Source of the DNA: Actinomycetota bacterium
Lineage (GTDB): Bacteria > Actinomycetota > Geothermincolia > Geothermincolales > RBG-13-55-18
Reading direction: 5' to 3'
Assembly (NCBI GenBank): GCA_028697145.1
Contig: JAQVFR010000028.1
Coordinates: forward strand, 1-44,800
DNA: 44,800 nt
Position numbers and translations under genes: made by a program. The first letter of the stretch is position 1, and each line of letters opens with the position of its first letter. The notes beneath the pieces are model-generated. The model saw only the letters and a list, made by a program, of their open reading frames with translations, was not told the origin of the DNA and ran no database searches. Shown piece by piece: positions 1 through 44,800 of the stretch.

Positions 1-20
1 CTTGAGGTAATGGGGGTTGG

Positions 21-126
21 GGCCAGGATAAATCCTGTCCCGCAGCGCTTCGCGTCGCTGGCCTTGGGGGTGGGCAAGGCTCGGTCTTGTCATTCCTCGC
101 CTGCGGCTCGGACGCAAAACCGAGCC
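21..126. repeat. Cluster of inverted repeats downstream of mltG
   Basis: Between the window edge and the mltG stop there is no gene but several nested inverted repeats. The longest pairs 78-89 with 115-126 (12 bp with one G-U pair). Smaller ones are 24-29 with 32-37, 43-47 with 56-60, and an outer GGCCAG/CTGGCC pair at 21-26/58-63. The 12-bp stem begins 4 bases after the mltG stop, so it could protect or end the transcript, but there is no T-run. It may equally be a REP-like intergenic element. Confidence 0.45.
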
Positions 127-129
127 CTT

Positions 130-1143
130 CTATCTCTGCACCTCTTGCTTAACCCGCAGAAACTCGTCGTAATCGGAGGTGAAGAAATGTCCCCCGTCTC
201 CCGTGGCCACGTAGTACAGGTAGTCTACCTCCGCCGGTTCCAGCACGGCCTGGATGCTGGCCAGGCCGGGATTGCAGATGGGAGCCGGAGGCAACCCCCT
301 ATGCAGATACGTGTTGTAAGGCGAAGGCGTCTGCAGGTCCTCGTAGGTAAGCACGTCTTTCCACTCGGGAAGGGCATACTGCACGGTCGCGTCCATCTGC
401 AGGAGCATGTCCGTGCGCAAGCGGTTTAAGATCACGGCGGCCACCAGGGGCCTCTCCTCGGGCAATACGACTTCGCGTTCGATGATGGAGGCCGCTATCA
501 CCACCTGATAAGGCGTCAGGCCCAATTCCTCCGCCCGTGTCCAGTCCAGACCGGAGGTCTCCGCTTCGAACTGGCGCAGGAGCACCTTCACCACCTCCTG
601 CGCCGGAGTATCCGCCTGGAAGTCGTACGTCTTGGGAAAGAGAAAACCCTCGAGATTATCGCGGTTACCCTCGGGAATAAAGTCAACGTCAAAACCGCCG
701 ATGGTCGCCACCGCCATGAACTCTTCCTCGCTGAAGCCCATGACCTCCGCCACCCTCGCCGCCGTCTGCTCTACCGTCAGTCCCTCCGGTATAGTCACCC
801 TCACCTGGTGATTGGGTCCCGCCTCCAGCAGGGCAAAGACCTCGCCGTAATGCATCCCGCTGTTGAAGATGTAGGTACCCGCCTTGAAGTCATCCTGCCT
901 TCTCTGCAGCCACGACAGGAAACGGAAAATGGTGGCCGAGGTGATCACCTTGTTCTCGTGGAGCTTGGCCGCGATCTGAGACGCCGATTCGCCCTCCTCG
1001 ATGACCACCCTGACCGGCTCTTCCCCGCGTTGGGGATAGAAATAGTGGGCCACCAGGACAGTGAACAGGACCGCCAGGGCCACGATCACGCATATGGCGC
1101 CAGCGATATACCACTTTCTCCGGTCTTTGCCTCCGCCGCCCAT
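130..1143 (-). CDS. mltG: Endolytic murein transglycosylase MltG (YceG family)
   Basis: Membrane-anchored lytic transglycosylase that cuts nascent peptidoglycan strands and so sets glycan length. The 337-residue protein has a short basic N-terminus, one membrane segment at about residues 11-35, and the YceG domain to the end. Visible family signatures are LEGFLFPKTY (164-173), ASIIERE (218-224) with the likely catalytic Glu222, and SPYNTYLHRGLPPAPICNPG (274-293). Length is normal. It starts 3 bases after the ruvX stop, so it is the last gene of the alaS-ruvX-mltG unit; an inverted repeat follows its stop. The assignment is secure. Confidence 0.95.
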   Translation of the reverse strand: MGGGGKDRRKWYIAGAICVIVALAVLFTVLVAHYFYPQRGEEPVRVVIEEGESASQIAAKLHENKVITSATIFRFLSWLQRRQDDFKAGTYIFNSGMHYGEVFALLEAGPNHQVRVTIPEGLTVEQTAARVAEVMGFSEEEFMAVATIGGFDVDFIPEGNRDNLEGFLFPKTYDFQADTPAQEVVKVLLRQFEAETSGLDWTRAEELGLTPYQVVIAASIIEREVVLPEERPLVAAVILNRLRTDMLLQMDATVQYALPEWKDVLTYEDLQTPSPYNTYLHRGLPPAPICNPGLASIQAVLEPAEVDYLYYVATGDGGHFFTSDYDEFLRVKQEVQR

Positions 1144-1146
1144 CCG

Positions 1147-1578
1147 TTACTCTTTCCGTTTTTCGTTCCCGTTCATGCACTTGCCGCATTCGAGATAGGA
1201 TTGGAGGATTATCGCCGCCGCCTCCGCGTCCACCTTCCTTCCCCTGAGGGAATGCCCCGCCTCACGCAGCCTCTTCCGGGCCTCCAGCGTCGAGAATCTT
1301 TCGTCCCAGAGGACGACGCGTACGTTCTTCATATCCTCGATAGCCTGGACGAATTCGCGTGTCCTGAGCGCCTGTTCGCCCTCCCTGCCGCGCGGTGTCA
1401 GCGGCAATCCCACAACCACGACCTCCACCCCTTCGCTCGCTTTTCTCTCCAGGTATTCGCGCAACGCGGACGGGCCGACGTCCCGCAGCACCTCGAGGGG
1501 AGCCGCGCTGATGCCGAGGGGATCGGAAACGGCCACCCCTATCCGGCGCCCTCCTATGTCCAGTCCCAGGCTACGCAT
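1147..1578 (-). CDS. ruvX: RuvX/YqgF family RNase H-fold nuclease
   Basis: RNase H-fold protein of the YqgF family, implicated in 16S rRNA 5'-end maturation and proposed as a Holliday-junction resolvase. The protein is 143 residues, the usual size. It begins MRSLGLDIGGRRIG with the first acidic residue at Asp7, followed by VVVGLPLTPRG, WDERFST and DAEAAAIILQSYL, which carry the other conserved acidic positions. The ATG at 1578 is chosen over longer upstream options because it has an AAGGAG site just before it. The start overlaps the end of alaS by 8 bases (ATGCGTAG), implying translational coupling. Confidence 0.93.
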   Translation of the reverse strand: MRSLGLDIGGRRIGVAVSDPLGISAAPLEVLRDVGPSALREYLERKASEGVEVVVVGLPLTPRGREGEQALRTREFVQAIEDMKNVRVVLWDERFSTLEARKRLREAGHSLRGRKVDAEAAAIILQSYLECGKCMNGNEKRKE

Positions 1579-4222
1579 GTTCTCCTTCCAGGCCCGATCT
1601 GACCTCGTCCGCCACGAGCGCGAGGGCATCGCGCAAACGCTCCGGGTGGGAGCCCCCTCCGACGGCCATGTCCGCTCTCCCTCCACCGCCTCCACCCAAC
1701 AGACGTCCCGCCTTCCTCACCAGTTCCACGGCGTTCAGGCCCGACTTTACGGCTTCCCCGCTCAACGCGACCACCATGTTCGCCTTGCCGCCGTGCACCG
1801 TTGCGATACCCACGGCCCCAGCCGCCTTCGCGGCGAGCGCGTGCTCGGCGAGTTCGCGCAGGGACTGCACGTCGAGGTCCTCCGCCACTGCTGTCAATAT
1901 CTTCTCGCCACCGGCGGCAGTGCTTTCGTCCCAGGTGATCCCGCCGCTCGCCAGGGAGGCCATTTCCTCCCTGCCGCGCCGCCTGAGGTCCGATTCCAAC
2001 TCCTTGACGCGGTGCAGCACCCGGTCCACTCGCTCGGGGAGCTTGTTCACTTCCACCTTCAAGGCCGCGGCCATGTTCTCCGTCATCTCCCTGCGCTGCC
2101 TGAAGAATTCGTAGGCCCCCATGCCCGTCAATGCCTCGATCCTGCGCATGTTGGCGCCGATGCCGCCCTCGCCCACCAGGACCAGCAGGCCGATCTCCCC
2201 CGTTCTCCCCACGTGAGTGCCTCCGCAGAGTTCACGGCTTATCTCGTCCACCTCCACCACCCGCACGTAATCTTCGTACTTCTCGCCGAAGAGGGCCACG
2301 GCGTTTATGCTCGCAGCGTATTCGTAGGTGGTCACGTACGCCCGCACCGGCAGGTCCTCCAGCACCTTGCGATTGGCAAGCTCCTCCACCCTGGCCAGCT
2401 CCTCCGTGCTAAGGGGCTGGAAATGAGTGAAGTCGAAACGAAGACGACGCGGATCGACGAGTGAGCCAGCCTGTTTGGCGTGGTCTCCCAGCACCTGCCG
2501 GAGAGCCCAGTGGATGATATGGGTAGCGGTATGGTTGCGCCGGATGGCGTTGCGCCTTTCGGCGTCAACCACCGCATCGACCGTCTGGCCCACCTCGAGG
2601 GTGCCTCTGATCATGCGGCAGTGGTGGGAGGTTAGTCCCTGGGCCGGGTGGGTCGTGTCCATCACCTCGACATCGCACGAGGTGGATGATATCCTTCCCG
2701 TGTCCCCCACCTGTCCGCCCATCTCTCCGTAAAAAGGCGTGCGGTCAAGGAATACCTCCACTTCCTCCCCCGGCTCGGCCTTGGCCGCTGCACGGCCTTC
2801 CTTCACCAAGGCGACCACCTTGGCCTTGTCGCTCACGGTCTCGTATCCCGTGAAACGGCTCCCGCCGTAGTTGTCCAGTATCTCCGCGTATATTTCCTGC
2901 ACCTGGGCCGTATAGCCCTCCTCCACCCTGGCCGCCCGAGCCCGCTCCCTCTGCTGTTCCATCAGTTCCTGGAACTCCGTCTCGTCGATCTCCATGCCGC
3001 GCTCCCGCGCCAGTTCGCGCGTGATGTCGAGGGGGAAGCCCAGAGTATCGTGGAGGTGAAAGACGACGTCGCCCGGGAGCATGTCCTCTCCACGATCCTT
3101 CAGGTCGGTCACCGCCTCCTCGAGATAGACGAGGCCGCCGCGCAGGGTCTGGGAGAAACGCTCCTCCTCGCTGCGCACGATGGAGGTTATGAATGCGCTG
3201 TTTTGCTTGAGGTCGGGGTAAGCGCCACCCATGGTCTCCACCACCACCTCCACCATGCGGGGCAGGAAGATGTCCTCGATGCCCAGGAGGCGGCCGTGTC
3301 TTACCGCGCGCCGGATCAGCCTTCTGAGGATGTATCCCCTGTCCTCGTTGGAGGGGAGCACGCCGTCACCTATCAGGAAAGTCACGGCGCGGGAATGGTC
3401 GGCCACGATCTTCAGGGATACGTCGCTCTTCTCCTCTCTGCCATAGCCCACGCCCCCGAGGTCGGCGGCGGTATTCAATACCGCCGCCAGGGTGTCGGTC
3501 TCGAAGTTGTTGGGTGCGCCCTGCAGCACCGATGCAAGCCTCTCGAGCCCCAGGCCGGTGTCGATATTCTTCGAGGGTAGCTGGGTGAGCACTCCCCGCT
3601 CGTCGCGGTTATACTGCATGAACACGAGGTTCCACAACTCGAGATAGCGGTCGCAGTCGCAGCCGGCCCTGCACTCGGGCCGCCCGCACCCGAATTCCTC
3701 GCCCTGGTCGTAGAGCATCTCAGAGCACGGGCCACATGGTCCCGTGGCTCCCATGTCCCAGAAGTTATCTTCCGCCCCCAGACGTACCAGGCGCTCCTCG
3801 GGGACACCCACTACGTCTCTCCATATCTCGTACGCCTCGTCATCCTCCTCGAAGACGGAGCAATACATGCGGGCGGGGTCCAGCCCCATGACGGAGGTCA
3901 GAAACTCCCAACCCCAGGATATGGCCTCTTTCTTGTAGTAGTCGCCGAAGCTGAAGTTGCCCAGCATCTCGAAAAAGGTTAGGTGTCGGGCGGTGTGGCC
4001 CACCTTCTCGACGTCGGTGGTACGCACGCACTTCTGGCAGGTCGTGGCGCGGGTGAACTCCGGCCTGACATTGCCCAGAAAATATGGTTTGAACTGGACC
4101 ATGCCCGCATTGGTGACCAACAGGGTCGGATCATCGGGAATGAGGGAGGAGCTCTTGACCAGGCGATGTCCCCTGCTCTGAAAGAATTCCAGGAACCTGG
4201 CCCTTATCTCATCGCTCTTCAA
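1571..4222 (-). CDS. alaS: Alanine-tRNA ligase
   Basis: Charges tRNA-Ala with alanine and clears mischarged Ser/Gly. The 883-residue protein has the full bacterial layout: class II catalytic domain (about 1-240, with TNAGMVQFKPYFLG at 37-50), tRNA-binding region, editing domain with the zinc-site residues H564 and H568 (HTATH) and C666/H670 (CGGTH), and a C-terminal DHHA1 region with a glycine-rich stretch near the end. The start is TTG at 4222, preceded by AAGGAG at a good distance. A 193-base leader separates it from the DUF948 gene and holds a terminator-like hairpin. The unit alaS-ruvX-mltG is widely conserved. Confidence 0.97.
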   Translation of the reverse strand: MKSDEIRARFLEFFQSRGHRLVKSSSLIPDDPTLLVTNAGMVQFKPYFLGNVRPEFTRATTCQKCVRTTDVEKVGHTARHLTFFEMLGNFSFGDYYKKEAISWGWEFLTSVMGLDPARMYCSVFEEDDEAYEIWRDVVGVPEERLVRLGAEDNFWDMGATGPCGPCSEMLYDQGEEFGCGRPECRAGCDCDRYLELWNLVFMQYNRDERGVLTQLPSKNIDTGLGLERLASVLQGAPNNFETDTLAAVLNTAADLGGVGYGREEKSDVSLKIVADHSRAVTFLIGDGVLPSNEDRGYILRRLIRRAVRHGRLLGIEDIFLPRMVEVVVETMGGAYPDLKQNSAFITSIVRSEEERFSQTLRGGLVYLEEAVTDLKDRGEDMLPGDVVFHLHDTLGFPLDITRELARERGMEIDETEFQELMEQQRERARAARVEEGYTAQVQEIYAEILDNYGGSRFTGYETVSDKAKVVALVKEGRAAAKAEPGEEVEVFLDRTPFYGEMGGQVGDTGRISSTSCDVEVMDTTHPAQGLTSHHCRMIRGTLEVGQTVDAVVDAERRNAIRRNHTATHIIHWALRQVLGDHAKQAGSLVDPRRLRFDFTHFQPLSTEELARVEELANRKVLEDLPVRAYVTTYEYAASINAVALFGEKYEDYVRVVEVDEISRELCGGTHVGRTGEIGLLVLVGEGGIGANMRRIEALTGMGAYEFFRQRREMTENMAAALKVEVNKLPERVDRVLHRVKELESDLRRRGREEMASLASGGITWDESTAAGGEKILTAVAEDLDVQSLRELAEHALAAKAAGAVGIATVHGGKANMVVALSGEAVKSGLNAVELVRKAGRLLGGGGGGRADMAVGGGSHPERLRDALALVADEVRSGLEGEHA

Positions 4223-4269
4223 CGCCTCTCCTTCCGCGCCGGGTGAAAGACCTTACAACTTCTCCTGTG

Positions 4270-4290
4270 AAAACCGGCCCTCAGGCCGGC
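4270..4290 (-). terminator. Terminator-like hairpin between DUF948 gene and alaS
   Basis: On the minus strand CCGGCC (4289-4284), loop TGAG, GGCCGG (4279-4274) is followed at once by TTTTC. This is a GC stem plus T-run of the intrinsic-terminator type. It lies 126 bases after the DUF948 stop and about 50 bases before the alaS TTG. It may end the rarA-iscU-DUF948 transcript, or act as an attenuator in the alaS leader. Confidence 0.6.
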
Positions 4291-4415
4291 TCTTGCCGCG
4301 ATCCCTGGACCTTTGCCGTCAACCGCCACATAATGGTCGAAAATGTCCGCGGTCAGGTGGAGCCCGGGAAACCTCCATTCCCCATCGATGTGACGGCGCC
4401 CGGCGGTCCGCGTGG

Positions 4416-4802
4416 TCAGTATCGCCCGTTCTCCCCGTCAGTCCCGGTACCGCCTTTGTCGTCGATGGAGACCCCCAGGGCTTTCCGCACACCCAGCCCC
4501 AGGCTGAGCACCTTCACCAGAGGCGATGTAACCAGCGACTGCGCCACCCGGGTCATGGAATTCGCCCGGGCTGCGATCTTCTCGACGGATTTCAGTACGT
4601 CGTCAACGTAACCCATCTCGTTGTTGACGTGATCCATGGTGGTCTGTATCCTGCCCAAGAGCGGCAGAGATTCCTTGCGGATATCGTTGAGCAGGTTATT
4701 GGTGATGGCCATGGTTCGCGCCATTTTGAGCACCACTACGATCAAGGCCAACACCAGCAGTGCGAACGAAATAGCGCAGATGAGCGCCGCGACGCCTCCC
4801 AT
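4416..4802 (-). CDS. DUF948 family membrane-anchored protein
   Basis: A 128-residue protein of the DUF948 type, function unknown. It has one N-terminal membrane segment (about residues 3-26) followed by a helical region resembling the stalk of methyl-accepting proteins (TMDHVNNEMGYVDDVLKSVEKI), and a polar Gly/Asp-rich tail. Such small proteins are common beside alaS in Actinobacteria and Firmicutes. It starts 15 bases after the iscU-like stop, so the two are co-transcribed. The family call rests on the layout and on the conserved position; no biochemical role can be assigned. Confidence 0.75.
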   Translation of the reverse strand: MGGVAALICAISFALLVLALIVVVLKMARTMAITNNLLNDIRKESLPLLGRIQTTMDHVNNEMGYVDDVLKSVEKIAARANSMTRVAQSLVTSPLVKVLSLGLGVRKALGVSIDDKGGTGTDGENGRY

Positions 4803-4817
4803 ATCCGCGTCTCCCTC

Positions 4818-5204
4818 CTACCTGGCGCCTTTGCCGGCGCCGCCCCTGGACAGGTAGTCCTCTATGGCAGCCCGTATGCCTTCCGCCGCGAGGTTCGAGC
4901 AGTGCAGCTTCTCCTCGGGCAGGCCGTCCAGGGCATCCGCCACCTGCTGGTCCGTGATGAGCATGGCTTCCTCGATGGTCTTTCCCTTCACCATCTCCGT
5001 TCCCATGCTTCCGGACGCAACCGCCGCGCCGCACCCGAAGGTCTTGTATTTTATGTCCTCGATGCGTCCGTCGGCTATCTTTATGTATACCTCCATCATG
5101 TCCCCGCATACCTCGCTGCCGGCCTTTCCCGTGCCGTCAGGGTCGGGTATCTCGCCCACGTTGCGCGGGTTCTGGAAATGCTCGATCACTTTGTCGGTAT
5201 ACAT
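4818..5204 (-). CDS. iscU: IscU/NifU-like iron-sulfur cluster scaffold protein
   Basis: Scaffold on which [Fe-S] clusters are assembled before transfer to target proteins. The 128-residue protein has the three ligand cysteines C33 (VCGD), C58 (FGCGAAVASGSM) and C102 (LHCSNLAAEGI), with the conserved Asp35 beside the first. A clear GGAG lies before ATG 5204. It lacks the usual C-terminal NifU extension. The expected partner, a cysteine desulfurase (iscS/nifS), is absent here: rarA directly precedes it. Its sulfur donor must be encoded elsewhere. Fe-S clients in this window include IspG, IspH and probably QueH. Confidence 0.92.
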   Translation of the reverse strand: MYTDKVIEHFQNPRNVGEIPDPDGTGKAGSEVCGDMMEVYIKIADGRIEDIKYKTFGCGAAVASGSMGTEMVKGKTIEEAMLITDQQVADALDGLPEEKLHCSNLAAEGIRAAIEDYLSRGGAGKGAR

Positions 5205-5258
5205 GCAGCTTTTCTCCTGAATATGCTGGTATTACAACGTTTTCGAGGATAGCACCCG

Positions 5259-6575
5259 CTATTCCGGGGTGTCAAATAAGCGCATTCTCCACTCATCCGA
5301 CATCTTCTTCTCCTCGCCCTCGCTCCCCGGGCGGTAGAATTCGTCGCCGTCCAGTCCCTCGGGCAAATAGCGCTGGGGTACGTAGTTTCCCGGAAAATCG
5401 TGGGGATAGAGGTAGCCTTCGCCATGCCCGAGCGCCCCGGCGCCGTTATAGCTGGCGTCCCTGAGGTGGATGGGGACGGGCGGAGTCATGCCGCGTTCCA
5501 CCTCCCTGCTGGCGGCTGCTATGGCCTTGGTCGCGGAGTTGCTCTTGGGCGCCAGTGCCAGATAGATCACGGCATGGGCAAGGTTCAGCTTGCATTCCGG
5601 CAGTCCCACGAACTCCACCGCGCGCGCCGCCGCTTCCGCTACCTGCAGGGCTCGGCTGTCCGCCAGGCCTATATCCTCCGATGCGAAGATGACCATGCGG
5701 CGCGCGATGAAGCGGGGATCCTCTCCCGCGTATAGCATGCGCGCAAGCCAGTATATGGCGGCATGCGGGTCCGATCCCCTCATCGATTTAATGAAGGCGG
5801 ACACGGTATCGTAATGGGCGTCCCCGGACTTATCGTAGAGAAGCGCCTTGCGCTGCGCAGCTTCTTCGGCGATCTTCAGGTCCACGCGCCCTCCCTCTGC
5901 CATCCCGGCCAGAAGCGCGGCGGCCTCGAGGATGTTGAGGGCAATGCGGGCGTCACCTCCCGACATGCCCACGATGTGCTGGATTGCGTCCTCTTCTATC
6001 TCCAGCTCCGCCAGCCCACGCTCCGGGTCCGCGAGCGCCCTCTCCACCACGGTGCGCACCTCCTCCTCGCTGAGGGGGGAGAGTCGGAATATCTTGGAGC
6101 GCGAGACCAGCGCCGAGTTGACCTCGAAATAAGGATTTTCCGTGGTGGCTCCGATGAGAACGATGGTCCCCTGCTCAACAGCGGGCAGCAGCGCATCCTG
6201 CTGGGCCTTGTTGAAACGGTGTATCTCGTCGATGAAGAGAATGGTGCGCTGACCCTGCATTCCGAGGCGATCTCCCGCTTCCTGTATCAGTTTGCGCACT
6301 TCGGCAACGCCGCTGGTCACCGCCGATATCTGCTGAAAATGCGACCGGGACATGTTGGCTATTATACCGGCCAGGGTGGTCTTACCCGAGCCGGGAGGTC
6401 CCCAGAAAATGGCGGTCTGGAGCTTGTCCTCCTCGATCGCCCGCCGCAGATAGGTCCCCTCTCCCACCACATCCTTCTGGCCGACGAACTCCTGCAGGGT
6501 AAGCGGACGCATGCGCGTGGCCAGGGGTGCCTCCCTGCGCTGCATTTCCTCTTTCGCGGATTCGAAGAGGTCCAA
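5259..6575 (-). CDS. rarA: Replication-associated recombination protein A (RarA/MgsA AAA+ ATPase)
   Basis: AAA+ ATPase related to clamp loaders that acts at stalled replication forks. From the TTG start at 6575 the protein is 438 residues, the family norm, beginning [19 protein letters not shown]. Walker A is GPPGSGKTT at about 59-67; Walker B is [10 protein letters not shown]; sensor GATTENPYF follows, with the C-terminal oligomerisation domain. An in-frame ATG at 6662 would add residues that overlap the predicted 6S RNA and is rejected. A TATAAT box lies at 6615-6620, giving a leader of about 30 bases. It is followed after 54 bases by the iscU-like gene. Confidence 0.93.
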
Positions 6576-6614
6576 GCTGCCGCCTTTCAAGACCGGAAAA
6601 ACCGTGACAGCTCT

Positions 6615-6620
6615 ATTATA
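6615..6620 (-). promoter_or_regulatory. -10 element (TATAAT) for rarA
   Basis: A perfect TATAAT on the minus strand about 40 bases before the rarA TTG start and just past the predicted 3' end of the 6S RNA. No good -35 hexamer is visible, so this is a probable rather than certain promoter. Confidence 0.5.
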
Positions 6621-6636
6621 AGGGGCGGAGATGATA

Positions 6637-6842
6637 GAAAAGGGGCTCCACCTTGCCGTCAACGCCGCTATCTTGAACCTGCACCCTTGCAGGTGGGCAC
6701 CTACCTCGGATCTCCGCAGTCCCCAACCCGGGTTCAGGGCTTTGCGTCCACCTTCGGAAAACGGCTCCCTTAATCGAAGTGTTGGCTCAACGATAACCTA
6801 CGGCGCAAAACGCACAAGGTCGGGCCCGATAAGTCTTCCTGA
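6637..6842 (-). ncRNA. ssrS: 6S RNA (RNA polymerase-binding regulatory RNA)
   Basis: 6S RNA mimics an open promoter and sequesters housekeeping RNA polymerase. The call rests on structure and position. Reading the minus strand, five 5' segments pair in order with 3' segments: GGGC 6827-6824 with GCCC 6646-6643; ACCTTG 6820-6815 with CAAGGT 6655-6650; CGCCG 6805-6801 with CGGCG 6667-6663; TATC 6795-6792 with GATA 6672-6669; TTGA 6790-6787 with TCAA 6676-6673. A perfect 7-bp hairpin (6694-6677) sits beside the last pair, as in the 3' side of the 6S central bubble. The 3' end is CCCCTTTTC. Upstream, GATAAC (6854-6849) and TTGCCC (6878-6873), 18 bases apart, could be the promoter. 6S genes often lie beside rarA in Firmicutes. 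Ends are approximate; no covariance search was possible. Confidence 0.75.
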
Positions 6843-7052
6843 CTCTATGTTATCACAGCTCGAGGTGACCGGGGGCAACAGGGAAACGTGGAGATCCCAA
6901 AGCCCCGGGAGACAAGGTGTTCGGGCGATGCCCCTTCTGCGCAATCAATCTTCCCGAGGACCGGGGGTCGGTCTGAAGCGACCTTCGCGAGCAGTGTGCT
7001 CGACTGGGAATCTGTGCTCTATGATACTCAACCGGGTTATGCGACTCTGCAG

Positions 7053-7111
7053 CCTGCGAGTGCGTAGCGAAGACCGTTACCCCCGGACTCGGGCTCAAAA
7101 TACAGAGCCCG
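7053..7111. repeat. Intergenic hairpin repeat, copy 1
   Basis: This stretch between the CoA-transferase gene and the 6S RNA shares the 10-mer GACCGTTACC (7072-7081) and a following CTCGGGC with a repeat at 30,839. CGAGT (7057-7061) can pair with ACTCG (7087-7091). A second perfect 7-bp stem with an 8-base loop lies at 90-96/105-111 of this block (7090-7096 with 7105-7111). That stem begins just after the CoA-transferase stop and may serve as its 3' end, though no T-run follows. The rest of 6850-7129 shows no gene. Confidence 0.5.
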
Positions 7112-7129
7112 ATCACCTCAACTCCCGGG

Positions 7130-9019
7130 CTAATCCCTGAAACTCATGGTCAGTTCGTAAACGCCGGAGGAAACCGACCTCTCGATATCGAAACCCGCCT
7201 GTTCGAAGACGTGCATCATGGGCTTGTTTTCAGCCAGCACCTCGGCCGTGAAGCCGTGCAAGCCCTGCCTCCTGGCGAGCTGGGTGAGATAGGCCAGAAG
7301 CTCCGTTCCGATGCCCTGGTTCTGGTGTTCGTCCTTGACCACGAAGGCCACTTCGGCGTGGTGGGTTCCCTCGTTTATGCTGTATTGCCCCACGCCAGCA
7401 AGGATATCCTTCTCCTCGCCGGGAAGCATGGCGAGGATGACCATCTCCTTGGTGAAGTCGATGACCACGAAATCCTGCAGGCGGTCGTGGGGCATATCCT
7501 GGCGCGTGGAGACGAAACGGCGATACATGCTCTTGTCGGACAGGGAATAGTAGAAGTCCTTGAGCAAGGGTTCATCGCTTATTTTGACGGGCCTGAGCAG
7601 GACCTCGATCCCTTCCTTGGTGACGCGGTATGTCTCCAGGTCCGCCGGGTATTCTCCAGCCTTGCCGGGGATGAATGCCTGGTCGCGGTAGATGATGTTG
7701 TCTTTCTTGGCCTCTTCGATCAGCCAGGAGCGGAAATCGGGGTGGGCTATGGCGATGAGCTCCATGGCCCTCTCCCTCACGTTCTTGCCATGCAGGTAGG
7801 CTATGCCGTATTCAGTGACCACGTAATGCACGTCACCCCGGTTTAGGGTCACGCCCGCGCCCTCCCTGATCATGGGGATTATCCTGGAGATCTTGCCCTG
7901 CTCGGCGGTGGAGGGAAGAGCCAGGATGCTCTTTCCACCCGGGGCCAGGATGGCGCCACGCATGAAGTCCGCCTGCCCCCCGATACCGCTGTAGAACACC
8001 TTGCCCAGGGACTCCGCCGAGGCCTGGCCGGTGAGGTCGATCTCCAGGGCGCTGTTGATGGCCGCCATCTTCACCTGCTGGGCGATGATGAGTGGATTAT
8101 TGGTGTAGTCAATGGTCCTGAACTCGATGCTCGGATTGTCGTCCAGAAAATCGTAGGTGTCCTTGAGCCCCATGCAAAAAGTGGCCACCGTCTTCCCCCG
8201 ATCCAGCGTCTTCATGCTGTTGTCGATCACACCCTTCTTGATGAGATCGACGATGCCGTCGCTGACCAGCTCCGTATGCACGCCGAGGTGTTTCTTGTCA
8301 ATCAGGTTCGCAAGGATGGCGTTGGGAATGCTGCCGTATCCCACCTGGATGGTGTCACCGTCCTCGATGAGGTGAGCAACGTGTTTGCCTATCTCGTCCG
8401 CCAGTTCGTCGGAGATGGTGGGGCTGTACTCCAGAAGGGGTTCGTTGTAGTAGAGGATGTAATCCACGTCGTCGATGTGGATGAAGGTGTCGCCGTGAAC
8501 GCGGGGCATGAACGAGTTCACCTGGCAGATGACAAGCGATGCCTTCTCCACCGCCGCCTTGGTGATGTCCACGCTCACCCCGAGGCTCATGTAGCCGTTG
8601 CGGTCCGGGGGGGATGCCTGCACCAGCGCTACGTCGATGGGGATGAAGTCTCGCCGGAAGAGTCTCGGGACCTGGGAGAGGAATATGGGCGTGTAATCCG
8701 CTAGCCCCTCGTTCACGGCCGTCCTGGTGGTCTCCCCGATGAAGAACGAGTTGTGCCTGAAGTTCCGCTGCAGCTTCTCATCAGCGTACGGGGCCACACC
8801 CAGGGTCCATACGTGAAAGACCTCGGCGTCGAACACCGCCTTGGGATGCGTCGCCGCGTAATTCGCCAGGGCAGAAACCAGTTGTTGGGGTTCACCGCAA
8901 CCGGTACCGATAAAGAGATGTGCCCCCCTGCGGATCTTCTCGAACACCCTGTTCTCGGGGATGAACTTGTCGGGATAGCGCTGCTCCATCTCGGTCATGA
9001 TGCGCTGTATTCGTTCCAT
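7130..9019 (-). CDS. Acetyl-CoA hydrolase/transferase family protein fused to a GNAT acetyltransferase
   Basis: A 629-residue two-domain protein. Residues 1 to about 460 are a family I CoA-transferase of the acetyl-CoA hydrolase/4-hydroxybutyrate CoA-transferase type. Visible marks are GTGCGEPQQLV near the N-terminus, the GVHTELVSDGIVDLIKKGVI block that should hold the catalytic Glu, and SGIGGQADFMRGA. Residues about 469-629 are a GNAT domain (EVLLRPVKISDEPLLKDF; acetyl-CoA loop HQNQGIGTEL near 566-573; AENKPMMHVFEQAGF) resembling the Pat protein acetyltransferase domain. The ATG at 9019 has GAGGAGG upstream. An acetate transporter and acs lie immediately upstream. Substrate is not provable: acetate/acetyl-CoA is the contextual guess. 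Confidence 0.88.
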   Translation of the reverse strand: MERIQRIMTEMEQRYPDKFIPENRVFEKIRRGAHLFIGTGCGEPQQLVSALANYAATHPKAVFDAEVFHVWTLGVAPYADEKLQRNFRHNSFFIGETTRTAVNEGLADYTPIFLSQVPRLFRRDFIPIDVALVQASPPDRNGYMSLGVSVDITKAAVEKASLVICQVNSFMPRVHGDTFIHIDDVDYILYYNEPLLEYSPTISDELADEIGKHVAHLIEDGDTIQVGYGSIPNAILANLIDKKHLGVHTELVSDGIVDLIKKGVIDNSMKTLDRGKTVATFCMGLKDTYDFLDDNPSIEFRTIDYTNNPLIIAQQVKMAAINSALEIDLTGQASAESLGKVFYSGIGGQADFMRGAILAPGGKSILALPSTAEQGKISRIIPMIREGAGVTLNRGDVHYVVTEYGIAYLHGKNVRERAMELIAIAHPDFRSWLIEEAKKDNIIYRDQAFIPGKAGEYPADLETYRVTKEGIEVLLRPVKISDEPLLKDFYYSLSDKSMYRRFVSTRQDMPHDRLQDFVVIDFTKEMVILAMLPGEEKDILAGVGQYSINEGTHHAEVAFVVKDEHQNQGIGTELLAYLTQLARRQGLHGFTAEVLAENKPMMHVFEQAGFDIERSVSSGVYELTMSFRD

Positions 9020-9249
9020 GCCCTTTTTCTCCTCCTCTCAAGCACATACCCACGCACCCTTGCGGCCCCGCGGGAGTCTTACCACTCCCTTTGCCGGAGG
9101 CCGGTGTTCCCGGGTACGCACGTTTTCTGTATTCTCATCCTTAATCTTATCAATAGTATGCCCTCGAGGAGGAGTAGTTGGATCAGTTCACGCGTGGACG
9201 AGGGATCATGCTCGAGCACGGGAAGCATGGTGAAGATCCCCGCCCGCAG

Positions 9250-9284
9250 AAAAAAGCGGCCGGAACAATCGCTCGTCCGGCCGC
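9250..9284 (-). terminator. Intrinsic terminator after the acetate transporter gene
   Basis: A perfect 9-bp GC-rich stem pairs 9276-9284 with 9256-9264. On the minus strand it is followed by TTTTTT (9255-9250). It lies 40 bases beyond the transporter stop and should end the acs-transporter transcript, leaving the CoA-transferase gene to its own promoter in the remaining 9020-9249. That stretch has an AT-rich patch near 9120-9160 but no convincing promoter boxes. Confidence 0.88.
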
Positions 9285-9323
9285 CATTCCAGGCTTATGC
9301 TATGATTCCGTTCTCCGGATCAG

Positions 9324-9938
9324 CTAAAGATCCTCCGGCCTTTTGTAGGCCTCCTTTTCTCCCACGGGCCATATGGGTAGTATCGTCTTGCCGTACATCT
9401 CGTTCAGGTTTTCCGCCATGGCCAGGTAGAGCGCTGCGAATCCGGTGAAGAGCCCGAGTATGCCGGATGCTATCATGAGGCCTTCGCCGGCCGCGATCTC
9501 GGCCCAGTTGCATATGGCCAGGAGGAAGAAGAGAACGGTCAAGGTCACGAAGATAAACTGCAGGACGCGGTTCACCTTGAACGTCCCGATGGTCATGAAC
9601 ACGGTGAAGACCCCCCACAGCAGCAGATACCATGCCAGGCCCTCTTTCCCTATCATCTCCAGCCCCAGGGTGTCTTTGGCGATCACCGCGAAGCACAGGC
9701 TGATCCAGAAGGTGCCGTAACCGATGAAGGCGGTAGTGCCGAAAGTGTTGCCCTTCCGGAACTCCATGGCACCCGCGATGACCTGCGCGAGGCCGCCGAC
9801 GAAGAAGCCCAGCCCCATGATGGTGGTATCAAAGCTCTTGATGATACCCACGTTGTGCAGGTTGAGCAGCATGGTCGTGAGGCCGAAGCAGGTCAACCCC
9901 AGGACCGCCGGATTTGCCAACTTTACGTCATCTGCCAT
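9324..9938 (-). CDS. satP: Acetate uptake transporter, GPR1/FUN34/YaaH (SatP) family
   Basis: Inner-membrane carrier for acetate and sometimes succinate. The 204-residue protein carries the family signature NPAVLGL (residues 9-15), a short loop with FGLTTMLLNLHN, and six hydrophobic segments ending near FAALYLAMAENLNEMYGK, followed by a short polar tail. Length is typical. It begins 72 bases after the acs stop and ends just before a strong intrinsic terminator, so acs and this gene form one unit. Import by this protein and activation by Acs form the standard acetate assimilation route. Confidence 0.9.
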   Translation of the reverse strand: MADDVKLANPAVLGLTCFGLTTMLLNLHNVGIIKSFDTTIMGLGFFVGGLAQVIAGAMEFRKGNTFGTTAFIGYGTFWISLCFAVIAKDTLGLEMIGKEGLAWYLLLWGVFTVFMTIGTFKVNRVLQFIFVTLTVLFFLLAICNWAEIAAGEGLMIASGILGLFTGFAALYLAMAENLNEMYGKTILPIWPVGEKEAYKRPEDL

Positions 9939-10010
9939 CTCTCACTCTCCTTTTCTCTCCCCGCCTAGCTACTACCCTTGCAGTCTACGGAATGTGATTA
10001 TGACGGATCA

Positions 10011-11993
10011 CTAACTCGTCAGTTGCTTGTTCCCCTCGATAAGAGAGTCGACGACGGACGGGTCGGCCAGGGTACTGGTATCTCCCAGCGTATCCGATGT
10101 CCCCTCCGCGATCTTGCGCAGGATCCTGCGCATGATCTTGCCGCTTCTCGTCTTGGGCAGGGTGGGGGTGAAATGTATCACGTCCGGGCTGGCGATGGGG
10201 CCGATCTCCTTACGGGTGTGCGCCACCAGCGCCTTGCGCACCTCTTCCTCGTCTAGTCCTTCGTACTCGGCCTTGAGGGTGACATACGCGTAGATTCCCT
10301 GGCCCTTGATATCGTGGGGCATGCCCACCACCGCCGCCTCGGAGACGTACTCGTGGCTGACCAGGGCGCTCTCCACCTCGGCGGTCCCGATGCGGTGCCC
10401 GGAGACGTTGATCACGTCGTCGATTCGCCCCTGCAGCCAATAGAAGCCGTCCTCGTCCACGCGGCAGCCGTCCCCGGTAACGTACAGGCCTGGGAACATG
10501 GACCAGTAGGTATTGACGAAAAGTTCGTGGTTGCCGTATACGGTGCGCATCATGCCCGGCCAGGGCTTGCGGATGCAGAGGAAACCGCTGTCGTCCGGCT
10601 CGACCTCCTTGCCGTCCTGGTTGAGCACGACCGGGTCCACCCCAAAGAAGGGAAAGCTCGCGGATCCGGGTTTCATGGGCGTGGCTCCCGCCAGGGGAGT
10701 GATGAGGATGCCGCCCGTCTCCGTCTGCCACCAGGTGTCCATGATGGGGCAGCGCCCACCTCCGATGTTGTCGTAGTACCACAGCCAGACTTCGGGGTTG
10801 ATGGGCTCGCCCACCGTGCCCAGCACGCGCAGCGAGGAGAGGTCGGCCGTCTTCGTCCAGTCCTCACCCTCCCGCATGAGGGAGCGGATGACGGTGGGGG
10901 CGGTATAGAACACGGTGACCTTGTGCTTCTCCACTACCTTCCAGAAGCGGTCCGGTTGCGGATAGGTGGGAACTCCCTCGAACATGACCTCGGTGAAGCC
11001 GTTGGCGAGCGGGCCGTAGACGATGTAGCTGTGCCCGGTCACCCAGCCGATGTCCGCCGTGCACCACCAGATGTCGTCCTCGTGGATATCGAATATCCAC
11101 TTCAGGGAGAGAGAGGTATGAAGCAGAAAACCGGCGGTGGTGTGCAGCACCCCCTTGGGCTTGCCGGTGCTGCCGCTGGTGTAAAGGATGAACAGCGGGT
11201 CCTCGGCATCCATCTCCTCCGGCGGGCATTCTCCCGCAACGTCCGGGGCCGCTACCTCCTCGTGCCACCAGTAATCGCGCCCCTCGACCATGTTCACATC
11301 GACGCCGGTGTGTTTGACCACGAATACGTTGCTCACGCCGGGGCATTCCTCCAGCGAAGTGTCGGCGCTCTTCTTCAGGGGAACGGTCTTGCCGCTGCGG
11401 AAGCCGGCGTCGGCGCATATGAGAATCCCGCAATCGCTGTCCAGTATGCGGTCCCGCAGCGCATCTGAGGAGAAACCTCCGAACACCACGCTGTGGATCG
11501 CGCCGATGCGCGCGCAGGCCAGCATGGCTATGGGCAGCTCGGGGATCATGGGGAGGTAGATGCATACGCGGTCGCCCTTTTTCACTCCGTGCTTCTTGAG
11601 CACGTTGGCGAAGCGGCATACCTCGTCGAGGATCTGGCCGTAGGTGTAGGTCCTGCTCTCCCCGGGCTCGTCGGGCTCCCAGATGATGGCCACGCGGTCG
11701 GCCTTGCCGGCGTTGACATGGCGGTCGAGGCAGTTATAGGAAACGTTGATCTTGCCGCCCTCGAACCAGGTACACTTGCACCCATCGGGATCCCAGGAAT
11801 ACACGCTGTCCCATTTCTTAGACCAGTCGAGGGTTTCGGCCATCTCGCCCCAGAACGCATCGGTGTCCTCGATGGAGCGTTTGTACATCTCCTTGTACTC
11901 TTCCATGCTCTTGATGTAGGCGTTCTTGCTTATCTCCTCGGGCGGGTGGATGATGGCCCTCTTGTCGGCTTCCTCGGCGTTGTGGTGCGTCAT
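10011..11993 (-). CDS. acs: Acetyl-CoA synthetase (AMP-forming)
   Basis: Activates acetate with ATP and CoA through an acetyl-adenylate. The 660-residue protein has the ANL motifs in order: [15 protein letters not shown] (phosphate loop), [31 protein letters not shown] (hinge) and [11 protein letters not shown]. Lys619 in the last is the residue that protein acetyltransferases modify to switch Acs off in other bacteria. The ATG at 11993 has AAAGGAGA upstream and is preferred to an in-frame ATG at 12110 that lies inside the promoter. A Pat-like GNAT domain is encoded two genes downstream. Length matches Acs. Confidence 0.97.
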
Positions 11994-12084
11994 CTGCTGT
12001 CTCCTTTCATCAAAAAGGGGTGACCTCAGCCGGTCCCCCTCCCCTGGTCCAGATGTAGTGCGATTTCGCTTCACCCAGCGTGAA

Positions 12085-12115
12085 ATTATAACACAGCAAA
12101 TGGGGTCCATGTAAA
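12085..12115 (-). promoter_or_regulatory. Probable acs promoter
   Basis: On the minus strand TTTACA (12115-12110) and a perfect TATAAT (12090-12085) are separated by 19 bases, in the only AT-rich part of the ispH-acs gap. This would give a leader of about 85 bases. The spacer is longer than ideal, so the -35 assignment is less certain than the -10. Confidence 0.6.
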
Positions 12116-12131
12116 TATATTTCGAGCTCCG

Positions 12132-12162
12132 AAAAACGGTCCCGGATTTCCGATAGCCGTTT
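12132..12162 (-). terminator. Probable terminator after ispH
   Basis: On the minus strand AAACGG (12162-12157) can pair with CCGTTT (12139-12134), enclosing a small inner CGGA/TCCG stem, and runs into a T-stretch. It lies 90 bases past the ispH stop and just upstream of the acs promoter. The stem is short, so confidence is moderate. Confidence 0.5.
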
Positions 12163-12251
12163 CCGCGCCTCCACCGCGCCGCCCCCCGGGGAGGGAAGAT
12201 CCCTCATCTCCTGCCGCGGCCCCCCCTGCACGCCTCATCGCGAGCGCGCTC

Positions 12252-13136
12252 TCAGGCAAGGATCCTCCGGCGCACCTCTTCGACGATGCGACCGGGCGTG
12301 GAAGCTCCGCCCAGGATGGCCAGCCTCTCCATCCCGCGCAGCAGGGACAGGTCCAGTTCATCCGCGCTCTCCACCTTGACGACCGCGGTGCCGGTCGATT
12401 CGCATATCTTGCGCAGGAACTCCGTGTTGGAGCTGTTGCTCCCCCCCACCACCACCACGAAGTCCGAGGCCAGGGCCAGCTGCAGCGCCTCGGCCTGGCG
12501 CGCCAGGGTATTGCGGCACAGGGTGTTGATGATCTTCAGCTCCATCACCTCACGGATCAGCTCGGGCACCTCGTTGATGAGCCCGTCCACCAGGCTGCGG
12601 AACATGAGCAGGTCCACGGTGGTCTGCGCTATCAGCCCCACCTTGCGCACCTTGCGGGTCTGGCTCTCCCACCACTCCTTGAGCTCGCTGGTCTCCTTGA
12701 TGACCACCGCCTCTCCGTTGACGTGGCCGAGGATGGCTTTCACCTCGGGGTGGTCGGTGTTGCCGATGACAAACAGCTTGTATCCCTCACCCGCCAGGCG
12801 CATGGCCGCCTTCTGGGCCTTCTTCACCGTGGGACAGGTGGCGTCTACCAGGTTGGCGCCCCTCTCCAGCAGGAATTCCGTGAGCTTGGGGGGAATGCCG
12901 TGCGACCTCACCACCACGCTGCATCCGGCCAGGTAATAATCCTGCAGCGCATCCGGGTCATCGGGGAGGATATTCATGCCCCTCTTCTGCAGGTCCTCCA
13001 CGACCTGCGGATTGTGGATAATGGGCCCCAGGGTATATACGTTCCCCTCCGCGACCCGCAGGGCCTCGTCGGCCATGTTGATCGCTCTCCTGACCCCGGG
13101 GCAGAACCCCGCGTATTTGGCGACGGTGATCTCCAT
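12252..13136 (-). CDS. ispH: 4-hydroxy-3-methylbut-2-enyl diphosphate reductase (IspH/LytB)
   Basis: Last enzyme of the MEP isoprenoid pathway: reduces HMBPP to IPP and DMAPP using a [4Fe-4S] cluster. The 294-residue protein has the three cluster cysteines C12 (FCPGV), C101 (ATCPT) and C207 (NTLCRNT) and the conserved histidines H41, H79 (RSHG) and H129 (TDHPE). Two other MEP genes, dxr and ispG, are in this window. It lies 19 bases after aspS and is probably the end of the relA-dtd-hisS-aspS direction unit. Confidence 0.96.
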   Translation of the reverse strand: MEITVAKYAGFCPGVRRAINMADEALRVAEGNVYTLGPIIHNPQVVEDLQKRGMNILPDDPDALQDYYLAGCSVVVRSHGIPPKLTEFLLERGANLVDATCPTVKKAQKAAMRLAGEGYKLFVIGNTDHPEVKAILGHVNGEAVVIKETSELKEWWESQTRKVRKVGLIAQTTVDLLMFRSLVDGLINEVPELIREVMELKIINTLCRNTLARQAEALQLALASDFVVVVGGSNSSNTEFLRKICESTGTAVVKVESADELDLSLLRGMERLAILGGASTPGRIVEEVRRRILA

Positions 13137-13155
13137 AAACCCCCCCGGCGCTTGA

Positions 13156-14925
13156 CTATGTCGGACGCAGACGCAGTTCCCTCAGCTGTTCGGGATATAT
13201 GGCATCCGGTGCGCCACTGAGGAGGTCCGCCCCCGACTGCGTCTTGGGGAAGGCTATGACGTCCCGGATGGAATCCCTTCCGGCCATTAGCATGACCAGG
13301 CGGTCCAGCCCGTAGGCGATGCCGCCGTGGGGCGGCGGGCCGTAGCGCAAGGCTTCCACGAGGAAGCCGAACTTCTCCTCTGCCTCCTGCTGCGACAGCC
13401 CGAGGATGCGGAAGACGCGGTCCTGCACCTCGGCGTCGTGGATACGGATGCTCCCCCCTCCCAGCTCGATGCCGTTGAGCACCATGTCGTAGGAGTCGGA
13501 GATGACCTCCAGGGGGCGCTCCTCCAGGTAATCCATGCAGTGCCGTGACGGAGCAGTGAAGGGATGATGGTTGCTCTTGTACCTCTTCTCCTCCTCGTTC
13601 CAGTCGAAGAGGGGGAAATCGATCACCCACACGAAGGAGAACCTCTCCCGCGGCGGTGGGGCGAAACGGCGCGCGCAGTATTCGCGCAATCCCGCGAGGA
13701 CCGGGTTTATCTCCGCCACCCCCGCGGCCAGCACAAGCACCTCCCCCTCGGTCAGCCCGGATGCGCCCGCGACGGCGCTTATCTCCTCCTGGGAGAGGAA
13801 CTTCGCCACCGGCGACTTCAAGCCATCGCCATCCCGCACCATCCATACCAGCCCGGATGCCCCCAGTCGCTGTGCCTCCTCCACCAGGTTGTCGAGATCG
13901 CGGCGGGGCGGCGAGGTCAGGCCGTCTATCTTGAAACCGCGCACGCTGCCCCCTCCGTCCAGGGCGGTGCGGAAGACCTTGAACTCGCTGCGCGCGAAGG
14001 CGTCCGAGAGATCCCTTATCTCCATGCCGAAGCGCGTATCAGGCCGGTCGGTGCCATAACGGTCCATGGCCTCGTGCCAGGTCATGCGGGGGATGGGCAG
14101 GGACAGCTCCACGCCCAGCGCTTCCCGGAAGATGCGGGCGAACATGTCGTCCATGAGGGAGATGATATCGTCAGGCTCAACGAAGGACATCTCCAGGTCG
14201 ATCTGGGTGAACTCGAGCTGGCGGTCGGCGCGCATGTCCTCGTCGCGGAAGCAGCGCGCGATCTGGTAATAGCGGTCGAGACCGGCCACCATGAGCAGCT
14301 GCTTGAAGAGCTGCGGCGACTGCGGCAGGGCGTAGAACTTGCCCGGCTGCAGGCGTGAAGGCACCACGAAATCCCTCGCTCCCTCGGGAGTGCTCTTGGT
14401 CAATATGGGCGTTTCGATCTCCAGGAACCCCCGTGAGGCCAGGAAGCTGCGCACCTCTCCGGTGACCCGGCTGCGCATGACGAGGGAGTCGCGCAGGTCC
14501 GTCCTTCTCATGTCGAGATAGCGGTAGCGCAGCCTCAGGGCTTCATCCACCCCTGATTCCTCCTCTATCTCGAAGGGAGGAGTGAGGGAGGTGGTGATGA
14601 CGGCGAGGCTTTCCGCCATGACCTCGATCTCTCCCGTGGCAAGATTGGGATTTGCGGACTCCTGCGGACGAGCCCTGACTTCACCGCGACAGGAGAGCAC
14701 GTATTCCCCGCGCACCTCGCCCGCCGCCGCATGGGCTTCCGCGCTGAGCTCCGGGTTGCATACCACCTGCACAAGCCCGCTCACGTCGCGCAGGTCGATG
14801 AAGATAACCCCGCCGTGATCGCGCCGCCTCTGCACCCAACCGTTGAGGACCACCTCCCGCCCTACGTCCTCCACCCTAAGGGTGCCGCAGAGATGCGTGC
14901 GCTTGCTCCACTCCTTGTTCTCCAT
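13156..14925 (-). CDS. aspS: Aspartate-tRNA ligase (bacterial type)
   Basis: Charges tRNA-Asp (possibly also tRNA-Asn). The 589-residue protein has the N-terminal OB-fold anticodon domain (GTLRVEDVGREVVLNGWVQ), class II motif 2 (RCFRDEDMRADRQLEFTQID), the bacterial GAD insertion domain in the middle, the HHPFTAP block, and motif 3 (GIAYGLDRLVMLM). Length is normal for the bacterial form. It follows hisS by 13 bases; hisS-aspS pairing is common. Whether it is discriminating depends on a gatCAB system that is not visible in this window. Confidence 0.97.
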   Translation of the reverse strand: MENKEWSKRTHLCGTLRVEDVGREVVLNGWVQRRRDHGGVIFIDLRDVSGLVQVVCNPELSAEAHAAAGEVRGEYVLSCRGEVRARPQESANPNLATGEIEVMAESLAVITTSLTPPFEIEEESGVDEALRLRYRYLDMRRTDLRDSLVMRSRVTGEVRSFLASRGFLEIETPILTKSTPEGARDFVVPSRLQPGKFYALPQSPQLFKQLLMVAGLDRYYQIARCFRDEDMRADRQLEFTQIDLEMSFVEPDDIISLMDDMFARIFREALGVELSLPIPRMTWHEAMDRYGTDRPDTRFGMEIRDLSDAFARSEFKVFRTALDGGGSVRGFKIDGLTSPPRRDLDNLVEEAQRLGASGLVWMVRDGDGLKSPVAKFLSQEEISAVAGASGLTEGEVLVLAAGVAEINPVLAGLREYCARRFAPPPRERFSFVWVIDFPLFDWNEEEKRYKSNHHPFTAPSRHCMDYLEERPLEVISDSYDMVLNGIELGGGSIRIHDAEVQDRVFRILGLSQQEAEEKFGFLVEALRYGPPPHGGIAYGLDRLVMLMAGRDSIRDVIAFPKTQSGADLLSGAPDAIYPEQLRELRLRPT

Positions 14926-14938
14926 CTTCCCCCGCTCC

Positions 14939-16198
14939 TTATGCGCCGGACTCGTCCAGGCGGCGCCGCAAAGTCTCCAGCAACTCGGCTTCCTCCACGC
15001 GCTCCTGGGTGGCAGCGCTCATGTTCCGCAACGTATAGTATCCACCGGCGAGTTCGTCCTCTCCTATGATAACGCTGAAAGCGAAACCTCCCCGGTCCGC
15101 CTCGCGCATCTGCGCCTTGGGGCTGCGGCGCAGGTGGTCGAGGTCGGCGCGGATCCCCGCGCCGCGCAACCCCTGCGCCGTCAGGAAGGCCTTCCCCCTC
15201 GCGGTCTCCCCGATGGCCACGACGAACACGCCGTCCTCGCTCCGCCCCTCCTGGCGCGGGCCGGCCAGCATGACCCGTTCCATGCCGATGGAGAAACCCG
15301 TCGCGGGGGTAGGCTTGCCCCCCAGCTCCTTCACCAGGTTGTCGTATCTTCCCCCCGCCGCCAGGGCGTTCTGTCCCCCCAGCTTCGGGTCCTGGAACTC
15401 GAACACGGTGCGGGTATAGTAATCGAGCCCGCGCACCAGGCGGCCGTCGCGCCTGAAGGGCAGCGATACTGCCCGCAGCAGGTCCTCCAGCTCGCCCTGG
15501 TGTTCGCGGCAGGGTCCGCAGAGGTAGTCCTCGATGGTGGGGGCGGCCGCGATTACCTCGGCGCAGCCTTCCACCTTGCAGTCCAGCACCCGCAGCGGGT
15601 TCTCTACGGCGCGCCGCCGGCAGTCACCGCAGAGCTTACCCTCGTGCCTTCCCAGGTATTTTCTCAGCGCCTCGACGTAGGCGGGACGGCACTCGTCGTC
15701 GCCCACGCTGTTTATGGCCAGGTCCGTTTCTATCTCCAGCCCGCTGAAAAATCCCGCGCAGAGGACGATCACCTCGGCGTCCGCCGCGGGATATGGCGAG
15801 CCGATGAGCTCCACCCCCAACTGCCGGAACTGCCGGTAACGGCCTGCTTGCGGGCGCTCGTGCCGGAACATGGGCCCCCGGTAGTAGAGTTTGACGGGAA
15901 GGCCGGCTGCGTCGAGGCGGTGCTGGATGAAGGCGCGTGCCACCCCCGCCGTGGCCTCGGGGCGCAGGGTGAGGCTGCGGCCGCCCTTGTCGGTGAAGGT
16001 GAACATCTCCTTCTGCACGATGTCGGTGCCCTGTCCGATACCGCGCGCGAATACCTCCGTGTGCTCCATCACCGGCAGCATGATCTCGCGGTAGCCGTAG
16101 GTGCGAAAGAGGGCCGTGCCTTTCTCCACCACCCGGCGCCAGTCCTCGCTGTCCGGCGGCAGTATGTCGGCGGTTCCCTTGGGGGCCTTGACGTCCAA
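14939..16198 (-). CDS. hisS: Histidine-tRNA ligase
   Basis: Charges tRNA-His. The 419-residue protein starts (TTG, 16198) with DVKAPKGTADILPPDS, typical of HisRS. Class II motif 2 is FRHERPQAGRYRQFRQLGVE, the histidine-binding block is LVRGLDYYTRTVFEF, and motif 3 is GFSIGMERVML. A Cys-rich insertion (CGDC, DCKVEGC, CGPC) seen in many bacterial HisRS is present. The C-terminal anticodon domain is complete. There is no ATG in frame near the start; only a weak GGGATG lies before the TTG. The 117 bases upstream, to the metallo-hydrolase stop, show no gene. Confidence 0.96.
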   Translation of the reverse strand: MDVKAPKGTADILPPDSEDWRRVVEKGTALFRTYGYREIMLPVMEHTEVFARGIGQGTDIVQKEMFTFTDKGGRSLTLRPEATAGVARAFIQHRLDAAGLPVKLYYRGPMFRHERPQAGRYRQFRQLGVELIGSPYPAADAEVIVLCAGFFSGLEIETDLAINSVGDDECRPAYVEALRKYLGRHEGKLCGDCRRRAVENPLRVLDCKVEGCAEVIAAAPTIEDYLCGPCREHQGELEDLLRAVSLPFRRDGRLVRGLDYYTRTVFEFQDPKLGGQNALAAGGRYDNLVKELGGKPTPATGFSIGMERVMLAGPRQEGRSEDGVFVVAIGETARGKAFLTAQGLRGAGIRADLDHLRRSPKAQMREADRGGFAFSVIIGEDELAGGYYTLRNMSAATQERVEEAELLETLRRRLDESGA

Positions 16199-16315
16199 TG
16201 CTCATCCCATCTTTCGTTACGTATCGATCGTCACGTTACATTTTTTTCTTCTGCGGCGAAATGTCCTGCCCGCGGCCATGCCCTCGCCCGCGCCCCGGGT
16301 CACAAGCCCGCCCAC

Positions 16316-16969
16316 CTACAGCCGGCGGGAACGGGACGATCCCAGCCCCTGCAGGAACGGGTTGTGCCTTCTCTCCTCGCCCAGGGTGGTCTCGGGGCCG
16401 TGTCCGGGCAGGATGCGCGTATCGTCGGGCATATCCCATACCTTCTCCCTGACCGCCCGCATCAAGCCCTGCAGGGAGCCGCCCCGCAGGTCAGTCCTGC
16501 CGATGGAACCCTGGAAGATGAGGTCCCCGCAGAAGAGGTAACCGGGGGTATAAAAGCTGACACCGCCGGGGGTATGGCCTGGTGTGTGAAGCACCTCCAG
16601 GATGATGTCGCCCACCTCTATGCAGTCGCCGTCGTCCATATATATCACCTGGTCGGGGCGGGTGGCCATGACCCCTCCCGCCAGGCCGAGTAGCCTGGTG
16701 CGGGGGCTGGCAAGCGCACCCGCTTCGGCCTCGTGTATGTACACCGGCGCCCCCACTGCGCCGCTGAGTGGGCCGGCCCCGGCCACGTGGTCAACGTGTC
16801 CGTGGGTGCACAGGATGCCCACGCACTCCAGTTCTGCCCTGTGCAGGCGGGAGACGATCTTCTTCGTCTCTCCGGCGGGGTCGATGACTACCGCGGAAGC
16901 GCGCTTGTCCGCCGCCACCACGTAGCAGTTGGTGGCCAGCATCCCGATGGTCAGGCTCTCTAGAAACAT
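16316..16969 (-). CDS. Metallo-beta-lactamase fold hydrolase (glyoxalase II-like)
   Basis: A 217-residue metallo-hydrolase of the small YcbL/glyoxalase II-like group. All metal ligands are visible: H56, H58, D60, H61 (THGHVDH), H132 (HTPGHTPGG), D149 (FCGDLIF) and H190 (LPGHGPET). The substrate cannot be read from sequence; thioesters such as S-lactoyl conjugates are usual for the group. The ATG at 16969 is fixed by a TATAAT exactly six bases upstream, implying a leaderless mRNA; longer upstream reading frames are composition artefacts. A homologue lies next to hisS in mycobacteria. Confidence 0.88.
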   Translation of the reverse strand: MFLESLTIGMLATNCYVVAADKRASAVVIDPAGETKKIVSRLHRAELECVGILCTHGHVDHVAGAGPLSGAVGAPVYIHEAEAGALASPRTRLLGLAGGVMATRPDQVIYMDDGDCIEVGDIILEVLHTPGHTPGGVSFYTPGYLFCGDLIFQGSIGRTDLRGGSLQGLMRAVREKVWDMPDDTRILPGHGPETTLGEERRHNPFLQGLGSSRSRRL

Positions 16970-16975
16970 GCGTAA

Positions 16976-16981
16976 ATTATA
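16976..16981 (-). promoter_or_regulatory. -10 element of a leaderless promoter for the metallo-hydrolase gene
   Basis: A perfect TATAAT ends six bases before the ATG, so transcription would start at or next to the A of the start codon. No Shine-Dalgarno sequence is possible between them. No clear -35 hexamer is seen. The rest of the gap to dtd (16982-17178) is GC-rich and shows no gene. Confidence 0.65.
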
Positions 16982-17178
16982 GGGGGTCGTGTCGTGAATA
17001 TCGAGTGCCTCGCGGCAAAGTATCCCGAGGAGAAGAGATCCGCGTGCCGCGCTGGCCGCGGTTTTCGGATAAAGCGCCGGTGCCAGGTGTGCCCGAACGG
17101 CCCTCCCCATCGCAGGGCGCTCTCTTCTCCCGCGGCGCCCCCGGGAAGAACGCCCGATGCTCGAGGCAAGACACCCGG

Positions 17179-17616
17179 CTAGCTCTCGAGCATCAACGTG
17201 ACGGGGCCGTCGTTGATCAGTTCCACCTCCATGCGGGCCTGGAAGACCCCCCTTGCGGGCGGGAAACCGGCGGCGGCGAACCTCTCGCACGCCAGCTCGT
17301 AGAGCTCCTTCGCCCTCTCGGGCGTTGCGGCCTCGATGTAGCTGGGACGCCTGCCCTTGCGGGCATCTCCGTAGAGGGTGAACTGGGAAACGACCATCAG
17401 CTCTCCCCCGGTCTCCGCCAGGGAGAGGTTGAGCCTGCCCTCGGCGTCGTCGAAGACGCGCAGGTTTATCACCTTGCCCACGATGAAATCGACGTCGGCC
17501 TCGCCGTCGCTGGCCGCCACGCCCAGGAGGACCAGCAGGCCTGGCCCGATGCGGGAGACCTCGTGGCCGCCCGAACGCACCGCGCAGCCCGATACGCGTT
17601 GCAGCAGCGCTCTCAC
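17179..17616 (-). CDS. dtd: D-aminoacyl-tRNA deacylase
   Basis: Hydrolyses D-aminoacyl-tRNAs (and Gly-tRNA-Ala), protecting translation. From the GTG at 17616 the protein is 145 residues and begins with the canonical RALLQRVSGCAVR. The active-site block SQFTLYGD and the C-terminal NDGPVT, equivalent to the Gly-cisPro motif, are both present. Another GTG at 17643 would add nine residues but gives an atypical N-terminus. It lies 43 bases downstream of relA, a common arrangement. Confidence 0.93.
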   Translation of the reverse strand: MRALLQRVSGCAVRSGGHEVSRIGPGLLVLLGVAASDGEADVDFIVGKVINLRVFDDAEGRLNLSLAETGGELMVVSQFTLYGDARKGRRPSYIEAATPERAKELYELACERFAAAGFPPARGVFQARMEVELINDGPVTLMLES

Positions 17617-17659
17617 GGGCTCATCCCCGCCCCGCCGCCGCACATCGGGATGAGGGTGT

Positions 17660-19834
17660 TCACGTCATCCTTCCCGGCACAACCCGGTATGCGTTATACA
17701 CGGAGTCGACCTTGCGGATATTGCGCAGGATGTCCTCGAGGTGGGCGATGTTGCCCAGCTCGAAGACGAAGCGGCTCATGTTCACGTTCTCACGGTTTAT
17801 GTTCATGGTCGCCGAGAGTATGTTCACGTGGTACTCTCCCATGATGGTGGTCATGTCCCGCAGCAGCCGGGGCCGGTCCATGGCTTCCACGCATATCTCC
17901 ACCTGGAAAGAAGTGGGCTGTTCCGTATCCCAGCTCACGTCTATGAGGCGGTAGTCCTGTTCGATCATGTGCGCCGCGTTCGGGCAGTCGGCGCGGTGCA
18001 CGGAGACGCCCCGCCCGCGGGTCACGAACCCGATGATGGCGTCGTAGGGCACGGGGTTGCAGCAGTGCGCGATGCGCACCAGCACGTTGTCCACACCTTC
18101 CACCTTGACTCCCTTGGTATAGGCCAATGGGCGCCTGCGCTTGCGCGGCGGGGACGGCTTTTCCTCGGCGTGTTCGGCCTCGGGGCCGAGATGCGTGACG
18201 ATGTGGTTCACCACCTGCTGGGCGGAGGTCTTGCCCGCGCCGATGCTGGCGTAGAGGTCGTCGAGGGAGAGGAAGGCGTATTCGTCGCGGGCTATCCCTT
18301 CCAGGATATCCGAGCCCAGTATCTTCTGGATGGGCAGGCGGGACTTGCGCATCTGCTTGACCAGGATCTCCTTGCCCTCCTGGGTATCCTCTATGCGCCT
18401 CTCCTTGGAGAACCACTGCCTGATCTTGGTCTTGGCGCGGGCAGTCTGCACGATGTTCATCCAGTCCTTGGAGGGGCCGGGGGAGGTTTTAGAGGTGATG
18501 ATGGATACGATGTCCCCGTTGCGCAGCTTGTACTCCAGGGGCACGAGGCGGTCGTTGACCTTGGCCCCCACGCAGCGGTGTCCGATCTCGGTGTGGATGG
18601 CATAAGCGAAGTCGATGGGGGTCGAGCCCTGCGGCAGGTCGATGACGTCGCCCTTGGGGGTGAAGACGAACACGTCCTCCTCGAAGAGGTCGATCTTCAG
18701 GCTCTCCATGAACTCCTGGGGGTCGGAGAGGTCGCGCTGCCACTCCACGATCCTCTTTATCCAGGCCAGCCTCTCGCGGATGCGCTCCTGGGAGCGCTGC
18801 GCCTCCTTGTAGCGCCAGTGGGAGGCGATGCCGTACTCCGCCGTGCGGTGCATGTCCTGGGTGCGAATCTGTATCTCCAGGGGCTTGCCCTGCGGCCCGA
18901 TGACCGTGGTGTGCAGGCTCTGGTAGATGCCGAAACGCGGCTTGGCGACGTAGTCCTTTATGCGTCCCGGCACCGGGTGCCACAGGGAATGCACGATACC
19001 CATCACCGTGTAGCAGTCCTCCTTGGACGAGACGATGACCCTCACCGCGAAGAGGTCGTAGATCTCGTCGAACTGCTTGCCCTGCTCCTTCATCTTGGAG
19101 TAGATGCTGTAATAATGCTTGACCCGCCCCTCGATCTCCGCCTTGATGTGGGACTGCTTGAGCTGCGCCTGCAGATCCTTTTTCACCTGCTGGATGTAGT
19201 CCTCGCGTTCGGGACGCCGCTGGTTGACCATCTGCACTATCTCCTGGAAGCGCAGGGGGTAAAGGGTGGCGAAGGAGAGGTCCTCCAGTTGCCACTTCAG
19301 CTGCGATATGCCCAGGCGGTGCGCGAGTGGGGCGTAGATCTCAAGGGTCTCGCGGGCTTTCTCGCGCTGCTTGTCCTCGGAGAGGTGGCCGATGGTCTTC
19401 ATGTTGTCCAGGCGGTCCGCCAGCTTGATGATGACCACTCTGATGTCGCGGGCCATGGCCACGAACATCTTGCGGAAGTTCTCCGCCTGCGCCTCCTCGC
19501 GGTTGGCGAAGGTTATGCGGTCCAGCTTGGTCACGCCGTCTATGATCTCCGCCACTGCCGGCCCGAACCTGCGCTTCACCTCGTCCAGGGATATCTCGGT
19601 ATCCTCCACCACGTCGTGCAGGAGGGCGGCCGCCAGGGTGGTCTCGTCCATCTGCATGTCGGCCAGGATATGCGCGACCCCCAGGGGGTGAAGGATGAAC
19701 TCCTCACCGCTGCGGCGCATCTGGTCGGCATGGTGGGTGCGTGCGAACTCGTAAGCCTCGCGGATGATCCTGGTGTCGCCCTTGCCGTTGTAGGAGCGGA
19801 CCTTCTGTATGAGGGAGTCGATGGACTGGGACAA
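17660..19834 (-). CDS. rel: Bifunctional (p)ppGpp synthetase/hydrolase (Rel)
   Basis: Makes and degrades the stringent-response alarmones. The 724-residue protein has an N-terminal HD hydrolase domain with H49, H73 and D74 (LLHDVVEDT), a synthetase domain (about 240-360) with RIKD at 291-294, a TGS domain (about 385-450, VFTPKGDVIDLPQGSTPIDF) and a C-terminal ACT domain. The RxKD motif rather than ExDD and the intact HD residues indicate a bifunctional Rel, as in most single-RSH bacteria. Translation starts at TTG 19834, with GGGAGGAG five bases upstream. The 287-base gap to secF lacks the apt gene often found there. Confidence 0.96.
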   Translation of the reverse strand: MSQSIDSLIQKVRSYNGKGDTRIIREAYEFARTHHADQMRRSGEEFILHPLGVAHILADMQMDETTLAAALLHDVVEDTEISLDEVKRRFGPAVAEIIDGVTKLDRITFANREEAQAENFRKMFVAMARDIRVVIIKLADRLDNMKTIGHLSEDKQREKARETLEIYAPLAHRLGISQLKWQLEDLSFATLYPLRFQEIVQMVNQRRPEREDYIQQVKKDLQAQLKQSHIKAEIEGRVKHYYSIYSKMKEQGKQFDEIYDLFAVRVIVSSKEDCYTVMGIVHSLWHPVPGRIKDYVAKPRFGIYQSLHTTVIGPQGKPLEIQIRTQDMHRTAEYGIASHWRYKEAQRSQERIRERLAWIKRIVEWQRDLSDPQEFMESLKIDLFEEDVFVFTPKGDVIDLPQGSTPIDFAYAIHTEIGHRCVGAKVNDRLVPLEYKLRNGDIVSIITSKTSPGPSKDWMNIVQTARAKTKIRQWFSKERRIEDTQEGKEILVKQMRKSRLPIQKILGSDILEGIARDEYAFLSLDDLYASIGAGKTSAQQVVNHIVTHLGPEAEHAEEKPSPPRKRRRPLAYTKGVKVEGVDNVLVRIAHCCNPVPYDAIIGFVTRGRGVSVHRADCPNAAHMIEQDYRLIDVSWDTEQPTSFQVEICVEAMDRPRLLRDMTTIMGEYHVNILSATMNINRENVNMSRFVFELGNIAHLEDILRNIRKVDSVYNAYRVVPGRMT

Positions 19835-20121
19835 CGTGGCTCCTCCCGCCTCCGCTGAAGATTATCTCCTCGCTATCTCCTCTATATCTGATACTGCCAT
19901 ATAAGCGGTGGAGATTGCCAGATGGTCGGGATCGACATAGCATGCGTTCCCAGCCTTTCCCGTTCCGCCCAGCCAAATATCTACCAGTTAACCCTCATAG
20001 ACCAGGCAAAAAGCACTCCGTCGGCGTGGGGGGTAATGGAGATCGGCGCACGCATGAGCATGTCGGTTGCTGGTTGACGTGCCGCCGTTCTCGACATGAC
20101 GCCGGGAGAGATCTCGCGGCC

Positions 20122-21351
20122 TTACTTCTTTTTCTTCTTCTTTTTCTTCTTCTTGCCGCCGCTGGGGCCCCTGGTGGTAGAGGACTTCTGGCGCTGCGCC
20201 GGAGCCGTTGGTTTTTTCGCGGCAGCCGGTTTCGGCCCCGCTTTGGCAGCCGTCTTCGGCTTTTCCCTTGCTTCCTTCGGGGTTCCTTCCACCGCAGCCA
20301 CCTCTTTGTCCTCCGACGATGCCCCGGTTTTGCCGCTGGCCGCGGCCGGCTTGGGCGAGGTGATGAGGATGGCTTCCCTCGCCCCCTTCGCCATAGTTTT
20401 CTCGCGCACCGCAGCATAGCGCGGCTCCCTTTCCTTCCATAGGGCCAGGAGCGGCGAGGCCACGAACATCGAGGAATAAGCCCCGAGGAAGACGCCGAGG
20501 AACAGCGCGAAGGCAAAGTCCTTGAGGGTCTCCCCGCCGAAGATGAGGATGGTTATGATGGGGAGCAGGGTGGTGATGGTAGTGCCTATGGAGCGCATGA
20601 GGGTCTGGTTGACGCTCTCGTTTACCATCTCGGCATAGGAGATCCGCGACGAACGGGCCATGAGGTTGGTGTTCTCCTCCACCCGGTCGAAGACGACGAT
20701 GGTGTCGTAAAGAGAGTAACCCAGTATGGTCAGGAAGGCTATGACCGTAACCGGCGTCACCTCCCGTCCCGAGAGGGCATATATGCCCATGGTTATCATG
20801 GTATCGTGGATGAGGGCGATGATGGCCGTGACAGCCATCTTGAACTCCAGGCGCAGGGTGATATAGATGAGGATGACCACCAGGAAGACGCCCAGGGCGA
20901 TGAGGGCTTTCACGCTGACCTCGCGTCCCCACTCCGAGCCGACCTGCTCCTCCTGCAGGGTCTCCTCTATGCCGTAGAGGGCGTCTATCTCGCTCGTGAT
21001 CCCGTCTATGGTCTTCGTGCGGGTCTCGCTGTCCTCGATGTAGGGCATGCGCAGGATGAGCACGGGCCCGCCCTCCGCCTCTCCGGTCTGCACGATGGTC
21101 TTCTCCAGGCCCTCGCCGGCGTACCCGCCCAGGACCGCGCGCACCTCTTCCACGTTGGCGGGTCTCTCCAGCTTTACCTTGAGCAGGTAGCCCCCCTCGA
21201 ACTCGATGCCCAGGTTGACCCCCATGGTGAACAGGACCACCAGGGACAGGACTATTAAAGCGCCCGATAGGGAGAACCAGACGAGGTTGGGGCGCGCGAA
21301 CAGCCTGGAACCGATGAGTTTGAACTTGACTTCGCGGCCGCGTACGTACAT
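20122..21351 (-). CDS. secF: Protein translocase subunit SecF with long basic C-terminal tail
   Basis: Partner of SecD in the proton-driven membrane complex that helps pull preproteins through SecYEG. Six membrane segments and the large first periplasmic loop are present, with the family motif GYSLYDTIVVFDRVEEN. Unlike standard SecF (about 300 residues), this 409-residue protein continues with a cytoplasmic tail of about 105 residues rich in Lys, Ala and Pro, ending in ten consecutive lysines (400-409). The start ATG overlaps the secD stop (TGATG). The tail is in frame, is encoded by mixed AAA/AAG codons and ends in a normal stop, so it is not an obvious frameshift. Confidence 0.94.
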   Translation of the reverse strand: MYVRGREVKFKLIGSRLFARPNLVWFSLSGALIVLSLVVLFTMGVNLGIEFEGGYLLKVKLERPANVEEVRAVLGGYAGEGLEKTIVQTGEAEGGPVLILRMPYIEDSETRTKTIDGITSEIDALYGIEETLQEEQVGSEWGREVSVKALIALGVFLVVILIYITLRLEFKMAVTAIIALIHDTMITMGIYALSGREVTPVTVIAFLTILGYSLYDTIVVFDRVEENTNLMARSSRISYAEMVNESVNQTLMRSIGTTITTLLPIITILIFGGETLKDFAFALFLGVFLGAYSSMFVASPLLALWKEREPRYAAVREKTMAKGAREAILITSPKPAAASGKTGASSEDKEVAAVEGTPKEAREKPKTAAKAGPKPAAAKKPTAPAQRQKSSTTRGPSGGKKKKKKKKKK

Positions 21352-22739
21352 CAGGCCTCACTCCCGCTCGCCTCTCGCCCCACCCCGATAAGGCGCGGTT
21401 TGTTATAGGTTTCCAGCCTGGATAGGAGCGAGACCATGGGGTGGGTGAAGAAATAGGAGATAAAGACGTCGAGGATGGTGGCGATGCCCAGGGTGAAAGC
21501 GAAGCCCTTGACCGAGCCCATGGCCAGTATCCACAGGATGAAGGCGGTGATGAAGGTCGCCGCGTCCGCGGCGATGATGGTGCGAAAGGCTGACTTGTAG
21601 GCGCGGTCCACGCCCGAGCGCAGGGTCTTCCCGTCCCGCACTTCCTCCTTGAGGCGCTCGAAATAGACGACGCTGGAGTCGGCGGAGATGCCGATGGATA
21701 CCACGACACCAGCGATCCCCGCCAGGGTGAGCTTCCAGTCGATGAACTGCCCCAGCAGGCAGATTATGCCGTAGATGAACAACCCGAAGACGGCGAGGGA
21801 GAGAGTGGTCACGACGCCCAGCCCCCGGTACATGAAGAGCATGTACAGGACCACGAGCACGATCCCCACCAGCCCCGCGATCAGCCCCTGCCGCAGCGAG
21901 TCGCGCCCCAGGGTGGCGCTTATCGTCTCCACCAGGGGGTCCGGCTCGAACTCCACCGGCAGGGCGCCCATCCTCAGCACCAGGGCCAGGTCGCGCGCGT
22001 CCTCGCGGCTGAAGTCGCCGGAGATCACGCCCTCCCCTCCCGGAATCGGCTCGTTGACCACCGGGAAGGATTCGAGGCTGTAGTCCAGGACTATGGCCAG
22101 CTGTTTTCCCACCATCTCCGTCGTGAGCTCGGAGAACTGCTGAGCGGCTTCGTCGGTCAGCTGGAACAGTATCCTGTACCCACCCTTCTCGTCATCTACA
22201 TCGGGTTGCGCGTCGGCGATGATGTCCCCGGTCAGGCGCGTGGGCCCCATGCGAATCTTGAGGACCTCGCCCCCGGGGCCCTCGGAGGTGAGCACGATCT
22301 CCTGGTCCTTGAGGGACTGGTAGGCCTCGATGTCCTCGGGATCCGGTACCGTGACCTCGAGTTCGTCGTAACCTTCCTGCCCGGGTTCGAGCATCTCGAG
22401 CACCTCGCGGAACTGCAGTTGCGCCGTGCTGCCGATGATGGACAGCACCCTCTCCGTGTCCTGGATGCCCGGTATCTGCACCAGGATGCGGTTGTTGCCC
22501 TGCGCGGCCACCACCGGCCCGGCCAGCCCCAGGGCGTTTACCCGGTTGCGGACGATATCGGACGCCTTCTCGACCTGCTCCTTCGAGGCCTCACCCACCG
22601 CCTGAAGGGTCACGCTTACCCCGCCCTCAAGGTCCAGGCCGAGGCTGGGGCTGTAACCTCCGATGATGATGGGCAGGTACATTCCCAGCAGCAGCGCCGC
22701 CACTACCGCCAGATAGATCAAGGCCCTTCCCGTCTTCAA
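21351..22739 (-). CDS. secD: Protein translocase subunit SecD
   Basis: Membrane component of SecDF. From the TTG at 22739, preceded by GGAGG seven bases away, the protein is 462 residues and begins with KTGRALIYLAVVAALLLGMYLP, a normal SecD first membrane segment. The conserved LGLDLEGGVSVTL follows, then the P1 head domain, and five C-terminal membrane segments with GQFIDWKLTLAGIAGVVVSIGISADSSVVYFERLKEE. An in-frame ATG at 22892 would add 51 polar residues and has no ribosome site, so it is disfavoured. The choice leaves a 196-base gap after yajC. Confidence 0.94.
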   Translation of the reverse strand: MKTGRALIYLAVVAALLLGMYLPIIIGGYSPSLGLDLEGGVSVTLQAVGEASKEQVEKASDIVRNRVNALGLAGPVVAAQGNNRILVQIPGIQDTERVLSIIGSTAQLQFREVLEMLEPGQEGYDELEVTVPDPEDIEAYQSLKDQEIVLTSEGPGGEVLKIRMGPTRLTGDIIADAQPDVDDEKGGYRILFQLTDEAAQQFSELTTEMVGKQLAIVLDYSLESFPVVNEPIPGGEGVISGDFSREDARDLALVLRMGALPVEFEPDPLVETISATLGRDSLRQGLIAGLVGIVLVVLYMLFMYRGLGVVTTLSLAVFGLFIYGIICLLGQFIDWKLTLAGIAGVVVSIGISADSSVVYFERLKEEVRDGKTLRSGVDRAYKSAFRTIIAADAATFITAFILWILAMGSVKGFAFTLGIATILDVFISYFFTHPMVSLLSRLETYNKPRLIGVGREASGSEA

Positions 22740-22893
22740 TCTCCGCCTCCAACTTGGATCCCGGTCAACATCCCGTTCGGCCAAACCAAAGTTCGATGCA
22801 AGAAGCTTTTCCACCTTCCGCGGGCGCCGGCGCGTTTCCGCACGAAAGCCTTCTCCGGCGTGAGACCCGCGGATGCGCTGCAGGTCTATCATC

Positions 22894-22921
22894 AGGAGCG
22901 GGCGCCATGCGCCCGCCTCAC
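22894..22921 (-). promoter_or_regulatory. GC-rich hairpin in the yajC-secD gap
   Basis: GCGGGCG and CGCCCGC form a perfect 7-bp inverted repeat with a five-base loop, just after the yajC stop. No T-run follows on either strand, so it is more likely an mRNA processing or stabilising element than a terminator. The surrounding 196 bases up to the secD TTG hold no other recognisable gene. Confidence 0.4.
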
Positions 22922-22935
22922 ACCATTATTTCTCT

Positions 22936-23322
22936 TTATTTCTCTTTCGTGGACGCCCCAGCCGTATCTTCCGGTTCCCCGGCATCCTCTTCCTCTTCCG
23001 CTACCTCTTCCTCTTCCGCTACCTCTTCCTCTTCGGGCTCCTCCTCCGGCTCCTCGCGCACGGTGAAGGTGCGCGCGATGGCGCTCTTCGCCACCCTGAT
23101 CTCAACGTCCTCGGAGACCTCGAGCAGAATGGTCTCCTCCTCCACCTCGGTGATGGTGCCGTAGATGCCGGCGGAGGTCATTATCTCGTCTCCCTTGCGC
23201 AGGTTGTTCATCAATTCCATCTGCTGGCGCATGCGCTTCTGCTGCGGCCTGATGAGCATGAAGTAGAATATTGCGATCAAGCCCACGATGAGCAATATGG
23301 ACATCCAACTCGACTCACCCAT
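22936..23322 (-). CDS. yajC: Preprotein translocase subunit YajC with Glu-rich tail
   Basis: Small single-span protein associated with SecDF. Residues 7-25 form the membrane helix, then FMLIRPQQKRMRQQMELMNNLRKGDEIMTSAGIYGTI, the YajC domain signature (shown in part). The C-terminus (90-128) is very acidic: 21 of the 30 residues from 90 to 119 are Glu or Asp, partly encoded by a tandem 18-bp repeat. Length is 128 residues. It is the first gene of yajC-secD-secF and follows tgt by 38 bases. The acidic tail is the electrostatic opposite of the lysine tail on SecF. Confidence 0.94.
   Translation of the reverse strand: MGESSWMSILLIVGLIAIFYFMLIRPQQKRMRQQMELMNNLRKGDEIMTSAGIYGTITEVEEETILLEVSEDVEIRVAKSAIARTFTVREEPEEEPEEEEVAEEEEVAEEEEDAGEPEDTAGASTKEK
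22987..23034. repeat. Tandem 18-bp repeat inside yajC
   Basis: Two perfect copies of an 18-bp unit (22987-23004 and 23005-23022) are followed by a partial third copy. They encode a repeated six-residue EEEEVA-type unit in the YajC tail. Being in frame with a multiple of three, the copy number could vary without breaking the protein. Confidence 0.85.
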
Positions 23323-23360
23323 TTCAACCTACCTTCCCATGTTTTACCATGCTGTTTACG

Positions 23361-24491
23361 TCACTCGCCGGGAACGCGCTCGCTCCAGCCCCTCCATTCC
23401 CGGATCAATTGTACCATTCTAGCAGCCTCTATCGCGGCTCTGCAATCGAGCATGAGCCCGTGCATAAAGGCCAGGTTGTGCCAGGTGATCAAGCGATGCG
23501 CCAGGATCTCGTTGAGGCCGTGGAGGTGGCGCAGGTAGGCACGGGTGAAAGACCTGCACGCCGGACACCCGCAGTCTTCCTCCAGCGGGCGCAGGTCATG
23601 TCGGTAACGGGCATGGCGCAGGTTCACCTTCCCCTGCCTGGTCAGAGCGACACCGTTGCGGGCCATGCGGGTGGGAAGGACGCAGTCGAAAAGGTCCATC
23701 CCCAGTGCCACCGCCTCCGTGATCCCCTCGGGATCGCCGATGCCCAGGAGGTGTCGCGGCCTGTCTCCGGGAAGTATCGCGGCCTGCACTTCCAGGCACG
23801 CGAGCATGTCCTCCCGGGGCTCTCCCACCGACAACCCTCCGATGCCGAAGCCGGCGAATCCCATGCGCGCCGTCTCCTCGGCGCTGCGGGCCCTGAGGTC
23901 GGGGTAGGCCCCTCCCTGCACGATGCCGAAAAGCGCCTGTCCGCCTGCGCGGTGCGCATCCAGGGAGCGGCAGGCCCACCTCAGCGTCAGTTCCACCGAG
24001 CCCTCCACCTCTTCGCGGGAGGCCGGGTAGGCCACGCAGTGGTCCAGGATCATGGCCACGTCGGATCCCAGTTCCTCCTGGACCGCCACTGCCTTCTCCG
24101 GCGTGAGCAAGTGCTCGCTGCCGTCGTAAACGGAGCGGAAACGCACGCCCTCCTCGCCCACCTCGAGCGTGGGCGAGAGAGAGAACACCTGGAAGCCTCC
24201 GCTGTCGGTGAGGATGGGTCGGCGCCAGCCCATGAATTCGTGCAGGCCGCCCGCCTTCCCGATCAGGCCGGGACCGGGACGCAGGTAGAGGTGATAGGTG
24301 TTGGCGAGGAGCATGTCGTAGCCGATCTCCTCGAGCTCCCAGGGGGCCATGGCTTTCACCGTGCCCCTGGTGCCCACCGGCAGGAAGGCTGGGGTCGTGA
24401 CCTCCCCGTGAGCGGTGCGCATGCGTCCCAGCCGCGCCCGCGACCCCGGGTCTCGCGCCAGGACCCCGAAGGAAAACTCCCTGTCCGCCAT
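23361..24491 (-). CDS. tgt: Queuine/preQ1 tRNA-guanine transglycosylase
   Basis: Exchanges guanine-34 of GUN-anticodon tRNAs for preQ1. The 376-residue protein has the general-acid block TDSGGFQVFSL (Asp96), the nucleophile Asp269 in DLFDCVLPTR, the substrate pocket GGLSVGEP, and the zinc site C307, C309, C312 (CGCPAC) with a histidine about ten residues on. It starts 2 bases after the queA stop. With queA and queH beside it, the last three steps of queuosine synthesis are encoded together; preQ1 synthesis genes are not in this window. Confidence 0.96.
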   Translation of the reverse strand: MADREFSFGVLARDPGSRARLGRMRTAHGEVTTPAFLPVGTRGTVKAMAPWELEEIGYDMLLANTYHLYLRPGPGLIGKAGGLHEFMGWRRPILTDSGGFQVFSLSPTLEVGEEGVRFRSVYDGSEHLLTPEKAVAVQEELGSDVAMILDHCVAYPASREEVEGSVELTLRWACRSLDAHRAGGQALFGIVQGGAYPDLRARSAEETARMGFAGFGIGGLSVGEPREDMLACLEVQAAILPGDRPRHLLGIGDPEGITEAVALGMDLFDCVLPTRMARNGVALTRQGKVNLRHARYRHDLRPLEEDCGCPACRSFTRAYLRHLHGLNEILAHRLITWHNLAFMHGLMLDCRAAIEAARMVQLIREWRGWSERVPGE

Positions 24492-24493
24492 AC

Positions 24494-25546
24494 TTATCGC
24501 TCCCTCCGTCCTTGGGGGAAATCAAAATAGCACGCGTCCCCGAAACTGAGAAAGCGGTACCTTTCCTCCACCGCCTGACGGTAGGCCCGCAGCACCTCTT
24601 CCCTCCCCGCAAAGGCGCACACCAGCATGAGCAGGCTGGAGCGCGGCATGTGAAAGTTGGTGAGCAGGCAATCGACCACGCTGAAGCTGAAGCCGGGGAT
24701 GATAAAGAGGTCGGTGGCTCCGGTGAAGGGCCTAACTTCTTCCCCATCGGCCGCGCTCTCCAGGGCGCGCACGACCGTCGTCCCCACCGCGATAATCCTT
24801 CCGCCCTCGCGGCGGGCTTCGTTTATGGCCTCGCAGGTCTCGCCCTCGAGGCACATCTCCTCGCTGTGTATGCGGTGGTCCTCCACCTCCTCCTCGCTCA
24901 CGGGACGGAAGGTGTCCAGTCCCACCTCGAGGCGGAGAAAGGCCAGGCGGACCCCTTTCTCCTCCAGCCTGCTCAAGGTCGATAGCTCGAAATGGAGCCC
25001 GGCGGTGGGGGCCGCCGCGGAGCCCGTCTCGCGCGCGAATACCGTCTGGTATCTCCCGGGATCGTGGGGCCGTTCCCTGATGTAGGGCGGCAGCGGCATC
25101 TCCCCCAGCCTCTCGACTGCCGCCTCCACCGCCGCGAGGTCACCGGGCCGCAGGCGCACGCGCAGTTCGCCCCGCTCGCCCTTTTCCACCACCTCGGCCT
25201 CGATCTCGTCATCCCCGAAAGAGATCAGCGTTCCCGGCCGCAACCTTCGGGCCGGCCGGGCCAGCGTCCGCCATGTTCCGTCTGCGTCAGGGCCGAGAAG
25301 CAGCAATTCCACTCCTCCTCCCCCCTCCTGCTTGCGCCCGCGCAGGCGGGCGCGGCGCACGCGGGAAGCATTAAAGACGAGGCAATCCCCCTCCCGGAGG
25401 TAATCAGCCAGGTCTGGAAAACGGCGGTGCGCGATCTCTCCGCTCTCACAGTCCATCACAAGCAGGCGCGACCCCTCGCGGGTCGCCGCCGGCTGCTGGG
25501 CGATGAGATCGGGTGGAAGGTCGTAATCGAAGAGTTCCGTGCGCAT
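24494..25546 (-). CDS. queA: S-adenosylmethionine:tRNA ribosyltransferase-isomerase
   Basis: Transfers and isomerises the ribosyl group of SAM onto preQ1-tRNA to give epoxyqueuosine. The 350-residue protein begins MRTELFDYDLPPDLIAQQPA, the QueA opening, and contains GEMPLPPYIRE, TVFARETGSAAAPTAGLHF, VGLDTFRPVSEEEVEDHRIHSE and the C-terminal NFHMPRSSLLMLVCAFAG. Length matches the family. It follows queH by 6 bases and leads into tgt. Confidence 0.97.
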   Translation of the reverse strand: MRTELFDYDLPPDLIAQQPAATREGSRLLVMDCESGEIAHRRFPDLADYLREGDCLVFNASRVRRARLRGRKQEGGGGVELLLLGPDADGTWRTLARPARRLRPGTLISFGDDEIEAEVVEKGERGELRVRLRPGDLAAVEAAVERLGEMPLPPYIRERPHDPGRYQTVFARETGSAAAPTAGLHFELSTLSRLEEKGVRLAFLRLEVGLDTFRPVSEEEVEDHRIHSEEMCLEGETCEAINEARREGGRIIAVGTTVVRALESAADGEEVRPFTGATDLFIIPGFSFSVVDCLLTNFHMPRSSLLMLVCAFAGREEVLRAYRQAVEERYRFLSFGDACYFDFPQGRRER

Positions 25547-25552
25547 TTGCCT

Positions 25553-26106
25553 CTATTCGTCCTTGGCCGCGCCGTGCCGGGCGCGGTCGTACCTCTCCCG
25601 TTCGCTCAGGAGGCAGCCGCAGTAGGGCTGGGTGTACAAGCCCCTTTCGCGCGCCGACGCGATGGCGTCGTAATAGCCGTCCCTGCCGTCCCAGATGACG
25701 AACTCCAGGCCACGGCTGCGGCATATGGAGTTGCCAAGGAGGGCCACCAGCTCGTGGTCCTGGTAGGGGCTGGCGAAGAGGGTGGTGGTCAGGGCCTCGT
25801 ACCCCTCGTCGAGGGCGACGTCGGCCGCCTTGCGCAGGCGCAGGCGGTAACACAGCTCGCAGCGGCTCTCCTCGCGGAAGGCCACCGCCCGTATCCATTC
25901 CTCGGGCTCGTACGGCAACACGGTATAGGGCTGTCTTTCCAGGCCCATCAGTTCCTCGAAGCTCTCCAGCCGTCTGCGGTACTCGCGGAACGGGTGTACG
26001 TTGGGATTATAGAAGAGATAGTGCGCCTCGTGCTGCGGAGGCGCGAAAATGCGCAATGCGGTCAGGGCGCAGGGGCCGCAGCAGGTGTCGACGATTATGC
26101 GGCTCA

Positions 26107-26107
<1 letters not shown>
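25553..26107 (-). CDS. queH: Epoxyqueuosine reductase QueH
   Basis: Reduces epoxyqueuosine to queuosine in tRNA; QueH replaces the B12-dependent QueG in many bacteria. The 184-residue protein has the diagnostic adjacent cysteines C9-C10 (DTCCGPC), the CxxC pair C83/C86 (RCELCYRLR) and C163/C165 (QPYCGC), consistent with the family's metal and [4Fe-4S] sites. The ATG at 26107 overlaps the ruvB stop (TGATG). A TTG one codon earlier is a possible alternative start. The gene completes a queH-queA-tgt unit. Confidence 0.93.
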
Positions 26108-27162
<1,055 letters not shown>

Positions 27163-27753
27163 CTACTTTCCTCCCAGCCGCTTGAGGGCGTATTTCAGCA
27201 TGTCCTCCAGGCTCGGCTCCTCGGCCGCGTACCCCTCCAGGGCACGGCTGGATTCCGCCGTGGTGTAGCCCAATCCCTTCAAGGCCTCGCGCGCCTCGCG
27301 AGCCAGGCCTCCGCCGTCGCCTCCCGCCGTCGCGCCCAACCCCTCCGCCAGGGGGGCCAGCTTGTCCTTGAGTTCCAGGATGATCCTCTGCCCGCTCTTC
27401 TTGCCCACGCCGGAGACGGCCGTTATCGCCTCCAGGTCCTCCGAGGCGACGATGCGCACGAAGCTGTCGGGGTCATAGGCGGAGAGCACCGCCAGCGCCA
27501 CCTTGGGCCCGATCCCGCTTACCGCTATGAGCCTGAGGAAGATATCCCTCTCGCTGCGGTTCGCGAAGCCGTAGAGCTGCAGCACGTCCTCCTTGACGTG
27601 GAGATAGGAGAAGAGCTTGACCTCCTTCCCCACCGGCGGCAGGGCCTGCAGGGTTGGATGTGACACGAAAAGGGCCAGGCCGAGACCGCCCGTCGCGACC
27701 ACGGCGCCTTCCTTGCTCTTTTCCGCCAGCACGCCCTCGATGAAATCTATCAC
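27163..27753 (-). CDS. ruvA: Holliday junction DNA-binding protein RuvA
   Basis: Tetramer that holds the Holliday junction for RuvB. From the GTG at 27753 the protein is 196 residues, beginning with IDFIEGVLAEKSK. It contains the OB fold, the two helix-hairpin-helix motifs (LIAVSGIGPKVALAVLS and ITAVSGVGKKSGQRIILELKDKL) and the C-terminal domain (REALKGLGYTTAES, LKYALKRL) that contacts RuvB. The GTG start overlaps the ruvC stop (GTGA), so a longer ATG version starting at 27852 inside ruvC is rejected. Confidence 0.95.
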   Translation of the reverse strand: MIDFIEGVLAEKSKEGAVVATGGLGLALFVSHPTLQALPPVGKEVKLFSYLHVKEDVLQLYGFANRSERDIFLRLIAVSGIGPKVALAVLSAYDPDSFVRIVASEDLEAITAVSGVGKKSGQRIILELKDKLAPLAEGLGATAGGDGGGLAREAREALKGLGYTTAESSRALEGYAAEEPSLEDMLKYALKRLGGK

Positions 27754-28298
27754 CGCACCGTCCTCTTCTTGTGCGCAGGCTTTTTCTGAACCGCCTTGCC
27801 GCCCAGGGCCTCGTCCAGTCGGCCGCGCATCCTCTCGCTGTGGGCATGGCACACGGCGAGGGCCAGGGCATCGCTGGCGTGGGAGGATCCTATGTCACCC
27901 TCGATGTGGAGCAGGGTGCGCACCATGTACTCCACCTGCCTCTTGTCTGCGCGCCCGTGACCCACAAGGGTCTGCTTCACCTGCAGCGGAGTGTATTCCT
28001 CCACTCCTATGCCGGCGTGCGCCGCGGCCAGTATGATGCCTCCCCTGGCCTGTCCCACCACCATGGCGCTGCGGGCATTCTTGTTGAAGAAAAGCTCTTC
28101 CAGCACTAACAGGTCGGGGTGGTAGCGCTCTATAAGCTCTCTGACCTCGCTATAGATCTTATCAAGGCGCGATGACAGCGGCTCGCGGGGAGAGGTATCT
28201 ATGCCCCCGAAACCCAGGGGGCGCAGCAGGCCCTCCTTTTTCTCCACGACCCCATAGCCCGTGGAGGCCAGTCCGGGGTCGATGCCCAGGATAACCAT
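27750..28298 (-). CDS. ruvC: Holliday junction resolvase RuvC
   Basis: Endonuclease that resolves Holliday junctions. The 182-residue protein begins MVILGIDPGLASTGYGVV with the first catalytic Asp7, followed by LVLEELFFNKNARSAMVVGQARG carrying the catalytic Glu, and VKQTLVGHGRADKRQVEYMV. Asp and His near DALALAVCHAH complete the site. A Lys/Arg-rich C-terminus follows. It is co-oriented with ruvA and ruvB and starts 15 bases after yebC. Confidence 0.96.
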   Translation of the reverse strand: MVILGIDPGLASTGYGVVEKKEGLLRPLGFGGIDTSPREPLSSRLDKIYSEVRELIERYHPDLLVLEELFFNKNARSAMVVGQARGGIILAAAHAGIGVEEYTPLQVKQTLVGHGRADKRQVEYMVRTLLHIEGDIGSSHASDALALAVCHAHSERMRGRLDEALGGKAVQKKPAHKKRTVR

Positions 28299-28313
28299 AT
28301 GATCTCTCGCGCC

Positions 28314-29069
28314 TCACTCCTCGGATAGCTCCTGCAGTATCTCGTCGGGGATATCGAAGTTGGCGTATACCTCCTGGACGTCCTCGTAATCCTCCAGGGC
28401 GTCCACGAGGCGGAGCACCTTCTTGGCGGTGTCCTTGTCCAGCTTTACCGTGTTCTGCGGCATCATGGTCACTTCGGCGGAGACCGGCTCGAACCCGGCC
28501 TCCTTGAGGGCGTCCACTACGCCGCGGAAGGACTCGGCGTCGGTGACGATCTCCCAGTGGTCGTCCTCGCTGCTCATGTCCTCGGCGCCCGCCTCCAGGG
28601 CCGTCTCGAGCAGGGTGTCTTCGTCCACCCCCTTGTCCTTGTTGACGATGATGTTGCCCTTTTTCTCGAACATCCATGCCACCGAGCCGGAGGTGCCCAG
28701 GCTGCCCCCGGTACGGGAGAAGATGCGCCGTATGTCCGAGGCGGTCCGGTTGCGGTTGTCGGTCATTACGTCCACCATGATGGCCACTCCGTTGGCTCCG
28801 TATCCCTCGTAGACAATCTTCTCGAACACGTCGCCGGAACCCTCCCCGGTACCGCGTTTTATGGCCCGCTCTATGTTGTCTTTGGGCATGGAGTAGCTCT
28901 TGGCCTTCTCGATTGCGTTGGCCAGGGCGATGTTGGCGTCGGGATTCCCACCTCCCTCGCGCGCCGCCACGATGATGGCCCGTGAGAGCTTGCTGAACAT
29001 CTGGCCGCGCTTGGCATCCGCGGCGCCCTTCTTGTGCTTGATGGAATGCCACTTGGAATGTCCCGACAT
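28314..29069 (-). CDS. yebC: YebC/PmpR family protein
   Basis: Member of the YebC/TACO1 family, described variously as a DNA-binding regulator and, more recently, as a factor that helps ribosomes through proline-rich stretches. The 251-residue protein starts MSGHSKWHSIKHKKGAADAKRG, the family hallmark, and has SMPKDNIERAIKRGTGE, YEGYGANGVAIMVDVMTDNRNRT (in part) and a C-terminal MMPQNTVKLD block. Conserved location before ruvC. It begins 1 base after the pdxT stop. Confidence 0.96.
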   Translation of the reverse strand: MSGHSKWHSIKHKKGAADAKRGQMFSKLSRAIIVAAREGGGNPDANIALANAIEKAKSYSMPKDNIERAIKRGTGEGSGDVFEKIVYEGYGANGVAIMVDVMTDNRNRTASDIRRIFSRTGGSLGTSGSVAWMFEKKGNIIVNKDKGVDEDTLLETALEAGAEDMSSEDDHWEIVTDAESFRGVVDALKEAGFEPVSAEVTMMPQNTVKLDKDTAKKVLRLVDALEDYEDVQEVYANFDIPDEILQELSEE

Positions 29070-29070
29070 C

Positions 29071-29691
29071 TTATCCTCCTGTCTCAGCAGCCGCCCGGCT
29101 CCGCGAGGCCTCCTCGACCATCGCCAGGAAATAGCGGTGCACCCTGTCGTCGCCGGTGAGCTCGGGATGGAACGCGGTCACCAGCATGCCGTCCTGGCGC
29201 GCGGCCACCACCCTGCCACCGAATTCGCCCAATACTTCCACCTCCGGACCCGCCTCGTCGATCCACGGGGCGCGTATGAACACCGCCCGGAAGGGTCGAT
29301 TTGATTCCGCTATGCCCTTCATCTCCAGGTCGGTCTCGAAGCTGTCGACCTGGCGTCCGAAGGCATTGCGGCGCGCAGTGATATCCATCAGTCCCAGCAG
29401 GGGCCGGCCGCCTTCCGCAATGCGCTTCGCCATCAATATGAGGCCGGCGCAGGTCCCGTAGACGGGCACCCCCTCCCGCCAGAGCAGGCGTATCTCGTCT
29501 ATGAAACCGAAAGCGCTCATCAATTTGCCGATGGTGGTGCTCTCGCCGCCGGGGATGATCAGCCCCCGGCATAGCTGGAGCTCGGCGGGATACCTTACGG
29601 CTATCCCTCGAGCTCCACAGTCCTCCAGCATCCGCAAGTGTTCGCGCACCGCTCCCTGCAGCGCGAGAACGCCTATGTTCGGTTTCTTCAT
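29071..29691 (-). CDS. pdxT: Pyridoxal 5'-phosphate synthase glutaminase subunit PdxT
   Basis: Releases ammonia from glutamine and feeds it to PdxS. The 206-residue protein (ATG 29691, GCGGAG upstream) starts MKKPNIGVLALQGAVREHL. The class I amidotransferase-like site is complete: GLIIPGGESTTIGKL, nucleophile Cys81 in VYGTCAGLIL, and His175/Glu177 in AFHPELTGDDRVH. It lies 32 bases after pdxS, and the pair is near ruv/yebC as in mycobacteria. Confidence 0.97.
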   Translation of the reverse strand: MKKPNIGVLALQGAVREHLRMLEDCGARGIAVRYPAELQLCRGLIIPGGESTTIGKLMSAFGFIDEIRLLWREGVPVYGTCAGLILMAKRIAEGGRPLLGLMDITARRNAFGRQVDSFETDLEMKGIAESNRPFRAVFIRAPWIDEAGPEVEVLGEFGGRVVAARQDGMLVTAFHPELTGDDRVHRYFLAMVEEASRSRAAAETGG

Positions 29692-29723
29692 CTCCGCTCT
29701 TCTCGCGGGGTTATCTGTTGCCA

Positions 29724-30608
29724 TTACCATCCGCGGAACTGGATCAGGTTCTCGGGACCCAGCTCCGAGATCTCCTTGCCCGCCATGGCCTGTCCGATAC
29801 CGCGGGACACCTCGGCGAGCACCCCCGGGTCGTCGTAGTGGGTGGTGGCGCGCACGATGGCCCGGGCTCGCGAGGCGGGGTCCTCCGATTTGAAGATACC
29901 CGAGCCCACGAACACGCCGTCGGCTCCGAGCTGCATCATCATTGCCGCGTCCGCAGGCGTGGCTAAGCCTCCCGCGGAGAAATTCACCACCGGCAGGCGC
30001 CCGCTCTCCGCCACCCAGCATACCAGGTCATACGGGGCGCCCATCTCCTTGGCGACGGTCATGAGCTCCTCTTTCGGGGTGGTGGTGAGTTTTTGTATCT
30101 CGCTGTTTATGGTGCGCATGTGGCGCACCGCCTCCACCACGTTACCCGTGCCCGCCTCGCCCTTGGTGCGTATCATGGCCGCTCCCTCGCCGATGCGGCG
30201 CAGCGCCTCGCCCAGGTTGATGGCCCCGCATACGAAGGGGATGGTAAACTTCCATTTGTCGATGTGGAATCTCTCGTCAGCCGGCGTGAGCACCTCGCTC
30301 TCGTCCACGTAGTCTACGCCCAGCGCCTCCAGTATCTGCGCCTCGACGAAGTGCCCGATCCGCGCCTTGGCCATGACCGGGATGGTCACCGTGGCCATGA
30401 TAGCCTCGATCACGGCGGGATCTGCCATCCTGGCCACTCCCCCGTCGGCACGAATATCCGCCGGCACGCGCTCCAGTGCCATCACCGCCACAGCTCCGGC
30501 CTCCTCCGCGACGCGAGCCTGCTCCGGAGTGGTGACGTCCATGATCACGCCGCCCTTGAGCATCTCGGCCAGGCCGGTCTTTACCCTCAAGGTACCTTTA
30601 TCTTCCAT
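29724..30608 (-). CDS. pdxS: Pyridoxal 5'-phosphate synthase lyase subunit PdxS
   Basis: Builds PLP from ribose 5-phosphate, glyceraldehyde 3-phosphate and ammonia. The 294-residue TIM-barrel protein has the key residues Asp24 ([10 protein letters not shown]), Lys81 ([10 protein letters not shown]) and Lys149 ([15 protein letters not shown]), and the phosphate-binding [17 protein letters not shown]. Length is standard. It is driven by a clear promoter at 30,670-30,698 with a hairpin at the very start of the transcript. PdxST is the deoxyxylulose-independent route. Confidence 0.98.
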
Positions 30609-30642
30609 CTCTCTGGTCCCTCCAGACCCGCCGTATTAAGAA

Positions 30643-30659
30643 AAGCCCCCTATGGGCTT
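30643..30659 (-). promoter_or_regulatory. 5'-terminal hairpin in the pdxST leader
   Basis: On the minus strand AAGCCC (30659-30654), a five-base loop, GGGCTT (30648-30643) and then TTCTT. The stem starts about four bases after the predicted transcription start and is followed by a T-rich stretch. It could be an early attenuator, or a 5' structure that stabilises the mRNA. No PLP-sensing riboswitch is recognisable. Confidence 0.45.
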
Positions 30660-30669
30660 CCCTGATTTT

Positions 30670-30698
30670 ACTATAGCTCATACCATATCCCCTATCAA
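30670..30698 (-). promoter_or_regulatory. pdxST promoter
   Basis: On the minus strand TTGATA (30698-30693), a 17-base spacer and TATAGT (30675-30670) form the best sigma-70-type promoter in the window. Transcription should start near 30,663, giving a leader of about 55 bases before the pdxS ATG. Confidence 0.78.
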
Positions 30699-30729
30699 TG
30701 AAACCCGCTGGCGGCACTTATGACAGCCG

Positions 30730-30774
30730 GGCTTTGCGAGCAGGCCGTTTCCCGGAGGCTCGTGCCGGATATAA
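30730..30774. repeat. Intergenic hairpin repeat, copy 2
   Basis: A 45-base unit beginning GGCTTTGCGAGC matches the unit at 30,825 over most of its length. CGAGC and GCTCG within it can pair to form a hairpin. It lies in the 287-base gap between htpX and pdxS, which otherwise holds only the pdxS promoter. Confidence 0.6.
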
Positions 30775-30824
30775 ATCTGTCTGCGCTGCCACCCGCCCGA
30801 GAACTACCAGGTCGGTCTCCGCGA

Positions 30825-30868
30825 GGCTTTGCGAGCGGGACCGTTACCTGGAGTCTCGGGCCGATTAA
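30825..30868. repeat. Intergenic hairpin repeat, copy 3
   Basis: Direct repeat of the unit at 30,730, spaced 95 bases from it. It shares GGCTTTGCGAGC, CCGTT, GGAG and CTCG blocks. It also shares GACCGTTACC (30,839-30,848) and CTCGGGC with the copy near 7,072. Confidence 0.6.
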
Positions 30869-30895
30869 AGCTCGAACACCCGATATCCTCCGGGC

Positions 30896-31885
30896 TCAAC
30901 CCTGCCCTGCCTCTATCATGGCCTGGGTGTACATACCCTCCAGTCCGGCCATGGCCCGCAGGCGCGCGACGCGCTCCTCGATGGGGGGGTGGGTGGACCA
31001 CAGGCTGGACTTCACGGCCTTGCTCGCCTTCGCCTCCTTCTTGAAGGGCTCGATGATCCACAGATGCGCGGTGGCCTGGCTGGTGCGATTGAAAGGCTTG
31101 GCCTCGCTGCTGAGTTTCTCCAGGGCGCTGGCCAGTCCCTCCGGGTAGCGCGTCAGCTTCGCCCCGGTGGCGTCGGCGAGATATTCCCTCCTGCGCGATA
31201 TGGAGAGTTGCAGGAGCTGCCCGATGATGGGAGAGAGGATGAGGAATACCAGCCCCACCACCAGCAGGACGATCTGTATCATGCCTCCCCCCTCCCCGCC
31301 TCCTGCGCGGCCGCCGCGGTCGCGGTCTCCGAACATGCCCCCGAAGAAGATCATACGCGTTACGACGTTGGCGAAGATCACGAGCAACCCTACCAGCACC
31401 ACCACCATGCTCATATAGCGGATATCGTAGTTCCCGATATGTGACATCTCGTGGGCAAGCACCCCCTCGAGCTCAAGGCGGTTGCAGTTCTCAAGCAGCC
31501 CCCTCGTAACGGCGATGGCGGCATGTTCCGGATCCCTGCCGGTAGCGAAGGCGTTCATGGCCGGGGAATCGATGATAAAGGTGCGCGGCACGGGAATACC
31601 CGCGGCCAGGGAAAGGCCCTCCACGGTGTTCACGTAATAAGGGAATTCCTCCTTCGTCACCTGCCGCGCCCCCGCCGAGGCCAGTGCGATCTTGTCGCTG
31701 TGGTAATAGCTGGTGAAGGACATGATGGTCGCCAAGACGGCCGCGATCACCAGGCCCAGGATGGCGTAATCATACCCCCATATGAAACCCACGAAGAAGC
31801 CGATGGCGAGTATGATCACTATGAACATGCTCACCAGCAGGGCCGATTTCCATTTGTTCTTGGATATCTGGTCGTAGAAGTTCAC
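30896..31885 (-). CDS. htpX: HtpX-like zinc metalloprotease (M48)
   Basis: Membrane protease for quality control of membrane proteins. The active site LEGVLAHEMSHIGNYD contains HExxH, and two N-terminal membrane segments (ALLVSMFIVIILAIGFFVGF and an adjacent one) plus a later pair flank it. A glycine-rich linker (GDRDRGGRAGGGEGGGM) lies between the last segments. The GTG at 31885 gives 329 residues beginning NFYDQISKNKWKS, the usual opening, and is preferred to an ATG at 31933 that lacks a ribosome site. It lies 105 bases after lemA, its frequent neighbour. Confidence 0.92.
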   Translation of the reverse strand: MNFYDQISKNKWKSALLVSMFIVIILAIGFFVGFIWGYDYAILGLVIAAVLATIMSFTSYYHSDKIALASAGARQVTKEEFPYYVNTVEGLSLAAGIPVPRTFIIDSPAMNAFATGRDPEHAAIAVTRGLLENCNRLELEGVLAHEMSHIGNYDIRYMSMVVVLVGLLVIFANVVTRMIFFGGMFGDRDRGGRAGGGEGGGMIQIVLLVVGLVFLILSPIIGQLLQLSISRRREYLADATGAKLTRYPEGLASALEKLSSEAKPFNRTSQATAHLWIIEPFKKEAKASKAVKSSLWSTHPPIEERVARLRAMAGLEGMYTQAMIEAGQG

Positions 31886-31990
31886 GCCTCTGAATCCCCT
31901 CCCGAAGTGCCCGGGCACCGGCACATCCTGCATGCCCGGGCAGCATTTTACAGAGGAAGACCTTCCCCTTCCGGGCCCCCGTCTTCCTTC

Positions 31991-32587
31991 CTAGAACTGG
32001 ACCTTCGGGGCCTCGCGCTCCGCCGCGATATCGATTTCGAAGTAATCGCGCTGAGTGAAGGTGCCCGAGAACATCCCGGCGATCATATTGGCCGGGAACT
32101 TCTGGCGCCTGGTGTCGTAGGACATCACACTGTCGTTATAGAACTGGCGCGCGAATGCTATCTTGGACTCTGTCCCCGCGAGCTCCTCCTGCAGCATGAG
32201 GAAGTTCTGGTTCGCCTTCAGGTCCGGGTAAGCTTCGGCCACCGCGAAGAGGCTCTTGAGGGCGCCGGTGATCATGTTCTCGGCTTGCGCCTGATCCTTG
32301 ACCGTCTGGGCGTTTATGCCCATGTTGCGCGCCTGGGTTACCTTCTCGAAGACCTCCCTCTCGTGGGTGGCGTATCCCTTGACCGTCTCCACCAGGTTTG
32401 GTATGAGGTCGTACCTCCTCTTCAGCTGCACGTCGATCTGGTGCCAGGCGTTATCCACCCGGTTGCGGTCGCGGATGAGCCTGTTGTAGATGGCGATGAC
32501 CCCGACGATGACGAGGAATATTATCGCCGCTATGATGATCAGAACCCATACCACCGGCGTGACCCCCTTTCTTCTTCCGCGCTTCAC
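31991..32587 (-). CDS. lemA: LemA family protein
   Basis: LemA proteins are single-span membrane proteins with a helical-bundle domain; their role is unclear, though they recur beside HtpX-type proteases. The 198-residue protein has a membrane helix (about 11-33), then NRLIRDRNRVDNAWHQIDVQLKRRYDLIPNL (in part), the family core, and EAYPDLKANQNFLMLQEELAGTE followed by FARQFYNDSVMSYDT. It starts at GTG 32587; no good ribosome site is visible. A TATAGT box lies about 60 bases upstream (near 32,650). Confidence 0.93.
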   Translation of the reverse strand: MKRGRRKGVTPVVWVLIIIAAIIFLVIVGVIAIYNRLIRDRNRVDNAWHQIDVQLKRRYDLIPNLVETVKGYATHEREVFEKVTQARNMGINAQTVKDQAQAENMITGALKSLFAVAEAYPDLKANQNFLMLQEELAGTESKIAFARQFYNDSVMSYDTRRQKFPANMIAGMFSGTFTQRDYFEIDIAAEREAPKVQF

Positions 32588-32887
32588 GGTACGGACCCGC
32601 TGGTCGGATCCGCTCCTCTAAAGTATCGAAAGCCGTTTGCTTCGACTTTACTATACGCGATATTCGTTCAATGTGCCGTGACGACCTTCAATGTGAACTA
32701 GGGTGGCCGGTCCATTATCTTTCATCTTCAAACGCGGTTCCTCTCATTTGCAGGCGATGCGACAGTGACGGATCATTGATGACCCCGATTAATTAATGAT
32801 GGAGGCCCGATTGACGACTGCCTTACCGCCAAGGGAAATAGACGTTAGCGTTGCTAACAAAATGATGAATGTTAAGGGCTGACCCCA
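32588..32887. other. 300-base AT-richer intergenic region upstream of lemA
   Basis: No gene is supported on either strand. The lemA-proximal part has a TATAGT box on the minus strand. A perfect 6-bp inverted repeat, GTTAGC/GCTAAC with a three-base loop, lies at 32,844-32,858, just past the LysE-family stop. It has no T-run. The stretch is visibly richer in A and T than the flanking genes. Confidence 0.5.
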
Positions 32888-33523
32888 TTACAGGAGGTGG
32901 AAGAGGCCGTCGCCGACGAAGCGGGCGCCCAGGATGAGCAGGAATGTACCGCAGCCCAGGATGACGTATTTATAAGCGCGGTTGGAGATGAACCTCTTGC
33001 CGGTGACCACCAGGAAGGCCACCAGTAAATACCACAGCAGGTCCGCCAGGATGTGCCCGGTGAAAAAGGCCAGCACGCCGGCCACCCCGCGGTCCATGGA
33101 GCGCAGCAGCCAGCTCAGCCCGAAGGTCGCCCACCACAGGAACCAGTAGGGATTGGAGACGGAGGTGGTCAGCCCGGCCACGAAGGGGCCGATATGGGTC
33201 CCGCCGCGGGTCTGCAGGTCGATGTGCAGCCTGCCGTCCCGCACGTCCAGGGCCATGCCCAGGCCCATCCAGAAGAGGAAGGCCCCGCCGGCAACACCCA
33301 CGACGCCGAAGAAGATGTCGTTCCCCACCACCCGGTCCAGTCCCAGCACCAGCAGCACGATGAGGGCCCCCTCCAGCACGGCGTGTCCCGCCACCAGCAG
33401 CGGCGCGGCGATGAAACCCTTGCGGTAGGACTCGTTGATGCTCACCGTGAGCAGGGGTCCCGGCATAACGGCGCCTGACAGCCCCACGCCCATGGAGATG
33501 AAGAAGATGCTGACAAGGCTCAT
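32888..33523 (-). CDS. LysE/RhtB family amino-acid exporter
   Basis: A 211-residue membrane protein with six hydrophobic segments and the LysE-type opening GVGLSGAVMPGPLLTVSINESYRKGF, in which a short polar loop follows the first helix (shown in full because it is under 30 letters only in two parts: GVGLSGAVMPGPLLT and VSINESYRKGF). SNPYWFLWWATFG in the middle is also typical. The substrate cannot be told. It is the last gene of the pgsA-patA-pimA-like-phosphatase run, starting 3 bases after the phosphatase stop, so it is co-transcribed with lipid genes without an obvious functional link. Confidence 0.85.
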   Translation of the reverse strand: MSLVSIFFISMGVGLSGAVMPGPLLTVSINESYRKGFIAAPLLVAGHAVLEGALIVLLVLGLDRVVGNDIFFGVVGVAGGAFLFWMGLGMALDVRDGRLHIDLQTRGGTHIGPFVAGLTTSVSNPYWFLWWATFGLSWLLRSMDRGVAGVLAFFTGHILADLLWYLLVAFLVVTGKRFISNRAYKYVILGCGTFLLILGARFVGDGLFHLL

Positions 33524-33526
33524 GCC

Positions 33527-34489
33527 TCACCAACCGTAATGGCGGCGCATGCGCTCGATGCCCGCGTCTACGTGCTCGACCAGGACACGCAGCAGGTCCT
33601 CGCTCACCGCCACCACGCAGGAGAGCTGCCCTTCACGCCCCGAGGCCAGCAGTGGGTAGCCATCCAGGGGGTTGCCGAAGGCGTCGCTCACCGCCAGGCC
33701 CGCCTCGGCGGCGATGAGTCCCGCGGCGGCCAGGTCGTAGGAGGAGTTGTTGAGGACGTGCCCGTGGCCAGCGCGCAAAAACATCTCCTCCACCTGCGGC
33801 GCCTCGCGGATCATGCGGTCCCCCACGTCCACGTAGGCGTCCAGCTGCCCGGTGAGCAGGCGGGATATGCAGAAGGTGGCGCTGCCCAGATCGAAGATGC
33901 CCCCGTCAACGCTGGAGAGGTCGACGAGCTCCTCCAGCACCAGGATGGTGGGCAGGGCCGGCCTGCCCCGGAAGCCCAGGGTCCAGAAGAGGGTGGAGAT
34001 GTCCTCGTGGGGGCGGATGTCGATATCCCTTTCCTCTCCGCCCACGGCCATGCGGGCCCCCTTGCCGCGCTCCGCCTCGAACCAGGCCTCGTTCTTGATC
34101 TCCCTCAGGAGCCCGTAAACCACGTCGCCGTGGGTGGGGCTGGGATTGTGCGTGGGGTGGTAACGCGAGACCGCGATGGACACGCAGCAGGCCTCCAGCC
34201 CCGCCGCGGCCGGACGGGTGCCGTCTATGGGGTCCACCACCAGCACCCATTCCGCGCCCTCCGCGCCGACCAGGCCGCGGTCTTCGGAGAAGTAGGCCAC
34301 GCCGGGGACCTCCGCCAGCCTGCTCTCCACCCTCTCCTCCGCCACTTCGTCGATGGCGAAGGTGGAGTCGCCGCTGGCGCCCCGGCCCTGCATCTCCCGC
34401 GCCGCTTTCTTCCCCAGGTGGGGGCGGACAAGCTCGCGCACCTCGCCACAGAGTCCGCGGCACAGATCGATGACTTCCTCTAGCCTCAT
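33527..34489 (-). CDS. Inositol monophosphatase family protein
   Basis: Magnesium-dependent phosphatase of the IMPase/FBPase fold, 320 residues from ATG 34489. The metal site is VVDPIDGTRPAAAG; an upstream YFSEDRG block carries the other acidic ligands, and the C-terminal ASGREGQLSCVVAVSEDL is present, although the usual WD of the family is not obvious in its normal form. Its start overlaps the stop of the pimA-like gene (ATGA). Beside a phosphatidylinositol lipid cluster, release of free inositol from inositol phosphate is a reasonable guess, but the substrate is not proven. Confidence 0.82.
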   Translation of the reverse strand: MRLEEVIDLCRGLCGEVRELVRPHLGKKAAREMQGRGASGDSTFAIDEVAEERVESRLAEVPGVAYFSEDRGLVGAEGAEWVLVVDPIDGTRPAAAGLEACCVSIAVSRYHPTHNPSPTHGDVVYGLLREIKNEAWFEAERGKGARMAVGGEERDIDIRPHEDISTLFWTLGFRGRPALPTILVLEELVDLSSVDGGIFDLGSATFCISRLLTGQLDAYVDVGDRMIREAPQVEEMFLRAGHGHVLNNSSYDLAAAGLIAAEAGLAVSDAFGNPLDGYPLLASGREGQLSCVVAVSEDLLRVLVEHVDAGIERMRRHYGW

Positions 34490-35577
34490 CTCCGTTTCCT
34501 CCCGTATATCTCCATCGCGTCTGCATATGCGGCTTCCACGTCGTCCACCAGGTTTCCCCACGAAAACCTCTGCGCCCGCGCCGGGGCGGCGGCGGCCATC
34601 CCCTCCCGCTCCGCGCCGCCCTCCACCAGGCGCAGCAACGCGCGGGCGAGAGCCTCATGGTCTCCGGGTGGGAAGAGCAGCCCCTGCACGCCGTCCTCGA
34701 CCACCGCGCGGTAGCCGGGGATGTCGGAGGCCACCACCGGCACCCCGCAGGCCATGGCCTCGATAAGCACGATGCCGAAGCTCTCCATGCCCAGTGCTGG
34801 CGATACCATCACCTGCGCGGAGCGGTAGGCGGCGGGGATGAGTTCGTCGGGAAGCCTTCCCAGCCAGACGACTCCTTCTCTTTTCTCCGCGGGCTCCTCC
34901 ACCCCTGCCACCAGCAGGCGCACCTCCGGGCGCTTCTCCCTCACCAGGGGGAGCGCCCGCAGAAGCACGTCCAGGCCCTTGCGCGGCTCCGCCCTGCCCA
35001 CGAATACGAGGTGAAAGTCGTTTTCATCGAGGCCCTCCAGCGCAGGGCCATCTGCAGTGAACGTTCCGGTATCCACGCCGTTGGGCAGGACGCGGTATTC
35101 GCCCGGGAAGTAACGCGACACCAGGTCGCGGGCGGCGGGACTTACCACCGCCCGCACGTCTATCTTCCCCGCCAGAGGCCTGAGAAGGGGCCGCGCCAGG
35201 CTGTAGCCCAGTGCCCCGCCCTCCCTCGCCGCGTGAAATGTGGCCAGGGCCGCGCAGCGCGAGAAAAGCAGGGCCAGCATGGAGGCGCTGGGGATGAGGG
35301 GCTCGTGCAGGTGGAGAACGTCGAAGGGCGCGTCCCGCAGCAGCCCCCGGATACGTAACGCTGTTCCTGGCCCGAAGGATATGTTGGCCCTGGACTGGTT
35401 CGCGGACACCGCGATAGAACCCCCCACGGAGAAGAACCCGTTGCCGCTCTTCCCGCCCGGAGCGATCACCGTCACCTCGTGTCCGCGCCCCCGCAAATGG
35501 TCGGACAACTGCTCCACGTGGCGGTTCACTCCGCCGGGGAAATCCCAGGAATACGGCGACACCATGCCTATGTTCAT
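34486..35577 (-). CDS. pimA: GT4 glycosyltransferase, PimA-like (phosphatidylinositol mannosyltransferase)
   Basis: A 363-residue GT-B glycosyltransferase. The N-terminus MNIGMVSPYSWDFPGG is the PimA opening, and the C-terminal domain has ESFGIVLIEAMACGVPVVASD, the EX7E donor site. Family GT4 enzymes use GDP- or UDP-sugars. The order pgsA-acyltransferase-this gene is the same as pgsA1-patA-pimA in Mycobacterium, so transfer of mannose from GDP-mannose to phosphatidylinositol at the inner membrane face is the likely role. The symbol rests on opening motif plus context; another sugar or acceptor is possible. Confidence 0.75.
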   Translation of the reverse strand: MNIGMVSPYSWDFPGGVNRHVEQLSDHLRGRGHEVTVIAPGGKSGNGFFSVGGSIAVSANQSRANISFGPGTALRIRGLLRDAPFDVLHLHEPLIPSASMLALLFSRCAALATFHAAREGGALGYSLARPLLRPLAGKIDVRAVVSPAARDLVSRYFPGEYRVLPNGVDTGTFTADGPALEGLDENDFHLVFVGRAEPRKGLDVLLRALPLVREKRPEVRLLVAGVEEPAEKREGVVWLGRLPDELIPAAYRSAQVMVSPALGMESFGIVLIEAMACGVPVVASDIPGYRAVVEDGVQGLLFPPGDHEALARALLRLVEGGAEREGMAAAAPARAQRFSWGNLVDDVEAAYADAMEIYGRKRR

Positions 35578-35598
35578 GCGGATAATTCTACACCACGT

Positions 35599-36504
35599 CT
35601 AGCCGTGGTTCTTGAAGATGGGCTGGAACATGTGCCACTGCGTGGGGTCCTCGCGGATGAAGTCCTCGAATACCCTGGCCATCTTCTGGGTGTTGACCTG
35701 CACGTCGCGGCGGGTGTCGCCGGTGACCTCGATGTCCAGCGGCGGCCCGACGTAACCGTGGTAGCGGCCGTATTTCTTGATGGTCAGGCAGGGGATGACC
35801 GCGGTGCCCAGCTTCACCCCCAGCAGGGCGGGGCCGATGGGCATGAGCACCTTCTCGCCGAAGAACTCCACCTCCACCCCGCTGCCGGCGATGAGGCGGT
35901 CGGAGAGCAGGCAGACCATGCCGTTCGCCAGCAGCACCTCGATGACCTTCTCCACCGTGTTCTCCGCCAGGGGGATGATGCGGATGCCCATGCGCCGGCG
36001 CAGCTCGGTATGGAACTCGTACATGGGCAGGGGCTTGAGCACCTCCGCCACCGCCCAGAAAGAGGGGTAGCGGTGCCCCACCCACCCCCCGATCATGTCC
36101 CAGCTGCCGTAATGGGGAAGGGCCAGCACCACCCCGCGCCCCTTCTCCAGGGACCTGTCGAACCACTCCGTGCCGTGGGGCACCACCAGTGACTCGATGA
36201 TCTCCTCGCCCGTGAGGTGGTAACAGCGCAGGAAGTCCACCCAGTAGCGCGCGTAGTTGTGGAAGGAGCGGCGGGCCAGGTCGTGCCACACGCGCGGGGT
36301 GTCCTGCGGATGCACGCGGCGCATGTTCTCGTAGACCACTTCGCGCTTACGCTTCGAGAGCCGGTACGCGACCTCGGCGACGGCCACGCCTATGCCATGG
36401 CTCACGCGCACGGGAAGCGCCCCCACCAGGCCGCAGGAGCCGCGGAAGAACCAGTACTTGAGGTATCCGGGGATGTCGTCGCGGAAAGGCTCTCTCTCGG
36501 GCAT
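35599..36504 (-). CDS. patA: Lysophospholipid acyltransferase-like protein (HtrB/PatA type)
   Basis: A 301-residue acyltransferase of the LpxL/HtrB superfamily. The catalytic HX4D motif is LALPHYGSWDMIGG (His131, Asp136), preceded by the typical RRSFHNYARYWVDFLR and followed by VCLLSDRLIAGSGVEVEFFGE. In actinobacteria this family member sits between pgsA and pimA and acylates the mannose of phosphatidylinositol mannosides. Its neighbours here are the same, 12 bases from pgsA and 21 bases from the glycosyltransferase. The function is inferred from context; lipid A acylation is unlikely in an actinobacterium. Confidence 0.78.
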   Translation of the reverse strand: MPEREPFRDDIPGYLKYWFFRGSCGLVGALPVRVSHGIGVAVAEVAYRLSKRKREVVYENMRRVHPQDTPRVWHDLARRSFHNYARYWVDFLRCYHLTGEEIIESLVVPHGTEWFDRSLEKGRGVVLALPHYGSWDMIGGWVGHRYPSFWAVAEVLKPLPMYEFHTELRRRMGIRIIPLAENTVEKVIEVLLANGMVCLLSDRLIAGSGVEVEFFGEKVLMPIGPALLGVKLGTAVIPCLTIKKYGRYHGYVGPPLDIEVTGDTRRDVQVNTQKMARVFEDFIREDPTQWHMFQPIFKNHG

Positions 36505-36516
36505 AAGCGGCCTCGT

Positions 36517-37158
36517 TCAGGCCTCGTCCGCAGCCGCGGATGCGTCCTTTTCCGCGGCCCCCTTGTAGATGACGATCATGCGGTGAGCCAGGGTCTCCAC
36601 GCCCAACACGAGCAGGAGGTAGAGAGCGCCCCGGAAAACCCAGATGTTCTCGGTCAACCCGAAGATGAACAGCGGCAGCGCGAAGAGCAGCAGGCGCAGC
36701 GGCCGCGCCAGCAGGCCCACGTTGCAGGCTACGCCCAGGCCCTCGGCCCGCGCCTTGACGTAGCTGATGAGCGAGGAGAGCATCATGTACCCCGCCACCA
36801 TGAAGGCCACGTCGTACGTCTCCTGCGACGCGAACCAGTACAGGGTGCCCAGTGAGAAGAAGAAGTCGGCCATGCGGTCGGCGGTGGAATCCAGGAAGGC
36901 GCCGTAAGTGCTCACGCGCCCGGTCAGCTTGGCCACCTGTCCGTCCCAGATATCGAGGAGGCCGGCCAGGAAGAGGATCCATGGCCCGAGCACGAACCTG
37001 CCCAGCGCGAAGAGGTAGGCGGCGGCGGCGGCGGCGAAGATGGAGAGGGTGGTGATGAAGTTGGGGGACATGGTGCGCGCCAGCACCCATCCCAGGGGGT
37101 GGAACACCGCACTCGAAAACCTCCTCAACCCCTCGTTGACGCTCCAGGCTCTCTCCAC
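36517..37158 (-). CDS. pgsA: CDP-alcohol phosphatidyltransferase (phosphatidylinositol phosphate synthase-like)
   Basis: Membrane enzyme that joins a CDP-diacylglycerol to an alcohol, probably inositol phosphate here. From the GTG at 37158 (AAAGGA upstream) it has 213 residues. The signature is D69xxD72G73xxA76K77...G86xxxD90xxxD94; the position that is normally Arg is Lys77. Six hydrophobic segments follow the family pattern. An ATG at 37233 would add 25 Arg-rich residues and is disfavoured. Position before the acyltransferase and the PimA-like gene supports a phosphatidylinositol role rather than phosphatidylglycerol. Confidence 0.82.
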   Translation of the reverse strand: MERAWSVNEGLRRFSSAVFHPLGWVLARTMSPNFITTLSIFAAAAAAYLFALGRFVLGPWILFLAGLLDIWDGQVAKLTGRVSTYGAFLDSTADRMADFFFSLGTLYWFASQETYDVAFMVAGYMMLSSLISYVKARAEGLGVACNVGLLARPLRLLLFALPLFIFGLTENIWVFRGALYLLLVLGVETLAHRMIVIYKGAAEKDASAAADEA

Positions 37159-37249
37159 CGTGTCGTCCTTTCTCGCTCGATGCCCGACCTCGGCACGGCC
37201 CCGGCGGCGCGTGCGCGGGCGGTCGCCGGCCAACCGCCTGAGGCCCCGC

Positions 37250-37591
37250 CTACAACAGTGGGCCGTAGAAGACGCTGATTATGGTGCAACCCTCCTCGCC
37301 CGTGGTGAAGGGGCCGTGCTGAGCTCCCGCCGGGAAGAAGGCGAAATGGCCGGCGCGGAAGACCTCGTCCTCGCCGTCTTCGCCGGGCTGTGTGAGCTGC
37401 CCCTCCAGCACGTATGCCGCCTCGTCGGAGGATATATGGGTGTGTCCCGGCATCTCGCAGAAGGGCTCGAAGCGCAGGAGCAGGATCTGGCCCCCGCCCC
37501 GCGGGTCCATGTACAACACCTTCATCTGGGCGCGAGGGAAATCCGCCGGCACCCACTCCAGGCTGTCCTCGTGCACCACGAACCTGTCCAT
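37250..37591 (-). CDS. Small cupin-domain protein
   Basis: A 113-residue single-domain cupin. The metal-binding residues are H50, H52, E57 (PGHTHISSDEAAYVLEG) and H92 (FPAGAQHGPF), in the two standard cupin motifs. It resembles ChrR-like cupins that sense oxidants or act as small dioxygenases, but no anti-sigma domain is attached and no sigma factor is adjacent. Its substrate is unknown. It lies between proS and pgsA with gaps of 152 and 91 bases. In Mycobacterium a HIT-family gene occupies the corresponding place. Confidence 0.78.
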   Translation of the reverse strand: MDRFVVHEDSLEWVPADFPRAQMKVLYMDPRGGGQILLLRFEPFCEMPGHTHISSDEAAYVLEGQLTQPGEDGEDEVFRAGHFAFFPAGAQHGPFTTGEEGCTIISVFYGPLL

Positions 37592-37743
37592 ATCACTCCA
37601 CTTCCTTCAACGTCCCGCCGGCGAAAAGGTTTCTCCTCCCCGGCGCCTGCAATATCCCAACGGCAGAAGTACTATATCATCCCCCCGCCAGGCGGTCCCC
37701 CCTCGGGGCGTCGCGGGAGCGGGCCGCCCCGCCACGGCGCCGC

Positions 37744-39444
37744 TTACCTTCCCAGCCTCTCCGCGAGGAGATCGAGCAGGGCTTCCGCGCTCATCCTGGT
37801 CTTCTCGCCCGTCTCCCTCACCTGCAATTCGACGGAGCCGTCCTCGTCATAACCCTTGCCGATGACCGCGCGGTAGGGGATGCCGATGAGGTCGGCGTCG
37901 GCGAACTTCACCCCGGCGCTCTCCTCGCGGTCGTCCAGCAGCGCCTCCAGACCCCGCTCTAGGCAGCTCTCGTAGAGCTTTTCGGCAGCCGCGCGCCGGT
38001 TCTCCCGTTCATAGTTAAGGGGCAAAACGTGCAGGTGGGCGGGGGCTATCGCCAGCGGCCAGATCATGCCGCGCTCGTCGTGGTGCTGTTCGATTACCGC
38101 GGCCATGACGCGGGTGATGCCTATACCGTAGGTCCCCATGACCATGGGGCGCGATTCCCCGTTCTCGTCGTCGTAGAGGCAGCGCATGGGCTCCGAGTAC
38201 TTCAGCCCCAACTGGAATACCTGCCCCACCTCGATGCCCGCCTCCACCCGCATGGCGCCGCCGCATCGGGGGCACGCGTCGCCGTCCCTGGCCAAGGTGA
38301 CGTCCTCGAAGAACGATACGGTGAAATCCCTGCCCTCGTCGACACCCGTCAGGTGGTAGTCCCTCTCGTTTGCCCCGCAAGCCATGCCGCCGGCTCCCCG
38401 CAGCGCCTCGTCGGCGATGATGCGCGAGGCCCGCAGGCCCACCGGGCCCACGAAACCCTGCAGGTACTCGGGGAACCTCTCCCAGTCCTCCTCGCCGAAA
38501 AGCCGGAACTCCCCCGTGCCCAGCACGCGCTCTAGCTTTATCTCCCCTGCCTCGCGGTCCCCCGGCACGAGCACCGCCACCGGCTCGTCCTCCACCAGGA
38601 ACATCAGGCACTTGATGAAACGCTCGGGCTCCATCCCCAGGAAGGAGCTGACCTCGGCGATGGTGCGCTGTTCGGGGGTATGCACCTTCTCCGGCGCCCT
38701 GCCCTCCCCCCACGGCGGCTCGGCGCGGCGGTAGGCGGCCAGGGTGACGTTGGCGGCGTAGTCACAGTCCTCGCACCAGGCGATGTCGTCCTCCCCCACC
38801 TCGGCCGGGGCCATGAACTCGTGGGAGACGTCGCCCCCGATGATGCCGGTGTCCGCCTCCACCGCCCGCCAGGAGCACCCGCAGCGGGTGAATACGCGGC
38901 CGTAAGCGTCGTACATGGCCTGGTAGGAGCGGCGCATGCCCTCCTCGTCGCGGTCGAAGCTGTAGCCGTCCTTCATGAGGAACTCGCGCCCGCGCAGCAG
39001 GCCGAAACGGGGCCTGACCTCGTCGCGGAACTTGTCACCGATCTGGTAGAGGTTGATCGGCAGGTCGCGCCAGGAGGAGGCGTTCGTGCGCACCAGGTCG
39101 GTGATGACCTCCTCGGCGGTCGGCCCCAGGCCGAAATCCCTCTCGGCGCGGTCCTTGAGGCGCATCATCTCCGGTCCGTACTTCTCCCAGCGCCCGCTCT
39201 CCTCCCACAGTTCGCGCGGCTGCATGATGGGGAGGACGACCTCCTGCGCCCCGGCCGCGTTCATCTCCTCGCGCACGATACCCTCTATTTTGCGCACCAC
39301 CCGCGCCCCCAGCGGCAGCAGCTCGTATATCCCCGAGGCCACCTTGCGCAGAAAGCCCGCCCGCACCAGCAGGCGGTGGCTGGCTATCTCAGCGTCGGCG
39401 GGGCTCTCCTTCAGCGTGGGGACGAAAAGCTTTGACTGTCTCAT
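37744..39444 (-). CDS. proS: Proline-tRNA ligase (bacterial type with editing domain)
   Basis: Charges tRNA-Pro. The 566-residue protein has class II motifs (GARVVRKIEGIVREEM; FRDEVRPRFGLLRGREFLMKDGYSFD in two parts: FRDEVRPRFGLLRG and REFLMKDGYSFD; GTYGIGITRVMAAVIEQHHDE) and, between motifs 2 and 3, the YbaK-like insertion domain (about 230-390) that clears Ala-tRNA-Pro. The C-terminal anticodon domain (LPLNYERENRRAAAEKLYE) is complete. This is the bacterial ProS, not the eukaryote/archaeal form. It follows ispG by 57 bases. Confidence 0.97.
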   Translation of the reverse strand: MRQSKLFVPTLKESPADAEIASHRLLVRAGFLRKVASGIYELLPLGARVVRKIEGIVREEMNAAGAQEVVLPIMQPRELWEESGRWEKYGPEMMRLKDRAERDFGLGPTAEEVITDLVRTNASSWRDLPINLYQIGDKFRDEVRPRFGLLRGREFLMKDGYSFDRDEEGMRRSYQAMYDAYGRVFTRCGCSWRAVEADTGIIGGDVSHEFMAPAEVGEDDIAWCEDCDYAANVTLAAYRRAEPPWGEGRAPEKVHTPEQRTIAEVSSFLGMEPERFIKCLMFLVEDEPVAVLVPGDREAGEIKLERVLGTGEFRLFGEEDWERFPEYLQGFVGPVGLRASRIIADEALRGAGGMACGANERDYHLTGVDEGRDFTVSFFEDVTLARDGDACPRCGGAMRVEAGIEVGQVFQLGLKYSEPMRCLYDDENGESRPMVMGTYGIGITRVMAAVIEQHHDERGMIWPLAIAPAHLHVLPLNYERENRRAAAEKLYESCLERGLEALLDDREESAGVKFADADLIGIPYRAVIGKGYDEDGSVELQVRETGEKTRMSAEALLDLLAERLGR

Positions 39445-39501
39445 CCTTCTCCCTTTGTCCGCTTTTTCTACACCGCAGCTCTCGCCGGAACGGGCCGCCT
39501 G

Positions 39502-40632
39502 CTAGCCCTGCCCTCCCGTCCTCCCTTCCCGCAGCCCGCCTTCCTCGAGGCGCTCCGATGCCATCTTCTCCACTTCCTCCATGAGCACCTTCATGATCTC
39601 CTCTTTCGCGTACCACCCGGCGGGCTTTCCCGCGCGGAAGAGCAGGGCGCGCTCCTTTCCGCCGGCCACCCCCAGGTCGGCCTCTCGCGCCTCGCCGGGG
39701 CCGTTCACCGCGCAGCCCATGACCGCGATGCGCAGCGGTGCCTTGACGTGGGCCAGCCGCCGCTCCAGCTCCGTGGCTATGGCCGCCACGTCGATGCGCG
39801 AGCGGGCGCAGGTGGGGCAGGCCACGATGTCCGGCCCGCGGCGCGACAGCTCCAGAGCCTTGAGTATGGCCAGCCCCGCCCGCACCTCCTCCACCGGGTC
39901 GCCGGCCAGGGAGACACGGATGGTGTCGCCGATGCCCTCGGCGAGCAGGGCACCGATGCCCACCGCCGAACGGATGGTGCCCGTCCACTGGGGCCCCGCC
40001 TCGCTCACCCCCACGTGCAGGGGGTAATCAACGGCCTCGGAGAGGAGGCGGTAGGCCGCGATGGTCAGGGGCACCGAGGAGGCCTTCACGGAGACCTTTA
40101 TATCATGGAAGTCGCTCTCCTCCAGTACCCTTATCTCCTCCAGGGCGCTCTCGACCATGGCTTCAGCCGTGGGGTGCCCGTGCTTCTCCAGGATGTCGCG
40201 GCGCAGCGATCCCGCGTTGACCCCCACGCGGATGGGCACGCCTTTTCTCCTCGCCGCCGCCGCGACCTCACGCACCCTTTCCTCCCCCCCGATGTTCCCC
40301 GGGTTGATGCGCAGCCCCTGCACGCCCGCCTCTAAGGCCACCAGGGCCAGGGAGTGGTCGAAGTGGATGTCGGCCACCACCGGGAGGGGAGAGCCGGCCA
40401 CGATCTCGGAGAGGGCGCGCAGGGTGCGCCTGAGCATGTGGTCCTTCTTGAGGTTGGGCACGGCCACCCGTGCGATCTGGCACCCCGCCTCGGCCAGGCA
40501 GCGTATCTGCTCCAGGGTCGCGGCGGCGTCCTCGGTGGCGGTGTTGGTCATGGACTGCACGCTAACCGGCGCGCCTCCCCCGATGGGGACGTCCCCGATG
40601 GTCACGCGGCGGGTGAGTTTACGTACCGTCAT
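39502..40632 (-). CDS. ispG: (E)-4-hydroxy-3-methylbut-2-enyl-diphosphate synthase (IspG/GcpE)
   Basis: Penultimate MEP-pathway enzyme: converts MEcPP to HMBPP with a [4Fe-4S] cluster. From ATG 40632 the protein is 376 residues and starts MTVRKLTRRVTIGDVPIGG. The cluster ligands are C272, C275 (ACPTC), C307 and E314 (MGCAVNGPGE). The TIM-barrel block VADIHFDHSLAL is present. The ATG overlaps the rseP stop (ATGA). A longer upstream reading frame inside rseP is a shadow and is rejected. Confidence 0.97.
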   Translation of the reverse strand: MTVRKLTRRVTIGDVPIGGGAPVSVQSMTNTATEDAAATLEQIRCLAEAGCQIARVAVPNLKKDHMLRRTLRALSEIVAGSPLPVVADIHFDHSLALVALEAGVQGLRINPGNIGGEERVREVAAAARRKGVPIRVGVNAGSLRRDILEKHGHPTAEAMVESALEEIRVLEESDFHDIKVSVKASSVPLTIAAYRLLSEAVDYPLHVGVSEAGPQWTGTIRSAVGIGALLAEGIGDTIRVSLAGDPVEEVRAGLAILKALELSRRGPDIVACPTCARSRIDVAAIATELERRLAHVKAPLRIAVMGCAVNGPGEAREADLGVAGGKERALLFRAGKPAGWYAKEEIMKVLMEEVEKMASERLEEGGLREGRTGGQG

Positions 40633-41738
40633 GGCAGGTTGATGGGGTTGGTGATATCCAGCCGCAGCGTAAGCACGAAAAGGATGAGGAAGAAGGCCAG
40701 CACCGCCACGGCCACCGGGTAGAGCTTGCGCATGTCGACCTCCCTGCCGGTGATCTTCTCCCACAACAGCACCACCACGTGGCCGCCGTCCAGCGGCGGC
40801 AGCGGAGCAAGGTTGATATAAGCCAGGAAAAGGCAGATAAAGGCGAAAAAGTTCAGGAAATAGAACAGGCCCTCGCCGGCTATCTGGCTCGCGGTGCGGG
40901 TGATACCTACTACCGTCTGGGGCCGCTCCGCGGTCGGCTCGGATATCCCTATGAGCTGCTTGAAGGTGGACAGGTTGAAGACGCGGTAGACGCCGTAGAA
41001 CACGCCCCAGCTGGCCTGGCCGAACCACTTTCCAGTCTGCACGATGGAGCCGGTGAAGGAGTAATCCTCCATGTATACCTCGGGCGAGACGCCGAGGTAG
41101 CCGCTGCCGCTTTCCAGGGTGGCGAGCCGCGCCGTGAGTTCGATCTCCTGCTCCTCCCGCTCGACGAGGATAGTCACTTCCTCGCCGGGGTGTTCCTTGA
41201 TGAAGTCGCTGATCTCATCCCACGAGGTGATCTCGTGTCCGTCCAGGGCGAGGACGGTATCCCCCTCCTCGAGGCCAGCGATGTAGGCGGGCGTCTCCTC
41301 CCGCTGGTCTTCGTCCATGTACTGGCCAACCGAGGCCAGGGTATTGGTGCCCCTGCTCGTGTCGGGATACCCGATAAACCAGATGGTGAAGAACATGATG
41401 ATGACCGCGAGCAGGATATGGGTCAGGGAACCGGAGAAGATGATCCAGAACCTCCTCCAGTAGGACACGCCCTTGTAGGAATGGGGGAAGTCCTCGGGGC
41501 TGATCTCCTCCTCGGGGTTCATGCCCAGGACCTTGACGTACCCCCCGACGAGTATCCACTTGATGCCGAACTCCGTGTCCCCGCGCTTCGTGCTCCATAT
41601 GCGGGGGCCGAAGCCGACGAAGAACTCCGGGCACTTCACGCCTGCCAGCCGCGCCGCGGTGAAGTGGCCGAGCTCGTGCACGACCACCAGGAATACTATC
41701 ACCAGCAATACGATGAATACCGTGAGCACTACGCCCAT
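40629..41738 (-). CDS. rseP: Site-2 protease family zinc metalloprotease (RseP/Rip1 type)
   Basis: Intramembrane M50 protease that cuts membrane-bound anti-sigma factors and related substrates. The 369-residue protein has HELGH at 21-25 in the first membrane helix, the conserved VKCPEFFVGFGPRIWS, one PDZ domain (about 135-210), and the second metal-binding block LAPLPPLDGGHVVVLLWE. Four membrane helices are expected. It sits between dxr and ispG, as in mycobacteria (Rip1 context), one base after the dxr stop. No partner anti-sigma factor is in this window. Confidence 0.95.
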   Translation of the reverse strand: MGVVLTVFIVLLVIVFLVVVHELGHFTAARLAGVKCPEFFVGFGPRIWSTKRGDTEFGIKWILVGGYVKVLGMNPEEEISPEDFPHSYKGVSYWRRFWIIFSGSLTHILLAVIIMFFTIWFIGYPDTSRGTNTLASVGQYMDEDQREETPAYIAGLEEGDTVLALDGHEITSWDEISDFIKEHPGEEVTILVEREEQEIELTARLATLESGSGYLGVSPEVYMEDYSFTGSIVQTGKWFGQASWGVFYGVYRVFNLSTFKQLIGISEPTAERPQTVVGITRTASQIAGEGLFYFLNFFAFICLFLAYINLAPLPPLDGGHVVVLLWEKITGREVDMRKLYPVAVAVLAFFLILFVLTLRLDITNPINLP

Positions 41739-41739
41739 G

Positions 41740-42912
41740 TCAAGCCGCCTCTCCCGCTGCCTGCCGCGCCGCGGCGCGCGCCCATTCCTCCGCCCGCTGC
41801 ACGTCCGCGAGGGAGTTCGCCCGCGCCGGTTCGAACCCGTCCAGGGTGTTCTCGATCACCCTCTCGATGTCCATGAAGCCTATTCTACCCGCCAGGAAGG
41901 CCGCCACCGACACCTCGTTGGCGGCGTTGAGCACCGCCGGGGCCAGGCCGCCCTCTCTTCCGGCCTTGTAGGCCAGCTCCAGGCATCTGAAGGTATCGGT
42001 GTCTATGCTCCCGAAGCTGAGGTCGCCCAGCGAGGCGAGGTCGGTGCGCTTGAAGGGGGGACCCCACCTCTGCGGCCAGGAGATGGCGAGTGCGATGGGA
42101 AGGCGCATGTCCGGCACGCTGAGCTGCGCGGAGAGGGAGCCGTCGCGGAACTCCACCAGGGAGTGCACCACGCTCTGGGGGTGGGCTACCACCTTGATGC
42201 GTTCGTATGGGACCCCGAAGAGGAAGTGGGCCTCGATGACCTCCAACCCCTTGTTCATGAGCGTCGCCGAATCGATTGTGATCTTCCTCCCCATGCTCCA
42301 TGTGGGATGGGCAAGGGCGTCATCGATGGTCACCTTCTCCAACTCCCCCCGGTTGCGCCCGTAAAAAGGTCCGCCGGAGGCGGTGAGTACGATGTTCTCG
42401 ACTTCACCGATGTCTTCCCCCCGCAGGCAGTGGAAGACGGCGCCGTGCTCGGAGTCCACGGGGATGAGCTCCCCGCCCGACCTGAGCGCCTCCAGCACCA
42501 GGTCTCCCCCCGCCACCATGCTCTCCTTGTTGGCCAGCGCCAGCCTCTTGCCCGCCCCCAGCGCGGCCAGGGTCGGGGGCAGACCGGCCGAGCCCACGAT
42601 GCCGTTGAGGACGATGTCGGCCAGGGGATAAGCGGCCGCCTCCAGCAGGCAGTCCGCTCCCGTCGCTACCTCGATGCCCGTGCCCGCGAGGCGTTCCCGC
42701 AGCTCCGCCGCCGCCTTTTCCGACACCATGCCCACGAAAGCAGGCTTGTACCTGCGGGCCTGTTCCTCCATGAGTGCGACGTTGGAATGGGCGGTCATGG
42801 CCACCACCCTGAGGCGGTCCGGATGCGCGTCCACCACCTCCAGGGCCTGAGTCCCGATGGAACCCGTGGAGCCCAGGATGGCCAGTCCGCGCGATTCTTC
42901 CCTTGCGTTCAT
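41740..42912 (-). CDS. dxr: 1-deoxy-D-xylulose 5-phosphate reductoisomerase
   Basis: Converts DXP to MEP with NADPH, the first committed step of the MEP pathway. The 390-residue protein has the nucleotide-binding LAILGSTGSIGTQALEVV near the N-terminus, the ALANKESMVAGGDL block, VDSEHGAVFHCL and ASGGPFYGRN with metal and substrate residues, and DSATLMNKGLEVIEAHFLF in part. It is the first gene of a dxr-rseP-ispG-proS run. A TATAAT exactly six bases before the ATG implies a leaderless transcript. The usual upstream cdsA, uppS, frr and pyrH genes are not present; instead an accessory stretch begins. Confidence 0.97.
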   Translation of the reverse strand: MNAREESRGLAILGSTGSIGTQALEVVDAHPDRLRVVAMTAHSNVALMEEQARRYKPAFVGMVSEKAAAELRERLAGTGIEVATGADCLLEAAAYPLADIVLNGIVGSAGLPPTLAALGAGKRLALANKESMVAGGDLVLEALRSGGELIPVDSEHGAVFHCLRGEDIGEVENIVLTASGGPFYGRNRGELEKVTIDDALAHPTWSMGRKITIDSATLMNKGLEVIEAHFLFGVPYERIKVVAHPQSVVHSLVEFRDGSLSAQLSVPDMRLPIALAISWPQRWGPPFKRTDLASLGDLSFGSIDTDTFRCLELAYKAGREGGLAPAVLNAANEVSVAAFLAGRIGFMDIERVIENTLDGFEPARANSLADVQRAEEWARAAARQAAGEAA

Positions 42913-42918
42913 AGCAAC

Positions 42919-42924
42919 ATTATA
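42919..42924 (-). promoter_or_regulatory. -10 element of a leaderless promoter for dxr
   Basis: A perfect TATAAT on the minus strand ends six bases before the ATG, so the expected first transcribed base is the A of the start codon. No Shine-Dalgarno sequence precedes the ATG. No -35 box is evident. The geometry is identical to that at 16,976-16,981. Confidence 0.68.
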
Positions 42925-43311
42925 CGGGTTGGGGCACGGGGAAGCCTTACCCTCCGTCTATAAGGGAATGCCTGATAAGCGTCTGTAGACTTCGCTGGAA
43001 GGCCGAGGACAAGAAAAACGAGGGAGGGGGCGTGAAAGATGCGATGCCTTGAGCCGCTAGAATCTACCGGAGGGATGGATGGCACTGTCCGGTAAGCTCA
43101 TGACTTTTTCAGATAATCACTGCAACTCCCCTTGAAGTGAACTTGCCTGTCTTGAATGCGGGGAGGCATGGCTCAATAACAAAAGGAACCCCAGCTACTA
43201 CATATTGTGTCTTTACGGACTATCTCCAGCCGATAAAATAAGAATAATGCGAGAAATGTATTAGATTATAATAAAAATGTATCGTCAATAACAATTTTTA
43301 CGAGGAAAATC
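42925..43311. other. Accessory intergenic stretch between dxr and the Fic remnant
   Basis: No complete gene is supported. On the plus strand, 43,139-43,264 is open for 41 codons with no start codon and reads like a protein end, including a CLECGEAW segment; it may be a decayed remnant or chance. The part from about 43,200 is clearly AT-rich, with TATAAT at 43,267-43,272, a possible -10 for the Fic gene. No insertion-sequence ends or direct repeats marking the boundary were recognised. Confidence 0.4.
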
Positions 43312-43315
43312 ATGA

Positions 43316-44580
43316 TTGAAAACATTACTGAAAAAGGCCAAGGGCCAGCCGGCTCTTAGGCTCGCCGGGTATGCGTGGCTTATCGAGAGGTATGGCCTCG
43401 AGGTCATCCCGAATTGGCACAAGTCCATGGTGGGGGCCAAAGGGACCCATCATGTCATATCAAAAGAGAACGTCGTCGAGGAGGTCTATCCGACCAGGTC
43501 CTGGCCGGGGGATACCCTCAGTGACCACCTTGAGTTCGCACTCAAACACGACGGCACCAATCTAGCCATCTTCGCCCGTCTGTTCCAGAAGGTGGGCATG
43601 GAAGACCTGCTCGAGTATATCCGGTCCAAGCCGACTAGCAAGTATGCCCGACGCATCTGGTTCCTTTATGAGTTTTTAACGGGCACTTCGCTCTCGCTCG
43701 ACGATCTTAAGGTGGGCAACTATGTCGACCTGCTTGAACCAGACGAATATTACACCCTCACTCCAGGCCACCGGGTCCGCCGCCAGCGTGTGAACGACAA
43801 CATGTTGGGTGACGAAAGCTTCTGCCCAGTGGTGCGGCGCACCGAAACCCTCCGCCATTACGAGCATGCCAACCTGCCATACCGGTGCCAGCAGGTGGTG
43901 TCCGGCTATTCTCCGGAAATGTTGAAGAGGGCACTAAGATATCTCTACAGCAAGGAGACAAAGTCGTCCTTTGAGATAGAGCGAATCAAGCCTACTTCTA
44001 CCAGGACCGAGCGCTTCGTAACAATGCTTCAGTTAGCAGAAAAGGAAGACTTTTGTAGTAAAGATAGGCTGATCGAGGCCCAAAACCACATCGTCGACCC
44101 TCGCTTCCGTGATCCCGATTATCGGTCAAGCCAGAACTATGTGGGTGAAACGATTGCCTGGCAGGAAGAAAAGATCCATTATGTGCCTCCCAAACCAGAA
44201 GACCTCCCCGGGCTCATGGAAGGTTTGCTGGCCGCCCATGAATATATGGAGGCGGGACAGCTGTCTGGTATCGCTTTATCGACATGACTCAACAAGCCGA
44301 GGCGTTGTTCCGTTTTATTGAACAGACTATCGAGACAGAGCTCGCCGGCGAACTAGCTTTCCTGGCCAACTACGACACAACCAAGCAAGCCCTCCAGGAG
44401 GTCGTGGACATGCCCGATCGACTTATCGACCTATTCATCCGTTTCTGCCTTCAGAACAATGGCCGGCTTTCGGAGAAAAAGAGAAAAAGCTATTTCGAGG
44501 CCTTGTCGGACAAAGAGGTCGCCATCATGGAAAAGATTGTTCAATCCAATTATGGAAATGGCACCACTAAGGATAGATAA
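43316..44580 (+). pseudogene. Fic-family protein gene with its catalytic core deleted
   Basis: Fic proteins attach AMP or related groups to target hydroxyls through HPFx(D/E)GNGR. The first reading frame (43,316-44,287, 323 residues) is a Fic-family N-terminal region: KGQPALRLAGYAWLIERYGL, RPTSTRTER-like PTSTRTERF, and NYVGETIAWQEE. A SSFEIE stretch resembles the inhibitory-helix motif. Reading then breaks. From about 44,257 the +1-shifted frame gives TAVWYRFIDMTQQAEALF and runs to 44,580 as a normal Fic-family C-terminus (VDMPDRLIDLFIRFCLQNNGRLS). The intervening Fic motif is absent from both parts. The start is TTG 43,316 or was the ATG at 43,312, which is in another frame. A catalytic Fic protein cannot be made. 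Confidence 0.85.
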
Positions 44581-44603
44581 ACTAAGGTTGCTAGGGGTAT
44601 AAA

Positions 44604-44800
44604 CTACTGTTTTCCAGCTTCTCTCAGCCCTCGCAACGCGTTATATAGATCGCCATCGATTACGTCAGGATTATCAATAAATTCCTGAGCTGCTTCCTCT
44701 ATTTGCCCTTGTTTGCATATCTCCAGATAAGAAGTGTCCGTCTTTTCTGCTTGTTCCCTTGAAGCAGTCTCGTAATCGTCGCCCGCTTCGATACAGGATG
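44604..44800 (-). CDS. Partial hypothetical protein, C-terminal 64 residues
   Basis: An open frame enters from the right edge on the minus strand and ends with TAG at 44,604-44,606. The visible 64 residues are acidic and helical in character, ending DVIDGDLYNALRGLREAGKQ; no family is recognised. It converges on the Fic remnant, with 23 bases between the stops. Too short for a functional call; antitoxin or other accessory roles cannot be judged without the N-terminus. Codon use is less GC-rich than in the core genes. Confidence 0.5.
   Translation of the reverse strand, partial: SCIEAGDDYETASREQAEKTDTSYLEICKQGQIEEAAQEFIDNPDVIDGDLYNALRGLREAGKQ

Follow-up and report, generated by a model that had tools for sequence, protein, structure and literature searches.

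A locus in the 44.8 kb stretch of DNA analysed here (the window) most probably (about 95%, by our estimate) represents the single 6S RNA gene of an actinobacterium that lacks WhiB and lies outside the well-studied Actinomycetes. 6S RNA is a small RNA of wide distribution; it mimics an open promoter to hold back RNA polymerase. We base the identification on a covariance model match, covariation among relatives, a conserved template core and synteny, which together bear out an initial annotation that had proposed a probable 6S RNA at this site. When the whole window was scanned with Rfam release 15 (4227 families), RF00013 (6S) was the sole family above its cut-off. The match ran end to end over the model (1–187), and the check with the Rfam 6S covariance model that the initial annotation had suggested was positive, with 60.3 bits (E = 1.3e-9) against a curated cut-off (GA) of 46.4 bits. 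Aligned to RF00013, the window sequence displays a closing stem, a central bubble and a UGAGCC/GGUUCA helix. The gene has a G+C content of 61%, and a search across the window's genome for a second 6S copy found none.

We assessed covariation in an alignment of 15 sequences from the host order, using the Rfam structure of 48 pairs in five helices. Across these relatives 88.4% of cells were paired, compared with 35–53% when partners were slid by 1–3 columns, and the covariation score was reached by none of 500 shuffles. Compensatory changes in sister genomes, also proposed earlier as a check, were found: 12 pairs had changed on both sides, compared with 2–4 in the slid controls. The closing stem, the large central bubble and the apical stem were all backed by covariation; the upper helix was weakest (76% of cells). 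In its details that helix departs from the family consensus, and its two Rfam pairs that formed in none of the 15 sequences should be redrawn. RNAalifold, run on the same sequences without a given structure, returned 55 pairs, 18 of them with double changes. Its fold again contained the closing stem, the bubble and the apical stem, together with the hairpin on the bubble's 3' side. That hairpin (CCUGC/GCAGG), described at the outset as a stable element beside the central helix, is present and conserved in the relatives, and B. subtilis 6S-1 also has one on the 3' side of its bubble (PMC8414754).

The minimum free energy fold of the window sequence by itself (−79.9 kcal/mol, z = −1.49, with 17 of 200 shuffles as good) retained the closing and lower helices, rearranged the upper part and did not yield the canonical upper helix. 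Single-sequence folding was dropped as proof, being not clearly better than chance and non-canonical in its upper part, and it is therefore the comparative evidence that carries the 6S claim. The five ordered helices of the initial annotation accordingly hold as a comparative structure but are not fully visible when one sequence is folded.

The predicted template for the product RNA (pRNA) was placed by homology to known 6S RNAs. Its core, UUGAGCCAACA, lies at the 5' edge of the bubble, and is invariant in the 15 sequences of the order; a strict pattern found it again in 16 or more of the 36 other 6S loci examined from the phylum. The predicted pRNA carries GG at positions 4/5 and AA at 9/10, and an A adjoins its start; all three are hallmarks listed for known pRNAs (PMC8414754). 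The GG position is that stated for E. coli, whereas in lactic acid bacteria it is 5/6 (PMC8414754).

Table 1. Coordinates, within the window, of the 6S locus and its predicted elements.
Feature	Position	Strand	Basis
rarA, start codon TTG at 6575	5259..6575	-	NCBIfam RarA-type AAA ATPase; homologues start MDLFE
TATAAT in the 6S–rarA gap, probably rarA's own -10	6615..6620	-	sequence
Inferred transcript (~204 nt), starting 7 nt past the -10 and running to a short U run	6637..6840	-	conserved -10 and fold
6S RNA (ssrS), conserved structured core, 188 nt	6641..6828	-	RF00013 (60.3 bits) and covariation
Helix below central bubble, 3' strand GGUUCAA	6673..6679	-	alignment, covariation, fold
Hairpin in 3' side of central bubble, CCUGC-AAGGGU-GCAGG	6678..6693	-	conserved in relatives
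5' central bubble, AACACUUCGAUUAA, putative promoter-mimic open region	6770..6783	-	unpaired in consensus
Predicted pRNA template; pRNA 5'-GUUGGCUCAACGAUAACC	6781..6798	-	position by homology to known 6S
Helix below central bubble, 5' strand UUGAGCC, also part of pRNA template	6784..6790	-	invariant; pairs with GGUUCAA
Extended -10 of 6S promoter, TGATAACAT	6847..6855	-	same motif placed alike in 13 of 15 relatives

Among 18 genomes of the host order, the generic Rfam model detected 6S in 15, with scores of 50–82 bits. A covariance model trained on these 15 members raised the number to 17, adding two genomes (G004 and G005) at 123 and 195 bits; the sole genome in which it found no 6S (G008) is a 62% complete MAG, which also lacks rarA. 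The initial annotation had held that actinobacterial 6S RNAs are divergent and often missed. The window RNA is a canonical 6S rather than a highly divergent one, although the generic model gives it a modest score and fails to detect two of the 17 order members. Elsewhere in the class, 13 genomes of sister orders (G018–G030, four families) gave no credible 6S in Rfam searches to E 10, with the trained model to E 1, or around rarA. Nearly all of them have rarA, and aspS was absent within about 1.5 kb around it. 6S appears to have been lost within the class, with no replacement known.

A scan for a consensus −35/−10 pair at the 6S gene passed none, and the argument for a promoter thus rests on conservation. 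An extended −10 (TGnTAnnAT) occupies the equivalent place in 13 of 15 relatives, beginning 20–34 nt upstream of the 6S core, and the shorter TAnnAT is found in all 15. The plausible promoter first suggested corresponds to a conserved extended −10, not to a consensus pair. The U-rich 3' end amounts to a short U run (CCCCUUUUC) that is weakly U-rich, and a scan for a consensus terminator at the 6S 3' end found none. The bounds given in the initial annotation, 6637–6842, agree with the inferred transcript, which would start near 6840 and end near 6637. Further upstream, a strong inverted repeat (CGGGCTC...GAGCCCG, window ~7085–7115) follows just after the stop codon of the CoA-transferase/GNAT gene; it has no T run and is possibly that gene's terminator.

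In all 17 6S-positive genomes of the order the RNA immediately precedes rarA on the same strand, with a spacing of ~65 nt in the window, and this position could also suggest a cis-regulatory leader of rarA, such as a riboswitch-like element or attenuator, instead of a free RNA. We regard this as very unlikely. The RNA matches a trans-acting family, and in other families of the phylum it is followed by alaS or other genes instead of rarA. In addition, a further TATAAT is found in the gap before rarA, and one also occurs downstream of 6S in two loci of the same genus (L024, L025). Because rarA appears to have this promoter element of its own, the 6S RNA, with its putative promoter, is probably not part of the rarA mRNA. 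Mechanically called open reading frames also cover the region (plus-strand ORFs at 5763–6773 and 6631–7140, and an upstream extension of the rarA ORF), which might make the conserved structure a by-product of coding sequence. The relatives, however, differ by single-base indels and compensatory double changes, the rarA start at 6575 is conserved, and the 6S–rarA spacer is not, so that we give a coding origin next to no weight.

On the minus strand of the window, the gene order is hisS (named from its sequence), aspS, ispH, acetate-CoA ligase, acetate transporter, CoA-transferase/GNAT, 6S, rarA, iscU/nifU, alaS, ruvX and mltG. Within the host order aspS lies directly upstream of 6S in two loci (L009, L143); in the phylum it flanks 6S in most of the loci fetched, and rarA is often near as well. 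The order aspS, 6S, rarA on one strand is also found in Bacillota, in one Sporomusaceae locus (L078) and three from Alicyclobacillaceae (L050, L051, L090). The initial annotation had likened the site beside rarA to an arrangement in Firmicutes, and the layout it shares with the Alicyclobacillaceae and a Sporomusaceae genome is the upstream, same-strand one. B. subtilis 6S-1 is flanked by aspS (PMC11077062), and in lactic acid bacteria rarA precedes 6S (PMC8414754). Besides this locus, the window RNA shares with the Bacillota 6S-1 type its inferred length, the closing stem and central bubble, a hairpin opposite the 5' bubble and the predicted GG/AA pRNA template; it differs in belonging to Actinomycetota, in its G+C-rich sequence (61%) and in its moderate Rfam score. 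That two phyla have the aspS–6S–rarA locus in common favours vertical descent.

The surrounding region offered some further observations. The minus-strand series tgt, secD, secF, relA/spoT-like, dtd, hisS, aspS ... 6S, rarA, iscU, alaS, ruvX, mltG (window 130–24491) is one that we take to resemble the order in Bacillus subtilis, which would make it an unusually long neighbourhood shared between phyla. Between ispH and 6S (window 7130–12110) sits an acetate cluster of an acetate-CoA ligase, an acetate uptake transporter and a CoA-transferase fused to a GNAT domain, the fusion scoring well below family cut-offs. This cluster looks like a later insertion, since ispH or aspS adjoins 6S in other members of the order. 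Upstream of secD, at ~22900–23070, mechanically called open reading frames show a repetitive stretch, reading LFLFRYLFLFRYLFLF on the plus strand, which is probably a short tandem repeat.

Two other RNAs from the same phylum invite comparison. Ms1 of Actinomycetes, as in Mycobacterium and Streptomyces, has the shape of a 6S-like rod with a central bubble and associates with core RNA polymerase in the absence of the primary sigma factor (PMC9130861), and an RNA of that type in the window would share both phylum and general shape. Yet Ms1 is longer, ~300 nt, has two extra terminal hairpins and is located beside HAD hydrolase/oxidoreductase genes (PMC9130861). The window RNA, in contrast, fits the ~190-nt 6S model end to end, retains the pRNA template core and occupies the Bacillota-type aspS–rarA locus; neighbours of the Ms1 type (HAD hydrolase/oxidoreductase) are absent at the window locus, where the flanks are the CoA-transferase/GNAT fusion and rarA. 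We therefore judge an Ms1-like RNA very unlikely. CoRP, which is likewise abundant and RNA polymerase-associated, differs in being ~500 nt long, in binding both core and holoenzyme, and in being known only in Corynebacterium (PMC11077062).

By analogy with the 6S family, the predicted function is sequestration of the housekeeping holoenzyme through promoter mimicry, with release by pRNA synthesis. The ~200-nt RNA would accumulate when growth slows and, resembling an open promoter, would occupy the housekeeping sigma–RNA polymerase holoenzyme and block many promoters. On the return of nucleotides, the polymerase would transcribe a pRNA starting 5'-GUUGGCUCAACG; its synthesis would open the UUGAGCC/GGUUCAA helix, the CCUGC/GCAGG hairpin would take over, and the polymerase would be freed.

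WhiB (PF02467) is a hallmark of actinobacteria. It was found in 188 of 396 phylum-mates and, among 14 control genomes, only in Corynebacterium, which places the phylum as Actinomycetota and settles a point that the initial annotation had left conditional ("if the host is an actinobacterium"); a search of the window's own genome for WhiB found none. Among the 396 genomes, 141 carried 6S at E 0.001 or better, 82 of them above the cut-off, in a survey that was limited to six scored candidates per genome and failed to recover four known cases from the window's own family (G006, G007, G010, G013). WhiB and 6S occurred together in only one of the 188 WhiB-bearing genomes of this sample (Fisher p = 3e-53, a value that ignores kinship and is not independent evidence). 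Because the strict filters had lost known cases, 40 WhiB-bearing genomes, one per family, were rechecked with laxer filters, and again a single one was 6S-positive. Searches for 6S were negative in named actinomycetes and acidimicrobia (Nonomuraea, Sphaerimonospora and two Acidimicrobium-type MAGs), and the scores of two MAGs with the title Actinomycetota were 59.2 and 44.6 bits. A search for a 6S remnant in the aspS–rarA gap of an Acidimicrobiaceae locus (L074) and of a further locus (L099) found none. Canonical 6S RNA is thus common in Actinomycetota, yet almost never present in WhiB-bearing genomes.

A second genome with both WhiB and 6S (G043) came from another sample; it has four WhiB matches. 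In both such genomes, G033 (locus L005) and G043 (locus L022), 6S lies between aspS and rarA, at ~1400–2700. These two lineages may mark a stage before 6S was lost in the WhiB clade. We find it reasonably likely that a canonical 6S gene in the aspS–6S–rarA arrangement already existed in the common ancestor of Bacillota and Actinomycetota and was kept by most WhiB-less lineages. In the WhiB clade it would have been lost, its function passing to Ms1, CoRP or other RNAs, and the sister orders of the class would have lost it independently.

6S RNAs have been described as widespread except in Actinobacteria (PMC9130861, from 2022), and as unidentified in Actinobacteria save for one candidate in Streptomyces (PMC11077062, from 2024). 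In these accounts Ms1 or CoRP stands in for 6S in the phylum. Both papers deal mainly with Actinomycetes. Our results extend the known 6S family to many further lineages of Actinomycetota. Databases may already hold some of these genes, since a standard Rfam search suffices for most, and the broad 6S survey of Wehner et al. from 2014, which PMC9130861 cites, may likewise include some actinobacterial examples. Judged by its sequence, the RNA itself is an ordinary, well-supported member of the 6S family; what merits pursuit is its pattern across the phylum. If 6S is indeed ancestral, Actinobacteria could be said to lack 6S only as far as the well-studied part of the phylum is concerned. With a syntenic 6S gene in the host order and in many WhiB-less families, the supposed exception would become a loss or replacement event with a place on the tree, and the distribution points to lineages in which 6S and its successors can be compared.
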